Source: Candidatus Eisenbergiella pullistercoris
GTDB lineage: Bacteria > Bacillota > Clostridia > Lachnospirales > Lachnospiraceae
DNA: 64,000 nucleotides
NCBI GenBank assembly: GCA_019115665.1
Contig: DXDD01000036.1
Location: 1 to 64,000, forward strand
Direction of reading: 5' to 3'
A program made the translations under genes and the position numbers. Below, piece by piece: positions 1 to 64,000 of the stretch. Each line of letters opens with the position of its first letter. The first letter of the stretch is position 1. The notes below the pieces were generated by a model. The model saw only the letters and a list, made by a program, of their open reading frames with translations. It made no database searches and was not told the origin of the DNA.

Positions 1-579
1 AGCATAATCCGGCCTTTCAATTTCTCTTTCTATCCTCCAGTACTGACCGAACCCCTGCCTTATCCAGATTGTATACATACCGAGCAACCTGGCAGGAACA
101 ATATCGTTATCGATCCTGTCTCCTATCATGACTGCCTGCTGCGGCTTACATTGGCTTCGCTGCAGTGCCATATCAAAAATCCTCCGATCCGGCTTTGATA
201 CTCCTTCCTCTGCAGAAGCTACCACCAGATCCAGATACTTCAGAACTCCATAGTTCTTCAGTCGCTCCTCAGTTCCGGGGCGCTGATTTGCTATAATACC
301 CAAACGATATTTTCTACTCAAAATACCCAGGCATTTGGCGGCATCAGTATACAAAATCTCTCCTTCCGGATTCCAAGCGGGTACAGGAACACCATATTTC
401 TTCGCGATCTCCAGATCTCCCTTCCGATTCTGTCTGTAAAGCTCCATCGCGCCTTCATAGACGTTCTCATAAGAAACCCCGGACAGTGCAGCGATCTTCC
501 TTAGCCTGTACTCATAAGGAATGCGCTCATCAATCAGGGTGGAACCCATATCAAAAAAGAGCCATTTTATTCCTTCCAT
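1..579 (-). CDS. HAD family hydrolase (C-terminus beyond window start)
   Basis: Reverse-strand translation begins MEGIKWLFFDMGSTLIDERIPYEYR... and contains ...KPDRRIFDMAL...VMIGDRIDNDIVPA..., matching HAD motifs I and III/IV; runs off the left edge. Confidence 0.8.
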   Translation of the reverse strand, partial: MEGIKWLFFDMGSTLIDERIPYEYRLRKIAALSGVSYENVYEGAMELYRQNRKGDLEIAKKYGVPVPAWNPEGEILYTDAAKCLGILSRKYRLGIIANQRPGTEERLKNYGVLKYLDLVVASAEEGVSKPDRRIFDMALQRSQCKPQQAVMIGDRIDNDIVPARLLGMYTIWIRQGFGQYWRIEREIERPDYA

Positions 580-590
580 TGTTTCACTCC

Positions 591-622
591 AAAACTGCCG
601 CACAGGTTTCCCCGTGCGGCAG
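591..622 (-). terminator. Putative intrinsic terminator after the radical SAM gene
   Basis: Perfect 9-bp stem CTGCCGCAC/GTGCGGCAG (595-603/614-622), followed on the minus strand by TTTT. Confidence 0.5.
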
Positions 623-638
623 TCATAATTTTGCCCGT

Positions 639-1589
639 TTATTTTTTCCTGTTCTTCTTCAGAATGTCGTTCACAATATCCATCCGCAGCCCCGCGTCGA
701 TGAAATCGCAGTGCTTGCAGAAGGGATAATTCTGTCTGCCGTCCTTCACGGCCTCTCTCAGCTTCTGATAGGCCGGGCTGTTCCAGGCATCCTTCAGGGG
801 TGTCTTCGTCAGATCGCCCATATCCGTCACCTCAAAGTTGTCGCAACAGCAGATTCCCAGCTTGCCGTTCGGGGTGATCCACATATCCGTGTAGGGCATC
901 AGGCAGGTTTCCTTAATGACCTTCTCCGTAGCCGCCTTGTTCGGCGCGCTTCCGGCCCGGTTGGTCAGGACCTCCTTCAGATAGCGCATCTGGATCAGGA
1001 TGTCCACATCCTTGAACTCGTCCGGATGGCTTTTCACATATTCATAGATCTCCTGGATGTTGTCATGGAACTTCATGTCCAGGCAGTAATTGTTGATGAT
1101 GAGCTGATTCACGAAAGGGACGATGGCCTTCACCTTGTCCACGGTCAGAAGCAGGCCGTTGGTGGACATGAAGATGAACACATCCGGGAGCTGCTCCCTG
1201 GCGTACTTGTGAAACTCCACGATCCGGGTATCCAGCCAGGGTTCGTTGTTTCCATACAAAGTCAGATGGCCCTTATAGCCCCAGTCGCGGAGCTGATCGA
1301 TGATGCTGTAGTACAGCTCGTCCGACATCCTGGCATAGGGACGCTTTTCCGCGTTCTTGTTCGCGGTGCAGAATTCACAGGTGCTGTTGCAGCGGTTGAT
1401 CGTCTCCAGGTTCACCACATTGGGGTGCGGGATCGGATCGCTCTCCATGAAATATTTGATATATTCTCTCTGAGATTTTCCTCTCGTCAGAAACTGCAGG
1501 GTCAGATATCCCTCGCTCGCCAGCTTCGGGAAATATTTTCTCATGTTCCAGCCGAATTTTCCGGCGTAGTTGTGAACTCTGATCGGCAT
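639..1589 (-). CDS. Radical SAM/SPASM domain protein
   Basis: CNSTCEFC (CxxxCxxC) motif plus a C-terminal Cys-rich SPASM-like region (CLMPYTDMWITPNGKLGICCCDNF...YPFCKHC); start taken at MPIRVHNYAG rather than the longer ORF start at 1733. Confidence 0.8.
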   Translation of the reverse strand: MPIRVHNYAGKFGWNMRKYFPKLASEGYLTLQFLTRGKSQREYIKYFMESDPIPHPNVVNLETINRCNSTCEFCTANKNAEKRPYARMSDELYYSIIDQLRDWGYKGHLTLYGNNEPWLDTRIVEFHKYAREQLPDVFIFMSTNGLLLTVDKVKAIVPFVNQLIINNYCLDMKFHDNIQEIYEYVKSHPDEFKDVDILIQMRYLKEVLTNRAGSAPNKAATEKVIKETCLMPYTDMWITPNGKLGICCCDNFEVTDMGDLTKTPLKDAWNSPAYQKLREAVKDGRQNYPFCKHCDFIDAGLRMDIVNDILKKNRKK

Positions 1590-1751
1590 TGCGCTATCTC
1601 CTTTATCCTTTGCTTTTCGGCCAGAACGGCTCGTTCGTGCGTTATCATCATAGCACCGGGGGGCTTTTCTGTCAATTCCGGCGGGGAACCTGAAATTGGG
1701 GAACCTGAGCATCTCCCCGTGGGATTTTTTCACACTTCCTTTTTCATTCCA

Positions 1752-3101
1752 TTAATCTTTCAGGCAACCAATTGGAACTACGTAAACTCCATCCTGCCGT
1801 CTGTATGCATAATCTCCCACTCCAATAAGGACCATTAAAAAGGAGGGGGCTTTCATCTTTGTTGTATCAATTTTTTCCTTCAGAGTCCTGAGATTTTCCG
1901 CCCCTTCCTCAATCAGTCTCTCTCCGCCAAGCTTCACTTCAACCAATCCATAAGAACCGTTTCTCAGGTGAACCACCGCATCACATTCCAATCCTGTTTT
2001 ATCCCGGAAATGATATATTTTCCCATTCAGCGCATCAGCAAATACCCTCAAATCTCTGATACACATTGTTTCAAAGAACAGACCAAAGGTATTCAAATCC
2101 CCAATCAAATCCTGGGGGCCTAATCCCAGGGCGGCAACAGCAATGGAAGGATCGACAAAATAGCGGGTATTCGAAGTCCTGATTGCTGTTTTGGAACGAA
2201 GATTTGGATTCCATGCCTCCATTTCCTCAATTACGAATATTTTCTGCAATGCATTGATATAGGAATATACCGTGTCTGTATCAAAAGATTCCGCGTCGTT
2301 CGCCATAATATCATCCCTAAGCAGCGTATTCGTTGCCTGCGAACCCTGATTTCTTGCGTAAGAGCGCATAAGACGTTTTACCCGTTCCGGGTTTCTTGTC
2401 ACGCCATCTGCGCGGGAGATATCTGATCTCACGACAGCATCATAATAGTCAAATGCCTGCTCAAGAGCAATGTCTCCTTTCAGGTCGGTTGCCCTTGGCC
2501 AGCCGCCGCGGCACACCAGAAATGCCAGTTGATTCAGGTCAAGCGAATTTTCTCCTTCGATCTGATCCGGCGTTTCAAAAAGCTCTTTTAAACTTACCTC
2601 GCCAGTTGAATCCAGAGATTCATATAAACTCATTGGCCGCATCAATATCCATGAAAAACGTCCTGTCCCTGTATGATGGATATGCTCATAGGAGGCAGGA
2701 ACCGCAGACCCTGTCAGAATGAACTGCCCCAGTTCATCCCTGTGATCGACCTCAAATCTGACAGCATCCCACAGTTTTGGAGCAATCTGCCATTCATCGA
2801 TCAGCCGCGGAATTTTTCCCTTCAGGAGCCTCCCCGGACTGATTTCTGCCATCGCCAGGTTTTGTTTTTCTTTTTCCGGATCTGCCATATAAAGAATACT
2901 CCCGGCAATCTGCTCCGCCGTTGTTGTTTTTCCGCACCATTTGGGACCTTCAATCAAAACAGCGCCTTTTCCAAGGAGACGTTTTTCTAATATTTTATCC
3001 GCAATCCTTGCTTTATATTTTCTCATTTCACCCGAGCCTCCTGCCATATGATATCCTAAGATTTCCCCCATTCTGTTAAAATCATACCTTCTTTTCGGCA
3101 T
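1752..3101 (-). CDS. AAA+ ATPase with DUF4143-type C-terminus
   Basis: Walker A IEGPKWCGKTTTAEQ, LIDEWQ Walker B, C-terminal nuclease-like region (HFRDKTGLECDAVVHL..YGLVEVKLGG). Alternative start at ~3026 (MRKYKARIADK), which has a GGAGG Shine-Dalgarno. Confidence 0.8.
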   Translation of the reverse strand: MPKRRYDFNRMGEILGYHMAGGSGEMRKYKARIADKILEKRLLGKGAVLIEGPKWCGKTTTAEQIAGSILYMADPEKEKQNLAMAEISPGRLLKGKIPRLIDEWQIAPKLWDAVRFEVDHRDELGQFILTGSAVPASYEHIHHTGTGRFSWILMRPMSLYESLDSTGEVSLKELFETPDQIEGENSLDLNQLAFLVCRGGWPRATDLKGDIALEQAFDYYDAVVRSDISRADGVTRNPERVKRLMRSYARNQGSQATNTLLRDDIMANDAESFDTDTVYSYINALQKIFVIEEMEAWNPNLRSKTAIRTSNTRYFVDPSIAVAALGLGPQDLIGDLNTFGLFFETMCIRDLRVFADALNGKIYHFRDKTGLECDAVVHLRNGSYGLVEVKLGGERLIEEGAENLRTLKEKIDTTKMKAPSFLMVLIGVGDYAYRRQDGVYVVPIGCLKD

Positions 3102-3200
3102 TTTGGCAAATAATTTTTCGGCATTATGGCGTTATATTATTCGGTGTTTTGGCGTTATATTTTTCGGCATTTTGGCATTATACTTTTCGGTGTTTTGGCA
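3086..3200. repeat. 23-bp tandem repeat, ~5 copies, overlapping the 5' end of the AAA/DUF4143 gene
   Basis: Units such as TTATATTATTCGGTGTTTTGGCG / TTATATTTTTCGGCATTTTGGCA / TTATACTTTTCGGTGTTTTGGCA at 3132, 3155 and 3178, with a diverged unit at 3109 and another over the annotated start codon. Confidence 0.9.
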
Positions 3201-3218
3201 TCTACAGCAGCTTTCGCC

Positions 3219-5186
3219 TCATTCCTGCCCATACACATAGATCGTATAAGGCGACCCTTCCCCGCTGTATGTCCCAATCAGCGTGAACCCAAGCTCCGGC
3301 GCATTCCCGATCTCGATCCGGGAAAACAGATATTTTCCGCCAAGCTCCCGGAACATATCTGCGTCAATATAGAGCGCATCGTCCGCCACCCGCATGGTGC
3401 GCACCGGATTCCAGGTGTTCTCGCCGGAGCCGGAGAAGATATAGGCTCTGGCTCCCCAGTCCCAGAAATAGGTATCCCATTCCTGTACCCGTTCGGTGGC
3501 GGGAGCGATCATGGCGCCGAATTTTTCCTTGTATTCCTGGGGATAAAAGCCCAGATAGCCGTCCAGGGTGGAGATCCCGTTATAGGACAGGACCGCCGGA
3601 TGCATGCCGTAGGCGATGCCATACTCCCCGTCATAGCCGATGTCCTCTTTGATCTCATCGAACAGCTCTTCCGAGAAAAACTCCCGGTAGTTCAGATTTT
3701 CCACTTCCACGCCCCTCACCAGCCGGTAAGCATGGTAATAGAGGGTGTAATAAAAATCGTTGTATACCGCAGGGGTCAGCACCACCACGGCAAGGCTGAT
3801 GAGAAGAAGCGCGTTCCCCAGCCATTTCTTTCTTCTGTCATAGAGATATTTCACCAGCAGAAACAGGGCCGCGTACCACAGGAAGGGATTGAAAAATACG
3901 GTCCGGTTGAACTGAAAGCCCTCCAGAGGCGGGATCAGCGTCTCAAACAGCTCCCGCAGGCCGCCCCAGTAGTAGAAGCCGTAGATCAGGCAGTTTCCCA
4001 CGATAAAATATAGCACCAAGCAGAAGCTGTCCGTCAGGAGCCGTTTCGGCAGCCCCTGGCGCAGGAAGCAGGCCGCCCGGAACAGGAAAAACAGCAGGCA
4101 GAGCGGCAGCAGGAACCGGGTATGGGAGGGCTGGGCATGGAAGATCGCCTGGGAAAAGACCTCCCAGATGGTCTTCACGATCTGTCCCGCCGTGAAATTA
4201 TCCTCCGCCATGCTCCCCCGCATGGTCTCCACACTGGGAAACAGCATTTCTCCGAACAGCCGGTATTCAAACACGATATACCCCAGAGACAGGACGATCA
4301 GCGCCGCCAGAAGCCGCCAGCTGAAAAAACGGAATATTCCGCGCTTTCTCCCCCGCAGGCCGTCCCTCACCCACAGGATCAGAATCGCGAGGAGCAGATA
4401 GCCCAGAATGAAAATGCCGAAATAGGAAAAATAGGAAAGCAGCGGATAGAAAAACAGAAGCAGCAGGCTGAACAGCCAGCCGCGCGTTTTCCTTTCCTGC
4501 GGTCTGACGGCAGTCTCTGTCCGGCCGCCATGCTCCGGCTTCGGCCTTCTCCCATTCCAGGGAGCTTCGCCCCGGTAGATCCTGCGAAGCAGGAAGATCA
4601 CAAGGGGAATGGAAGAAAAGGCGATCCCGTAGGTAGGAAACAGCGGCAGCAGACCGTAGATCAGCCCGCAGACCACCGCGATGGGACGGTACTTTTCCCA
4701 GGCGTTTTCCCGGCCCGAAGCGGCGCTTTGTACCCCCGCAGCATTCTGTCCGGCGGCAGCGCACTGCCCCGTCGCAGCATCCTGCCCCGCCGGCAGGCTG
4801 CCGGCGGAAGACCGTCCGTTCGTATCATAAATATCCTTCGCCAGCACGTACACGGAAAAGACCGCGGTCAGGATCTTCAGGAAATAGCCGCACAGATAGG
4901 CGGCAAAGGGCGGGAGCAGAAAAAAAAGAATATTATACAGGGAAAACTCCGAGCTCAGGTAATCCCTGGTGATGCCGCCCAGAATAGGGACCACGGCGTC
5001 ATGGGCAAAAAAGGTGCCGGAATGCTTCATCGCCATGAAATGCCCCATGAACAGGTCCAGATTGTCATGGACGGCGATGTAACTGTTTTCTCCGACAAAA
5101 AGAAAAACCGCCGCCTCTCCCAGAACGGCGGCTCCCAGCAGGAACCAGTACCATTTTTTGATCACGGGCTGCAGCAGTTTTTTCAT
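3219..5186 (-). CDS. Large polytopic membrane protein (DUF6044/YfhO-like)
   Basis: Many hydrophobic segments; N-terminal GENSYIAVHDNLDLFMGHF motif typical of this family of GT-C-like membrane proteins. Confidence 0.6.
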   Translation of the reverse strand: MKKLLQPVIKKWYWFLLGAAVLGEAAVFLFVGENSYIAVHDNLDLFMGHFMAMKHSGTFFAHDAVVPILGGITRDYLSSEFSLYNILFFLLPPFAAYLCGYFLKILTAVFSVYVLAKDIYDTNGRSSAGSLPAGQDAATGQCAAAGQNAAGVQSAASGRENAWEKYRPIAVVCGLIYGLLPLFPTYGIAFSSIPLVIFLLRRIYRGEAPWNGRRPKPEHGGRTETAVRPQERKTRGWLFSLLLLFFYPLLSYFSYFGIFILGYLLLAILILWVRDGLRGRKRGIFRFFSWRLLAALIVLSLGYIVFEYRLFGEMLFPSVETMRGSMAEDNFTAGQIVKTIWEVFSQAIFHAQPSHTRFLLPLCLLFFLFRAACFLRQGLPKRLLTDSFCLVLYFIVGNCLIYGFYYWGGLRELFETLIPPLEGFQFNRTVFFNPFLWYAALFLLVKYLYDRRKKWLGNALLLISLAVVVLTPAVYNDFYYTLYYHAYRLVRGVEVENLNYREFFSEELFDEIKEDIGYDGEYGIAYGMHPAVLSYNGISTLDGYLGFYPQEYKEKFGAMIAPATERVQEWDTYFWDWGARAYIFSGSGENTWNPVRTMRVADDALYIDADMFRELGGKYLFSRIEIGNAPELGFTLIGTYSGEGSPYTIYVYGQE

Positions 5187-5680
5187 TTTCCTTCTCCTTC
5201 GCGCTTTTCTTTCCGTGCGTCCGCTCCGGCTTCCTCCGGTCTGTCCGGAGCGTTTTCCATATGCCGCCGGACCAGGTCCGCGATGGTCACATGATCCACG
5301 ACCCCGTTCACCGCATCCGCCAGCTGCCGCCAGACGCCGGCCGCCTCACAGAAGGACTGCCGGCCGCAGCCGCCGTCCTCTCCGCATTCCTCCAGACAGG
5401 GAGCGGGACTTAATGAGCCCTCCGTCAGGCGCAGGATCTGCCCCACCGTATAGTCTTCGGGGTTTCCGGCAAGGCAGTAACCGCCCTGGGCGCCTCTGAC
5501 GCTGCGGACAAAACCTGCCCGGTTCAGGACCGCTATGATCTGTTCCAGATATTTTTCCGATATCCCCTGGCGCTCTGCGATCTGCCTTGCCTTCACATAC
5601 TCTTTCCGGCCGTACAGCGCCAGATCCAGCATGACGCGGACCGCATATCTGCCTTTGGTGGAAATTCTCATGGCACTCAT
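5183..5680 (-). CDS. Rrf2 family transcriptional regulator (CymR/IscR-like)
   Basis: MRISTKGRYAVRVMLDLAL...IAERQGISEKYLEQI...VRSVRGAQGGYCLA, a canonical Rrf2 winged helix; neighbours metQIN and cysK. Confidence 0.9.
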   Translation of the reverse strand: MSAMRISTKGRYAVRVMLDLALYGRKEYVKARQIAERQGISEKYLEQIIAVLNRAGFVRSVRGAQGGYCLAGNPEDYTVGQILRLTEGSLSPAPCLEECGEDGGCGRQSFCEAAGVWRQLADAVNGVVDHVTIADLVRRHMENAPDRPEEAGADARKEKREGEGK

Positions 5681-5756
5681 TCCGTTCTCGTTCCTTTCAT
5701 ATCCGGGTACGGCGGACCGTACCCGGATACTGTCCGCAGCAGGTCAGGCCCTCAGA

Positions 5757-5840
5757 GAACCGTTCCGGTCATCCCCTTGCAGGGAGCCGTTTCGGTCCCC
5801 CCTCGAAGGGAGCTGTTTTGGTCATCCCTCAAAGGGAACC
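5757..5840. repeat. 26-27-bp tandem repeat (3.2 copies) spanning the metQ stop codon
   Basis: GAACCGTTCCGGTCATCCCCTTGCAGG / GAGCCGTTTCGGTCCCCCCTCGAAGG / GAGCTGTTTTGGTCATCCCTCAAAGG / GAACC. Confidence 0.75.
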
Positions 5841-6802
5841 ACGGAGCCCTGATAGGTGTCCTCGATGTACTGTCTGATCTCATCGGATTTCAGCACGGAT
5901 ACCAGAGCCTGGATCCCTTCGCTGTTTTCATTTCCTTCTTTTACCGCCACAACGTTCACATATTTCTGTACCGCCTCGGAATCGGAGGTCTCCACAGCCA
6001 GCGCGTCCGTGGAAGCGTTCAGTCCCGCCTGCAGCGCGTAGTTTCCGTTGATCACCGCGAAGTCAAAGTCTGGAAGGCTTCTCGGGATCTGCTCCGCAGC
6101 CAGCTCGATAAAGGAAATGTTGTGCGGGTTGTCGGTAATATCATTCACCGTGGCGTTGATGCCAGCATCCGCGTTCAGGGTGATCAGGCCCTGCTCCTGC
6201 AGAAGAAGGAGCGCTCTCGCCTCGTTGGTGGTATCATTGGGAACCGCGATCTCCGCGCCGTCCGTGATGGCCGCAAGGTCGCTCTGCTTTCCGGGATAGA
6301 TTCCGAGAGGCTCATAGTGGATGCTTCCGGCGCTCACCAGATGGGTTCCTCTTTCCTCGTTAAAGCTTTCCAGATAGGTGATGTGCTGGAAATAGTTGGC
6401 GTCGATCTCGTCGCTCTCCACAACCTCATTGGGCATGATATAATCGGTGAACTCCGTCACCTCCAGCGTCCAGCCCTGCTCAGCCAGAAGGGGAGCCGCA
6501 GCGGCAAGGATCTCCGCGTGAGGCACGCTGGTGGCCGCCACAGTGATGGTTCCTTTGGACTCTACGGCCTGGGTTTCCGCCGCATCGCTCTCAGCCGCCT
6601 CTGTTTCGGAAGCGCCGGTCTCAGCCGCGGCGCTCTCCTGCACGCTTTCCGCTTCTGCGGCCGCCGTCTCCGCAACCGCCGTGCTTTCTGCGGAAGCCGC
6701 GCTCTCCGCGCCCGTTCCCTGCGCCGCGTCCGAGCCGCAGCCCGCCAGCAGGCCGGCGGTCAGAAGCGCCGCTGTGATCAGTGACAATGCTTTCTTTTTC
6801 AT
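5822..6802 (-). CDS. metQ: MetQ/NlpA family ABC transporter substrate-binding lipoprotein
   Basis: Lipobox LLAGCGSD, Ala/Glu-rich linker, then ITVAATSVPHAEIL...LEVTEFTDYIMPNEVVESDEIDANYFQHITYLE, the NlpA/MetQ signature; next to metI and metN. Confidence 0.93.
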   Translation of the reverse strand: MKKKALSLITAALLTAGLLAGCGSDAAQGTGAESAASAESTAVAETAAAEAESVQESAAAETGASETEAAESDAAETQAVESKGTITVAATSVPHAEILAAAAPLLAEQGWTLEVTEFTDYIMPNEVVESDEIDANYFQHITYLESFNEERGTHLVSAGSIHYEPLGIYPGKQSDLAAITDGAEIAVPNDTTNEARALLLLQEQGLITLNADAGINATVNDITDNPHNISFIELAAEQIPRSLPDFDFAVINGNYALQAGLNASTDALAVETSDSEAVQKYVNVVAVKEGNENSEGIQALVSVLKSDEIRQYIEDTYQGSVVPFEG

Positions 6803-6968
6803 AATCTCCTCCATTCCGCCGGGGCTTTTTCCCCGGCATGTCTTTTGCAGCCCTCCCGACGCCGTTTCTTTTTTCCGGCAGAAAGGAAATGGCCGCAGCC
6901 TTCCCGGCAGAAGACCGCCGGCCTGTCATTGGCCATCGGAACGTGATCCGCCGGTCTATCATCGGCCG

Positions 6969-7634
6969 TCAGAGCGTGATCCGCCGGTCCAGCTTCCTCG
7001 CCAGCTTCATGCAGATCGCCTGCATGATCTGTACCAGGACCACCAGAAGGATCACGGTGACGATCATGATATCAAATTCATAACGGTTGTAGCCGTAACG
7101 GATGGCGATATCGCCAAGTCCGCCGCCGCCCACCGCTCCGGCCATGGCCGAATAGCCCAGGATTGTCCCGAGAGCGATCGCCAGGTTGGAAAGCAGAGAG
7201 GAACGGGCCTCCAGAAGCATCACCTTCGTCACGATGGTGGGGATTCCCGCGCCCATGCTCTTCGCCGCTTCGACCACGCCCCGGTCCACCTCAAGCAGGG
7301 AGGATTCCACCAGCCTCGCCACAAAGGGAGCCGCCGCAAGCGTCAGCGGAACCACCGTTGCGCTGGGGCCGTAGCTTTTTCCCACGATAGCCCTGGTGAG
7401 CGGGATCACCAGGATCAGAAGGATCAGGAAGGGGATGCTTCGGGTGATGTTCACGATCACATCCAGCACCCGGTTCACCGCCGCGTTGGGTTTAAGCCCC
7501 TCGCGCCCCGTCACCACCAGGGCCACGCCCACGGGGAGCCCGATCACATATGCCATAAGGGTGGAGAGGAGCGTCATGTAAATGGTGGCAAACGTGCCCT
7601 CCACGATCATCATTACCGTTGCGCTATTCCACAT
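6969..7634 (-). CDS. metI: Methionine ABC transporter permease
   Basis: MetI-type permease (LSTLMAYVIGLPVGVALVVT...RSIPFLILLILVIPLTR...) between metQ and metN. Confidence 0.93.
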   Translation of the reverse strand: MWNSATVMMIVEGTFATIYMTLLSTLMAYVIGLPVGVALVVTGREGLKPNAAVNRVLDVIVNITRSIPFLILLILVIPLTRAIVGKSYGPSATVVPLTLAAAPFVARLVESSLLEVDRGVVEAAKSMGAGIPTIVTKVMLLEARSSLLSNLAIALGTILGYSAMAGAVGGGGLGDIAIRYGYNRYEFDIMIVTVILLVVLVQIMQAICMKLARKLDRRITL

Positions 7635-8637
7635 AATCGTCCAGCTCCTCCACCGTTAATTTTCTGTCCTTCAGATATTGTATCATCTTCTCCGCCGTCT
7701 GTTCGTCCTCCGGAAGCTGCAGGATCATCTGCCCTCTGGCGATGCCTCCCACATCCTGGGTATCCGCAAGCAGGATGTTCACCGACGCCCTGCATTCCAG
7801 TACCATGTTGGCGATCACCGGCTCGAAGGAGGAATTTTCCGTGAAAACGATGCGGATGCACCGCTTGCTGGTCATGATCGGCGTCCTCTTCTCTCCCTGG
7901 AAGACCAGCTTCTTCGCCGCCTTCGACTTCGGCGAAGTGAAGACCTCCTCCACGGTCCCGGTCTCCACCAGGCTTCCGCTGTCGATGATGGCCACATGGC
8001 TGCAGATCTCCTGCACCACGCTCATCTCATGGGTGATGATCACGATGGTGATGCCGTACTCTTTATTGATCCTGGACAGAAGCTCCAGGATGGAGCGGGT
8101 GGTCCTGGGATCCAGGGCGCTGGTCGCCTCGTCGCACAGAAGGATCCTCGGGTTCATGGCAAGGGCGCGGGCGATGGCCACCCTCTGCTTCTGTCCTCCG
8201 GAAAGCTGTGCCGGATAGGCGTCCGCCTTTTCCTCCAGCTCCACGATCTTCAGAAGCTCCCCGGCCTTTTTCCTGGCTTCCTTCTTCTTTTCTCCCAGGA
8301 TCTCCAGTGCGAAGCACACGTTGTCCAGCACCGTCCGCTGCATCAGCAGATTGAAATGCTGGAAGATCATCGCCACGCTGTTCCTGACCTTTCTCAGCTC
8401 CTTATCGCTGCAGCCCGCCAGATCCACGCCGTCGATCAGCACGGTTCCTTCCGTGGGCCTTTCCAGAAAATTCAGGCATCTCACCAGCGTGCTCTTGCCC
8501 GCTCCGGACATGCCGATGATGCCGTAGATATCTCCTTTGCCGATATCCAGGCTGATGTTTTTCAGAGCTTCGATCTCTCCATCCTTCGTCCGGAAGGTCT
8601 TCGACACGTTCCGGATCTGAATCACAGGTGTTTCCAT
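7624..8637 (-). CDS. metN: Methionine ABC transporter ATP-binding protein
   Basis: Walker A GMSGAGKSTLVR, signature LSGGQKQRVAIARAL, LLCDEATSALDP, C-terminal NIL-type domain; start METPVIQIRNVSK at 8637. Confidence 0.95.
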   Translation of the reverse strand: METPVIQIRNVSKTFRTKDGEIEALKNISLDIGKGDIYGIIGMSGAGKSTLVRCLNFLERPTEGTVLIDGVDLAGCSDKELRKVRNSVAMIFQHFNLLMQRTVLDNVCFALEILGEKKKEARKKAGELLKIVELEEKADAYPAQLSGGQKQRVAIARALAMNPRILLCDEATSALDPRTTRSILELLSRINKEYGITIVIITHEMSVVQEICSHVAIIDSGSLVETGTVEEVFTSPKSKAAKKLVFQGEKRTPIMTSKRCIRIVFTENSSFEPVIANMVLECRASVNILLADTQDVGGIARGQMILQLPEDEQTAEKMIQYLKDRKLTVEELDDYVE

Positions 8638-8673
8638 TCCCGTCCGCTCCTTCTGCTTTCGTAAATTGAACCA

Positions 8674-8704
8674 ATCATACCACAATCCGGCCGGCTCTGT
8701 AAAT
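8674..8704 (-). promoter_or_regulatory. Putative promoter for metNIQ
   Basis: TTTACA-N19-TATGAT on the minus strand with extended -10 (TGGTATGAT). Confidence 0.45.
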
Positions 8705-8747
8705 AGGCGCGTACCGTTCAGCCTCCGGCTGAATGGTAACCCCAGGA

Positions 8748-9674
8748 TCAAAAAAGCGGCGTGGACAGGTACCGGTCCCCGGAGTCCGGAAGCAGAACCA
8801 CGATCGTTTTTCCCTGATTTTCCGGCCGCCCGGCGAGGATCTGCGCCGCATGCAGGGCCGCGCCCGAGGAGATGCCCGCCAGGATCCCCTCCTGCGCCGC
8901 CAGCCTGCGCCCGGCGGCGTAGGCATCCTCTTCCCATACCGGGATCACCTCGTCGCAGATCCCGGTATCCAGCACCGACGGCACGAAGCCCGCGCCGATC
9001 CCCTGCAGGCCGTGCGCTCCCGCCTTCCCGCCGGAAAGCACAGCCGAGCCCGCCGGCTCCACAGCGACCACCCGGACCGCCGGAGCTTTCTCCTTCAGAT
9101 ATCTCCCCACGCCCGTAATGGTGCCGCCCGAGCCGACGCCCGCCACAAAAAGATCCACCCTTCCGTCCGTATCCTCCCAGATCTCCGGCCCCGTGGTCAG
9201 ATAATGGGCCTTCGCGTTGGAAGGATTGTCAAACTGCCCCGGAATGAACGCACCCGGGATCTGCTCCTTCAGCTCCTGCGCCTTCCGGATCGCCCCCGCC
9301 ATGCCTTCCTCTCCCGGCGTCAGAACGATATCCGCCCCATAGGCGGCCAGCAGCTTCCGACGCTCTTCGCTCATGGTTTCCGGCATGGTCAGGATCACCC
9401 GGTATCCCCGGACGGCCGCGATCGCCGCCAGGCCGATCCCCGTATTTCCGCTGGTGGGCTCGATGACCGCCGCTCCCGGCTTCAGGCTCCCGTCCGCCTC
9501 CGCGTCCAGGATCATCCGGAGCGCCGCCCGGTCCTTCACGCTTCCGGTGGGGTTCAGATATTCCAGCTTTGCCAGAAGCCGCACGCCTTCGATCCCCGCC
9601 TGTCCGGCATAATTTCCCAGCTCCATCAGAGGCGTCCGCCCGATCAGCTCCGTCACATTTTTCCGAATCTCCAT
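8748..9674 (-). CDS. cysK: Cysteine synthase A (O-acetylserine sulfhydrylase)
   Basis: LIGRTPLMEL, LNPTGSVKDRAA (PLP lysine), EPTSGNTGIGLA, GVGSGGTITGVGRYLKE. Confidence 0.95.
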   Translation of the reverse strand: MEIRKNVTELIGRTPLMELGNYAGQAGIEGVRLLAKLEYLNPTGSVKDRAALRMILDAEADGSLKPGAAVIEPTSGNTGIGLAAIAAVRGYRVILTMPETMSEERRKLLAAYGADIVLTPGEEGMAGAIRKAQELKEQIPGAFIPGQFDNPSNAKAHYLTTGPEIWEDTDGRVDLFVAGVGSGGTITGVGRYLKEKAPAVRVVAVEPAGSAVLSGGKAGAHGLQGIGAGFVPSVLDTGICDEVIPVWEEDAYAAGRRLAAQEGILAGISSGAALHAAQILAGRPENQGKTIVVLLPDSGDRYLSTPLF

Positions 9675-9721
9675 CCCGCCCTCCTTAATTCACACTATTC
9701 CAGTAGGATTATTATGTCCTG

Positions 9722-9750
9722 ATGATACTCCCCCGCCCGGCCCGTGTCAA
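9722..9750 (-). promoter_or_regulatory. Putative sigma-A promoter for cysK
   Basis: TTGACA-N17-TATCAT on the minus strand, upstream of the cysK start at 9674. Confidence 0.65.
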
Positions 9751-9842
9751 GCGGGATTGTATCTCCCTGACTTTTGTGGTAGATTACAGTTACAGCCCCG
9801 AAGCGGGCTGCAGCCACTTCAAAAAAAGAAAGGATCTGCATC

Positions 9843-11630
9843 ATGAAAAGCTCAGAAGATTTAAGACGCCTGCTGCGCGCGGTGGATCATAAAAGCTACC
9901 CGGCCTACAAGGACCTGAAGGGACTCTATTCCTTCGGAAGCTTCGTCCTTGGCATCGACCATGTCCAGGGAGATCCCTTTGCCTCCCCGTCCCGGCTCAG
10001 CGTCCAGGTGGACGGCGCGAAGGCCGCCTTTCCGCCCGCTTATTATAAGGAAAAGCACTGCCGCATCGCCCTGCAGGATCACCTGAACCGGCTGTTTTTT
10101 AAGGAGATCGAAAAATATACCTTCCAGGCCAAAGGCTCCGGCAAGAGCGGCCTGATCGCGGTCAGCCGCTGCGGCCAGGAGGTGCTGGAGCGCTCCGCCG
10201 TCACCATCCGTCCGGCGGACGGCCAGCTTCTGGTGCGTTTTTCCGTGGGCTTTCCCGCAAACGGCCGCACCATCAACGCCTCCCAGCTGGAGCGCATCCT
10301 CTTTGAATTCCTGCCCTCCTGCGTCCAGGCGACGCTGTTTTACCGCAGGCTTCCCGCGGCGAAGGTTCAGGCCGTCATCCATCTGGCCGAGGACCAGCAG
10401 TTCATCCGCTCTCAGCTGGAGCCCCTGGGCCTGTGCGCCTTCGTGGCGAACGGCTCCGTCCTTCCCCGCCAGTCCGGCGTCTCCGACCGGCCCATGAAGG
10501 ACGGCATCCCCTTCGTTTCCCCGAAATCCATGGAGATCACCCTGAATCTTCCCCACCGCGGCCCCCTTTCCGGCATGGCCATCCGAAAAGGCATCACCCT
10601 CATCGTAGGCGGCGGCTATCACGGCAAGTCCACCCTCCTGGAGGCGCTGGAGCTGGGCGTCTACGACCACATCGCGGGCGACGGCAGGGAATATGTGATC
10701 ACCGACGGCACCGCGCTCAAAATCCGCGCCGAGGACGGCCGCAGCATCAAAAAAACGGACATTTCCATGTTCATCAACAACCTGCCCAACAAAAAGGACA
10801 CAAAGGCCTTTTACTCCGAGGACGCCAGCGGAAGCACCTCCCAGGCGGCCAACGTGATCGAGGGCATGGAGAGCGGCGCGAAGGTCTTTCTCATCGACGA
10901 AGACACCTGCGCCACCAATTTCATGATCCGGGACGAGCTGATGCAGCGGGTGGTCTGCCGGGAGGAGGAGCCCATCACCCCCTTCATCGAGCGGGCCCGC
11001 TTCCTCTATGAAAAATGCGGCATTTCCTCCGTTCTGGTCGCCGGAAGCTCCGGCGCGTACTTCTACATCGCGGACACCGTCCTTCAGATGGACCGCTACG
11101 TGCCGAAGGACATCACGGAATTTGCCCGAAAAGAAGCGGCGGAATACGCCGCCCGGAGGCAGAACGCCGTGCCCGAAGCCGCCGGCGCACAGGACCGCAC
11201 TGCCGGAAATGGCCGCAGCGCCGTGCCGGCCCGGCCCGCCGTCCAGCAGCTGCCCGATCCTGCCCTGCCCTCCTTCCACCGCGTTCCCTCCTGCAACATG
11301 GCCCTGCGAAAGGACGACCGCCTGAAGACCAGAAACCGCGGCACCGACGACGTTCAGCTGGGCCATGAAAACATCGACCTCCGTTATCTGGAGCAGCTTG
11401 CGGACCACGAACAGACCGCCGCCCTCTCCCGGATCCTCGCTCTGGCGGAAAAGAACCTGCTGGACGGCCGGAAGACCCTGACCCAGGTGGTGGACGCCGT
11501 CTGCGCCCTGATGGAAGAAAAAGGGCTTGCCGGCCTTTCATCCGGCGGAAGCCTTCTCTCCGACCTGGCCATGCCCAGACGGCAGGAGATCTTCGCCTGC
11601 TTCAACCGGTACCGGGGACTGAAGCTGTAA
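9843..11630 (+). CDS. ABC-class ATPase domain protein (PF09818-like)
   Basis: GGGYHGKSTLLEALELGVYDHIAGDGRE P-loop and VFLIDEDTCATNFMIRD, characteristic of predicted ATPases of the ABC class. Confidence 0.88.
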   Translation: MKSSEDLRRLLRAVDHKSYPAYKDLKGLYSFGSFVLGIDHVQGDPFASPSRLSVQVDGAKAAFPPAYYKEKHCRIALQDHLNRLFFKEIEKYTFQAKGSGKSGLIAVSRCGQEVLERSAVTIRPADGQLLVRFSVGFPANGRTINASQLERILFEFLPSCVQATLFYRRLPAAKVQAVIHLAEDQQFIRSQLEPLGLCAFVANGSVLPRQSGVSDRPMKDGIPFVSPKSMEITLNLPHRGPLSGMAIRKGITLIVGGGYHGKSTLLEALELGVYDHIAGDGREYVITDGTALKIRAEDGRSIKKTDISMFINNLPNKKDTKAFYSEDASGSTSQAANVIEGMESGAKVFLIDEDTCATNFMIRDELMQRVVCREEEPITPFIERARFLYEKCGISSVLVAGSSGAYFYIADTVLQMDRYVPKDITEFARKEAAEYAARRQNAVPEAAGAQDRTAGNGRSAVPARPAVQQLPDPALPSFHRVPSCNMALRKDDRLKTRNRGTDDVQLGHENIDLRYLEQLADHEQTAALSRILALAEKNLLDGRKTLTQVVDAVCALMEEKGLAGLSSGGSLLSDLAMPRRQEIFACFNRYRGLKL

Positions 11631-11650
11631 TAAACGCCGTTTCCCATGCC

Positions 11651-11679
11651 TTGCGCCTGCCTTCCTTATGCGGTAAAAT
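11651..11679 (+). promoter_or_regulatory. Putative promoter for the downstream AAA/PDDEXK gene
   Basis: TTGCGC-N17-TAAAAT about 30 bp before the start codon at 11709. Confidence 0.5.
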
Positions 11680-11708
11680 AATACTGCATTGGGAAGGGAG
11701 GCGATTTT

Positions 11709-13385
11709 ATGTCCTGGAAGCCACTGCCGATCGGTGTGGATAATTTTGAAAATCTGATCAGAAACGGTTACTATTTTGCAGACAAGACCCTTTTTATCCG
11801 GGAACTTCTGGATATGAAGGGAGAAGTGAACCTCTTCACCCGTCCCCGCCGTTTTGGGAAAACCCTAAACATGAGCATGCTCCGCTGTTTTTTTGAAAAA
11901 AGCGGGGAAGATCCTGCCGTTCTCTTTTCCGGCACGAAAATCCTGGAAGCCGGAGAACAGTATCTGTCCCATATGGGACGATATCCGGTGATCAGCCTCT
12001 CTCTGAAATCCATGAAACAGCCCTCCCTGGAGCTTTCTCTTGCCATGCTCAAAAAAGCGGTCGGCGCAGAATTTTCCCGCCACTGGCAGGCCGTGCATGA
12101 CAGCGGGAAGCTGACAGGAGCCGCACTGGAACGCTATGTCCGGCTCCGGGATCTGAATGGATCCGATGCGGATTATGCAGACGCCCTTAAATACCTCTCT
12201 GAATGTCTGCATGCCTGTTTCGGAGAAAAGGCCATGATCCTGATCGATGAATATGATGTTCCGCTGGAAAACGCCTGGTTTCATGGATTCTATGATGACG
12301 TTCTCTTTCCGGTCCGCTCCCTGTTTGAGTCCGCCCTCAAGACAAATGACAATCTGGCTTTTGCGGTGGTTACCGGCTGCCTGCGGATCAGCAGAGAATC
12401 CATTTTTACCGGATTGAACAATCTCAGGATCCTGTCCGTCACCGATGATTCCTGCTCTGAGTATTTCGGCTTTACGCAGCAGGATGTGGATCAGATGCTT
12501 GCTTTTTATGATCTGTCTGACCGCACGGAAACGGTAAAACAATGGTACGACGGATACTGTTTCGGCAATACAGAGGTTTATAACCCCTGGAGCGTCATAA
12601 ACTTCGTATCCTCCTGCCGCAGAAACAGAAACGCTCTGCCCAGGCCCTACTGGTCCAATACCAGCTCCAATGACATTGTCCGCATTCTTGTGGAAAAATC
12701 GGATCTTTCCGTCCGCCGGGAGATTGAAACGCTCATTGAAGGCAGTTCCATTACGAAACCGGTTCACGAAGACATCACCTATGAAGATATGCAGTCCACG
12801 CAGGATAATCTCTGGAACTTTCTGTTTTTCACAGGTTATCTGAAAAAGCTGCGGGAATTTCAGGAAGAAGAAAATATCTATATCGAAATGACGATCCCCA
12901 ACCGGGAAGTCCGTTATATCTATAAAAATACCGTTCTGCACTGGTTTGAAGAAAAAACCGAAAAGAAAGAGCTGTCGCCTCTGTACGAGAGCATTCTGAA
13001 CGGCGATGCCGGAAAAATGGCTGAAATCCTTTCCGAAAACCTGATGGAAACCATCAGCTTCTATGATTATCAGGAAAGCTATTACCACGGCTTTCTGGCC
13101 GGAATGCTGAAAAACATCGGAAATTACATCGTTCTTTCCAACCGGGAAGCAGGAAACGGACGGCCGGATATTGTCCTTAAATATCCCAGCATACGCGGGA
13201 AGGCTGTCATTATCGAAATCAAGGTCGCCGGCTCCTGGAAAGAACTGAAGAAAAAATGCACAGAGGCCCTGAAGCAGATCGAAGAAAAAGATTACGAGGC
13301 GGAGCTTCGCCGGGAAGGGTATCAGAATATTATGAAATACGGCGTTGCCTTTTACAAAAAAGAGTGCATGGTGAAGTCAGGTTAA
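11709..13385 (+). CDS. AAA-ATPase-like / PD-(D/E)XK nuclease superfamily protein
   Basis: MSWKPLPIGVDNFENLIRNGYYFADKTLFIRELLD...RPRRFGKTLNMSM...LIDEYDVPL; C-terminal GRPDIVLKYP...VIIEIKVA (PDDEXK_9). Confidence 0.92.
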   Translation: MSWKPLPIGVDNFENLIRNGYYFADKTLFIRELLDMKGEVNLFTRPRRFGKTLNMSMLRCFFEKSGEDPAVLFSGTKILEAGEQYLSHMGRYPVISLSLKSMKQPSLELSLAMLKKAVGAEFSRHWQAVHDSGKLTGAALERYVRLRDLNGSDADYADALKYLSECLHACFGEKAMILIDEYDVPLENAWFHGFYDDVLFPVRSLFESALKTNDNLAFAVVTGCLRISRESIFTGLNNLRILSVTDDSCSEYFGFTQQDVDQMLAFYDLSDRTETVKQWYDGYCFGNTEVYNPWSVINFVSSCRRNRNALPRPYWSNTSSNDIVRILVEKSDLSVRREIETLIEGSSITKPVHEDITYEDMQSTQDNLWNFLFFTGYLKKLREFQEEENIYIEMTIPNREVRYIYKNTVLHWFEEKTEKKELSPLYESILNGDAGKMAEILSENLMETISFYDYQESYYHGFLAGMLKNIGNYIVLSNREAGNGRPDIVLKYPSIRGKAVIIEIKVAGSWKELKKKCTEALKQIEEKDYEAELRREGYQNIMKYGVAFYKKECMVKSG

Positions 13386-13406
13386 AACCGGGAAGGGTTT
13401 TCTGCC

Positions 13407-14066
13407 TTATCCCATGAAAAGCCTGACGATCATCCCGATATAAAGGAACGGGACAAGCGGCATGCCCGCTTTTTCCGTTCCTTTGGTACGGATCAGACGG
13501 AATGCGGAATATGCGGCTCCCACAATACAGCCGTACAGAATCGCGCCCGTCACATACTCCGCCGTAAGATACAGCCCCATGACCAGAGACAGCTTCACAT
13601 CCCCGGCGCCCATTCTGCCTCTGCCGAGCAGATATCCCGCCCCGAAGCACAGCGCGCTGAAAGCCATGCCGGACACAGCGGAAGGCAGCAGCTCCCCCAT
13701 CGTCTCCCTTCCGGCCAAACCATACAGGCCCGCCGCAGCCGGAAACAGAAAGAAAAATCCGAGCAGAAGCTTATTCGGCACCACCCTTTCCCGCAGATCG
13801 GAGATACAGAAGAACAGCATCCCGGCAAGCATCAGATATACCAGCGCGAACCGCAGATCGGCGAAGCCGCACCTTCCCTGAAGAGACCAGAATCTGACCA
13901 GGGCAAGTTCTCCGATGCACAGGGCCGCCCGTTCGTCCTTCCGTGCAAACGGCCTCGCCCTCTGATTTTCCTCTTTTTTAAACTCCCGCCGGTACCACAG
14001 AAAAAGCAGCGAATACAGAACCGGCAGCATGAGCATGCCAGAGATAAGAGAAATGTATGCGATCAA
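13407..14066 (-). CDS. Prepilin peptidase (A24 family, no N-terminal methyltransferase domain)
   Basis: FCISDLRERVVPNKLLL and GRGRMGAGDVKLSLVMGLYL (catalytic Asp motifs, GxGDVK) in a polytopic protein. Confidence 0.85.
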   Translation of the reverse strand: MIAYISLISGMLMLPVLYSLLFLWYRREFKKEENQRARPFARKDERAALCIGELALVRFWSLQGRCGFADLRFALVYLMLAGMLFFCISDLRERVVPNKLLLGFFFLFPAAAGLYGLAGRETMGELLPSAVSGMAFSALCFGAGYLLGRGRMGAGDVKLSLVMGLYLTAEYVTGAILYGCIVGAAYSAFRLIRTKGTEKAGMPLVPFLYIGMIVRLFMG

Positions 14067-14068
14067 TT

Positions 14069-15286
14069 CTATTTCTGCTCCTTTGCCTCCTCCGCCATCT
14101 CCCGGATCCGCTCCACATAGGCCTCCCCGGAAAACTGCGCGGCGCGCGCCGCCGCCGCCCGGCTGTATTTCTCATACAGCGCCTCATCAGAAAGGAGCCG
14201 CTCCATCTGCCCGGCAAGCTTTCTCTCCTCCTCCGTGATCACGGACGCGTCCAGATTCTTCTTTTCCTCCATCACCGGAACCAGAATCCCATAGTCCGCA
14301 TCCAGATATTCCTGGCGGCGGGAAACCGCGTCAAAATCGTCAGAAAGGATCTCGGCAGGGCCGGTCATGCAGTTGGCGGATATGACGGGGATACCGAGGG
14401 ACATGGCCTCCACCAGCACGTTGGGAAAGCCTTCGTTGATGGAGGTCATCACATACATGCGGCCGAGAGCCAGGTAAGGGAAGGGGTTCTTCTTCACGCC
14501 GGGGAAGCTCACCGCGTCAGAAATCCCCAGATCCTCCGCAAGCTTCCAGTATTCCTTAAAATCGCCCTCGCCCACGATCAAAAGTCTCGCATCCCCGTAT
14601 TTCCGGTGAAGCAGGGAAAAACTTTTGAGCAGATGCCAGAAGCCCTTCACGTCATCCTGGCGTCCCATGGAGACGATCACCCGGCCGCAGCCCGCAAAGG
14701 GAAGCCGATCCTTCTCCCCCGCCTCTTTCGCCTGAGCCTGGATGCCGGCCAGATCAAAGGGATTGTACAGAGTGCATACCTTCCGACAGGAAAAACGCTC
14801 CTCCAGCTCCCGCTGGATCAGCCTGGAGCAGGAAACCACCCGGTCCGAACAGCGGCAGAACAGGCGCAGAAGGCCGGGATTTCCCATATCCATGTAGCTG
14901 CGCACGCCGCACCAGATTTCCGCCCGCTTTGTTCCCTCCCGCTTTGCCGCGTTCCTTCGGAACGGACGCATTCCGGAAAACACGTTCACCAGGTTGGCGG
15001 TGGGACCGAAGCTGTAGGCGATATCGATGCCGTATTCCGCTTTCAGGGCAGCCACTCTTTTTGCCCGCCGGAATACATTGAGCACCTTTCCCGCCTTCCC
15101 TTCCACGCTCTTCATGTGGATATCCATCACATGAAGGCCGCGGATATCATAGGCGATGTCCATGGCGCTGAAAATTACGATATAGACCTCATAGTATGGC
15201 TCCAGAAGCCGGGCCGTGGCAACGCATACCCGTTCAAAACCGCCCTGGTGCAGCATGGGCACGATGAGCATGATCTTTTTTTTCAT
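14069..15286 (-). CDS. Glycosyltransferase family 4 protein
   Basis: GT-B fold: MLHQGGFERV...VSMGRQDDVKGFWHLLKSF...LLIVGEGDFKE...VMTSINEGFPNVLVEAMSLGIPVIS. Confidence 0.92.
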   Translation of the reverse strand: MKKKIMLIVPMLHQGGFERVCVATARLLEPYYEVYIVIFSAMDIAYDIRGLHVMDIHMKSVEGKAGKVLNVFRRAKRVAALKAEYGIDIAYSFGPTANLVNVFSGMRPFRRNAAKREGTKRAEIWCGVRSYMDMGNPGLLRLFCRCSDRVVSCSRLIQRELEERFSCRKVCTLYNPFDLAGIQAQAKEAGEKDRLPFAGCGRVIVSMGRQDDVKGFWHLLKSFSLLHRKYGDARLLIVGEGDFKEYWKLAEDLGISDAVSFPGVKKNPFPYLALGRMYVMTSINEGFPNVLVEAMSLGIPVISANCMTGPAEILSDDFDAVSRRQEYLDADYGILVPVMEEKKNLDASVITEEERKLAGQMERLLSDEALYEKYSRAAAARAAQFSGEAYVERIREMAEEAKEQK

Positions 15287-15308
15287 ATGGAATTCTCCTG
15301 CTTTTCTC

Positions 15309-16712
15309 TCAGTTTCCTTCTCCCAGATAAAGTCTTTCCAGGAATCTCACCTGATCCGACACGTCGAATCCGGCGTCTTTTATGGCCTGCGCCATCTGTT
15401 CTCTCTCGTAATCCCTGCGCGCGAGCACCCTCTGCGCCCAGGCGGCGGCTCCCTGCGAAAGGGGCAGCGCCTCAGCCAGCGGCGTGATCAGCACCTCGTC
15501 CGTCACGCTGTCCGACACCAGGCAGCGAAGGCCGGCAGCCTGCGCCTCGATCACGGAGCCGGGCAGGCCCTCAAAAATGGAGGGAAAGACGAAAAAATCC
15601 ATGGCCATATAGTAATCCGCCACCTGCGCCTGATTTCCCGCAAAGATCACTCGGTCAGAAAGGCCGAGGGACGCGGCCTTTTCCCGCACGGACTCCATCA
15701 GTCCGCCCTCGCCCACCAGAAGGAGGCGGGAGGCGGGGATTTTCTTCTGAATCTGCGCGAACACGTCCAGCAGAAAGGCGTGATTTTTCATATGGCCGAA
15801 GCGGCCCACGTGACCGATGACAAACTCACGCTCCCCAATTCCAAGCTCCGAGCGTTTCCGCGCCCTTGTCCGCGCACAGAACGAAAACCCGGAAGCGTCA
15901 ATGGCGTTGGGAACGGTGGTCACCCTTCCCGCGTCCTCCATTTTTTTCCCGAATACGGCTTCGCCCGCGAGGCGGGAACAGGTCAGGCAGACGTCCGCCT
16001 TTTTCCCCAGGTTCCTGCGCAGGAAGCGGGTCAGCATGCCCTTCAGGCCGGGATCCACCCCGGCGCTCCTGGCGTGGGCGATGGTGAGGGGTACGCCGGC
16101 GGCTTTTGCAATGGGCAGGTAAATGGAGGCGGTGCTCGTCATATGTCCATGTACTGCCGCATAGACCGGACGCCCCTGGATCGAGTGCATCCGGAAAAAG
16201 TCCTTCCACGCCTTCCGGTATTCCAGCCAGTTTACCGCCCGGAAGCGCGGAACCCGGTAGATATGACCGCCAAGGCTTTCGATTTCTTTGTCAAAAAAGC
16301 CTTCCTCCTGCGTGTGGACGCAGAAGTCAAACTGGATCCGGCTCCTGTCCAGATGCCGGTAGCTGTCCATCACCCGGCTTTCCGCGCCGCCGAGGCCGGT
16401 CCCGCCCAGCACCTGCAGCACCCGGACCGGCGCCCGCTGCGCCTGGACCGACGTCGGCTGCACCCGGACCGGCGCCTGCTGCGCCTGGATCGACGTCGGC
16501 TGCGCCTGAACCGGCGCCTGCTGCCGGCGGAAATCCTTCTGCTGCCCGGCCCCCGTTTTCCCCGCCGTTTTTTTCTCCGGCTTTTTCTCCGGCTTCCTCT
16601 GTTCCATTTCTCTGTTCATCTTTTCCCGGTTCCCTTTCCCGTTCTGCCGCCGCGCGTCCCCCTGCGGCCGGCATCTCTGATGCCGCTCTGATGTCTCTTT
16701 GATGCCTCTCAC
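15309..16712 (-). CDS. Glycosyltransferase family 4/1 protein with repetitive N-terminus (exact start uncertain)
   Basis: VLQVLGGTGLGGAESRVMD...VGHVGRFGHMKNHAFLLDVF...LLVGEGGLMESV...VFPSIFEGLPGSVIEAQAAGL. Confidence 0.88.
   Translation of the reverse strand: MRGIKETSERHQRCRPQGDARRQNGKGNREKMNREMEQRKPEKKPEKKTAGKTGAGQQKDFRRQQAPVQAQPTSIQAQQAPVRVQPTSVQAQRAPVRVLQVLGGTGLGGAESRVMDSYRHLDRSRIQFDFCVHTQEEGFFDKEIESLGGHIYRVPRFRAVNWLEYRKAWKDFFRMHSIQGRPVYAAVHGHMTSTASIYLPIAKAAGVPLTIAHARSAGVDPGLKGMLTRFLRRNLGKKADVCLTCSRLAGEAVFGKKMEDAGRVTTVPNAIDASGFSFCARTRARKRSELGIGEREFVIGHVGRFGHMKNHAFLLDVFAQIQKKIPASRLLLVGEGGLMESVREKAASLGLSDRVIFAGNQAQVADYYMAMDFFVFPSIFEGLPGSVIEAQAAGLRCLVSDSVTDEVLITPLAEALPLSQGAAAWAQRVLARRDYEREQMAQAIKDAGFDVSDQVRFLERLYLGEGN
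16415..16523. repeat. 42-bp in-frame tandem repeat (~2.3 copies) in a glycosyltransferase N-terminus
   Basis: Encodes QAQPTSIQAQQAPV-RVQPTSVQAQRAPV-RVLQ (14-aa units). Confidence 0.8.
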
Positions 16713-17461
16713 TTTCTTCGCACCGCCGAAAGCGCCTTCACCGCCATCCGTTTGCCGCCTGCCTGCGCGTATTCTGCAAGATTTCCTGCAAAACCGCGTT
16801 CTTCTGCAGGAACCTCCAGCAGCCGTCCATATGAGATAAAATCCCCTGCGTGTTCTGCAAGCATTCTTTCATACCAGGCGATTTCTCCGTCGTTCATGCC
16901 GTTGGCATGGATCACCAGGGTGGTATAGCCTTCCTGTCCGCCGAAGCAGAGAGATTTTTTCTTCGCGATGGGAAGAAAGGTGAGTCCGCCCCGTCGATAA
17001 GGCCCTGGGCCGAAGCCGTCCGTCACATAGGAAAAGCCGCATTCCTTCAGCGCCCGCAGGGTGTTTTCATCAAAGGAGTGGCCGGGCGCCATAAAGATAT
17101 CCGTCACGATCCCCTGATCCTCCAGCAAGCGCTTTCCATGGGCGATCAGCTTTTTCTGCCGCTCGTAAGGCAGCCCTGCGAACTCGGAAAACCGGTTCAG
17201 CGGAAAAAGGCCGCCCCTCTTCGTGGTATACACATGCCGGCAGCCGTGCTGCGCCATCAGCCAGCCCGCCTCCTGCAGCTCCAGCAGAACCTCCCAGAAA
17301 TCCGCCCTTTCCTGCATGCAGGAAAGCGACGGATCCCGGTTGTCCGGAACCACGCCAAGCAGAGGCTGAATCCCCGCCTTATCGAAAAGCTCCTTCAGCC
17401 GGAAAAAATTGTCCCAGTTCATATCAGCCGTAATATCATCCATCCGAAGCGCGATCTTCAT
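16709..17461 (-). CDS. Polysaccharide deacetylase-like (DUF2334-type) protein
   Basis: MKIALRMDDITADMNW..., GWLMAQHGCRHVYTTKRGG, FMAPGHSFDENTLRALKECGFSYVTDG, consistent with NodB-like deacetylases. Confidence 0.7.
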   Translation of the reverse strand: MKIALRMDDITADMNWDNFFRLKELFDKAGIQPLLGVVPDNRDPSLSCMQERADFWEVLLELQEAGWLMAQHGCRHVYTTKRGGLFPLNRFSEFAGLPYERQKKLIAHGKRLLEDQGIVTDIFMAPGHSFDENTLRALKECGFSYVTDGFGPGPYRRGGLTFLPIAKKKSLCFGGQEGYTTLVIHANGMNDGEIAWYERMLAEHAGDFISYGRLLEVPAEERGFAGNLAEYAQAGGKRMAVKALSAVRRK

Positions 17462-17476
17462 GTCAGACTTCCTTTC

Positions 17477-18397
17477 TCAGCTCAGCACATCCCCGCTCTC
17501 CAGCTCCCGTTCACACTCGTATTCATCCAGAAGAAGCGACCCGTCCACCGTCCGCACAATGGGCTTTTTGTCAAACACATCGATCACCTCTCCCGGCGCA
17601 TAATCGGAAAAGTCCAGCATCTCATCAAAGGGACGGGCGCTCCAGACAGTCACCTTCGCTTCCCCGCAGAAGGCAAAAGCGCCGGGGAAGGGCCTGGTGA
17701 CGCCGCGGATCAGGTTGTACAGGTCTCTGGTCTTATGGTGAAAATCCAGCTTTCCGTCCGCCGCAGTCCGCTTCTCATACCAGCCGTCAAAGTCCTTCGA
17801 CTGCCGGTTCACCTTCACGGTTCCCTCCTGCCAGGCGCTCAGAAGTCTCCCGATCAGTCTTTTTGACACAAGGATATTCTTGTACTGCAGCGTGCGGATG
17901 GTGTCATGGGGATTGATGGCAAACATTTCGTTGGCAAACACGTTGGGGCTGTCCGCCTTTGCGTCATACTGAAACAGGTTCAGGATAAAACGGGTATCCC
18001 CGTTGATCACGGACCAGTTTAAGGGCGAGCGCCCTCTGCCGTAGGGAAGGTATCCGCAGCTTCCGTGAAAGCCGAAGATCCCGTACCGGAAGCGGTCCAG
18101 AACCGCCTGCGGGATCAGCCGCTGCCAGCCCATGGAAATGCCGATCTCAAATTCATTTTCCGCAAAAAAGCGGGAGGTCTCCTCATCCTTCAGTCCGTAG
18201 GAATGGGTCTCGAACACCGGGATTCCATACTGATCCGTCAGGTAGGAAAGCCCCTTATAGCCGGACACCTGATTGCCGGAAAGCACGTCGCTGTGGATCG
18301 TCACCACCAGATCCACCGGATGCAGCTTTTCCTGTATATAGGACACGATCTCCGCCGTCGTATCCTTCACCCCAAAAACAACCACTCTGTATTTCAT
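17477..18397 (-). CDS. Formyltransferase family protein (probable sugar N-formyltransferase)
   Basis: ISMGWQRLIPQAVLDRFRYGIFGFHGSCGYLPYGRGRSPLNWSVINGD, a formyltransferase catalytic region, in a glycan cluster and without tRNA-formyltransferase context. Confidence 0.75.
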   Translation of the reverse strand: MKYRVVVFGVKDTTAEIVSYIQEKLHPVDLVVTIHSDVLSGNQVSGYKGLSYLTDQYGIPVFETHSYGLKDEETSRFFAENEFEIGISMGWQRLIPQAVLDRFRYGIFGFHGSCGYLPYGRGRSPLNWSVINGDTRFILNLFQYDAKADSPNVFANEMFAINPHDTIRTLQYKNILVSKRLIGRLLSAWQEGTVKVNRQSKDFDGWYEKRTAADGKLDFHHKTRDLYNLIRGVTRPFPGAFAFCGEAKVTVWSARPFDEMLDFSDYAPGEVIDVFDKKPIVRTVDGSLLLDEYECERELESGDVLS

Positions 18398-18543
18398 CTC
18401 TGCCTCCCTGCTGAAAAACCGGAGGCTGCGCCCCTGTTCGCGAAGCGCCTGCCTTCTGCACCTCGTGGGACGCCGCCCCCGGTTTCCTTTTCTGGTTTCT
18501 TTTTTCTGGTTCTTCTTTCTGATGATTTTCTTCGCGATCCGGC

Positions 18544-19521
18544 TTATTTCAGGTTTTCCTTATACCAGTCGATGGCGAGCTGGATGCCGGAGGCGAAATC
18601 ATAGTCCGGATCATACCCCAGCTTTTCCCTGGCCTTGGTGATGTCCGCGTTGGAATCGCGCACGTCTCCCTTTCTCGGAGGCCCGAACTTGGGCTCGATA
18701 TTCTTGCCGAGCGCCTTACACAGGTCGTAGTAGATATCGATCAGAAATTCCCTTCCGCCGGAGCCGATGTTGTAGGCCTCTCCCGCGGCGTCGCCGGAAG
18801 CCAGGCAGGCCTTCAGGTTCGCCTCGATCACGTTGTCGATATAGGTGAAGTCGCGGGACTGTCTGCCGTCTCCGTTAATGGTGCAGACCTCGTCATGCAG
18901 AAGCTGCTTTAAAAACTTCGGGATCACCGCCGCGTACATGCCGTCCGGATTCTGTCTGCGGCCGAACACGTTGAAATAGCGCAGGCCGTAGGTATCCAGG
19001 CCGTACAGCTTCTTGTACAGCTTTCCGTATTCCTCGTTGGTGCGCTTGGTCAGCGCGTAGGGAGAAAGCACCTCGCCCTCGATCCCTTCCTTTTTGGGAA
19101 GGGCGGGATGGTCGCCGTATACGGAGGAGCTGGACGCGTAGACAAATTTCTTCACGCCGCTCTGTCTGGCCGCCTCCATCATGTTCAGCGTTCCGCCGAT
19201 GTTGTTCTGTTCATAGAAAATGGGCATCTCAATGCTTCTCGGGACGCTGCCCCAGGCCGCCTGGTTCAGCACGTAGTCCACACCCTCGCAGGCGCGACGG
19301 CAGGTATCCAGATCCTTGATATCTCCCCTGATGAAGGTATAGCCCTCCCGGTCCAGGAACATGTCCACATTTTCCTGCTTTCCGGTGGACAGATCGTCCA
19401 GACACCTCACCCTGTATCCCATGTCCAGGATCGCCTCGCACAGGTTGGAGCCGATGAAGCCAGCTCCGCCCGTTACGAGAAATACAGAATTTTCGTCAAA
19501 TTTCAGATGTTTGTATCCCAT
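18544..19521 (-). CDS. NAD-dependent epimerase/dehydratase (WbpP/TviC-like UDP-HexNAc 4-epimerase)
   Basis: VFLVTGGAGFIGSNLCEAIL, ASSSSVYGDHPALPK, SPYALTKRTNEEY, FNVFGRRQNPDGMYAAVIPKF. Confidence 0.85.
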   Translation of the reverse strand: MGYKHLKFDENSVFLVTGGAGFIGSNLCEAILDMGYRVRCLDDLSTGKQENVDMFLDREGYTFIRGDIKDLDTCRRACEGVDYVLNQAAWGSVPRSIEMPIFYEQNNIGGTLNMMEAARQSGVKKFVYASSSSVYGDHPALPKKEGIEGEVLSPYALTKRTNEEYGKLYKKLYGLDTYGLRYFNVFGRRQNPDGMYAAVIPKFLKQLLHDEVCTINGDGRQSRDFTYIDNVIEANLKACLASGDAAGEAYNIGSGGREFLIDIYYDLCKALGKNIEPKFGPPRKGDVRDSNADITKAREKLGYDPDYDFASGIQLAIDWYKENLK

Positions 19522-19620
19522 TGTGTTCTCCTGTCAGAATATGATTTGAAAACCGCAGAACCGCCCGCACAGATTCCCCGCGCGGTGCGGTATGGCACAG
19601 TCCGCAGCGAACAGGCCGTC

Positions 19621-20937
19621 TTACAGTCTCCAGTAAATATAATCCTCCGTCTGGTATTCCTTCCGGTCCAGAATGCCCTTGATATCCACCAGCACCTTCC
19701 TGGGATTCTCCGGACGGAAGAAGCCGGAGATCTGCGTCTTGTCAAGGTGGCTGAATTCCTCATGAGCCACAGCGATGATGAGGGCGTCCACCTCTTTGAT
19801 CTCGCTTCTGTCCGCGAGGGTGATGCCGTACAGGCGGTTCGCCTCGTCCGCGTCCGCGGTCTCGTCCACGATCACCGGCTCAATGCCGTATTCGCGCAGC
19901 TCATGCACGATATCGATGACCTTGGTATTTCTGGTGTCCGGGCAGTTCTCCTTGAAGGTAAAACCAAGGATCGCCACTCTGGCGGTCTTCACCGGGATGT
20001 CGGCCCTGATCAGGTTCTTCACCACGTTCTCCGCCACATATTTTCCCATATCGTCGTTGATCCGGCGGCCGGCGAGGATGATCTGGCTGTGATAGCCCAT
20101 CATTTCCGCGCGGTAGGTCAGATAGTAGGGATCCACGCCGATGCAGTGGCCACCCACCAGGCCGGGGAAGAATTTCAGGAAGTTCCACTTGGTTCCCGCA
20201 GCCTCCAGCACGGATTTGGTATCGATGCCCATCTTATTGAAAATGATGGAAAGCTCGTTCATGAAGGCGATGTTGATATCCCGCTGGCTGTTCTCGATGA
20301 CCTTCGCGGCCTCCGCCACCTTGATGGATTCCGCCCGGTATACGCCCGCTTCCACCACCAGCTCGTAGACCTTCGCGATGGTGTCCAGGGTCTCCTCATC
20401 CATACCGGAAACGATCTTTACGATGGTTTCCAGGCGGTGTACCTTGTCGCCGGGGTTGATGCGCTCCGGAGAATAGCCTACCTTGAAGTCCACGCCGCAT
20501 TTCAGGCCGGACTCCTTCTCCATGATGGGCACGCAGATCTCCTCCGTCACGCCGGGGTATACGGTGGACTCAAAGACCACGATGCTGCCCTTCGTCAGGT
20601 TTCTTCCCACCGTGCGGCTCGCGCCCTCCACCGGGGTCAGATCCGGCGTATGGTCGGCGTTTACCGGCGTGGGCACCGCCACGATATGAAACTTCGCCTC
20701 TCTCAGCTTCGTCTCATCCGCGGTAAAGTCCACCTTCGCGGTCTTTATCACGTCGTCTCCCACCTCTCTGGTGGGATCGATGCCGGACCTGTACAGCCCG
20801 ATCTTTTTTTCATTCAGATCGTAGCCGATGACGTTGATCTTCCTGCCGAAGGCCACCGCGATGGGCATGCCCACATAGCCAAGTCCCACCAGGGAAAGCT
20901 TCTCTTCTCCGTTTACCAGCTTCTCATATAATCCCAT
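19621..20937 (-). CDS. Nucleotide sugar dehydrogenase (WbpO/TviB-like)
   Basis: LSLVGLGYVGMPIAVAFG, VAVPTPVNADHTPDLTPV, SPERINPGD, GGHCIGVDPYYLTYRAE, ILGFTFKENCPDTRNTKVIDI; start at MGLYEKL. Confidence 0.93.
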   Translation of the reverse strand: MGLYEKLVNGEEKLSLVGLGYVGMPIAVAFGRKINVIGYDLNEKKIGLYRSGIDPTREVGDDVIKTAKVDFTADETKLREAKFHIVAVPTPVNADHTPDLTPVEGASRTVGRNLTKGSIVVFESTVYPGVTEEICVPIMEKESGLKCGVDFKVGYSPERINPGDKVHRLETIVKIVSGMDEETLDTIAKVYELVVEAGVYRAESIKVAEAAKVIENSQRDINIAFMNELSIIFNKMGIDTKSVLEAAGTKWNFLKFFPGLVGGHCIGVDPYYLTYRAEMMGYHSQIILAGRRINDDMGKYVAENVVKNLIRADIPVKTARVAILGFTFKENCPDTRNTKVIDIVHELREYGIEPVIVDETADADEANRLYGITLADRSEIKEVDALIIAVAHEEFSHLDKTQISGFFRPENPRKVLVDIKGILDRKEYQTEDYIYWRL

Positions 20938-21014
20938 ATCAACCTCGTTTCCTGTGCGCAGGGCACATCTTTCCTTTTGTTTTCCATCTATGCCAAAGCC
21001 TGTCCGCGGATCCT

Positions 21015-22166
21015 TCATCCGTGTTTTCCAGGCGTTTCCGCCGCTTTCAGCTCCTCCAGATAGGCGTTTACGACCAGGTTTCTGTCAAAGCGTTTTTCCA
21101 CGTATTCCCGGCCCTTCTGTCCCATCTCCCTCTTTTTCTCATAAGGAAGGGCGAGAAAGGCTTCCGCGGCCTTCTCCAGGCTCTCCGCGTCCTTCGGCGC
21201 AAAGGAAATGCCGCTTACGCCGTCCTCAAAGGTGTCCAGACAGCCCTCCACCGCGCTGGCAAGAACCGGCCTCGCCGTGGCCGCCGCCTCCAGGAGCACA
21301 TTGCTCATTCCCTCATGATAGGAGGGATGAATCAGCGCATGACACTGTGCCAGGAATGCGGGAACATCGTCCCGGTAGCCGTAGTACTCCAGAACGCCCT
21401 CCTTCTGCAGCTTCTCCACAAGAGGCTCATAGCGCGCCCTGGTCTCCTCCTCGTAAGCGCCCAGCAGGCGGAACACCGTTTCCGGATGCCGCGCGTGGAT
21501 CCGCTGCGCCGCCTCCAGAAGCTCTCCGATCCCTTTATCCTCCATCAGACGGAGGATGGAAAGAAACACGGTTCTTTTTCTTCCGTCCGGCGCCGTCTCC
21601 GGCGGATATTCCTGCGGCAGGTGCGCGGACAGGTTTACGCCGGAGCCGGGAATGATCCGGCTTTTTCCGGAAAGGCAGCCCTTTTTCTGCATGAAATCGC
21701 GGTTTCCCCGGTTCTGGAAGAACACGCAGGAAGCCTTTTTCAGCCCCAGGCGGTACAGAAGCACAATCAGCTTCTGCAGAAGCCCTTCATGCTCCAGAGT
21801 GGTGCCCAGCCCCGTGACGTTGGCCAGATACGGCGTTTTCGTCCAGGAGGCCGCCAGTCCGCCGTAGACATTGGGCTTGATGGTATAGGTAAACACCGCT
21901 TCTGGCCGGTAACGCTTCATCAGCCCTCTGTAAAAAAGCAGGAGCTTCAGATCCTTTGCCGGGTTCATGCCCCGCCGTTCAAAGGAGGTGGGCAGGTATT
22001 CACAGCCGAGCTGACGGATACGCTGCACATAGCCGGTATCCGGGACGGAAACCAGCACCCGTTTTCCTTCGTCCAGAAGCGCCTGCAACACCTCCCTGCG
22101 GAAGTCGTACAGGCCGGAATCGCTGTTGGATAAAATCAGTACGCAGGGTTTCATGCTTTCTATCAA
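21015..22166 (-). CDS. Glycosyltransferase family 4 (PglA-like)
   Basis: VFTYTIKPNVYGGLAA, VTGLGTTLE, PGSGVNL, HPSYHEGMSNVLLEAAATARPVLAS. Confidence 0.9.
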   Translation of the reverse strand: MIESMKPCVLILSNSDSGLYDFRREVLQALLDEGKRVLVSVPDTGYVQRIRQLGCEYLPTSFERRGMNPAKDLKLLLFYRGLMKRYRPEAVFTYTIKPNVYGGLAASWTKTPYLANVTGLGTTLEHEGLLQKLIVLLYRLGLKKASCVFFQNRGNRDFMQKKGCLSGKSRIIPGSGVNLSAHLPQEYPPETAPDGRKRTVFLSILRLMEDKGIGELLEAAQRIHARHPETVFRLLGAYEEETRARYEPLVEKLQKEGVLEYYGYRDDVPAFLAQCHALIHPSYHEGMSNVLLEAAATARPVLASAVEGCLDTFEDGVSGISFAPKDAESLEKAAEAFLALPYEKKREMGQKGREYVEKRFDRNLVVNAYLEELKAAETPGKHG

Positions 22167-23137
22167 TCCTCCTGCCTTCGGATCATGATCTCGTTGTACT
22201 TCATCATGCAGATCCCTTCCTCATAGGCTCCGATGTTCTCCTCGTTTGCCTTTCCTTCCAGATTCCGGATGATCTGCGCGGGCACATTCACCCCGCATTC
22301 ATACGCATGCGGATAACCGCCGCCGAACCGGGGATTCACCTCTGAAATACAGTATTCGTCCCCGCGCCGGAAAATATCTATGTCAATGATACCACAAAAA
22401 CCGACAGTTTCAACGAATTTTTTGATCAGGGAAAACAGCCTTTCGTCCTTTACGGAAACGGACTTGTCCGTTTCTCCGGCCCGCATCTTCAGCTTCTCCT
22501 TCACGAAAATGGAGGTCACCTTCTTCGTGATCATGTCCACATACACGTCCGCGCCGTACTCCGTGCCGTCCATGTACTCCTGGATCATCATATCCTCCTG
22601 GCAGCCGTGCAGGAACCGCACCGCCTCCAGACTGTCCGCCCGGCTGATGCCGATGCTGGCGCTTCCCTTCGCGGGCTTCACAAAGACGGGAAGCTTCACC
22701 TCTCCCGCATGAAGCGCCTCCTCAAAGGCGGAAAGATCCATGAAGCAGCGGCCCGTGGGAATCTGCAGCTCACACAGCTTCTGATACATCCGGAACTTAT
22801 CAAAGGAGGTTTCCACCGCATCCAGGGAAGAAATCACAGGCGTGGTCCCCGCCGCGAGGAACTCCTCCCGATGGCGGGCCAGAAGGGTCAGCTCCGGATC
22901 GATCAGGGAAAACACGCCGGTGATCTTCTTTTCCCTGCAGATGGAAAGGATTTTTTCCAGATAGCCCGGCTCCGTGATCCGCGGAACAAGGATGGCCTCA
23001 TCCGCCTCATACAGGGCGGGGGCGAGGCTGCTGCAGTCCGTGGCGTACACCTTCCCTTTTCCCGCCAGCTCCTTCTTAAAATACTGCACCACCTTGTTGC
23101 GGGTGCCCGCGCTCAAAATCAGAAGATTGATTTCCAT
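22163..23137 (-). CDS. ATP-grasp domain protein (CarB-like)
   Basis: LPVFVKPAKGSASIGISRADSLEAV..., MIQEYMDGTEYGADVYVD, ISEVNPRFGGGYPHAYECGVN. Confidence 0.85.
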   Translation of the reverse strand: MEINLLILSAGTRNKVVQYFKKELAGKGKVYATDCSSLAPALYEADEAILVPRITEPGYLEKILSICREKKITGVFSLIDPELTLLARHREEFLAAGTTPVISSLDAVETSFDKFRMYQKLCELQIPTGRCFMDLSAFEEALHAGEVKLPVFVKPAKGSASIGISRADSLEAVRFLHGCQEDMMIQEYMDGTEYGADVYVDMITKKVTSIFVKEKLKMRAGETDKSVSVKDERLFSLIKKFVETVGFCGIIDIDIFRRGDEYCISEVNPRFGGGYPHAYECGVNVPAQIIRNLEGKANEENIGAYEEGICMMKYNEIMIRRQED

Positions 23138-23158
23138 AATTACCTCCCTGACGCTGTC

Positions 23159-23797
23159 TCACAGCCTTCCTTCCGCCTCCGCCCTGGCCTTTCGGATCTG
23201 GGCCAGGTTTCCTTCGGAAGCCGACGTATCCTCCGCCACGCCGGAACGGTCGAAAACCGCCTTCACCGTCATGACGAGCACCTTCACGTCCATGGCGAAG
23301 GACAGATTCTTCACATACTCCACATCCTTCGCAAGCCGTCTGTCCCAGTCCAGGTAATTCCGCCCGGAAGCCTGGGCAAGACCGGTGAGACCGGGCCGCA
23401 CCGTGTGGCGCAGCCTCTCCTCTTCGGTGTACCAGGGCAGATAGGCAACCAGCAGCGGCCTGGGGCCGATGATGCTCATATCTCCCTTAAAAATATTGAA
23501 CAGCTCCGGAAGTTCGTCCAGACTGGTGGAACGAAGGAACTTTCCGAAGGAGGTCAGCCGTTCTGAATCCGGAAGGAGCTGTCCGTTCTCATCCCGCGCG
23601 TCCGTCATGGTCCGGAATTTGCACAAAGTAAAAATCCTCTCATTCCGTCCCGGCCTCTCCTGATGGAACAGCACCGGGCTTCCCAGCTTCGTCCGCACCA
23701 GAACGGCCACGATCAGAAGCACGGGCGAGAGCGCCAGGATCGCGCAGCCGGATAAAAGAATATCCAGCGCTCTTTTTCCAAATTTTCTGTAAAACAT
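23159..23797 (-). CDS. Bacterial sugar transferase (PglC/WcaJ-like phosphoglycosyltransferase)
   Basis: KRALDILLSGCAILALSPVLL, FHQERPGRNERIFTLCKFRTM, LRSTSLDELPELFNIFKGDMSIIGPRPLL, RPGLTGLAQASGRN. Confidence 0.95.
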   Translation of the reverse strand: MFYRKFGKRALDILLSGCAILALSPVLLIVAVLVRTKLGSPVLFHQERPGRNERIFTLCKFRTMTDARDENGQLLPDSERLTSFGKFLRSTSLDELPELFNIFKGDMSIIGPRPLLVAYLPWYTEEERLRHTVRPGLTGLAQASGRNYLDWDRRLAKDVEYVKNLSFAMDVKVLVMTVKAVFDRSGVAEDTSASEGNLAQIRKARAEAEGRL

Positions 23798-23885
23798 TCG
23801 CTCCTCCCTCCTGCCTGAATGTCCGCCTGTCCGCGCAGGCAAATCAGACCATCCATACGGCTGCGCCGCCCCGGCTCCGTTTCCG

Positions 23886-25067
23886 TCACACGAACAGCCC
23901 GCGCACCAGGCCGATGATCCGTTCCATATCCTCCGGCGTATTCTTGATATCGCTGGGAAGGCACAGGCCGTGATAGAAGATCTTCGCTCCCACGCTCTCC
24001 GGCGCGGCGGTCAGATCCAGCGACTGCATGCTGCGGCCGTCCGCCCCCTTCCGGGATCCGTCCTTCGTGAAGAAGTCCGCGTCCGCGAAAATGGGCTGCA
24101 TGTGCATGGGCTTCCAGATGGGCCGGGTTTCGATGTTTTCATCGGAAAGCACGTCCATCACCCGGTCGGGCGCAACGCCGCAGGCGGGATCGATGGTGAT
24201 GCAGGAAAGCCAGTTGTTGGCCTCCCCGTCCGGGTTCATGGGATTCATGGCAATGGCCGGGATATCCGCGAAGGCCTCCCGGTACTGCCGATAGATCTCC
24301 TGTTTTTTCCTCTTATGCTCTTCGATATGCATCAGCTGGCCTCTGCCGATCCCCGCAGTCACGTTGGACATGCGATAATTAAAGCCCAGCTGGGAATGCT
24401 GATAGTAGCGGGCCGCGTCCCTGGCCTGGGTGGAAAGGAACCTTGCCTTATCCACATATTCCTCATTGGCGGAAACCAGCATGCCGCCGCCGGAGGTGGT
24501 GATGATCTTGTTTCCGTTGAAGGAATAGATGCCGATGTCGCCAAAGCACCCCGTCATCCTCCCCTGGAAGGTGGAGCCCAGGGATTCCGCCGCGTCCTCG
24601 ATGAGCGGCACGCCCTTCCGGTCGCAGATCTCGCGGATCCGGCCGATCTGAGCGGGGGTGCCGTACAGGTGGGCGCAGATCACCGCCTTCGCGTCCGGAT
24701 ATTTTTCAAAAGCCGCCTCCAGCGCGTCCGGATCCATGTTCCAGGTCTTTTCCTCCGCGTCGATGAAAACCGGCGTTCCCTTCTCATAGCAGATGGGATT
24801 GCAGGTGGCGGAAAAGGTCAGGTCGGAGGAAAACACCACGTCTCCCGGCTGAATTCCGATCAGACGCAGGGCCAGATGGATGGCCGCAGTCCCGGCGCTC
24901 AGCGCCGCCGCGTGGCCGCAGCCCGTATATTCTGCCATTTCCTTCTCAAAAGCGTTCACGTTCGGTCCCAGAGGCGCGATCCAGTTGGTTTCAAAGGCCT
25001 CGTTCACAAACCGCTGTTCATCCCCGTGCATGGTGGGGGAGGACAGATAAATTCTTTCTTTTCCCAT
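23886..25067 (-). CDS. DegT/DnrJ/EryC1/StrS aminotransferase (PglE-like)
   Basis: IYLSSPTMHGDEQRFVNEAFETNWIAPLGPNVNAFEKE..., LIEDAAESLGSTFQGRMTGCFGDIGIYSFNGNKIITTSGGGML. Confidence 0.93.
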   Translation of the reverse strand: MGKERIYLSSPTMHGDEQRFVNEAFETNWIAPLGPNVNAFEKEMAEYTGCGHAAALSAGTAAIHLALRLIGIQPGDVVFSSDLTFSATCNPICYEKGTPVFIDAEEKTWNMDPDALEAAFEKYPDAKAVICAHLYGTPAQIGRIREICDRKGVPLIEDAAESLGSTFQGRMTGCFGDIGIYSFNGNKIITTSGGGMLVSANEEYVDKARFLSTQARDAARYYQHSQLGFNYRMSNVTAGIGRGQLMHIEEHKRKKQEIYRQYREAFADIPAIAMNPMNPDGEANNWLSCITIDPACGVAPDRVMDVLSDENIETRPIWKPMHMQPIFADADFFTKDGSRKGADGRSMQSLDLTAAPESVGAKIFYHGLCLPSDIKNTPEDMERIIGLVRGLFV

Positions 25068-25159
25068 ATCCTCATCTCCATTTCCGTGCGGCTTTCGCTC
25101 TGTCAAAGCCCTGCGCTGCCGCGCCATACGCAGAGCTGTCCGCCTCCCGCCTCCCGGCC

Positions 25160-25555
25160 TCAGTCCTCTTTCTCCAGAAGCTCGATCATCCCGGCAAAGC
25201 GGTTCATGAGAAAGCACACCCGCCTTCCGCCGATGGCCGGAGCAGGCGCGGGCGGATCGATCTGCACATAGCCGGAGCCGGTGAGCCGTTCCAGCTCCCC
25301 GTCCAGATCCTCGCACACATAGCAGATGTGATAGGGGGCGTTCTTATAGGTTTTCAGCAGCCCGGAAACCACGCTGTCCGGCGCGTTGGGGCTGACCAGC
25401 TCCACCGCATAGCCGTCCTTTTCCAGAAAAAGGATGTCCACCTTCCGGTATGTGTCGTCCGTAACGTCCCCCAGCCGGACATAGCCCAGCTTTTCAAATT
25501 CTTCCGCGGCCTTCTCCAGCTTTTTTACCAGATAGCCGATGTGATGTATTCTCAC
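25160..25555 (-). CDS. VOC (glyoxalase/methylmalonyl-CoA epimerase-like) protein
   Basis: MRIHHIGYLVKKLEKAAEEFEKLGY...VDILFLEKDGYAVELVSP...APYHICYVCEDLDGELERL...MIELLEKED. Confidence 0.85.
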   Translation of the reverse strand: MRIHHIGYLVKKLEKAAEEFEKLGYVRLGDVTDDTYRKVDILFLEKDGYAVELVSPNAPDSVVSGLLKTYKNAPYHICYVCEDLDGELERLTGSGYVQIDPPAPAPAIGGRRVCFLMNRFAGMIELLEKED

Positions 25556-27486
25556 GCTGATCCTCCCGTCCGATTCGCTTCCTGCCCGGCCCGGACCGTC
25601 CTTCCGTCCTTCTTATAGACATAGGTGGGGACGATCTGCTGCACCAGAGGCCGGATATCCTCCACCTCGTCCTTTGAGGCGTCCTCCAGCTTTTTCAGCT
25701 GAACGAAAAATTCGTCCTCGTCCAGCTCGATGGGTCTTCCGATATGGATGAGCTTATTTGCGGTATCCTGCATGCCCTCCTCGTCCATCAGAAGCTCCTC
25801 ATAAAGCTTTTCTCCCGGGCGGAGGCCGGTGAACTCGATCTGAATATCCTCCCCCACCTTGTAGCCGGACAGGCGGATCAGGTTTTTGGCCAGATCCAGG
25901 ATCTTCACCGGTTCTCCCATATCCAGGACAAAGATTTCTCCGCCTCTGGCATAGGCTCCGGCCTGAAGCACCAGGGAAACCGCCTCCGGAATCGTCATGA
26001 AATAGCGGATGATATCCGGATGGGTGACGGTTACCGGGCCGCCCGCCGCGATCTGTTTCTTGAACAGCGGGATCACGCTTCCGTTGCTCCCCAGCACGTT
26101 TCCGAAACGGACCGCCACGAATTCCGTATCGTAATGCTTGTTGAAGGTCTGAACGATCATCTCGCAGATCCGTTTGCTCGCCCCCATGATGTTGGTGGGA
26201 TTCACCGCCTTGTCCGTGGAGATCATCACGAATTTGCGGCAGCCGTTATTGGCCGCGGCATAGGCTGTCTTCCAGGTTCCGAACACGTTGTTTTTGATGG
26301 CCTCGTTGGGGCTTACCTCCATCAGGGGCACATGCTTGTGCGCCGCCGCATGATATACGATATCGGGATGATATTCGGCAAAAATGGCGTTCATGCGCTT
26401 TGTGTTGCGCACGGAGGCGATCAGCACCGCAAGCTGCAGATCCGGATGGTTCTGCAGCAGCTCCTGCTGGATATCATAAGCGTTATTTTCATAAATATCC
26501 ACGATGATCAGCCGCGCCGGCTTATGGGTGGCGATCTGCCGGCAAAGCTCGCTTCCGATGGAGCCGCCGCCGCCCGTGACCATCACCGTCTTATTCTGCA
26601 CGTAGCCGAGGATGGAATCCAGATCCACGCGGATGGGCTCCCTGCCCAGCAGATCCTCCACCTCCACGTCCCGCAGCTTGCTCACGCTCACCTCGCCGTT
26701 GACCAGCTGGTACATGCCCGGCAGGGAACGCAGCTTGCAGCTGGTTTCCTTGCAGATATCCAGGATGTCCCTGATCACGGAGCGGGGCGCGGACGGGATC
26801 GCGACGAAGATCTCGTCGATATCGTAAAGGTCGGCGGACTCTATGATTTTATCCCTGCCGCCCACCACCTTGATGCCCTGGATGAACTGGCCCCATTTCT
26901 GCTTATCGTCGTCGATGATGCAGCGGATCACCATGGTGCTGTAGTTGCTGGTGACGATCTCCTTGATCAGCGCGTTTCCCGCTTCCCCGGCCCCGATGAT
27001 CATGACGGAAATGTTGTTTTTCTTATTCTGGATCCGGTGCTTGCGGCTTCGGAGAAACCGGTAGGAAAAACGGCTGATGAACAGAAAGGTGATCAGCAGG
27101 AACAGATACATGAAGTAGTAGCTGTCCGGCACCGGCTGTCCCGATATCTTAAACAGATTCAGCCCCACGCCCGATACGATGGCCGACAGAAAGCAGGCGG
27201 CCACCAGATTCTGCATCTCGTTTTCCCCCGCGAAGGCCCACAGGCTGTGGTACAGGCGGAAGAAATAGAAGATCGCCAGCGTCAGCAGAATGTTGAGCGG
27301 CAGAAAATTCCGGACGGGAAGGATGAACTCATCCGGAATGGCGTCCACATGCATGTCGTAGCGCAGAAGCAGCGCCAGGAAGCTGGACGCGGTAATGCTC
27401 AGGATATCATACAGGATCAGCGCCGTTCTCCGGTAAAAAAGCTGATAATTAAAATATCTTTTCTTCGTTTTCTCTTTTTCCTGCAT
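25552..27486 (-). CDS. Membrane-bound UDP-GlcNAc 4,6-dehydratase family (PglF/WbpM/CapD-like)
   Basis: N-terminal TM helices, VMVTGGGGSIGSELCRQIATHKPARLIIVDIYENNAY, AAAHKHVPLMEVSPNEAIKNNVFGT, MISTDKAVNPTNIMGASKRICE. Confidence 0.95.
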   Translation of the reverse strand: MQEKEKTKKRYFNYQLFYRRTALILYDILSITASSFLALLLRYDMHVDAIPDEFILPVRNFLPLNILLTLAIFYFFRLYHSLWAFAGENEMQNLVAACFLSAIVSGVGLNLFKISGQPVPDSYYFMYLFLLITFLFISRFSYRFLRSRKHRIQNKKNNISVMIIGAGEAGNALIKEIVTSNYSTMVIRCIIDDDKQKWGQFIQGIKVVGGRDKIIESADLYDIDEIFVAIPSAPRSVIRDILDICKETSCKLRSLPGMYQLVNGEVSVSKLRDVEVEDLLGREPIRVDLDSILGYVQNKTVMVTGGGGSIGSELCRQIATHKPARLIIVDIYENNAYDIQQELLQNHPDLQLAVLIASVRNTKRMNAIFAEYHPDIVYHAAAHKHVPLMEVSPNEAIKNNVFGTWKTAYAAANNGCRKFVMISTDKAVNPTNIMGASKRICEMIVQTFNKHYDTEFVAVRFGNVLGSNGSVIPLFKKQIAAGGPVTVTHPDIIRYFMTIPEAVSLVLQAGAYARGGEIFVLDMGEPVKILDLAKNLIRLSGYKVGEDIQIEFTGLRPGEKLYEELLMDEEGMQDTANKLIHIGRPIELDEDEFFVQLKKLEDASKDEVEDIRPLVQQIVPTYVYKKDGRTVRAGQEANRTGGSA

Positions 27487-27491
27487 TGTGT

Positions 27492-30167
27492 CTATTTCTC
27501 TTTTCTTTTAAAAATCAGAAGCGGGGCGAGCGCCGCCATGACGGCAAAGCCCATGGGATTGCAGGGATGGAACAGCCATTCCACCAGGCCTGCGGCGGCA
27601 AACGCCACAAAAACGGCCAGCGGAAGCGCCGCGTATTCATCCCGCTTCTCCTGTCTCCTGCGCAGCCGGTACAGATGATAATACGCGTAACGGAGCATCT
27701 GCACCAGAGTCGCGGCGCCCAGAAGGACAAACACCGCGCCGGTGATCAGCCCGTGATCGTGGATCACCTGCAGATAGGTATTGTGGGCATGGACGGACAG
27801 GCTCCCGTCCTCCAGAGGAACGCCCATCAGCTCGTGCCCCGTCAGGTTCCACTGAGCAATATATTTCTGAAACAAAGCAAACCGTCCGTTGGAAATATCG
27901 CCGCCCTCTTCCTCCTCCACAGGCCCGGAAGAAGCCCCGGCATCCGCCTGGCCCGCAGCCTGCGCGGCCTCCTCCGACGCCTGTGCGCCGTCCGCCTGCG
28001 CGGCCTCCGCCGGGTTCCCGGCCGTCTCATCCGCCGAGGCAGTCAGAGCGAAGGCCTCTTTCACAGCCGGGGCAGCCGTCCGCGTACCGGCAGGCGCAGC
28101 CCCGTCCGCGCCGCCCGTACCGGACGCATCGGCTGCTTCCGAAACGACGGCGGGCGTATCCGCCTGCGCCATAAAGGTATCCACGAATTCCCGCAGCACC
28201 CGGTGCTCGTCGCCGAAAATCTTTCCGTCAAAGCAGTAGGCAAACCGGGGAAAGGTGATGTAATTCTCGGAATCCGCCCGGTCCCCCTTATGGATGGCCC
28301 ACTCCGCCGGCTCCGCCTCCAGCTCAAACAGATACGGATCGTCATACAGCGGAGGGATCAGCCGCACCGCCGAATAGGTCACCGGAAAGGCCGCCAGCAC
28401 GATCAGGATCAGGATTCCCGTTTTGGCAAAAAAGGCTCCCGCCCGTTCCCGGTAACAGAAGAGGGATACGAACAGCCAGATCACAAGCCCCATCACGCCG
28501 GCCGCCAGATAGCCGGTCCGGGACAGGGTGAGGATCAGCAGGGAGGCCGCCATGCCGAACAGAAGGCCGGTACCCCACCAGGCGTAAAGCTTATGAGAAC
28601 GATGATAACGCATCAGGAGCCGCACCAGAAGGGCCGCGAGCACCAGCGTCAGGTAACAGGCCGTCACCGTCACCGTATGGAACACAAAATTATACCGGTA
28701 AAAATACCAGGTCCGAAACGGCCGTCTTGCCATCGCGAAGATCAGGGCGCAGACAAAGTTCAGGATGATCCCGTTGCAGAAGACCGCGCAGAACCGCTCC
28801 CTTCTCTCCCAGGCAAGGAAAAACAGGTACAGAAGGCCGAAGGCCGCCGCCAGATAGACGGGCCAGCCCCTGGTATTGCGAAACAGGATCAGAAGCGCCA
28901 GGAAGCCGGCAAGCAGCCCGCAGTAAACCGGGGAAAGCCTCCGCCATTCCGCCTTTTTCCTGACAAAGATCAGAACCAGCTGAATCAGCACCAGCCCGGC
29001 GATCACGAAAAGGACGGCGTTCTGCTGCGCCAGCCTGTCCTGCTCCGGCACGCCGCGGTACTGCAGCCAGTAAAACACGCCGGCCGCCGCGGAGATGACG
29101 GTCCAGATCAGGTTCCATATGGAAAAGAGCGCCTTCTTTTCACACATGGAAAGCAGCACCAGCCCCAGAAAGATCAGCACCTTCCGGTAGGCATAGGCCT
29201 GCTGCATATTATACATCGCGTTCATGTAATCGATACAGCCCCAGAGCGCGCCGGCCCAGAAGACCGTCTGCAGGGTATCCATTCCCCGATCCAGCAGATT
29301 TTCCCGCACGGTAAGAGTCAGCGGACGGATATCATCCCGCTTCGCATTCACCGCGTAGAAAAGGAGGGCCGCCAGAATGAGGATCCCGGCGCAGTACACC
29401 ATCTTGTCCGCCCGGACGCCCCCATAGTAATCGAAGATCAGCACGGCGGCGAGTCCGGCCGCCGTCCCCGCCGCGATCAGCGGATTGCCCACTGCCCGAA
29501 ACAGCCACTGCACTCTGACCTCCCGGCTCTTTTGGCCTCTTCCCGCCATTTTTTCCGTAAGCAGCACAAAAAAGCCGGCAAGCAGGGCGATCCCCGCTGT
29601 CAGCGCAGCCTTTGCCGGAAGGCTGAAAGGATCCGCATAGGTAAAGCGCATGAGGATGTTCTTCCCGATCTGCTCCTGCGTCCCGCCTTCCTTCACCAGA
29701 TAATAATTCCCGTAAACCGTCAGTCCCGATTCGCCGGTATTCTGCCAGCCCAGCGTCAGCTCCTCCTCCGGATGGCTGATCTGCCAGACGTAGGCTCTTC
29801 CCGCCTCTGTCTGAAACTCCACCGGAATGGTAAAAAATCCCGGAGCGCTGTAGGCATCCAGCGCCACGTTCCGGGAAAACAGCGTCTCTCCCAGATCATT
29901 GGAAACGGAAAAATTGACCACCTTCCGGGACAGATCGTTTTCCGCGAAAATGCTGATGCTTTTCAGATATCCGCCGTCCGCGAGGAAAACCTGCTGGATG
30001 CGGTCATCCGCTCCAACGGCTTCCGTCCATCCGGCCGTCGTCTGATTTCCCGCCACCGTCCGGACGCCGTCCAGGATCCCTGCGGGGCCAATAAGCAGGA
30101 TCAATATCGCCGCCCAGCACAGAATCGCGTATTCGATTGCCCGGCTTCTTTTCAGCTTTCTGTTCAT
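27492..30167 (-). CDS. O-antigen ligase/Wzy_C-like polytopic membrane protein
   Basis: Multiple TM segments and a large loop ending in LSVHAHNTYLQVIHDHGLITGAVFVLLG, the Wzy_C (O-antigen ligase/polymerase) signature. Confidence 0.75.
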   Translation of the reverse strand: MNRKLKRSRAIEYAILCWAAILILLIGPAGILDGVRTVAGNQTTAGWTEAVGADDRIQQVFLADGGYLKSISIFAENDLSRKVVNFSVSNDLGETLFSRNVALDAYSAPGFFTIPVEFQTEAGRAYVWQISHPEEELTLGWQNTGESGLTVYGNYYLVKEGGTQEQIGKNILMRFTYADPFSLPAKAALTAGIALLAGFFVLLTEKMAGRGQKSREVRVQWLFRAVGNPLIAAGTAAGLAAVLIFDYYGGVRADKMVYCAGILILAALLFYAVNAKRDDIRPLTLTVRENLLDRGMDTLQTVFWAGALWGCIDYMNAMYNMQQAYAYRKVLIFLGLVLLSMCEKKALFSIWNLIWTVISAAAGVFYWLQYRGVPEQDRLAQQNAVLFVIAGLVLIQLVLIFVRKKAEWRRLSPVYCGLLAGFLALLILFRNTRGWPVYLAAAFGLLYLFFLAWERRERFCAVFCNGIILNFVCALIFAMARRPFRTWYFYRYNFVFHTVTVTACYLTLVLAALLVRLLMRYHRSHKLYAWWGTGLLFGMAASLLILTLSRTGYLAAGVMGLVIWLFVSLFCYRERAGAFFAKTGILILIVLAAFPVTYSAVRLIPPLYDDPYLFELEAEPAEWAIHKGDRADSENYITFPRFAYCFDGKIFGDEHRVLREFVDTFMAQADTPAVVSEAADASGTGGADGAAPAGTRTAAPAVKEAFALTASADETAGNPAEAAQADGAQASEEAAQAAGQADAGASSGPVEEEEGGDISNGRFALFQKYIAQWNLTGHELMGVPLEDGSLSVHAHNTYLQVIHDHGLITGAVFVLLGAATLVQMLRYAYYHLYRLRRRQEKRDEYAALPLAVFVAFAAAGLVEWLFHPCNPMGFAVMAALAPLLIFKRKEK

Positions 30168-30177
30168 GACGTATTTT

Positions 30178-32145
30178 CTATCCTTTTTCCGACATCGTCG
30201 TATTAGTATAGCATAATTTTCCCTGGCTTACAACAAGTGCCAGGACAGGCAGCGCGAACCAGAGGATCAGCACATAGCGCACCAGGCTGGCGGGCCCAAG
30301 CAGAACGGTCAGCCAGTTCAGGCCCGCCGGGAGGAAGGCCGCGGCCGTCCGGAAGCTCCGGTTTCTGACAAGCAGTCCCGCTCCCGCCGCGTAGATCCAG
30401 AACAGAAAGCCCGGAGAAAACAGCATGGCCAGAACCGGGATCCGCTGCTGGAACAGCTCCAGGCTCATCCTCCGAAACAGGCCGTCCAGCCAGGGAAGGA
30501 GGCTTTTCCGCTGCCCCGGAAGCTCCGTTTCATAGCCGAAATAGGAGCTTTCCCCATAGGTAAAGGTAAACACCGTATTTCCCTCATAGCAGTCCAGCGC
30601 CGCGTCCGGATACCAGAAGCCGTAGGAGGTGAGAAGCCAGGCGTTCAGATAGGACGCAGGCGCTTTTTTCCCCACGTTCAGCCAGAGCTTCCAGAAGGAG
30701 GCGCTGTCCGCGGCATAGGCTTCGTTGTCAAAGGCGATCTTCACGTTGTCGCTGAGCTTTGGCGTATAGCGCAGAAGCGCTTCCTCCGGAAGATAGGAAA
30801 AAAGCGTTTCCTCCTCTTCCCGCGTGAAAGCCTCCGGACTCAGCGTCCAGGTCCGGGCCAGCTGCTGGATCGGAACGGTGAGCATCTCCTGGTTTTCCGA
30901 ATCCTGCGCATGGAAAACCGTCTTCAGCCCCGCGCTCGTTCCCAGCGAAAGAAGCAGGGCCGCAAGGCCGAAAAGCGCGGCCCGGATCCGCATCCTCTTT
31001 CCGGCAAGCGCCGCAAGGACCGGGATCAGAAGGATCAGGATATACAGGCCGTTATGGCGCATCAGAGCCATGAGCGCCATGCAGAGAGCCAGAAGGCCCA
31101 TTTTCTTTCCGTCTGCGAAAAAAGCTTCCTTCTCCTGCGCCGCCTGCAGAAGCAGCGCCGTCACCGCCAGCATCGCCGCCGAATACAGGGTATCCTTGGC
31201 GGAGCAGAGCACGTACATCTGGATTACCGGGAAAAAGGCAAAGTACAAAGTCCCTCCGGCCCGCAGCCAGAGCGGCGCACCTTTTTTTCTGAGAAGATCC
31301 GTCACCCAGGCAAACACAAAGGCCAGCACGGCCATCTGGAACAGCATGTAGCAGGCGATTCCCGCGTTATAGCTTCCGAACAGCTTATTGCCCGCGCTGA
31401 CGATCCCGCCCAGCAGGAGCACATGCAGGAGCGGATGATGCGTGGTAAACCGCCTCTGCGCCACCTGATTGAATTCCTCCTGGGCATCGTAAACGAAAAA
31501 GCCCGGCCATACCCCGAGGAGCACGATCCCCCAGACCAGCAGGAAAAGGAGGAAGACGATCAGCCGCCGCTTTCTCAAGGGCAGCCTCTCCCAGGCGGAA
31601 AGCAGGGAACGGATCCCGCCGTTCTGCGCTCCGGCAGGCTGCCCTTCGGCGGTCCGTCCTCCCGAAGGCTCCGGTCCGTTTCCCCCGGGCCCGCGCACGG
31701 CCGCCTTTCGGCCCGGTCCCCCGGCCCGTGCACACCGCTCCTGCCCCAGCCCGTACAGCCGTTCCAGCAGGGCGGCGAAGAACAGGGTCAGAACGGGCAG
31801 AGACACCCAAAGCCTCCAGTCCGTCAGAAGCAGATAGCCCTGCGCCTCCAGCCGGCTTCCAATCGCACAGGCCAGCACAAAGCCGAAGGAAAGAAGCAGC
31901 GTCGCGACGCTTCCCGCTCCCTGCCATCCCCGCTGCAGTCCGCGGCGCACCTGGGGAAAAGCAAGAAGGAATACCGTTACGGACAGAAAGCTGTTGGAAA
32001 AGCCCAAGCCGCGTCCCTCGGGAAGGAGCATCTGCGGCAGAAAGAGCACGCCTGCGAGCGTGACTGCGAGAGCGGGCAAAAGGCCGGCCGAAGCGGCTCC
32101 CTTCTCCGCCGGGAGCCCGCCGCTATTCTTCTTCGTCATCCTCAT
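30178..32145 (-). CDS. Large membrane protein (DUF6020-like, probable GT-C)
   Basis: Many TM helices; GVWPGFFVYDAQEEFNQVAQRRFTTHHPLLHVLLLGG typical of this family. Confidence 0.65.
   Translation of the reverse strand: MRMTKKNSGGLPAEKGAASAGLLPALAVTLAGVLFLPQMLLPEGRGLGFSNSFLSVTVFLLAFPQVRRGLQRGWQGAGSVATLLLSFGFVLACAIGSRLEAQGYLLLTDWRLWVSLPVLTLFFAALLERLYGLGQERCARAGGPGRKAAVRGPGGNGPEPSGGRTAEGQPAGAQNGGIRSLLSAWERLPLRKRRLIVFLLFLLVWGIVLLGVWPGFFVYDAQEEFNQVAQRRFTTHHPLLHVLLLGGIVSAGNKLFGSYNAGIACYMLFQMAVLAFVFAWVTDLLRKKGAPLWLRAGGTLYFAFFPVIQMYVLCSAKDTLYSAAMLAVTALLLQAAQEKEAFFADGKKMGLLALCMALMALMRHNGLYILILLIPVLAALAGKRMRIRAALFGLAALLLSLGTSAGLKTVFHAQDSENQEMLTVPIQQLARTWTLSPEAFTREEEETLFSYLPEEALLRYTPKLSDNVKIAFDNEAYAADSASFWKLWLNVGKKAPASYLNAWLLTSYGFWYPDAALDCYEGNTVFTFTYGESSYFGYETELPGQRKSLLPWLDGLFRRMSLELFQQRIPVLAMLFSPGFLFWIYAAGAGLLVRNRSFRTAAAFLPAGLNWLTVLLGPASLVRYVLILWFALPVLALVVSQGKLCYTNTTMSEKG
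30205..30233 (-). promoter_or_regulatory. Putative internal promoter at the 3' end of the DUF6020-like gene
   Basis: TTGTAA-N17-TATACT with extended TGC before the -10 on the minus strand; would drive 27492-30167 and genes beyond. Confidence 0.5.
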
Positions 32146-33091
32146 TTTTCACGATCTCCCGTATCACATACTGCGGCGCATTGTTCATGCAGATATACAT
32201 TCTTCCCACATACTCCCCGATCAGTCCCAGCATCAGCATCAGCATCCCGCCGATGAACACGATGGCCGACATCAGGGCGCTGAAGCCCACGGGAACCAGA
32301 GGGTTCACCAGCTTCTTGATGATGGTGTACACCCCGTAGAGAAAGCCCAGGGCCGCACAGCCCACGCCCACCATGGTGGCGATGCGGAGCGGCTTCTCGC
32401 TGAAGGAGGTAAATCCGTTGAACCAAAGGGAAAACAGCTTTCCCAGCGTGTAGCCCGATTCGCCCGCCCTCCGGTCATGGTGCTCCACTGTCACATTTTT
32501 GATGTTCTTTGTCGCCCTCAGCACCAGCCCGATCACATAGGGAAAAGCGTTCTGATAGCGCAGCATCTCGTCCACAATGAACCGCTTTGCCGCGAAAAAG
32601 CTGGAGATATACAGATCCTTAGGCTTTCCCAGCATGAAGCAGAGCATCCAGTCGTTGATGCGGCTGCCGAAATTGCGGAAGGCGTTGTGATGCTTGTGTT
32701 CATATTTTGCATACACCACGTCGCTCCCTTCCTCCAGGCCCTGCAGGAGATCGCCGATGGCCGAGGCCGGGGTCTGGCCGTCGTCGTCCAGACACACCAG
32801 AAGCTCTCCCTTTATCTGCCGGAAGCCCGCCATCAGCGCCGCGTGCTGCCCAAAATTCCGCGCCAGGTTCACGCCGGTGATATAGGGCTTCTCCTGACAG
32901 AGTCTGCGGATGGCCTCGAAGGTTCCGTCCGGCGAGCAGTCGTTGACCAGGACGATCTCGTAAGCATACCTTTCCTTTAATTTTTCCATTTCCCTGTCGA
33001 TATCCGCAACCACGCCCTCGATCATCGTCTCCGAGCGGTAGCAGGGGATCACAATGCTGACCAGCTTTTTCATTCCGTTTTCTTTCTCCAT
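32123..33091 (-). CDS. Glycosyltransferase family 2 (ArnC/GtrB/DPM-like)
   Basis: LVSIVIPCYRSETMIEGVV, EIVLVNDCSPDGTFEAI, NFGQHAALMAGF, LLVCLDDDGQTPASAI, two C-terminal TM helices. Confidence 0.93.
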   Translation of the reverse strand: MEKENGMKKLVSIVIPCYRSETMIEGVVADIDREMEKLKERYAYEIVLVNDCSPDGTFEAIRRLCQEKPYITGVNLARNFGQHAALMAGFRQIKGELLVCLDDDGQTPASAIGDLLQGLEEGSDVVYAKYEHKHHNAFRNFGSRINDWMLCFMLGKPKDLYISSFFAAKRFIVDEMLRYQNAFPYVIGLVLRATKNIKNVTVEHHDRRAGESGYTLGKLFSLWFNGFTSFSEKPLRIATMVGVGCAALGFLYGVYTIIKKLVNPLVPVGFSALMSAIVFIGGMLMLMLGLIGEYVGRMYICMNNAPQYVIREIVKNEDDEEE

Positions 33092-33631
33092 CTATCTGTT
33101 TTCCGGAAACAGGACAGCCATCAGGATCAGATCCCTCCGGCTTCCGTCCTCCTTTCTGATCTCATCCTTCAGAAGGGCTTCCCGGCGAAAGCCCGCTTTC
33201 TCATAGCTTCTCACCGCCGCCGTATTGTCCGCGAACACCCGCAGGGACAGCTTGTGAAGCTTCAGCACATCCCGGGCGAAGGCGACGGCCCCCTTTGCCG
33301 CCAGCGTGCCGTAGCCCTTTCCCGCCGCGTCCGCTTCGCCGATGAAGATCCCGTACTCGCCTTTTTCATTCTTCCGGTCGATATCCCGGATGTAAACGCT
33401 GCCCACCGGCCTGTCCGTCCCCGTCTCACAGAGGATGAACTGGACCACCTCTCCGGCGGCCACCCTGGTTTCCATCCAGTTCAGATGCCCCTGTCTGGTG
33501 AAGGGCCTCTGGTCGATGAAATTCCTCCTCACCCGGTCGGAATTGCGCCAGCTTATGATCCGGTCCGTATCCTCCAGGGTGATCGGCCGGAAATAAACCG
33601 GCCCGAGATCGATCCTTGCTTCCTTTTTCAT
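33092..33631 (-). CDS. GNAT family N-acetyltransferase (PseH-like)
   Basis: YFRPITLEDTDRIISWRNSDRVRRNFIDQRPFT..., KNEKGEYGIFIGEADAAGKGYGTLA, LRVFADNTAAVRSYEKAGF. Confidence 0.8.
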   Translation of the reverse strand: MKKEARIDLGPVYFRPITLEDTDRIISWRNSDRVRRNFIDQRPFTRQGHLNWMETRVAAGEVVQFILCETGTDRPVGSVYIRDIDRKNEKGEYGIFIGEADAAGKGYGTLAAKGAVAFARDVLKLHKLSLRVFADNTAAVRSYEKAGFRREALLKDEIRKEDGSRRDLILMAVLFPENR

Positions 33632-33668
33632 GCTTCCTTCCGCTCCTTTATGCCGGCAGCGCCGGGCC

Positions 33669-35759
33669 TCATCCGTCTCCTTCCAGCCGCCAGATATACA
33701 GGCTCCTTCCCTCTGCCGTGATCTCCTCCTCCGGCGTCAGGACGGCGCTCCTTCCCTGTTCTGCCAAAAGTCCTGTCAGCCAGCTCCAGTCCGTCTCCGG
33801 CTCTCCCACGAACCGGACGTTTTTCCCTTCCGAGACGGCCTGTCCCATGCTTTCATATCCAAAGGCGGCAAGCTTCTTTTCACTGTGCGGACTTTTGCAC
33901 AGCCAGCCGCCCAGAAGGTCATAATTTCCCGGGCGGGATTTTTCCGAAAACAGCTTCTCCGAAAAATCCACGGTTGACATCACATCCGCCAGGTACAGAA
34001 GCTCCCCGTGATCCTCATAATAGGAAAGGGCCGCCAGATTCACCGCGTTCACCTGCTGTCTGCGGAGGGACTCCGCCTGCGTGCGTTCCGCCTGTCCGGG
34101 AAGAAAGCAGATCCCCGCCGCCAGGCAGAACAGCGCTGCTGCCGCAGGCAGCGCCATCGAAAGCCTTCCATTCTCCGTGGGCAGAACAGCCGATGGCCTT
34201 CCGGCCGCCGCAGACGTCACGGCACGAGGTCTTTCCGTCCCGGCCAGAGGGCTTCCCGCCCCGGCCAGAAGTCTTTCCATCCCGGCCTGAGGGCTTCCCG
34301 CCCCGGCCCGAAATCCGCCGGCTATGGCGTCCAGAAGCAGCCAGCCAAGCAGGATCAGCTCGCAGAAATACAGGGGATGGCTGATCCGCTCCGGCACCCG
34401 CTCCCGCAGGATGAGATACATCCACAGGCCGCTTCGCACCGCGCCCAGAAGCAGAAGCTTCCAGAGGATGCCGGTCCGGCGGCCGGAACTGCCTTCCCGG
34501 CGGCCGGCGGCCGCGTCAGAAGTCCCCGTCTGCCCGACGCCGCCCTTTCTCCGCCGGAGCCGTCCGATCCATTCCCCTGCGGCCGCCGCGAGAAGCAGCG
34601 CCGCAAGCCCCGCTTCCGGAAGCAGCCAGGGAAGCTGGTCGTCCGGCACAATGGCGCGGTTGTTTCTCAGCCGCTGGATATAGAGCCACAGTCCTTCCGA
34701 AAGGCTGTGCGCAAAGGCTCCCTGCGTTTTTCTTCCATATGCCGCCACCTGTTCCATCACGGAGGCGTCGATGGCGTCGTCCGCCCCGTAGTTATAGTTG
34801 GAAAGCAGCTCGCACTGCTCCCGCGAAAGCCCCAGCGCTTCGTAGAAATCCCGGTTATCCTCCCAGGAACGAAGCCCGGCGCTGTAAAAATCATAGACCT
34901 CCGTTCTGGCATCGAACAGCCGCTCAAACGCCCGCCAGCCCGGATCCGAACAGGCCAGCCGGTCCGCCCCCAGGCAGACCAGAAGTCCCGCCGCGATCCA
35001 GCCGAAAAATCCCGCAAAGGCTGCGATCTTCTTTTTCGTGAAAACAGGGCGGCAGTCCGACCACTTCCAGATCCCCGCCACGCCCGCCAGCGGCAGAAGG
35101 AGAAGCCCCATCTCGCTTCGCAGGCAGAAGGCGAGCCAGAACAGAAGCGCCGCGGGCAGACACCGGAGCCAGAAGGAGACGGCGCTTTCTTCCTTTCCCG
35201 AAACCGCAAGGTTTCGTGGCACCGTCAGGAAATAAAAGACCGCCGCCGCCGCAAGGAGCCCCGCCGTCACCGTGTACTGGACGAATACCAGGTGGTACAG
35301 CAGGCAGACCGCCGCAAGCAGGGTTTCCAGAAAGCACAGCAGAAGCTTCTTCCAGACCAGGCAGGGCGGACAGCCCCCGCCGTCCTGTCCGGAGAGCGCC
35401 GGCGTTTCCCCGCCCGCGCGCGCCTCCAGCCAGAGAAGGCTCCGCCGCAGGATCAGGAAAACGCTCCCCGCCTGGCACAGCCAGAGAAAGGCCCCAAAGA
35501 CAGGCAGTCCCGGAAGCAGGCGGTACAGGCCCGCAAGCAGGGCGCCGAGCGGCCACAGAAGCTGAGCGGTCAGGGCCTCCGGCTCTCCGGTGTAGACGCC
35601 GGAGAGGATGTCCCGGATCAGCACATCGTCGTTCAGGTCATAATAATAATCCCAGGCCAGGCCCGCCGCGAGAAACAGGATCAGGCAGCAGAAGCCCGGG
35701 ATCAGCCAGTCTTCCCCTTTTTTCAGAAAGCCGGCGCATTTTCTCCGTTTAGCGTCCAT
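33669..35759 (-). CDS. Large polytopic membrane protein of unknown function
   Basis: Long ORF with many TM segments and YYYDLNDDVLIRDILSG near the N-terminus; good context and RBS. Confidence 0.6.
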   Translation of the reverse strand: MDAKRRKCAGFLKKGEDWLIPGFCCLILFLAAGLAWDYYYDLNDDVLIRDILSGVYTGEPEALTAQLLWPLGALLAGLYRLLPGLPVFGAFLWLCQAGSVFLILRRSLLWLEARAGGETPALSGQDGGGCPPCLVWKKLLLCFLETLLAAVCLLYHLVFVQYTVTAGLLAAAAVFYFLTVPRNLAVSGKEESAVSFWLRCLPAALLFWLAFCLRSEMGLLLLPLAGVAGIWKWSDCRPVFTKKKIAAFAGFFGWIAAGLLVCLGADRLACSDPGWRAFERLFDARTEVYDFYSAGLRSWEDNRDFYEALGLSREQCELLSNYNYGADDAIDASVMEQVAAYGRKTQGAFAHSLSEGLWLYIQRLRNNRAIVPDDQLPWLLPEAGLAALLLAAAAGEWIGRLRRRKGGVGQTGTSDAAAGRREGSSGRRTGILWKLLLLGAVRSGLWMYLILRERVPERISHPLYFCELILLGWLLLDAIAGGFRAGAGSPQAGMERLLAGAGSPLAGTERPRAVTSAAAGRPSAVLPTENGRLSMALPAAAALFCLAAGICFLPGQAERTQAESLRRQQVNAVNLAALSYYEDHGELLYLADVMSTVDFSEKLFSEKSRPGNYDLLGGWLCKSPHSEKKLAAFGYESMGQAVSEGKNVRFVGEPETDWSWLTGLLAEQGRSAVLTPEEEITAEGRSLYIWRLEGDG
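34229..34312. repeat. 42-bp in-frame tandem duplication within a membrane-protein gene
   Basis: GTCTTTCCGTCCCGGCCAGAGGGCTTCCCGCCCCGGCCAGAA / GTCTTTCCATCCCGGCCTGAGGGCTTCCCGCCCCGGCCCGAA. Confidence 0.85.
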
Positions 35760-36879
35760 AGAATTCCTTTACCCTGCCGCAGATCTCGCTCACCTGATCC
35801 CGCGTCAGCCCGTAATACAGAGGCAGGCGCAGAAGCCGCTCGCTCTCCTTCGTGGTGTAGCGGTCCTCCCCGTGGAACCGGCCGTACTTCAGGCCCGCGG
35901 GCGCGGAGTGCAGCGGCACATAATGGAACACAGCAAGAATGCCGTTCTTCTTCAGGAAATCGATCAGCGCCGTCCGCTCCGCCATATCCTTCGTCTTCAC
36001 ATAGAACATGTGCCCGTTCTGCTTACAGTGCTCCGGCACGTAAGGAAGCTCTACAATCCCCGCCTCCTGCAGGCAGGAAAGCTCTTCCCGGTACTGCTCC
36101 CAGACGGCAAGACGGGCGGCGGTAATCTGATCCGCCAGCTCCAGCTGGGCGTAGAGGTAGGCCGCGTTCAGCTCGCTGGGAAGGTAGCTGGAGCCGTAAT
36201 TCTGCCAGCGGTACTTATCCACCTGGCCGCGGTAATATTTGCTCCGGTCCGTCCCCTTTTCCCGGAAGATCTCCGCGTTCTCGATGTCCTCTTCATGGGC
36301 GAGGAGAAGCGCGCCGCCCTCTCCGGAGCTGACGTTCTTGGTCTCATGAAAGCTGAAGCAACCGAAATCGCCGATGGTTCCCAGCGCCCTGCCCTTATAT
36401 TCCGCCAGGATCCCCTGGGCCGCGTCCTCCACCACGAACAGGCCGTGCCGTTTCGCGATATCCATGATCTCGTCCATCTCACAGCCCACGCCGGCATAAT
36501 GGACCGGAACGATCCCCTTCGTTTTCTCCGTAATGGCGTCCTCGATCAGCTTCTCATCGATGTTCATGGTGTCCGGACGGATGTCTACAAACACCGGTAC
36601 CGCCCCCCGCAGCACGAAGGCGTCCGCGGCGGATACAAAATTGAAGGAGGGCATGATCACCTCGTCCCCCGGCCCTACGCCAGTAAGCAGCGCCGCCAGC
36701 TCCGTGGCGTGGGTGCAGGAGGTGGTGAGCAGGCATTTCTTCGTCCCCGTGCGCGATTCGATCCACTCGCTACACTTTTTCGTGAACGCTCCGTCGCCGC
36801 AGATCTTCTGGTTTTCCACCGCCTGCCTCATATATTCCATTTCTTTTCCCGTAAAGGGGGGTACGTTAAAATTGATCAT
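35749..36879 (-). CDS. dTDP-4-amino-4,6-dideoxygalactose transaminase-like (WecE/RffA family)
   Basis: INFNVPPFTGKEMEYM...GDEVIMPSFNFVSAADAFVLRGAVPVFVDIRPDTMNID...FHETKNVSSGEGGAL...FHYVPLHSAPAG. Confidence 0.92.
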   Translation of the reverse strand: MINFNVPPFTGKEMEYMRQAVENQKICGDGAFTKKCSEWIESRTGTKKCLLTTSCTHATELAALLTGVGPGDEVIMPSFNFVSAADAFVLRGAVPVFVDIRPDTMNIDEKLIEDAITEKTKGIVPVHYAGVGCEMDEIMDIAKRHGLFVVEDAAQGILAEYKGRALGTIGDFGCFSFHETKNVSSGEGGALLLAHEEDIENAEIFREKGTDRSKYYRGQVDKYRWQNYGSSYLPSELNAAYLYAQLELADQITAARLAVWEQYREELSCLQEAGIVELPYVPEHCKQNGHMFYVKTKDMAERTALIDFLKKNGILAVFHYVPLHSAPAGLKYGRFHGEDRYTTKESERLLRLPLYYGLTRDQVSEICGRVKEFYGR

Positions 36880-36956
36880 AAGCGTTTCCTTCCTTTTTCG
36901 TTCTGCCGGCCTTCCGCCGTCTTCCTTCCGCGTTCCGCCGTCCTGCAGCCGCGGTC

Positions 36957-38720
36957 TCAGTCCCGGCCGCCGCTTTCATAGACCTGATATCCGACGTTTT
37001 CATAGCGCAGCCCGTAGCCGCCTTCCGCCAGAAAACCTGTCAGGATCTCCCATTTCCGTGTTTCTTCCGGAAGCTCTCCGTTTTCCTTATAGACGATCAC
37101 CACGGGAAGCTCCTGCCCGGAAGCTGCCAGGCCGTCCAGCTCCTCCTGCATCTGCGCCGCCGGATAGGTGTCCAGATCCGGCCAGCAGTGGGAGATTCCC
37201 GGCGGCATGTCCAGGATGAAATGCAGCCCCGGCGCGCTGCCGAAGGTAATGAGACTCCTTCCTGCCAGGGAATGGGCATTCGCATAGTCCGCAAGCCCGG
37301 ACAGGCCCTCGGCGTTTTCCGCCCTGGTCTTCATACCTGTCAGTATAGCACTGTTTTCCACTTTTGCATCCCTTTTTTCTCCGTAAATCCCGTCTCCGAA
37401 GGAAAAACAGGCCCGAAAGCCGATCCCCTGCGCCGCCGCCATCAGAAAAACGGCCGCCGTCAGCGCCGCAGCGGGAAAGGCGAAATGCCTTTTCCGGTTC
37501 CGGGAAAACAGTACCGACAGGGTCCGGATGGCAAAGGGCGCGGCAAGGAACAGATTGTTCAGCGCCGGCATGGTGCCGTTGTTGCTGCCGATCGGCGTCA
37601 CCAGAACCACCAGAAGGACGACGGCCGCAAGCAGCCGGTCCCTCCGAAACGCCCTTCCGTCCGCCATCACCAGCCCACAGGATGCGAGCGACAGATACAG
37701 AAGCAGCATTCCCCATTCATACATGCTCCGGTAATTATAATAGGTAAAGGTGAACATCCCCCTGCCCCAGAACAGCCGGATCAGCACCGGGATACAGCAC
37801 AGGTAGACCGCCCTCCCCGCCGTCCGCAGCCCCGGAGGAAGGAGCCGGAAAAAAAGCCAGCCCGCCAGGGCGCAGATCACCAGCGTCATCACCCAGGGGA
37901 AGGTTCCCGCATAGGCGGAAAGCACCGAGGTCACCATGGAAAACGCCGAATAGGTCTCATCCGTTCCGGTATAGCCGGAAAGGCCCGTGAACATGCCGAA
38001 ATAAGCGCCGGGACCGTACTGGATGCTGATGGCCGCAAAGGCGGCAAGAAAGCCCGCCAGAAATCCGGCAAAGCAGTACCACACATTTTTCCAGACCGCC
38101 CCCGCCGGCGCTTTCTCCAGCCTGCCGTACCAGAACACCGCCAGGATCAGGACAGCCTCAAGGATGTTCGGCACACGCACCGCCACATTCAGCCCCAGGC
38201 AGATCCCCGCCAGAAAGAGAAGTCCCTTCCGCTTCCAGATCAGCCCCCGGAACAGCAGGATGCAGCAGGCGAGGAACAGAAAATAGGTGAGATAATTGTA
38301 CAGGATCGTGGACGGACACCAGCAGAAGCTGACGGCGATGATCTCCCCCGCGAAAGCCATCCAGGCGGGCATCTTCCCCCGCAGGAAAAAGTAGGAAAGG
38401 AGCGCCATGGCGCTGATGAACAGTCTGGTGTACAGGTTCATGCCAAGGAGCGTATCCCCGAAGGGAAGCTTCATGAGCAGAAAGCCCGCCGCGTTCGCCA
38501 GCCAGGTGGCGATGGGCCAGGTCCCGGAAAGCTCCGGGAAAAAGCGGAAATTGGTCAGGCTGTAGGTGGGATCCGACACGTCGATCCCCTGATCGGCCCA
38601 CAGCAGCGGATAGATCAGCAGGATCAGCGGAAACAGCCATCTGGAAGAAGCCTGCGGCCAGCCCTGCCGCATGCTTTCCCAAAATCCGTTCATTTTCTTC
38701 TGTATCAGACCTTTTTCCAT
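36957..38720 (-). CDS. Large polytopic membrane protein of unknown function
   Basis: Repeated TM segments; cluster context; no catalytic motif recognised with confidence. Confidence 0.55.
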   Translation of the reverse strand: MEKGLIQKKMNGFWESMRQGWPQASSRWLFPLILLIYPLLWADQGIDVSDPTYSLTNFRFFPELSGTWPIATWLANAAGFLLMKLPFGDTLLGMNLYTRLFISAMALLSYFFLRGKMPAWMAFAGEIIAVSFCWCPSTILYNYLTYFLFLACCILLFRGLIWKRKGLLFLAGICLGLNVAVRVPNILEAVLILAVFWYGRLEKAPAGAVWKNVWYCFAGFLAGFLAAFAAISIQYGPGAYFGMFTGLSGYTGTDETYSAFSMVTSVLSAYAGTFPWVMTLVICALAGWLFFRLLPPGLRTAGRAVYLCCIPVLIRLFWGRGMFTFTYYNYRSMYEWGMLLLYLSLASCGLVMADGRAFRRDRLLAAVVLLVVLVTPIGSNNGTMPALNNLFLAAPFAIRTLSVLFSRNRKRHFAFPAAALTAAVFLMAAAQGIGFRACFSFGDGIYGEKRDAKVENSAILTGMKTRAENAEGLSGLADYANAHSLAGRSLITFGSAPGLHFILDMPPGISHCWPDLDTYPAAQMQEELDGLAASGQELPVVIVYKENGELPEETRKWEILTGFLAEGGYGLRYENVGYQVYESGGRD

Positions 38721-38790
38721 CCGTTCCTCCCGCGTTTCTTCCTGATCCGTCCCCGTTTCTCTGCCTTCCCGCCCCGTCCTTTCCGCGCCC

Positions 38791-39921
38791 TCACTCCTTC
38801 ATGAGCCGGTCCAGCTCCCCGATCAGCCGGTTCAGGCGCGCGCCCGGGCGGGTCCGCGCAAGGAGCCTTCCCAGAGCGTCAAACAGCCTCGCCCGCACCA
38901 GATCGATGCACACCGCCAGCACGAACAAAAGGACCACGCTCTCCACAAGCTGAATCAGATATCCCCAGAAATGCTCCGAAGCCTCCCCCACGATCCACAG
39001 CGCCCAGCCTCCGCTCACATCCACATGCTCATGGATGAGATACACGCCGAACACGGCCGGAGAGATCCGCCGCACGGCCTGCGCAAGCCCGTTTTCCGGA
39101 ATCCTGAGGCCGGAGAAAAAGGCGAACAGCCCCAGCGCTCCGGTCAGGCACAGAAGGAAATTGTAATGAAAGGGAACGGACGCGTAATACTCCAGCGCCC
39201 CCGTCCAGCCGCAGAGATACAGACAGATCAGGGAAAGGAAAGCCACGCCCGCGCAGGAGATCAGATACAGCGCCCCGCCCCGTTTTTTCCCGTACAGGAA
39301 GGTGCTTCCGTATCTTCTCAGATAAGCCGCGATCAGATACAGGCAGCAGAACCAGCCGAAATCATACCCGTACCGGTCCGTCCCGAAGGGAAGCACGCTC
39401 AGGCTCTTTCCAAAGCAGAAAAAAGCCAGCAGGCACAGGACGACCGCCTTCAGCTGTCTGCGGGAAAGCGCGCGCACCGCCGCATTCAGCAGCGGGGAAA
39501 ACAGGAGCATCACCACATAGGCGGTCGCGAACCAGTAATGTCCGCTCTCCACCGGAAACAGACAGGTCCACAGATGATAGGGATCCAGCGCCTCCCGCCA
39601 GGAAAGCTTTCCCAACAGCGCCAGCGCCGGCGGGATGAGCAGGGTGTAAAAAAGGATCTGCAGCCAGAGCCGTCCCAGCCGCCGGAAGGAAAAGGCCTTT
39701 TCCGACAGGAAGAAGCCGCTCAGAAGCACATAGACGTTCACCGCTACGATGCAGAAGGATTCCAGGAGCACGCCGAAGATCTCCCTCTCCCCCGGAAGCC
39801 GCCCCGCTCCTGCCGCAGGCAGCGCTCCCGTATGGGAAAGAAAGTGCATCACCACCACCATCAGCATGGCAAGGATGCGCAGCAGCTCATAATTTGCCTG
39901 TCTTTTTCCGCCTGAACCCAT
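38791..39921 (-). CDS. Acyltransferase family 3-like membrane protein
   Basis: NYELLRILAMLMVVVMHFLSHTG (Acyl_transf_3 start), multiple TM, SPAVFGVYLIHEH. Confidence 0.88.
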   Translation of the reverse strand: MGSGGKRQANYELLRILAMLMVVVMHFLSHTGALPAAGAGRLPGEREIFGVLLESFCIVAVNVYVLLSGFFLSEKAFSFRRLGRLWLQILFYTLLIPPALALLGKLSWREALDPYHLWTCLFPVESGHYWFATAYVVMLLFSPLLNAAVRALSRRQLKAVVLCLLAFFCFGKSLSVLPFGTDRYGYDFGWFCCLYLIAAYLRRYGSTFLYGKKRGGALYLISCAGVAFLSLICLYLCGWTGALEYYASVPFHYNFLLCLTGALGLFAFFSGLRIPENGLAQAVRRISPAVFGVYLIHEHVDVSGGWALWIVGEASEHFWGYLIQLVESVVLLFVLAVCIDLVRARLFDALGRLLARTRPGARLNRLIGELDRLMKE

Positions 39922-39979
39922 TCCGTCTTCCTTTCCTTTTTTCCGAAGCCCGAACCGGCGATCCCCCGGGCCAGAGCCC

Positions 39980-40140
39980 TGTCCGCCGCCCGCGCCTCTG
40001 CCTGCCGTTCCCGCCGGACAGTTCCGCCTCCCGCGTCTCTGTCTACCGTTCCCGCCGGGCAGTTCCGCCGCCCGCGCCTCTGCCTGCCGCTCCCGCCGGG
40101 CAGTTCCGCCGCCCGCGCCTCTGTCTACCGTTCCCGCCGG
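39980..40140. repeat. 41-bp tandem repeat, 4 copies, overlapping the stop codon of the PglK-like gene
   Basis: Units begin at 39980, 40021, 40062 and 40103 (GTTCCGCC[T/G]CCCGCG[T/C]CTCTG[T/C]CT[A/G]CCG[T/C]TCCCGCCGGGCA); the last contains the PglK-like stop (40125-40127). Confidence 0.9.
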
Positions 40141-41888
40141 ATCTGTCCGTCCTCCACCCGGTAAACCATGTCGCACTTCTCGATAGTCTGCAGCCTGTGG
40201 GCGATGATGACCAGCGTCTTTTTTCCGTGCAGATGGTTGATGGAATCCATGATGGCCGCCTCCGTCTCGTTGTCCAGCGCGGAGGTGGCCTCATCCAGCA
40301 CCAGCACCTCCGGATCCTCAAACAGAGCTCTGGCGATGCCGATCCTCTGGCGCTGTCCGCCGGAGATGCGGATGCCCCGCTCCCCGATGCTGGTGTCCAG
40401 CCCCTCCGGAAGGCCGCGCACGAATTCGTCCAGCTGGGCTTCCTTCAGCGCCTGCCACACCTTGTCATCGTCGATCTCCTCATCCGGCACGCCGAAGGCC
40501 ACATTTTTGCGGATGGAGGAATCGATCATGAAGATGGTCTGGGGAATGTAGCCGATGTTTTTCAGCCATCCCTCATAATGCTCCCTGACCTCCACGCCGT
40601 CCGCCAGGATCTGCCCCTCCTGGATATGAAGAAGGCCGAGAAGGATATCGATGATGGTGGTCTTTCCCGCGCCGGAGGTGCCGACCACGCCCACGGAGCT
40701 TCCCACCGGAATGGTCATCTGCGCGTGGTCAAAGATCAATACGTCGCTGTTCGGGTAATGATAGACGATATCCTTCAGCTCGATCCTTTCACGGACCGGA
40801 AGCTTCTCCACCTCTTTTTTCTGCAGATAAGCCTGCGCGTCGTAGTTCACGCTGTCGTCGTGGATCTCCTCCTGCAGATTGTCGCTCACGCCCATGAAAA
40901 AGGGCTCGAAATAGGAAATGGAGGTCAGATAATTGTTGATCCGGTTGGCGCTGGGCAGAAGCCGCATGGCCGCCACCGCGAACACGCCGATCTGGGCGAT
41001 CATGTCCGTCATGTCCCGCCCCGCCAGGATCTGCAGGATCAGATACAGCATCAGCCCCGCGATGCAGATCGTCTCGATCAAAAGCCTGGGGGTGGAGTTG
41101 TAGATGTTGTACTTCTGCACCGCTCCCACATAGCCCGCCCCGCATTTGGCGTATTCGTTGATGAAATAGCTTTCCCGGTTGGCGATCTTGATCTCCTTGA
41201 TTCCCATCACCGACTGGTCGATCCATTTGTACAGGCCGCTGTAATAGTCCTGATTTTCCTCGCCGGCCTTTTTCATGATGGGCTTGAGGATGTTCTTGAT
41301 GACAAGAAGGACCGCCACAAGCAGGGCCGCGATCATCAGCGTCATCAGAGGATCCTGAACCATCAGCACCGCGGTCAGGATCACAAACATGATGATCTCG
41401 CTGGTCAGCTGCAGACAGGCCAGGATCAGGCCGTACATGTTGTTCACGTCCGAGGTGATGCTCCTCTGGATCACGGAGGTGTCCGCGTTCAGATAATATT
41501 CATAGGGTCTCTGCATGAAATTGATCATCATCCGGCGGGAGGTGGCGAACTGATTGGTATAGACGAAGCGCAGCTGCACCACGTTCTGAAAATACAGGAA
41601 TATATTTTTCAGCACAAAGGCCGCGATGATCGCCGCAAGCATCAGAATGGTGAACTGGGAGGCGCTCTCCAGCCCCAGAAAACGGTATATCTTCCCCAGA
41701 TAACCGTCTCCCGTCACCTCCTCCGGGTCCAGAAGCGTCTGGATCACAGGGATGACCAGGCCGATGCTGCAGGCCTCCAGAAGGGCGCCGATGAACATCA
41801 GCACGATGATCCCGCCCATTTTCGCCTTCTGCCTGCCGTCCAGCAGGACATTCATTTTCTTCAGTATCTTCTGCATGAAACTCTCCAA
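40125..41888 (-). CDS. ABC transporter, permease-ATPase fusion (PglK-like lipid-linked oligosaccharide flippase)
   Basis: Six-TM N-terminus; VGVVGTSGAGKTTIIDILLGLL, RISGGQRQRIGIARALFEDPEVLVLDEATSALDNETE. Confidence 0.88.
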   Translation of the reverse strand: MESFMQKILKKMNVLLDGRQKAKMGGIIVLMFIGALLEACSIGLVIPVIQTLLDPEEVTGDGYLGKIYRFLGLESASQFTILMLAAIIAAFVLKNIFLYFQNVVQLRFVYTNQFATSRRMMINFMQRPYEYYLNADTSVIQRSITSDVNNMYGLILACLQLTSEIIMFVILTAVLMVQDPLMTLMIAALLVAVLLVIKNILKPIMKKAGEENQDYYSGLYKWIDQSVMGIKEIKIANRESYFINEYAKCGAGYVGAVQKYNIYNSTPRLLIETICIAGLMLYLILQILAGRDMTDMIAQIGVFAVAAMRLLPSANRINNYLTSISYFEPFFMGVSDNLQEEIHDDSVNYDAQAYLQKKEVEKLPVRERIELKDIVYHYPNSDVLIFDHAQMTIPVGSSVGVVGTSGAGKTTIIDILLGLLHIQEGQILADGVEVREHYEGWLKNIGYIPQTIFMIDSSIRKNVAFGVPDEEIDDDKVWQALKEAQLDEFVRGLPEGLDTSIGERGIRISGGQRQRIGIARALFEDPEVLVLDEATSALDNETEAAIMDSINHLHGKKTLVIIAHRLQTIEKCDMVYRVEDGQIRRER

Positions 41889-41910
41889 TCTTTCCGGGCG
41901 CCGCCGCTCT

Positions 41911-43026
41911 TTATTTTTCGATCTGCTCGTTCTGCCGGTGGATCTCCGGCGCTTCGTACCGGTCCATGAAATCCTCTCCCAGGAAAACCTTTTCCCTGGC
42001 GAAATGAATGGAATCCGGCACCGTGAACACGGAGATCACCTTTTCCACCTGAATGTCCGGCAGGAAATTCATCATCTCCATGGGAAACTTCCCGGGAAGC
42101 ACCACACAGTCGGAAAACAGCTTTTCATAATCCAGTATATCCCGGGGATGGGGTTTTAAAATCACCTGCGCGCCCTGTCCGTACTGCGCGATGATATCCC
42201 GGAAGATCCGCTCTCTGGTAGCAAGATCGCACAGGGGCTCCGTCAGGATCAGGATCTTTTTCTCATGATGCGCCCCTCCCGTCAGCTGACGGACCAGGGC
42301 TTCCTTATTTTCCAGAAAGATTCCAAGCAGGCAGTCCCTTCCCTGCGGCGTGACCGCTTCTGCCAGCTTCTCTCTGGGGCATTCGATGTATTTCGGGCAG
42401 GGATAAGGCAGAACGGAGATGTCGTTCACTTCCATATCTATGCAGTATTTCCCCCATCCATTCTGGATGAAGATCAGGTTCCGGGACGCAAGGAACGCTT
42501 TCAGCCTGAAATGTCCCCGGTTGTCGTATCTGGCCGTATCATAATAGCGGATGCAGTCCAGCCCGTCCTCCAGAGCATGATAGCGGATCCTCTTCCAGCT
42601 TAAGTAATACCCGATGGGGTCGGAATCGCAGAACACGTAAATATCCCGGTACTTCCTGAAATCCACGGGAACATACGCCTGCTGCGCCGCGCCCAGCTTT
42701 TTGCAGAAGATCATCCTTGCAAGCATGTTCAGGACGATATTTCCCCGGTCCTGATGGTACTTCGCAAGTCCGGGGATCCGGCTCTCCTCCTTCTCCTCAA
42801 AGATGAAAACCTCCCCGAACAGGCCGCTTTCCGAAAGCCGCTCCCGCAGAGAGCCGAAGTCGCAGGACATGGTGCTCAGCACCATATCCGCGCCGCCCCG
42901 TTCCCTTTCCGGAAGGTTCAGCTCCTTCAGGCAGGCCACATAGACATGATAAAAGGTATGGCATACATAGATCCGATCCTTCACACTCTTCTCCTCCTGC
43001 GGGCCGGCATTTTTCGCGTCCCGCAT
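41911..43026 (-). CDS. GT52/polysialyltransferase-like glycosyltransferase (possible GTG start at 42984)
   Basis: DRIYVCHTFYHVYVACLKELNL N-terminus; ILKPHPRDILDYEKLF and FPMEMMNFLPDIQVEKVISVFTVPDSI, typical of LST/polysialyltransferase-type enzymes. Confidence 0.7.
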   Translation of the reverse strand: MRDAKNAGPQEEKSVKDRIYVCHTFYHVYVACLKELNLPERERGGADMVLSTMSCDFGSLRERLSESGLFGEVFIFEEKEESRIPGLAKYHQDRGNIVLNMLARMIFCKKLGAAQQAYVPVDFRKYRDIYVFCDSDPIGYYLSWKRIRYHALEDGLDCIRYYDTARYDNRGHFRLKAFLASRNLIFIQNGWGKYCIDMEVNDISVLPYPCPKYIECPREKLAEAVTPQGRDCLLGIFLENKEALVRQLTGGAHHEKKILILTEPLCDLATRERIFRDIIAQYGQGAQVILKPHPRDILDYEKLFSDCVVLPGKFPMEMMNFLPDIQVEKVISVFTVPDSIHFAREKVFLGEDFMDRYEAPEIHRQNEQIEK

Positions 43027-43065
43027 CCGTCCGACCGTTTCCGCGCCGCGTTTGCCGCGCCGCCC

Positions 43066-44817
43066 TTACTGCGCCGCCAGCGTCTCCTCGCAGGTCTTTA
43101 TCACCCACACGTCCCGGATCCGCTGCACGCAGCCGTCGGCCGGCCAGGCCGGCATGCTGCGGTATTCCTCCGACTGCCGGATGGCCTCCTGCGTTTCCTC
43201 GCTCACCTCCGGCGTCTCCATGCCGATATAGATCTTCATGAAATTCTGCCGTACGCCGCTGGTGAGAAGGCCGGTCTCCTTCGCCGCGCCGGACAGATCG
43301 TCAAAGCGCTCTCCATCCATGCCGTAGCTTCCCAGAAGATCCGGCGTATCGCTCAGGCCGTACTCTCCCAGCACAAGATAGGCGTCTCCCGGCTGATAGC
43401 CCTCCGTCGTCTCCAGCCGCTCCATGATCCGGTTATACCAGGCATACGCCCGCTCATAGGCGATATCCATCCGGAAATAAGCCTCGTTTGTCACCAGAAA
43501 ATTTTCATATCCCACAAGCAGGAGGACAGCCGTCACAAACAGACTGAGAAAGCCGGGCAGCCGGGAAAAGGCGTTCTCCTTTGCCCGGCGCATCAGCCCC
43601 ATCTTCCCTTCCGCAGTCCGCTCCCGGCCGGAAGCGCCGGACGCCGTATGAGAAAACAGCCCGTCCTTCTCCCGGAGGCTCCGTTCCAGCATGGCGACGA
43701 GGAAAACATAAAGGATCACATACTGGTACAGCATCAGCATGCTGACGCTGGCGTCCGGCGCCATGATGATGATGGAGCCCATGGAAAGCGGCACTGCCGC
43801 CGCGAGAAACAGGTACAGAACCGCTTCCGCGGGACGCTTCCACAGTTTTTTCTTTATCAGCCAGACGATCACAAAGCCTGCCGCAAGCAGACAGCAGACC
43901 ACGTTCAGCCCCCTGACAAACGCCGTCACAAAGGAGTACGGCTCCAGAATAAAATACTCCGCCACATAGCGGTACGCCCGCAGAATGAGCCGGGGAAGCC
44001 TGGCCGGATCGATCTGTCCCATCTGATTCAGACCGTTGTAGGAATCCAGCTCCGGAAAGATCCTCCTTGCGTTCAGGCTGTAAAGGGCCGCGGAGACGAG
44101 CAGAACCGCAAAAGTCTTCAGGCCGGACAGAAAAACCACGCGGGTTCTTCCGGCCGGGCCGCCCGCCGCGCGTCCGCTTTCCGCCCGGGCCGTTTCCGCT
44201 CTCTCCTGCCGTACCTTTGCAGCGGCGCATCCATCCTCCTGCAAAAGATCCAGGAACAGGCCGCAGACCAGCACCGCCAGCGCCAGACACAGATAGGCCT
44301 GATACAGCCCGAGGCTCAGCACCAGAAGCACAATCCCCGGCAGGAAGCCGAACCGATAACGGCGGATCAGCCAGGCAGCCGTACAGGCAAGAAAAATGCC
44401 CACCGCATAACAGTCCGCTGTGAACATAAAGGTAAACATGCTGCATACGGAAGGAAAGGAAAGCATCATCAGAGGGACGAGCACGATGCCGGTCAGACTC
44501 CTGATATCCAGAGCGGAAACCACCATACAGGCGGACAGAGAGAGAAAAAATACCGCAAACAGGCCGCCGATCCAGGGAACGCTCCAGATCCCGTCCAGAG
44601 GATTGACATATTTCAGAAACCACCTTCCGAATTCCGATCCCACGCCGAAGCTTCCGATATTATTGATATCGTCCCAGTTGGGCAGCTTATTGGCAAACAT
44701 ATAGGCATGGATCAGGAGGCCGGAGATCATCCCCGCGCAGAAGCACAGGCGGATGCGGGACGGTATTTTCCCAAGAAGCGCTTTCAGCAGATCCGTATTC
44801 TGTGTCATTCGGTTCAT
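43066..44817 (-). CDS. Glucosyltransferase domain membrane protein (GtrII-like)
   Basis: NKLPNWDDINNIGSFGVGSEFGRWFLKYVNPLDGIWSVPWIGGL, the conserved GtrII-type N-terminus; start at MNRMTQN overlaps the upstream stop. Confidence 0.75.
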   Translation of the reverse strand: MNRMTQNTDLLKALLGKIPSRIRLCFCAGMISGLLIHAYMFANKLPNWDDINNIGSFGVGSEFGRWFLKYVNPLDGIWSVPWIGGLFAVFFLSLSACMVVSALDIRSLTGIVLVPLMMLSFPSVCSMFTFMFTADCYAVGIFLACTAAWLIRRYRFGFLPGIVLLVLSLGLYQAYLCLALAVLVCGLFLDLLQEDGCAAAKVRQERAETARAESGRAAGGPAGRTRVVFLSGLKTFAVLLVSAALYSLNARRIFPELDSYNGLNQMGQIDPARLPRLILRAYRYVAEYFILEPYSFVTAFVRGLNVVCCLLAAGFVIVWLIKKKLWKRPAEAVLYLFLAAAVPLSMGSIIIMAPDASVSMLMLYQYVILYVFLVAMLERSLREKDGLFSHTASGASGRERTAEGKMGLMRRAKENAFSRLPGFLSLFVTAVLLLVGYENFLVTNEAYFRMDIAYERAYAWYNRIMERLETTEGYQPGDAYLVLGEYGLSDTPDLLGSYGMDGERFDDLSGAAKETGLLTSGVRQNFMKIYIGMETPEVSEETQEAIRQSEEYRSMPAWPADGCVQRIRDVWVIKTCEETLAAQ

Positions 44818-46562
44818 CCTTTCTTTGCCGTTCCCACGATCACCCCGTCCACGTGGGTATAATCCATATCCGGGCTGACGCACATGGCCTCGTCGGATGC
44901 CCGATAAATATACAGGGTATCCTCTCTCACATCAGCCAGCGCGTCCAGCAGATCCTCCGCCGCCTCCGCCCGGATCGTCACGCACGCGCTGCAGAAATCA
45001 TTCACCGTCATCCCGTTCTGTACGGCATAAACCGACAGCTCACTGACCAGGTCCTCATCCTCCAGAAGATAGGAAACGAACACCATGTGCTCGATATCCG
45101 GATCCTCCGCCCATTCCTTCCATTTCTCATCATCCAGCGGACTGGCGTACTCATAATCCGTGCCAAACTGCACCTGGCGCTGCATCAGCTGCCACTTCCC
45201 ATCCGCCGCCTGGAGCACCGTAAAGGCCACCAGCAGCACAGCGGCCATGCTCTGATACGGCATGGATTTTTCCAGAAAGACCACGCTGCCCAGGATCACC
45301 AGGTAAACCACCGGCCAGATGAAGCGTCCCGTATTTCCCACCATTCCCCACAGCCTGACCGCCCACTGCGGAAGGGAAAAGCTTACCAGAACATCGGAAC
45401 CAAGAGAAATCTGGGAAGACAGCGCGATCATCACACACAGGACGGAAAGCAGGAGAAAAGCGCCCGCGTTTTCCCCCTTTCTTCCGTAAGGGCTGCCCGT
45501 TCCCGGATATCCCTGCCCTCCGCGCAGTCCTGCCGCCAGCGCCGGAAAGGGGTTCTCTCTGCGGACAAACAGCCGGAAGGCGATCCGGCCGAGCCATCCG
45601 ATCAGCCCCGCCGCCAGCGCCAGCAGGATGCCCACACCCGGAAACGCCAGGCCCTCCTGCGCATCATCTCCGCGGACCGGAAGGGTTTCGATCACCCGCG
45701 ACCAGCCCTGAGGATTGAACAGGCCGTTCAGATTAAAGGCCGCCTGTCCCAGGATCGTAAAATCAGCCAGGTGCGCATGGGAAAAACCTCCCAGAAGAGC
45801 CGTCATCCCCACGCTGCAGGCCGCGAAGGCTCCCACAGCGGACGCGCCCCGCCGGATTTCCTTTTTTTTCACCAGATCCGTCAGAAAAAAGCTGAGCAGA
45901 ATCAGCCCGCAGATCGGGATAAAATACAGCTGAACGCCCGCAGCAAGAAGTCCCGCCGCGCCCCAGCAGACCGCTGTACGCACAGGCTTCAGCCTTTCCC
46001 GCAGAATCCCGAGCCAGAGGCAGAGAAGCACCAGCCAGTGGGCCCCCAGCGCCATGTTCACCGTCATCTGGGACAGCAGGACAGGCGTAAGGATAAACAG
46101 AAGGCTGCCCACCGCGGCCTCGGCCTTTTTTCCCACATAATGATGGATCAGAAGGGATGCGAACGCTCCCTGCAGCAGAAAGCACATCAGCCCCCACAGC
46201 CCGAAATACTGGAACTGCTCCGGCAGGATCCCCCGGAAGAGCTTGAAGAATACCGCAAGAAGCGGCACAGAATCCGTAAAGATCACCGATACCTCATAGG
46301 GCCAGGACATCCGGTCCATCAGCCCGACAGGAAAGGTCCACGCGCTGTCCCGGAAAAAGCACCAGCCAAGGTAATGCTGGGTCAGGTCCCCGCCTCCCAG
46401 CAGCCAGTCCGTATAGGTAACATCCAGCACACGTACCCCGTAAATACATAGAAAAGCCGCAGCGCCGACCGCCGCTCCCGACAGCCAGACCATATTTTTT
46501 ATCAGCCAGGACAAAAAGCCCCTTCCGTTCCACTTCCGCACTGTTTCTGTTATTCCTTCCAT
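44814..46562 (-). CDS. Large polytopic membrane protein (DUF6311-like)
   Basis: DWLLGGGDLTQHYLGWCFFRDSAWTFPVGLMDRMSWPYEVSVIFTDSVPL motif; many TM helices. Confidence 0.65.
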   Translation of the reverse strand: MEGITETVRKWNGRGFLSWLIKNMVWLSGAAVGAAAFLCIYGVRVLDVTYTDWLLGGGDLTQHYLGWCFFRDSAWTFPVGLMDRMSWPYEVSVIFTDSVPLLAVFFKLFRGILPEQFQYFGLWGLMCFLLQGAFASLLIHHYVGKKAEAAVGSLLFILTPVLLSQMTVNMALGAHWLVLLCLWLGILRERLKPVRTAVCWGAAGLLAAGVQLYFIPICGLILLSFFLTDLVKKKEIRRGASAVGAFAACSVGMTALLGGFSHAHLADFTILGQAAFNLNGLFNPQGWSRVIETLPVRGDDAQEGLAFPGVGILLALAAGLIGWLGRIAFRLFVRRENPFPALAAGLRGGQGYPGTGSPYGRKGENAGAFLLLSVLCVMIALSSQISLGSDVLVSFSLPQWAVRLWGMVGNTGRFIWPVVYLVILGSVVFLEKSMPYQSMAAVLLVAFTVLQAADGKWQLMQRQVQFGTDYEYASPLDDEKWKEWAEDPDIEHMVFVSYLLEDEDLVSELSVYAVQNGMTVNDFCSACVTIRAEAAEDLLDALADVREDTLYIYRASDEAMCVSPDMDYTHVDGVIVGTAKKG

Positions 46563-46637
46563 TTCGTTGTCCGCCGCCTCCGGAAGAAGCGGCGCTGCGG
46601 CGGGCCGGATCGCGCCCGCCGCCTGAAAACTGAGGAA

Positions 46638-46666
46638 AGTATAACACTTTTCCAGCCGGGAGACAA
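46638..46666 (-). promoter_or_regulatory. Putative promoter of the minus-strand glycan operon
   Basis: TTGTCT-N17-TATACT on the minus strand, upstream of the 46562 start codon. Confidence 0.65.
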
Positions 46667-46793
46667 CCGGAAACGCCCGATGTCCCTCTTTTTCGGCAAA
46701 AATCAGGTTTCTTTTTATAGGGTAGAAAAGTACTGCGGCTGGCTTCTTTTCCTATATCGGCCCCCTGTTTGACACCCGACAGTATGCTCCAAT

Positions 46794-47101
46794 ACGGTTA
46801 AAAATAAAAATCTGCATTGTATAACCGTACAAAATGTCGTAAGTGACGGTTAAAAAAGGGGTTTTTCGATCCTTAACCGTACTTTTTGCTCCAGTTTCGA
46901 TATCCATACGGGTAGAAATCTGATTTTCTCATCCGTAACCGTACTTTTGGGCTATTCGGTACGGTTAAAAACAGATTTTTCGATCTTTTAACCGTATCAC
47001 GCCATGAAAAATACGGTTCAGAACAGTATTTTCCGGAATTAGGTCCGTAAAAAATGGATTTTTGTACGGTTCAAAATCCATTTTTTCGCTTTTTTAACCG
47101 T
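46794..47101. repeat. Array of six ~35-36-bp imperfect palindromes (ACGGTT...AACCGT)
   Basis: Units at 46794-46828, 46846-46880, 46908-46942, 46961-46995, 47013-47048 and 47066-47101, separated by 17, 27, 18, 17 and 17 bp. Confidence 0.92.
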
Positions 47102-47271
47102 ATATGGGTGGAAGGGTTTCATGGAAGGACCATGCGAGAGGGTCCGTAGAAGGTCCTCCGATGTTACTGTTCAGCCAGGTCTGCGCATCTACTGCGCAGA
47201 CCGTACGAAAACGTCTCGGCAGAACTGTTACAGATTCATGGAAATTCCTTTTGCCGTTCGTTTTTGCCTGA

Positions 47272-47301
47272 TTGCACCCCACGGCTGCGCTATGATATAA
47301 T
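47272..47301 (+). promoter_or_regulatory. Putative promoter of the plus-strand pse-like operon
   Basis: TTGCAC-N18-TATAAT. Confidence 0.6.
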
Positions 47302-47372
47302 GATTGCGCATAGCGCAATCCGGCCCGATTGCATCGGGCCGCCCCGCTTCGCGGGGATTCTATCCAACCCGC
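47301..47372. repeat. Triple-hairpin direct repeat, copy 1
   Basis: TGATTGCGCATAGCGCAATCCGGCCCGATTGCATCGGGCCGCCCCGCTTCGCGGGGATTCTATC...ACCCGC; near-identical copy at 47431. Confidence 0.92.
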
Positions 47373-47430
47373 GGTTTGCGGGGAAAATGCCGCCGCAGGC
47401 GGCGCTTTCCCCTCTGCACACGCGGTATTA

Positions 47431-47502
47431 TGATTGCGCAAAGCGCAATCCGGCCCGATTGCATCGGGCCGCCCCGCTTCGCGGGGATTCTATCTGACCC
47501 GC
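47431..47502. repeat. Triple-hairpin direct repeat, copy 2
   Basis: 3 mismatches over 72 bp with copy 1; contains ATTGCGC/GCGCAAT, GGCCCGAT/ATCGGGCC and CCCCGC/GCGGGG hairpins. Confidence 0.92.
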
Positions 47503-47538
47503 AAAATCACCGGGATCAACCAGGAAAGGACGGCTGCC

Positions 47539-48594
47539 ATGGAGGACAGGAAAACGGTTCTGATACGGACGGACGGAAATCCGGATATCGCCACAGGGCA
47601 TCTGATGCGGTGTCTTTCCATCGCTTCTGCGCTTCGGGAGCTGGGAGCGCAGGCGGAGTTTGCCGTCGCGGATCCGGTGTCCGCCGGACTGCTCGCTTCT
47701 TTTTTTGAGAAAGAGAATTTTCCTGTCCATGTCCTGCATACGGACTATCGGAAGCCGGACGCGGAGCTTCCGGCCCTGAAGCGGCTGCTGGAAAACGGCG
47801 CTGCCGGGCAGAAGGACGGACGCTTCCACTGTCTTCTGATCGACTCCTACTTTGTGACGCCGCCGTATCTGGAGGAGCTCAGAAGGCTCCTTCCGACCGC
47901 TTATCTGGATGACCTGAGGGCCTTCGACTGTCCGGCGGATCTGGTGATCAACTATGATTTCCTGCCGCCCCGGGATTTTTATTCTCAGGCGGGCAGGACG
48001 CTGCTGGGAGGGCAGTACACGCCCCTTCGCAGCCAGTTTTCCGGGCTTGCCCCGGCGTTTCGGGAGCGGGTGGGAAGCCTTCTGATCTCCACCGGAGGGA
48101 CGGACGCCTGCAATGTGGCGGGGCGGCTCGCCTCCTTCCTTCTCCGCGCTCCCCAAAGCGCCTCCTGGAGGATCCATGCTCTCACAGGGCCCATGCACGC
48201 GCACAGGCAGGAGCTTGCCGCGCTTGCCGCAAGGGAGTCCCGGCTGCAGCTGCATGAGAATGTAAAGGACATGGCTTCCCTCATGACGGGCTGCGACCTG
48301 GCGGTATCCGCCGCAGGCACCACCCTGTATGAGCTCTGCGCCGCAGGCGTGCCGGCGGTCAGCTTCACCCTGGCGGACAACCAGCTTTCCTGCGCCCGGG
48401 ACATGCAGCGCTTCGCGGGGGTTCCCTGCGCCGGTGACGCCAGACAGGAAAAGGAGATCATCGAAACGCTTGCGTCCCTGCTTTTTTCTCTGGCGGAAAA
48501 CAGGGAGAAACGGGATGCGCTGGCCCGCTCCATGCATGCCGCCGTTGACGGGAAAGGCGCGCAGAGGATCGCCCGCGCCCTGCTTGCGCTCTGA
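47539..48594 (+). CDS. pseG: UDP-sugar hydrolase, PseG-like (nonulosonic acid biosynthesis)
   Basis: VLIRTDGNPDIATGHLMRCLSIASALRELGAQAEFAVAD...LIDSYFVTPPYLEELRR...ISTGGTDACNVAG...CDLAVSAAGTTLYELCAAGVPAVSFTLADNQ. Confidence 0.85.
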   Translation: MEDRKTVLIRTDGNPDIATGHLMRCLSIASALRELGAQAEFAVADPVSAGLLASFFEKENFPVHVLHTDYRKPDAELPALKRLLENGAAGQKDGRFHCLLIDSYFVTPPYLEELRRLLPTAYLDDLRAFDCPADLVINYDFLPPRDFYSQAGRTLLGGQYTPLRSQFSGLAPAFRERVGSLLISTGGTDACNVAGRLASFLLRAPQSASWRIHALTGPMHAHRQELAALAARESRLQLHENVKDMASLMTGCDLAVSAAGTTLYELCAAGVPAVSFTLADNQLSCARDMQRFAGVPCAGDARQEKEIIETLASLLFSLAENREKRDALARSMHAAVDGKGAQRIARALLAL

Positions 48595-48617
48595 TCCGGT
48601 GTTTGCGCGCAGACTTC

Positions 48618-48655
48618 CCGTTACAGTTTGCCGGCAGGCCGGCAAACTGTAACGG
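48618..48655. repeat. 17-bp perfect inverted repeat (strong hairpin) between pseG and pseF
   Basis: CCGTTACAGTTTGCCGG-CAGG-CCGGCAAACTGTAACGG. Confidence 0.92.
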
Positions 48656-48703
48656 CCTTCAGCCGCTCCGGGGCGCAGCGAGGCAGCGCTTCCCTTTTCT
48701 CTT

Positions 48704-48732
48704 TTGATCCCGTATCATAAGATTTGTATTTT
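48704..48732 (+). promoter_or_regulatory. Putative second promoter upstream of pseF
   Basis: TTGATC-N17-TATTTT in an AT-rich patch. Confidence 0.4.
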
Positions 48733-48786
48733 CATACATAACAGCAGAACAGCCGCGCTTCGCGGCAGAAAGGCAAGGTCTGAGAT

Positions 48787-49560
48787 ATGCCGGAAACGGA
48801 ACGCACATACAGAAACGATACTTTCTCAAACGATACCGTCTCAAAAGGCACCTGTGGAAAAGACACCTGCAGAAACGCCGTCGCCATCATCACGGCGCGC
48901 GGCGGGAGCAAGCGCATCCCCCATAAGAACATCCGCGATTTCTGCGGCCGCCCCATTCTTTCCTATTCCATCCGGGCCGCCCTGGAATCCGGCGCCTTTG
49001 ACGAGGTGATGGTTTCCACGGACGATGCGGAGATCGCGCGGATCGCGGAAGAATGGGGCGCCGCCGTCCCGTTCCTTCGCTCCGGCGATACGGCGGGAGA
49101 CTACGCCTCCACGGACGACGTGATCCTGGAGGTGCTGCGGGAATATGAAAAAAGAGGCGTCCGCTTCCGCCGCTTCTGCTGCATCTATCCCACCGCCCCC
49201 TTCCTCACCGCGGCGCGGCTGAAGGAGGCCATGGAGCTTCTGGACACGGCGGAATCCGTGATGCCCGTCGTCGCCTTTTCCTACCCTCCCCAGCGGGGGC
49301 TGGTGGTGGAAAACGGCCGCGTCCGGCGCAGATTCCCCCAGTACCAGAATACCCGCTCCCAGGATCTGGAAAAAATGTATCATGACTGCGGCCAGTTCTA
49401 CGCCTGCCGCACGGACGCCTTTCTGCGGAACAGCACCACGGACGTGGAGGACCTGATTCCCGTTTACCTCTCCGACCTGGAGGTGCAGGATATCGATACC
49501 GAACAGGACTGGGAGCTGGCGGAGCTGAAATACCGCAGGCTGAACGAAAGGAAAGGATAA
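48787..49560 (+). CDS. pseF: CMP-nonulosonate cytidylyltransferase, PseF-like
   Basis: AVAIITARGGSKRIPHKNIRDFCGRPILSYSIRAALESGAFDEVMVSTDDAEIA, the acylneuraminate cytidylyltransferase signature closest to PseF. Confidence 0.9.
   Translation: MPETERTYRNDTFSNDTVSKGTCGKDTCRNAVAIITARGGSKRIPHKNIRDFCGRPILSYSIRAALESGAFDEVMVSTDDAEIARIAEEWGAAVPFLRSGDTAGDYASTDDVILEVLREYEKRGVRFRRFCCIYPTAPFLTAARLKEAMELLDTAESVMPVVAFSYPPQRGLVVENGRVRRRFPQYQNTRSQDLEKMYHDCGQFYACRTDAFLRNSTTDVEDLIPVYLSDLEVQDIDTEQDWELAELKYRRLNERKG
48811..48870. repeat. 15-bp degenerate tandem repeat (4 copies) at the pseF 5' end
   Basis: AGAAACGATACTTTC/TCAAACGATACCGTC/TCAAAAGGCACCTGT/GGAAAAGACACCTGC. Confidence 0.65.
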
Positions 49561-49564
49561 CATC

Positions 49565-50788
49565 TTGCAGAATACCACGCTGAACACACCTTATTTTCAC
49601 ATTCTGGAAACGGATCTGGACCGGGACGTTTCCTTGTTAAAGCAGTCGCTTACGGACAGCTGGGGAAACTGGATCGTCGGCTATTCCGTCAAGACCAACT
49701 CCCTCCCCTGGCTTCTGTGCTATATGAAGGAGCAGGGCTTTTACGCGGAGATCGTCTCTGACACGGAATACCGGCTGGCGAAGCGCCTGGGTTTTCCGGA
49801 TTCCCATATGATCTATAACGGCCCCGTCAAGGACCGGCAGATTTTCACGGACATCCTGCTTGCGGGCGGGCTGGTGAACCTGGACTCCAGCGAGGAGCCG
49901 CAGTGGCTCTCGGAGCTTTCCGCCCGTTTTCCCGACCGCCTTTTTTCCGTGGGCGTACGGGTCAACTGCGATATCGCCTCTCTCTGCCCGGAGGAGGTGC
50001 TGGTGGAGGAGGAGGGCGGCCGCTTTGGCTACTGCTATGAAAACGGCGCTCTCGCCGGAGTCATCCGGGCGCTGAACGCCCTTCCCAACGTCCGTCTGGC
50101 CGGCCTGCATCTGCACTCCTCCACCCAGTCCCGCACGGTAAACGTCTATGCGGCGCTGGCCCGCATGGCGGCGAAGATCGCCAGGGAATACGATCTGAAG
50201 CTTTCCTATGTGGACATGGGCGGAGGCTATTTCGGCGGCCGGGACGACAAGCCGGATTACCGGGATTATTTCCCCGCCATCTGCAGGGAGCTTTGCGCCG
50301 TTTTCGATCCAAGGGAAACCGTCCTCATCGCCGAACCCGGCGTCAGCCTGATCTCCCGGGCCACCACCTTCGCCACCTCCGTGCTGGATGTGAAGCATAT
50401 CCGGGACCATGTTTTTCTGGTGACGGACGGAAGCCGGACCAACCTGAACCCCCTGGTCACCCGCCACGTGTACCCGCATCACATCGAATACGCGGACGCG
50501 CCGGAGGGCCGCCCCACGGTAAAAAGCCAGTGGGTCACCGGCTTTACCTGCATGGAATATGACCGTCTGTTTGAGATCAAGGACGGCCCCGCCCTGAAAA
50601 AAGGCGACCGGATCATCTACGACACGGCCGGCGGCTATACCATGTGCCTCAATCCCCTGTTCATCCATTATTTTCCTCCCGTCTGGGTGACAAAGCGGGA
50701 CGGAAGCCTGTTCAAAGCCAGGGACCAGTGGGATGTGGAGGAATTTCTGCAGAAAAATCACGTGGAAGGAGAGATGCTTCATGAATAG
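49565..50788 (+). CDS. PLP-dependent fold-III decarboxylase (DAP/Orn/Arg decarboxylase family), TTG start
   Basis: WIVGYSVKTNSLPWLL (PLP lysine as in YAVKxN), YVDMGGGYFGG, AEPGVSLI, VTGFTCMEYDRLF (GxxCxxxD), YDTAGGYTMCLNPLF. Confidence 0.85.
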   Translation: MQNTTLNTPYFHILETDLDRDVSLLKQSLTDSWGNWIVGYSVKTNSLPWLLCYMKEQGFYAEIVSDTEYRLAKRLGFPDSHMIYNGPVKDRQIFTDILLAGGLVNLDSSEEPQWLSELSARFPDRLFSVGVRVNCDIASLCPEEVLVEEEGGRFGYCYENGALAGVIRALNALPNVRLAGLHLHSSTQSRTVNVYAALARMAAKIAREYDLKLSYVDMGGGYFGGRDDKPDYRDYFPAICRELCAVFDPRETVLIAEPGVSLISRATTFATSVLDVKHIRDHVFLVTDGSRTNLNPLVTRHVYPHHIEYADAPEGRPTVKSQWVTGFTCMEYDRLFEIKDGPALKKGDRIIYDTAGGYTMCLNPLFIHYFPPVWVTKRDGSLFKARDQWDVEEFLQKNHVEGEMLHE

Positions 50789-51833
50789 ATCGTTTTCCAT
50801 CGGCTCCCGCACCATAGGCGAAAACAGTCCGGTCTTCATCGTGGCGGAAATGTCGGCCAACCATCTCCAGGACTACCACAGAGCCCTGGAGATCATCCAT
50901 GCGGCGAGGGAAGCCGGAGCGGATGCCGTCAAGCTGCAGACCTATACCGCGGACACCATCACCCTGGACTGCGATACCCCCGATTTTCAGATCAACGAGG
51001 GAACCGTCTGGGACGGAACCACCCTCCACAGGCTGTACGAGGAGGCTTATACTCCCTGGGAGTGGCAGCCGAAGCTGATGGAGGAAGCGAACCGGCTGGG
51101 AATGGAATGCTTTTCCTCCCCCTTCGATCCCACGGCGGTGGATTTCATGGCGTCCATGAACATGCCCGCCTACAAAGTGGCCTCCTATGAGATCACCGAC
51201 ATCCCCCTCATCCGCCGGATCGCCCGCCTGCATAAGCCCGTGATCCTGGCGACGGGAGTGGCCTACCTGAAGGATATCGAACGCGCCCTCGCGGCCTGCC
51301 GGGAGGAAGGAAACGAGGACGTGCTTCTGATGAAATGCGTCTCCGCCTATCCCACCCCCTATGAGGACATCCATCTGAACATGATGCCCACCCTGGGCCG
51401 TACCTTCGGCTGCCTCACCGGCCTTTCCGACCATTCCATGGGAAACGCCGTAGCCACCGCCGCGGTCGCCCTGGGCGCGCGGATGATCGAGAAGCATCTG
51501 ACCCTGCGCCGCGCGGACGGCGGCCCGGACGGCTCCTTTTCCATGGAGCCGGAAGAATTCGCGCAGATGGTCCAAAATATCCGCGCCGTGGAAAAGGCGC
51601 TGGGCGATACCGACTATCACCTGACCCCCGTTCAGGAGGTGGAGCACGGCGACTGCCGCTCCCTCTTCGCAGCCGCGGATATCGCGGCCGGAGAGGAGCT
51701 GACGCCTGAAAACGTGCGCTCCGTCCGCCCGGGAAACGGCCTGCACACCATGTACTATGAACAGATCCTCGGGAAAAAGGCGGCCTGCGCCATCCGGAAA
51801 GGAACGCCCATGAGCTGGGCGCTGATCCATTAA
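50781..51833 (+). CDS. pseI: Pseudaminic acid synthase, PseI/NeuB family
   Basis: FIVAEMSANHLQDYHRALEIIHAAREAGADAVKLQTYTADTITLDCD, GLSDHSMGNAVATAAVALGARMIEKHLTLRRADGGPDGSFSMEPEEF, SAF-like C-terminus. Confidence 0.93.
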   Translation: MNRSFSIGSRTIGENSPVFIVAEMSANHLQDYHRALEIIHAAREAGADAVKLQTYTADTITLDCDTPDFQINEGTVWDGTTLHRLYEEAYTPWEWQPKLMEEANRLGMECFSSPFDPTAVDFMASMNMPAYKVASYEITDIPLIRRIARLHKPVILATGVAYLKDIERALAACREEGNEDVLLMKCVSAYPTPYEDIHLNMMPTLGRTFGCLTGLSDHSMGNAVATAAVALGARMIEKHLTLRRADGGPDGSFSMEPEEFAQMVQNIRAVEKALGDTDYHLTPVQEVEHGDCRSLFAAADIAAGEELTPENVRSVRPGNGLHTMYYEQILGKKAACAIRKGTPMSWALIH

Positions 51834-51869
51834 AAAAGAGAAGAATCAGACAAAGGAGAAGCAGTCATT

Positions 51870-53150
51870 ATGGAAGCACTGAAGGAAGCGGTCATGCATC
51901 ACGGAAAAACCGTCGCATACAACATCGGCCAGTATCTGCGCTGGCTCTTTCTGGGAGCCGTAACCGGGCTGGTGGTGGGACTCGTCGCAGCCGCCTTTTC
52001 CCACTGCCTGACGCTGGCGACGGCTTTTCGCACCGCTCACCGCTTTCTCTTTCTCCTGCTTCCCGCGGGCGGCCTAGTCATCGTCTTTTTATACAGGACT
52101 TTTCATTATGAAAACAATCACGGGACGGATTCCATCATCGAAAGCATCCATACGAAGGTGGCCATCCCGCTGAGAATGGCGGGCCTGATCTTTGTTTCCA
52201 CCGTCATCACCATTCTGTTCGGCGGCTCCGTGGGCCGGGAAAGCGCCGCCCTGCAGATGGGCGCGTCCCTTGGCACCTCGGTGGGAAATCTGTTCCGGCT
52301 GGATGAGAAGGACAAGAAGATCATCCTGATGAGCGGCATGGCGGCGGCCTTCTCCGCCCTGTTCGGCACGCCCATGACCGCCTCCTTTTTCGCCATGGAG
52401 GTTTCCAGCGTGGGCATCATGTACTACGCCGCCCTGGTCCCCTGCATCTGCGCGGCCCTGATCGCCAGACAGACCGCCCTGTTTCTGGGCGTAGAGACGG
52501 ACGTATTCCGTGCGCCAAATTCCATCGAGCTTTCCCTGCTCTCCGGCCTGAAGGTGGTCTTTCTTGCGGCCTGCTGCGCGGCGGTGAGCATTCTGTTCTG
52601 CCTCATGCTGCAGCTCATGCACATGCTCATGGCCCGCTTTTTCAAAAATCTGTACCTGCGCGTCGTTGCCGGAGGTTTTCTCATCATCCTGCTCACCCTC
52701 CTTGTCCGCAGCCAGGATTATCTGGGAACCGGCATGGACATCATCGAGCAGGCCCTCGCCGGGAGCGCCCTGCCATGGGCCTTCGCGCTGAAGATCCTGT
52801 TCACCGCCATCACCATTGCTGCGGGCTATAAGGGCGGAGAGATCGTCCCCTCCCTCTTCATCGGCGCCACCTTCGGCTGCTTCCTTGGCCCCCTCATCGG
52901 CCTTCCGGCCTCCCTGGGCGCGGCCGTGGGCATGGTCGCCCTCTTCTGCGGCGTCACCAACTGCCCGGTGGCCTCCCTGCTCATCTCCTTTGAGCTGTTC
53001 GGCTTCAGCGACGCCTATTATTTCCTCATCGCCATCGCCACCAGCTACATGCTCTCCGGCTACTTCAGCCTCTACCACACCCAGCGGATCACCTACTCCA
53101 AGTTTGAGAACCGCTTCGTGGACCGGCCCACCAGCAGCTGGTTTACCTGA
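51870..53150 (+). CDS. ClC family chloride channel/antiporter
   Basis: GGSVGRESAALQMGASLG (GxxGxE), SALFGTPMTASFFAMEV, AAGYKGGEIVPSLFIGATFG. Confidence 0.95.
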   Translation: MEALKEAVMHHGKTVAYNIGQYLRWLFLGAVTGLVVGLVAAAFSHCLTLATAFRTAHRFLFLLLPAGGLVIVFLYRTFHYENNHGTDSIIESIHTKVAIPLRMAGLIFVSTVITILFGGSVGRESAALQMGASLGTSVGNLFRLDEKDKKIILMSGMAAAFSALFGTPMTASFFAMEVSSVGIMYYAALVPCICAALIARQTALFLGVETDVFRAPNSIELSLLSGLKVVFLAACCAAVSILFCLMLQLMHMLMARFFKNLYLRVVAGGFLIILLTLLVRSQDYLGTGMDIIEQALAGSALPWAFALKILFTAITIAAGYKGGEIVPSLFIGATFGCFLGPLIGLPASLGAAVGMVALFCGVTNCPVASLLISFELFGFSDAYYFLIAIATSYMLSGYFSLYHTQRITYSKFENRFVDRPTSSWFT

Positions 53151-53184
53151 GCGCGGCAAAATTCCCATCTTCCTCCGGAAACGC

Positions 53185-53213
53185 TTGCGTTCCAAACAAA
53201 TTGCGCGTATGAT
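53185..53213 (+). promoter_or_regulatory. Putative promoter for pncB
   Basis: TTGCGT-N17-TATGAT. Confidence 0.5.
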
Positions 53214-53303
53214 ATGGATAACCGCCACGGCGGACCGGCGGGGCGTTTCCGCTTTCCCTCCGGCCCGGCCTGCCGCAAAATCAGGAAGAAGGGGGAAAGC
53301 CTC

Positions 53304-54758
53304 ATGCAAACACGCAATCTCACCCTCATGACCGACCTGTATGAGCTGACGATGATGCAGGGTTATTTCCGGAATATGGACCGGAACGAAACGGTCATTT
53401 TCGACGCCTTTTACCGCAATAATCCCATGGAATCCGGCTATGCCATCTGCGCCGGGCTTCAGCAGGTCATCGAATATATTGAAAACCTGCATTTCGGGGA
53501 AGACGAGCTCTCCTATCTGAAGAGCCTGGGCATCTTCGATGAGGATTTTCTGGATTATCTGAAAACCTTCCGTTTTTCCGGAAGCGTCTATGCCATCCCG
53601 GAAGGAAGCGTCATGTTTCCCCGGGAGCCCATGATCAAGGTCATCGCTCCCATCATGGAGGCGCAGCTTGTAGAAACCGCCATTCTGAACATCGTGAATC
53701 ATCAGAGCCTGATCGCTACCAAGACCTCTCGCGTCTGCTATGCGGCCAGAGGCGACGGCATCATGGAGTTCGGCCTGCGCCGCGCTCAGGGGCCGGACGC
53801 GGGCATCTACGGGGCAAGAGCCGCCATGATCGGCGGCTGCATCGGCACCAGCAACGTGCTGGCCGGGCAGATGTTTGACGTTCCCGTAAAGGGCACCCAC
53901 GCCCACAGCTGGATCATGAGCTTCCCGGACGAATATACCGCCTTTAAAACCTACGCGGACATGTACCCTTCCGCCTGCATCCTGCTGGTGGATACCTATG
54001 ATACCTTAAAATCCGGCGTTCCCAACGCCATCCGCGTTTTCACCGAGATGCGGGAAGCGGGGATCCCCCTGACCTTCTACGGCATCCGCCTGGACAGCGG
54101 CGACCTGGCCTATCTTTCCAAGAAAGCCAGAAAAATGCTGGATGAAGCAGGATTTCCGGACGCGGTCATCTCCGCCTCCAACGACCTGGACGAGTACCTG
54201 ATCGACAGCCTGAAGGCTCAGGGCTGTACGGTGACCTCCTGGGGCGTGGGAACCCACATGATCACCTCCAAGAACTGGCCTTCCTTCGGCGGCGTGTACA
54301 AGCTGGCCGCCATCATGGATGAAAACGGAACCTTCGTTCCCAAGATCAAGCTCTCCGAGAACAGTGAAAAGATCACCAATCCCGGAAACAAGGTCATCCA
54401 CCGGGTCTATGAAAAGGAAACCGGAAAGCTGAAGGCGGATCTCATCGCCCTGGCCGACGAGACCTTCCGGGAGGACGAGCCTCTGCTCCTGTTCGATCCT
54501 CTGGAGCCCTGGAAGAAAACCCTTCTGCCGGCCGGAAGCTTCATCCTGCGCGACCTGATGATCCCCGTCTTTCTGGACGGAAAATGCGTCTATACCTCGC
54601 CCAGCGTCATGGAGATCCGGGAATACTGCCGGAAGGAGCTGGATACCCTGTGGGATGAGACCAGGCGTCTCGTCAACCCCCATCAGGTCTATGTGGACCT
54701 TTCTCAGAAGCTGTATGACACCAAGCTGAGGCTGCTGGATCAGATGGGACAGATCTGA
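53304..54758 (+). CDS. pncB: Nicotinate phosphoribosyltransferase
   Basis: LTLMTDLYELTMMQGYF, EFGLRRAQGPDAGIYGARAAMIGGCIGTSNV, KGTHAHSWIMSF, RLDSGDLAYLS. Confidence 0.96.
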   Translation: MQTRNLTLMTDLYELTMMQGYFRNMDRNETVIFDAFYRNNPMESGYAICAGLQQVIEYIENLHFGEDELSYLKSLGIFDEDFLDYLKTFRFSGSVYAIPEGSVMFPREPMIKVIAPIMEAQLVETAILNIVNHQSLIATKTSRVCYAARGDGIMEFGLRRAQGPDAGIYGARAAMIGGCIGTSNVLAGQMFDVPVKGTHAHSWIMSFPDEYTAFKTYADMYPSACILLVDTYDTLKSGVPNAIRVFTEMREAGIPLTFYGIRLDSGDLAYLSKKARKMLDEAGFPDAVISASNDLDEYLIDSLKAQGCTVTSWGVGTHMITSKNWPSFGGVYKLAAIMDENGTFVPKIKLSENSEKITNPGNKVIHRVYEKETGKLKADLIALADETFREDEPLLLFDPLEPWKKTLLPAGSFILRDLMIPVFLDGKCVYTSPSVMEIREYCRKELDTLWDETRRLVNPHQVYVDLSQKLYDTKLRLLDQMGQI

Positions 54759-54857
54759 CAGATTTAAAAAATGGGCCGGACGCTTTCCGCGCTGCCGCTG
54801 TTTGAGGGCAGGCCGTGGTCCTGCCCCGATGATCGCAATAGAAATGGGAGGAACCTT

Positions 54858-55742
54858 ATGCTGAAAATCGTTACCGACTCCGCTTCCGATCTGCCGGAGG
54901 AGATCATAAACCGCTACGGACTGCACGTCATCCCCACCCCCGTGGTGATCGACGATGTGGATTATCTGGACGGGAAAACCATAAAAACAAAGGAATTTTA
55001 TCATATTCTGGACGACACTTCCAGAAATGTGCGTACCTATCACATCAATCCGGCCATGTTCGAGGACGCTTTCCGCCCCTATGCCGAGCGGGGAGACAGC
55101 GTGCTCTATCTGTGCTTCTCTACGGGGATCGCCGGGACCTTCAACGCCGCGAATATCGCCAGGACGAACATTCTGGAGGATCATCCCGATTTTGACCTGA
55201 CCATTTTCGACACCAAATGCGCTTCCGCCGGCTTCGGCCTGCTGGTGAGAAAGCTCCTGATCATGCAGGAGCACGGCGCGTCCAAAGAGCTTCTGCTGGA
55301 GGCGGCGGAATTCTACCGCGCCCACATCCACCATGTGGTCACGGTAAACACCCTGGCCTATCTGATCAAGGGCGGCCGTCTTTCCAAATTTAAGGGAAAC
55401 ATTGCCGAAACGCTGGATATGAAGCCCATCCTGATCATTGACGCAAACGGTTCCCTGCAGGTGCTCAAAACCGTGCGGGGCCGCAAGAAATCCCTGAAAA
55501 CCCTGGTGGACTATGCCGCCGAGCACAGCGCGGAGCCGGAAAAGCAGCTGTTTTCCCTCTGCCACGGCGAGGATGAGGAGGCCATTCATACGCTTACGGA
55601 AATGGTGGAAGAACGTCTCCATCCCGCTGAGATCATGATCTCCGTGGTCGGCTGCGCCATCGGCGCGCATACGGGCCGCGGCATCGCCGCCGTCTGCTTC
55701 CTGGACGCTTCGGAAGAAAAGTACAGGAAGTATCTGGACTGA
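54858..55742 (+). CDS. DegV family fatty-acid-binding protein
   Basis: MLKIVTDSASDLPEE, FSTGIAGTFNAANIAR, FDTKCASAGFGLLV, GGRLSKFKGNIAETLDMKPILIIDANG. Confidence 0.95.
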   Translation: MLKIVTDSASDLPEEIINRYGLHVIPTPVVIDDVDYLDGKTIKTKEFYHILDDTSRNVRTYHINPAMFEDAFRPYAERGDSVLYLCFSTGIAGTFNAANIARTNILEDHPDFDLTIFDTKCASAGFGLLVRKLLIMQEHGASKELLLEAAEFYRAHIHHVVTVNTLAYLIKGGRLSKFKGNIAETLDMKPILIIDANGSLQVLKTVRGRKKSLKTLVDYAAEHSAEPEKQLFSLCHGEDEEAIHTLTEMVEERLHPAEIMISVVGCAIGAHTGRGIAAVCFLDASEEKYRKYLD

Positions 55743-55743
55743 T

Positions 55744-56382
55744 ATGGGAAGCCCGGCGCTTTCCATAATCAGCGCCCTGCTTACGGCGCTCTGGGGAACG
55801 GTCTATTTCCGGAACCGGAAAAACGAAAAAAAATGGCCTCTCGCTTTCAAGGCGGCTGCCACCTGCATGCCCCTGGGAGAGGCCTTTTTCTGTTGTCTTT
55901 CCGGCGGTTTTCAGAATCCCGTCTGTATGGGGATCGCGGCGGGCGCTTTTTTCTGCGCGGCGGCGGATGTGCTCCTTGAGCTTCATTTTCTCTCCGGAAT
56001 GGGGGTGTTTGCCCTCGGACACGTCTGTTTCCTTGCCGCCCTGCTGTCCGCCGCGCCGCTCTCCGGCCGGCATCTGATTTTCTTCCTCCTCCTGTTTGCC
56101 GCAAGCCTCCTGTTCCATGGAAGAAAGCTGCCCCAAACAGGAGCGCTGGCGCTTCCCATCGTCCTCTACGGCGCCCTGCTTTCCGCCATGACCGCCGCGG
56201 CCCTTGCCGTTTTTCCCCAGGCTCCCGGAGCAGCCGCAGGGGCCCTGCTCTTTTACATTTCCGACAACATGATCTGTCTGCGCCTTTACCGGCCGGACCA
56301 TTCCGACACGTTTTCCGCCTTCGTCCTCATTTTCTATTATTCCGCCATATGGCTGCTGTGCAGCTCGGCCTGTTTTTTCTGA
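55744..56382 (+). CDS. YhhN family (lysoplasmalogenase-like) membrane protein
   Basis: Polytopic protein with KAAATCMPL...GAFFCAAADVLLE...LGHVCFLAAL...YISDNMI, a YhhN-type pattern. Confidence 0.75.
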   Translation: MGSPALSIISALLTALWGTVYFRNRKNEKKWPLAFKAAATCMPLGEAFFCCLSGGFQNPVCMGIAAGAFFCAAADVLLELHFLSGMGVFALGHVCFLAALLSAAPLSGRHLIFFLLLFAASLLFHGRKLPQTGALALPIVLYGALLSAMTAAALAVFPQAPGAAAGALLFYISDNMICLRLYRPDHSDTFSAFVLIFYYSAIWLLCSSACFF

Positions 56383-56417
56383 AGGCTTGCCCGTCTCCGC
56401 TTTTCCGGCTGCGCCGT

Positions 56418-57416
56418 TTACTCCTGCGGCCGCACAGTCCGGCCGCAGCCGTTAAAGGCCGCGAACCGCCGGATGCACCGATCCAGCGCCGCATCAAACG
56501 CTTTTGTCCGGCGCATGCCCTCCTCCAGCCAGATATGCTTCACCAGGAGAATCCTCTCTTTTTTCCCACCTTCCGAAAAAGTTTCTTCCCCCTTCGCCGC
56601 CGCTTCCACACGTCCCGCAAACCTGTCCCCGTAGAGCAGGGGCAGGACGTAGAAGCCGTATTTTCTTTTTGCCTGAGGCGTATAGATTTCCCAGGTATAC
56701 TCGAAACCGAACAGCTCCCGAATCAGCCTCCGGTCCCACAGCAGGCCAACCGCGCCGATGCGGCGCAGTATGCGCCAACGCTGATGTGCCGCGTCGTCCG
56801 GAAGGGGATCGGGAGCATCGAGAAGGGTACGGGGCAGGTACTTTTCCGCCAGATCATAAAACTTCCTCGCTCCCTTTTTATGATGGATGATCAGCTCGCC
56901 GGTGGAGTAAAGCTGCTCCAGCGCCGCCCGCGCGGCATTGGACTTTCCTCCCCAGTTTCCGCTCCAGTGGATATGGGAATGCCAGTACACCTCTCCCTCA
57001 ACTGGCAGACTGTCGGAGCTTGCCGGACCATGCTCACGAAGCCAGGAAACCGTCTGCTCCTCCAGCCTGTCAAGCCCCTCAAAACTCCTGCCGCCCTCCC
57101 TGGCTGCCCGGCGGTAGCGTTCAAAATACGGCCAGTCCTCCACCGGCCAGATGGACAGGTTCTTATCCGGATAATCCACCAGACTGCGGTCCTCATACAG
57201 AAGCGCATACAGCATGTCTTTGGTAAATCCCTTCACCCGGGACTGCAGCGTCAGCTCCGCATTTTTGCCGCAGACATCCACCGGGTCAAACTGGATACAT
57301 CCAGCCTGCCGCACATATTCCAGGGCTCCCTGTTTTCCTTTGAAACGGTACGTTCCCAGAAGCCCCTGCTTTCGCAGAATAAACTGTCTTGCCTGCCGGT
57401 TTGTTAAAGCGATCAT
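56418..57416 (-). CDS. YcaQ-like winged-helix DNA glycosylase family protein
   Basis: LRKQGLLG...GCIQFDPVDVCGKNAELTLQSRVKGF...YEDRSLVDYPDKNLSIWPVEDWPYF; C-terminal DRFAGRVEAAA. Confidence 0.85.
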   Translation of the reverse strand: MIALTNRQARQFILRKQGLLGTYRFKGKQGALEYVRQAGCIQFDPVDVCGKNAELTLQSRVKGFTKDMLYALLYEDRSLVDYPDKNLSIWPVEDWPYFERYRRAAREGGRSFEGLDRLEEQTVSWLREHGPASSDSLPVEGEVYWHSHIHWSGNWGGKSNAARAALEQLYSTGELIIHHKKGARKFYDLAEKYLPRTLLDAPDPLPDDAAHQRWRILRRIGAVGLLWDRRLIRELFGFEYTWEIYTPQAKRKYGFYVLPLLYGDRFAGRVEAAAKGEETFSEGGKKERILLVKHIWLEEGMRRTKAFDAALDRCIRRFAAFNGCGRTVRPQE

Positions 57417-57504
57417 TTTCAGTCTTCCTCCCTTGCCGCGCCAGTCCCCCTGCGACAGTCCCTGTTTTCTTCACGCAGGCACACCTGTATAAGGCCTCCG
57501 CAGA

Positions 57505-57918
57505 TCAGTCCGGCCGGAAGGACAAAAACACGGCGTCCCGAAAGATGAGCGTCCCCCGCATGCCAACGGCAAGCGCGCCTGCCTGTCTGGCCGACAGGGA
57601 CAGCTCCACCTTAGAATCATCTTCAAGCAGAAAAGTAACCCGGCATCTGCCGTCTCCACCCGGGCAGACCATCCCGTTCCGGGTCAGGTACTGAGCGGGG
57701 TTGATCCGGCTGACAGGCTCAATACCCGCAACCTTCGCATGAGGCTGTGTGGTCCTGCTTCTGCCGAGCATAAAAATCAGAAACAGCGCCGCCGCTGCCA
57801 GAATGACGAGAAAGATCCTTCTGACGGGCATCCCCGCCGGAGCGGACGGCATCAGCCACACAATGGCAAGGGCAATGACATCAACGGCAAGAAGTGTGGA
57901 GAGACTGACTTTCTTCAT
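57505..57918 (-). CDS. Small membrane-anchored protein of unknown function
   Basis: MKKVSLSTLLAVDVIALAIVWLM...LVILAAAALFLIFMLGRSRTTQ (two TM) plus a ~75-aa beta-rich C-terminus; GAGGAGG SD. Confidence 0.6.
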   Translation of the reverse strand: MKKVSLSTLLAVDVIALAIVWLMPSAPAGMPVRRIFLVILAAAALFLIFMLGRSRTTQPHAKVAGIEPVSRINPAQYLTRNGMVCPGGDGRCRVTFLLEDDSKVELSLSARQAGALAVGMRGTLIFRDAVFLSFRPD

Positions 57919-58009
57919 GGGCTTCCTCCTCGTGCAAAGCGGAAATGGTCTTATCATCCCTTAACAGCGTTCCGTCCGGATCGGTTACAATCATTCCGGT
58001 TTTCACCAT
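57881..58009 (-). pseudogene. Truncated Cof-type HAD hydrolase remnant/mini-ORF (42 aa)
   Basis: MVKTGMIVTDPDGTLLRDDKTISALHEEEAHEESQSLHTSCR*: N-terminus matches Cof HAD motif I (IVTDLDGTLL) then diverges; preceded by GGAGG SD; overlaps the downstream gene start. Confidence 0.55.
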
Positions 58010-58119
58010 ACTTACCTCCGTGCTTTTAAATCATTTTACCATATTTCATTCGGGCTGTGTATATTCTGTCGTGAAACAGCCTTTTTTGTGTATGTACACA
58101 TTTTTTAGTAACATAATCG

Positions 58120-58163
58120 AAAAAGCCGCGGCAGCTGCTCGCTTTGGAGCAACGGCCGCAGCC
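58120..58163 (-). terminator. Putative intrinsic terminator after spoVT
   Basis: GC-rich imperfect hairpin (GGCTGCGGC...GCCGCGGC) followed by TTTTT on the minus strand. Confidence 0.6.
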
Positions 58164-58188
58164 TCCTTTTGCTATCGGTCAGAGCCTT

Positions 58189-58740
58189 TCACTGTTCCAT
58201 CTGTCTTCCCAGAAAGCCTGCGGCAGACAGGACCAGCTTCTGCTCCACCTCGCCCATCTTTCCCTTCGCGTCGTTGTTCAGAAGCACCGCCGCGCCGATC
58301 ACGTCGCCCTCGCAGATGATCGGGCAGATCGCTTCATTGACATATTCCGCTTCTCCCTCTCCCTCGCCGAACACCGGGATAAAATTCCGATCTCCCTTTG
58401 CCGCCAGAATGCTCTCCCTTCTCTCAATAGCCTCCTCCAGCTGGCTGCTGATGCTTTTTCCCAGAAACGCCTTACAGCCGCCCGCAGCCGCAATGAACTG
58501 ATCCCGGTCCGCGATCAGCGTCATCTGCCCGGACGCCTGAGCCAGGCTCTCCGCATACTGTCTGGCAAAGGTACTCATTTCCCCGATGGGCGAATATTTT
58601 TTCAGGATGATCTCTCCCTCCCTGTCGGTAAAGATCTCCAGCGGGTCGCTCTCCCGGATGCGCAGGGTCCTGCGGATCTCCTTTGGGATTACAATTCGCC
58701 CAAGATCGTCTATTCTACGTACGATTCCCGTTGCTTTCAT
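58189..58740 (-). CDS. spoVT: Stage V sporulation protein T (AbrB-like N-terminus, GAF C-terminus)
   Basis: MKATGIVRRIDDLGRIVIPKEIRRTLRIRESDPLEIFTDREGEIILKKYSPI plus C-terminal GAF-like domain. Confidence 0.95.
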   Translation of the reverse strand: MKATGIVRRIDDLGRIVIPKEIRRTLRIRESDPLEIFTDREGEIILKKYSPIGEMSTFARQYAESLAQASGQMTLIADRDQFIAAAGGCKAFLGKSISSQLEEAIERRESILAAKGDRNFIPVFGEGEGEAEYVNEAICPIICEGDVIGAAVLLNNDAKGKMGEVEQKLVLSAAGFLGRQMEQ

Positions 58741-58782
58741 ATAAAAAATTCCTCCGTCTACTGTACTTTCCAAGTCTGGAAA

Positions 58783-58812
58783 TAGTATCTGTAAACGGAG
58801 GAATTTTATACC
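58783..58812 (-). promoter_or_regulatory. Candidate sigma-G-type promoter of spoVT
   Basis: GGTATA-N17-GATACTA on the minus strand, resembling forespore sigma-G elements. Confidence 0.45.
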
Positions 58813-58865
58813 TGAATCATTCGGATGGAGAGGCGAATTTTCTGACGCCGGAAATCAAACGGCCT

Positions 58866-59558
58866 CTACAGAGCCATTGCGAACACCACCGTCACGATCC
58901 CGCAGATGCCGATGGCAAGCCCGCTCATGGCCCCTTCCGTCTCTCCGATTTCAATGGCCTTGGAGGTGCCCACCGCATGGCTGCACGCGCCGATGGCAAG
59001 GCCCGCCGTCATGGCGTCCTTCACCTGGAAGAGCCGGATCAGGAAGGGCGCGAGAATGCTTCCCATGATCCCGGTCAGGATGACCGCCGCCACCGTGATG
59101 GAGGAAATGCCTCCATGGCCCTCCGCGATGCCCACCGCGATGGGGGTAGTCACGGATTTGGGAAGCAGAGAGTACGTCATCGCCTCATCCAGCCCGAACA
59201 GGCGACAGAGAAGGAACACGCTTCCCATGGAGGTGAGAGAACCCGCCGCGCAGCCCGCCAGGATCGGCAGCCAGTTCTTCTTCAGAAGCTCCACCCGCGT
59301 ATAAACCGATACCGCCAGGCAACTGGTGGCGGGGGCGAGAAACATGTTGATGATGCTCCCGCCCTCATTGTAGCTCTCATAAGGGATCTTAAACAGCAGA
59401 AGCACGCCCGATACCAGAACGATGGCGATGATCAGGGGATTGCAGATCACAAGCCCCGTCTTTTTCTGAATCCAAACGCCGATGGAAAACGCCGCAACGC
59501 TGAGGGCGATCCCGAAAAACGGCGAGCTGACCAGCTCAGACAAAACCTGTTCAGACAT
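58866..59558 (-). CDS. lrgB: LrgB family protein
   Basis: LLPKSVTTPIAVGIAEGHGGISSITVAAVILTGIMGSILAPFLIRLF...GACSHAVGTSKAIEIGETEGAMSGLAIGICGI. Confidence 0.95.
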   Translation of the reverse strand: MSEQVLSELVSSPFFGIALSVAAFSIGVWIQKKTGLVICNPLIIAIVLVSGVLLLFKIPYESYNEGGSIINMFLAPATSCLAVSVYTRVELLKKNWLPILAGCAAGSLTSMGSVFLLCRLFGLDEAMTYSLLPKSVTTPIAVGIAEGHGGISSITVAAVILTGIMGSILAPFLIRLFQVKDAMTAGLAIGACSHAVGTSKAIEIGETEGAMSGLAIGICGIVTVVFAMAL

Positions 59559-60051
59559 ATTCCCGCCTCCCTTCTGTTTTCTTTTCCGGCTTTTGCCTTC
59601 CCGATTTCCCGGGTTCTTTCATTCCGTCCGCCGCTTCGTCCGCCGCCATCTGTCCATCACCTGCCGCTTCATCCGCCGCCATCCGTCCGCCGTCTGTCCG
59701 CTTCCTGTTCATCAGAAGCAGCACGCCGCGGACCGTCCACGCGGTTACCGCAAAGGTGAGGATCGTGGTGAGAAAACAGATCAGAAGAAGCTTCCCCACA
59801 TTTCCCTTCAGCACGTCAAAATAGTTGATGATGCTCACGCCCGCCGGAATGAAGAAAAAGGCCATGTTGGAAAGCAGAAAATCCGATTTTTCCCGGATGT
59901 GCTCCACCTTCAGCACCCGCAGGGCAAGCAGGACGAATAACAGGATCATTCCGATCACGCTTGCCGGAAAGGAAAAGGGCAGAAGGGCTTCCACGATCTC
60001 ACTCACCCAGCACAGCGCGAAAATGATCCCGATCTGATAAATGATCTTCAT
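59551..60051 (-). CDS. lrgA: LrgA/CidA family holin-like protein with repetitive C-terminal tail
   Basis: ALLPFSFPASVIGMILLFVLLALRVLKVEHIREKSDFLLSNMAFFFIPAGVSIINYFDVL; tail GRMAADEAAGDGQMAADEAADG. Confidence 0.93.
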   Translation of the reverse strand: MKIIYQIGIIFALCWVSEIVEALLPFSFPASVIGMILLFVLLALRVLKVEHIREKSDFLLSNMAFFFIPAGVSIINYFDVLKGNVGKLLLICFLTTILTFAVTAWTVRGVLLLMNRKRTDGGRMAADEAAGDGQMAADEAADGMKEPGKSGRQKPEKKTEGRREYV

Positions 60052-60069
60052 AAGTACACAAACTCCCTC

Positions 60070-60606
60070 TTAGATCCTGTTCTCTTCAGTCTGAGCAATC
60101 TGGCACATCTTCATCGTCAGAAGCGCCGCCTCATGGCTCTCCGGCGTCACGCCCGCGCAGCAGGAAGGGTCCACGCTGATCTTCGTCTCCGGCAGACGCG
60201 CCTTTAGCAGAAGGGCGTTTGACACCACGCAGATATCCGTGCACAGACCCACCAGCTCGATCTCCAGCTCCTCCCTCTCGTTTTCCCGGCACAGAAGATC
60301 CGCCAGCTCCAGAGAGGCAAAGGAGGGCTTGTCCACGATCACCGCATGGGGCATGGCCTCCTGAATCTCTTTCCGAATCTGCCAGCCCTCGCTTTCCCGG
60401 ATGCAGTGGGGAACGGGGAGGTTTTTTCCCTCGTTTGTTTCCAGATAATCCTCCTCATGAGTGTCCCTTGTGGCATAAACGCAGTCCTCCGGATAGCTCC
60501 GGATCTTTTCCGCCACCCTGCCGATGATTTCCTGCGCTTCCTTCGTTCCCAGCGCCCCGTCGATAAAATCGTTCTGCATGTCCACAACCACCAATACTTT
60601 TTTCAT
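60070..60606 (-). CDS. Cysteine hydrolase/nicotinamidase-like (isochorismatase family)
   Basis: VLVVVDMQNDFIDGALG, DTHEEDYLETNEGKNLPVPHCIRESEGW, LVGLCTDICVVSNALLLKA. Confidence 0.9.
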   Translation of the reverse strand: MKKVLVVVDMQNDFIDGALGTKEAQEIIGRVAEKIRSYPEDCVYATRDTHEEDYLETNEGKNLPVPHCIRESEGWQIRKEIQEAMPHAVIVDKPSFASLELADLLCRENEREELEIELVGLCTDICVVSNALLLKARLPETKISVDPSCCAGVTPESHEAALLTMKMCQIAQTEENRI

Positions 60607-63600
60607 ACACTCTCCTCCATCTTCAGAAGCTTTTCCATATCGGAAAGCAGCTCCTCCGTCAGTTCCAGAAGCTTCTGCGCGTCCTTTTCCGCCAGTTCTT
60701 CCTTTTTATAGCGCAGGAGAAAATAGGGCGTCCCCTTTGCTGAAAAGCTCAACGCGGAGCCGTACAGACGCAGAAGGCCGGGAATGTTTTCCACACGTAA
60801 AAGCGCGTCCGGGCGGAGCTGAAGCTTCAGCGCGCCCTCCAGTTTCTTCCCTTCGTCCCGGCTCTTCACCTCGGTGATATAAAGGGAGTGCGCCTTCACC
60901 CGGATCAGGGCGATCCGCAGCAGATTTTCCACGCAGACGGGCACCTGGCCGAACCGGTCGAGAAGCTCCTCCTTCATGTCCTCGCTTTCCGCCGGGGTCT
61001 CCACGCCCGCGATCCGTTTGTAGATATCCAGCTTCTGCTGCTCGTTGACGATGTAGGCGGGCGGAATGTAGGCGTCCGCCTCCAGCTCCACGGTGGTGGC
61101 AAAGTCCGCCGTGCGGGTCTCTCCCTTCAGGGTTTTCACCGCGTCGTTTAACATCTTGCAGTACAGGTCGTACCCCACCGCCTCCATGTGTCCGGACTGC
61201 CTTTTCCCCAGCAGGTTGCCCGCGCCGCGGATCTCCAGATCCCGCATGGCGATCTTGAAGCCGCTTCCCAGCTCGGTAAATTCCCGGATGGCGGACAGGC
61301 GTTTTTCCGCGATCTCCTTTAGCATCTTATCCCGCTTATACATCAGGAAGGCATAGGCGGTGCGGCCGGAACGGCCCACCCGGCCCCGGAGCTGATAGAG
61401 CTGGGAAAGGCCCAGCTGATCCGAATCGTGGATGATCATGGTGTTCACGTTGGAAATGTCCAGCCCCGTCTCAATGATGGTGGTGGAAACCAGCACGTCG
61501 ATCTCCCCGTTGATGAAATCGTACATGATCCGTTCCAGCTCATGCTCCTTCATCTGCCCGTGGGCAAAGGCCACGTTCGCCTCCGGCACCAGCTTCTGGA
61601 TGGCCGCCGCCATGTCCGCGATGGTGTTCACCCGGTTATAGACATAGTACACCTGCCCGTCTCTGGCAAGCTCCCGGACGATGGCCTCCCGCACCATTTC
61701 CTCGTTGTACTCGCAGACAAAAGTCTGGATGGGCTGGCGGTCCCCCGGCGCTTCCTCCAGCACGCTCATATCCCGGATGCCGATCAGCGACATGTGCAGG
61801 GTGCGGGGAATGGGGGTGGCGGTCAGCGTCAGCACGTCCACGTCCTCCTTCAGCTTCTTGATCTTTTCCTTGTGCGTCACGCCGAAGCGCTGCTCCTCGT
61901 CGATGATCAGAAGGCCCAGATCCTTAAACTGAATATCAGAGGATAAAATGCGGTGGGTGCCGATCAGGATATCCACCTGCCCCTTGCGCAGGTCCGTCAC
62001 CGTTTTTTTCTGCTCCGCAGGCGTCCGGAAACGGCTCATCAGATCGATACGCACGGGAAAATCCTTCATCCTCTGCTGGAAGGTGTTATAGTGCTGCTGG
62101 GCCAGGATGGTGGTGGGCACCAGAAAGGCCACCTGTTTGCCGTCCTGCACCGCCTTGAAGGCCGCCCGGATGGCGATCTCGGTTTTTCCGTAGCCCACGT
62201 CCCCGCAGATCAGGCGGTCCATGATCTTTGTGCTTTCCATATCCTCCTTGGTGGCGGCGATGGCGGAAAGCTGATCCTCCGTTTCCTCAAAGGGAAACAT
62301 TTCCTCAAATTCCCTCTGCCAGACCGTGTCCTGGCCGAAGGCAAAGCCCTCCTTCTGCTGCCTTGCCGCATACAGCTCCACCAGGTCCTTCGCCACCTCG
62401 TCCACGGCGCTGCGCACCCTGGACTTGGTGCGGGTCCATTCCTGGGTGCCAAGCTTATTCAGCTTAGGCGTCTTCGCGGCGTCCGCGGAGGCATACTTCT
62501 GGATCACATCCAGGCCGGTGGCGAGCACGTACAGATTCCCGCCGTCCCGGTAGGAAATCTTGATATAGTCCTTGACGGTGCCGTTCATCTCCACCTTTTC
62601 AATGCCCTGATAGATCCCCAGCCCGTGGGTTTCATGCACCACATAGTCTCCCACCTTCAGCTCGGCAAAATCCTGGATCTTCTGACCCTCGAACTGCCTG
62701 CGGCGCTTCTTTTTTTTCTTCTGCGCCCCGAAAATGTCGCTCTCCGTGATGACCACGAATTTTAACAGGGGATATTCAAAGCCCCGGCTCACATGGCCGT
62801 AAAACAGCTCCACCTCCCCCGGCTGCACCAGCCGGTCCCCGTCCTCGCTGTAAAAGCTGGAAAGTCCCTCTGCCTGCAGGTCCTCCGCAAGCCGCTTCGC
62901 CCGGGTCCGGGAGGGGGATAAAAGCAGCACCCGGCTGCCGTTTTTCTTATACCGCTTCAGGTCCGCCGTCAGCGCCTCAAAGCTGTTGTTGTAGGGCGAC
63001 ATGCTTTTTACGTTCATGTCGAACCGCTTCAGAGGCGTGACCAGGCTGTTCCTCGTATCCATCGCGGAAAGCAGCACCGTGCGCAGGCCGTTCAGAAAGG
63101 ACGCCGTCTGCTCGCAGCCGTACAGAAGGTCCGCCTGCCCCGGCAGGATATAGCCCTTCTCCAGCCGGTGGCTCATGCTCTCCCGGAACTCCAGCTCCAC
63201 CGCCTCTCCCTGCTCCTTCAGCCTCCCCGGCTCGTCCAGAAACACGCAGGTATACCGCTCCGGGAAAAAACGCAGGAAGGAAACCGTATCCTCATAAAAA
63301 TAGCGGATATAGCTCTCCAGATTCGCCGCCGCGGATAGCTCCCGCACCTGCTCGGAAAGCTCCTTTATCTGTCCGGTGATCCGGGCCGCCTCCTCGGTGT
63401 GAAAGCCCTCCCGCAGCTTCGCCGCAAACGCCTTCGCCTCCGTCTCGATCCGTTTTAACCCGTCCAGCTTCTGCTGCCTGTCTAACACCATCTCCGTCGC
63501 CGGATAGATATCGATCATGGACAGCTTCTCCACGCTCCGCTGGCTCCCCAGATCGAAGGAACGGATGGAATCCACCTCCTCGCCCCACAGCTCGATGCGG

Positions 63601-64000
63601 TAAGGATTTTCCTCCGTCAGGTCGAAGATATCAACGATGCCGCCCCGGATGGAAAACTGGCCCGGCGCTTCCACCTGCCAGTTTTTCTCATACCCCATCC
63701 GGGAAAGCTGCTCGGAAAGCTCCGTCTCGTCCACCGTGCTGTCCGTATCGATGTGGATGACCGCGTCCGCGATCTCCTCCAGCGGCACCTGCGGGCTCAT
63801 CAGCGCGGCAAAGGTGGTCACCACCGTCACCGGCCTTCCCTCGATCAGCTTTCTCAGCACCTTCATCCGGTCCGCGACCAGCTGATTGCCGTGGATGTCC
63901 GCCTGATAGAAAATCAGATCCTTGGCCGGATACAGCACCGTGCTTTTATCATAGAACTGGTATTCCTCATAGATTTCTCTGGCCCGCAGGTCGCTGTAGG
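60603..64000 (-). CDS. mfd: Transcription-repair coupling factor (N-terminus beyond window end)
   Basis: [30 protein letters not shown]-type domain; [47 protein letters not shown]; reading frame stays open to 64000. Confidence 0.97.

Follow-up and report, generated by a model that had tools for sequence, protein, structure and literature searches.

Helically phased palindrome arrays dispersed in Lachnospiraceae genomes and a putative PD-(D/E)XK-type nuclease as their likely partner

The window, that is, the whole stretch of 64,000 nucleotides that was analysed, contains an array of six palindromes between divergent glycan operons. This raises the question of what reads these palindromes and whether they belong to the genes beside them. 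The earlier note considered a multi-site operator or architectural element shared by a glycan cluster and a pse-like operon or, alternatively, a hairpin-forming non-coding element. Judging by the genome comparisons described below, it is rather likely that the window array belongs to a set of about 40 that are dispersed in this genome and serve as targets of a sequence-specific nuclease, whose gene is located elsewhere in it. The locus has the following features:

46720-46793, plus strand: conserved left flank of a dispersed module (alignment of 26 copies, in which conservation continues beyond the units; outer boundary approximate)
46794-46828, no strand: palindromic unit R1, 35 bp (unit search of the window)
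46846-46880, no strand: palindromic unit R2, 35 bp (unit search of the window)
46908-46942, no strand: palindromic unit R3, 35 bp (unit search and copy alignment)
46961-46995, no strand: palindromic unit R4, 35 bp (unit search of the window)
47013-47048, no strand: palindromic unit R5, 36 bp, right arm degenerate, ATCCGT (copy alignment)
47066-47101, no strand: palindromic unit R6, 36 bp (unit search of the window)
47102-47150, plus strand: conserved right flank of the module (alignment of 26 copies; outer boundary approximate)

The unit starts given previously (46794, 46846, 46908, 46961, 47013, and 47066) were reproduced exactly, as were the intervals of 52, 62, 53, 52, and 53 bp between them. 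The sole long interval (62 bp) precedes R3 and is conserved in the module family. The arms of R1–R6 carry 0, 0, 1, 0, 2, and 0 mismatches. The array is far beyond chance: with two arm mismatches allowed, shuffled sequence still contains no more than about 0.08 units per kb, and the exact pattern ACGGTTN20-28AACCGT has 161 matches in the window genome (G000) versus 0 for the reversed control pattern. The divergent promoters predicted around the array fared worse in a consensus scan, in which the minus-strand promoter corresponded to a promoter-like match of chance level only, and none was found for the plus strand.

Two other kinds of repeats can be noted to the right of the array. Positions 47169-47245, just beside it, hold a partial copy of a separate intergenic repeat of about 128 bp (GGTCTGCGCAT..TGCGCAGACCGTACG..GGCCGGATG), which has more than 30 matches with 93–98% identity in the window genome, many of them at contig ends. 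Upstream of the pse-like operon, there are two 75-bp copies (47296-47370 and 47426-47500) that are 95% identical and contain nested G+C-rich inverted repeats.

The window array is one copy of a module of about 440 bp present in about 40 copies across the window genome, which disposes of the idea that the units are specific to the divergent glycan-operon site. A BLAST search with the 331-bp region against its own genome revealed 46 matches with 74–100% identity, many of them full length; the matches often sit at contig ends. In the alignment of 26 full copies from this genome, conservation reaches about 70 bp to the left of the units, where the consensus reads AAATACTGC..TTCCTTTTCCCATATC..GGCAGGATGCTCCGATA, and about 50 bp to the right, where it reads ATATGGGCGGAAG..TTCCGTGGAAGACCCTGCGGAA. 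Each of the six unit positions retains its own core across the copies. The level of identity to the consensus is 98% for the arms, 96% for the A-tract at the dyad, 88% for the cores, 86% for the linkers, and 74% for the flanks. The earlier description of conserved arms and varying cores is therefore right about the arms (98% versus 88%), but the cores are fixed by position within the module and not free to vary. Likewise, the degeneracy of R5 is present, but ATCCGT is a conserved trait of position 5 in nearly all copies. Dispersed random single copies had been named as an observation that would speak against the earlier interpretation. This applies by half only: the copies are dispersed indeed, but what is scattered is the complete phased array instead of isolated units placed at random. 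The start of the left flank of the window module recurs at locus L230, and the window copy has an orthologue with 96% identity in the close species G004. A second array family of CTACGGT...CCCGTAG units is likewise dispersed in the window genome. A degenerate array with TACGG/CCGTA arms and a spacing of about 52 bp (L325, G000:C172, locus 1250-1400) is possibly a further array family.

When adjacent units of all loci were compared with the spacing unrestricted, 536 of the 613 distinct pairs were found at 51–54 bp and 58 at 62–64 bp. The earlier remark that the intervals are near whole helical turns fits 608 of the 613 distinct spacings, which lie no more than 1.5 bp from a whole number of turns, although these spacings are not independent because many pairs share ancestry through the module. 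The same quantisation of spacing is shown by the unrelated arrays of the G056, G049, and G006 genomes. G056 (taken as Blautia sp. An81) and G049 (taken as uncultured Roseburia), which represent two other genera of the family, carry their own arrays with the arms, the 34–36-bp unit, and the 52–53-bp period of the window genome, but with unrelated cores. The G056 arrays are unrelated to each other outside the arms and are therefore unlike the result of recent copying, which speaks against the nuclease-target reading. Linker centres are G+C-richer, and an A-tract is located at each unit dyad. The assemblies compared are MAGs.

In a multi-genus search, the TACGGTT...AACCGTA arms were found only in Lachnospiraceae. 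Arrays of the ACGGTT type are present in three of the 299 family genomes (G000, G049, and G056); the single pattern match in G321, on one strand only, was taken as chance. About 85,000 species genomes were also scanned with a pattern that deliberately thinned out the window's own module. Among the matches listed, arrays occurred only in Lachnospiraceae, and the array-bearing records were mostly named after or derived from poultry gut.

Clustering of array-adjacent genes singled out one protein family of about 264 aa, whose gene starts directly downstream of an array and in the same direction at 14 loci in several genera. The gene of the window genome (G000:C126:6730-7518) is preceded by an array of eight units. 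Among the 13 genomes of the genus, many units were found in G000, G004, G009, and G006, and the others are at chance level except for G008. The protein is encoded by the same four genomes and by none of the other nine, so that the protein-bearing set coincides exactly with the array-rich set (4 of 13 genomes; 1 in 715 by chance). G008 contains one remnant array without the nuclease gene, which counts against the nuclease-target reading. All three genomes with ACGGTT-type arrays encode a homologue that is at least 67% identical, and some homologue was detected in 102 of the 299 family genomes. Among 30 homologues with readable upstream DNA, a significant periodic array lies upstream of 24, with lags of 53–54, 63–64, or 74–75 bp, or doubles of these, when lags of 40–109 bp were open to the search. 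The same identity cut was exceeded by none of the 30 gene bodies and by five downstream regions. The partnership of nuclease and array is well supported.

Two paralogues of the nuclease are encoded in the window genome, and each is matched by one of its two array families. The start of the second paralogue (L256, G000:C167:37473-38165), including its N-terminus, is overlapped by its own CTACGGT...CCCGTAG units, which gives the impression that the array has extended into the gene. In five genera (L261, L263, L265, L267, and L275), the array–nuclease unit is located directly after rplM-rpsI, and the array arms at this same place differ between the genera. At L280 and L284, arrays are also found downstream of the nuclease gene, with lags of 53 bp and 86 bp, respectively; the latter is not a whole number of 10.5-bp turns. 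The full-length family is almost confined to Lachnospiraceae, with the exception of G635; outside it, mainly the C-terminal domain was found, within larger proteins. A phage search with the nuclease gave one weak phage-labelled match, and a plasmid search gave no full-length match. The distribution is patchy, and horizontal transfer is plausible.

The protein of about 264 aa, the likely partner of the arrays, carries a C-terminal domain that is probably of the PD-(D/E)XK nuclease type. The motifs RSKxE, PDFT, and EHxG are invariant in 32 homologues. With respect to the PD-(D/E)XK active-site pattern, E and PD are invariant, whereas EH is found where a clear xK would be expected, and the catalytic lysine is not obvious. 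The C-terminal half matches the nuclease domain of PADLOC PDC-S68 with E-values of about 1e-25 to 1e-28, and also PDC-S69. The AlphaFold model has a mean pLDDT of 91.9, and a Foldseek search with it revealed weak similarity to Bax1 (probability 0.99, E-value 0.03), DrdV, R2, and BamHI, with E-values of 0.03 or worse. Searches of Pfam, NCBIfam, and PDB sequences gave no significant match, and a PHROGs search gave only weak matches to endonuclease families. The N-terminal half is predicted to consist of a helix, three strands, and a long helix. A fold search with this domain gave no structural match; our impression is that it resembles the beta3-alpha (AP2-like) DNA-binding topology.

A protein that reads the arms would be expected to have different arms beside its diverged homologues, and this prediction held. 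Between nuclease lineages, the arms differ (TACGATT, TACGTA(C), GTTGAC, GTGACC, CCGACT, GGGGCAA, GTACCC, and GTCCGT), and the consensus arms found upstream of homologues also include GTGACCGC, GGCGGCTG, and CCGACTGA. In the two genomes tested, G324 and G183, the gene-linked arms recur throughout their own genome. The pattern TACGTACN18-26GTACGTA has 81 matches in G324 but is absent from five other genomes, and GTGACCN20-26GGTCAC has 15 matches at four places in G183, one in G324, which is a chance hit, and none elsewhere. At one position of the predicted N-terminal beta-sheet, proteins whose arms are of the TGAC/TTGAC/ATGACC type carry R, and proteins whose arms are of the TACG type carry Q. 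The protein with GGGGCAA arms, which has R, and the one with CCGACT arms, which has E, are exceptions, and the covariation of arm and residue partly follows the protein phylogeny.

The arrays differ even between close genomes. At places where CALWGL, which is about 97% identical to the window genome, has arrays, the latter contains either no array, a remnant of one, or a member of the second array family. The arrays come and go, since presence and absence differ at the same places, and gain and loss look alike in this comparison. The junctions of the polymorphic arrays are rearranged between the two genomes, and no clean insertion or empty site with a target-site duplication was found at these loci.

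We propose that each unit of 34–36 bp is probably bound by a dimer of the nuclease, whose N-terminal domain would read the inverted 7-bp TACGGTT arms, with the A-tract at the dyad as a putative part of the binding site. Since the units repeat every five helical turns, sometimes six, and seven in some relatives, the bound dimers would all be on the same side of the double helix and could assemble cooperatively. The array upstream of the gene would also control nuclease expression. Gene and array appear to have diversified together, with each nuclease lineage having its own arm sequence, both in the array by its gene and in those scattered through its genome. Most likely, the nuclease, which presumably cleaves DNA, maintains and occasionally moves its cognate repeat population, analogous to REPIN/RAYT systems.

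The genes beside the arrays bear on a regulatory alternative. The arrays are intergenic at every locus looked at, and their neighbours are unrelated and mostly housekeeping genes, among them those of DNA polymerase III alpha (dnaE), SAM synthetase (metK), and HrcA; EPSP synthase (aroA-like), GH32, sortase/pilin, Mur ligase, and others were found as well. According to our count in the window genome, about 10 of 25 arrays lie between divergent genes and none between convergent genes, the orientation of the arrays relative to their neighbours looks random, and the distance varies. In G056, however, convergent genes flank 4 of 13 arrays. A glycan-specific operator was rejected, because the flanking genes are diverse and some contexts in G056 are convergent. 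What stands of the operator proposal is that a protein reads a DNA element with multiple sites, whose arms and phase are conserved far beyond the cores; its tie to glycan operons is not supported. Instead of the coherent downstream gene set of a transcription-factor regulon, mixed housekeeping neighbours and some convergent contexts were found. The protein might still be mainly a transcription factor with an autoregulatory or vestigial nuclease domain, which would bind the arrays by its own gene and elsewhere and control the neighbours, in the window among them the glycan operons. Wherever a nuclease gene is accompanied by an array, one lies upstream of it, and the gene contexts in the window genome would suit such a network. 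We consider it unlikely, given the neighbours without a functional theme, the convergent contexts in G056, the random-looking orientation and varying distance, the arrays gained or lost between genomes that are about 97% identical, and the catalytic-type residues that are invariant in all 32 homologues.

Chromosome architecture offers another explanation, according to which a complex that structures the nucleoid assembles at the arrays, with the nuclease-fold protein bridging or wrapping DNA. Strict helical phasing, A-tracts at the dyads, G+C-richer linker centres, and the intergenic, dispersed, orientation-free placement of the arrays are consistent with it. However, arrays that occur with these arms in only three of 299 family genomes, are patchy within the genus, and are turned over between close genomes are unlike a core architectural system, and the nuclease motifs are invariant, which makes this explanation improbable.

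Equally improbable is a defence function, with the nuclease directed against incoming DNA and stored, restrained, or licensed by the arrays in the genome. The closest matches of the C-terminal domain are nuclease domains of candidate defence proteins, namely PDC-S68 and PDC-S69, and the patchy, horizontally plausible distribution with lineage-specific recognition sequences would agree with such a role. Nevertheless, the match to these proteins is confined to the nuclease domain, and the gene usually stands alone beside housekeeping genes (rplM-rpsI, for instance); defence genes do not recur in its neighbourhood, and no methylase or immunity partner was seen.

The folding energy of the array is lower than that of shuffled sequences, with z about -6 to -7 for either strand, but perfect inverted arms alone would give such values. 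When the array units were compared, pairing was not in excess outside the 7-bp arms and was avoided by the A-tract in the centre of the dyad (0.04–0.08 observed versus 0.34–0.46 expected), and Rfam covariance models gave no match near the gathering score for the array. A double-stranded protein site is favoured over a hairpin because the core is unpaired and the dyad avoids pairing; the hairpin-forming element suggested previously fails on these points and on the lack of an Rfam match, and a structured RNA element was rejected for the absence of both an Rfam match and core pairing. A passive repeat of REP/BIME-like hairpins or structured RNA, with no protein partner and a coincidental gene linkage, is thus largely refuted and very improbable, also in view of the gene linkage and the arm matching in independent lineages.

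The nuclease–array partnership can be compared with several known systems. In REPIN/RAYT systems (TnpA-REP, REPtron), a usually single-copy gene of the nuclease type is linked to palindromic repeats scattered between genes, and recognition co-evolves with the repeat (PMC8049555, PMC8266576). Here, too, the gene is accompanied by palindromes that are also scattered through intergenic DNA. As to duplication of the repeats by the protein, another trait of REPIN/RAYT systems, what was seen here is presence/absence polymorphism of the arrays. However, RAYTs are HUH Y1 transposases that act on single-stranded hairpins with a GTAG-type tag, whereas the protein described here is probably of the PD-(D/E)XK type, and its repeats are tandem whole-turn arrays without extended hairpins. 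No Pfam match to the Y1 (IS200/IS605-like) domain was found, the match being to PDC-S68, and the units have no single-strand stem-loop pairing beyond the 7-bp arms. The likeness would therefore be one of working and not of membership. BIME/REP and other intergenic palindromic repeats are short palindromes clustered between genes (PMC3733652); in contrast, the arms described here are 23 bp apart around an A-tract, the units are helically phased, and the cognate gene is known by linkage. The E...PD...EH-G pattern (by eye) and a weak fold similarity are shared with EDxHD/VSR-like and R2-type PD-(D/E)XK endonucleases, but this nuclease is not in an intron or retroelement, its N-terminal domain is its own, and an array lies upstream of its gene. 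PDC-S68 and PDC-S69 (PADLOC candidate defence) resemble it in the C-terminal nuclease domain; the PDC-S68 models are of about 1200 aa, whereas this protein has 264 aa, a different N-terminal half, and palindrome arrays. The arrays also differ from CRISPR arrays, as their linkers are conserved between copies and no cas genes were found among the loci examined. The GIY-YIG nuclease Ssn of Neisseria likewise has a gene with dispersed cognate repeats (NTS), but it belongs to another nuclease superfamily and has a single-stranded substrate, and it is not known to have phased arrays.

No description of such a nuclease–array system was found in the open papers searched. Likely, this is an undescribed class of repeats, in which a stand-alone PD-(D/E)XK-type nuclease would co-evolve with helically phased double-stranded palindrome arrays. 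One array would precede the gene, and many others would be dispersed and turned over; about a third of the sampled Lachnospiraceae genera would have such a system, with dozens of different recognition sequences. If this is true, a main gut family harbours a population of intragenomic repeats that is served by a nuclease of its own and lies outside the HUH/RAYT systems. The protein–array pairs, with their differing arms and one architecture, would be ready material for working out DNA recognition by the N-terminal domain, and programmable phased DNA-binding nucleases could be derived from them. Selection on rotational register could be tested on the phasing, and the role of the repeats, whether selfish, regulatory, architectural, or defensive, would become directly testable in cultured strains such as Blautia sp. 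An81.
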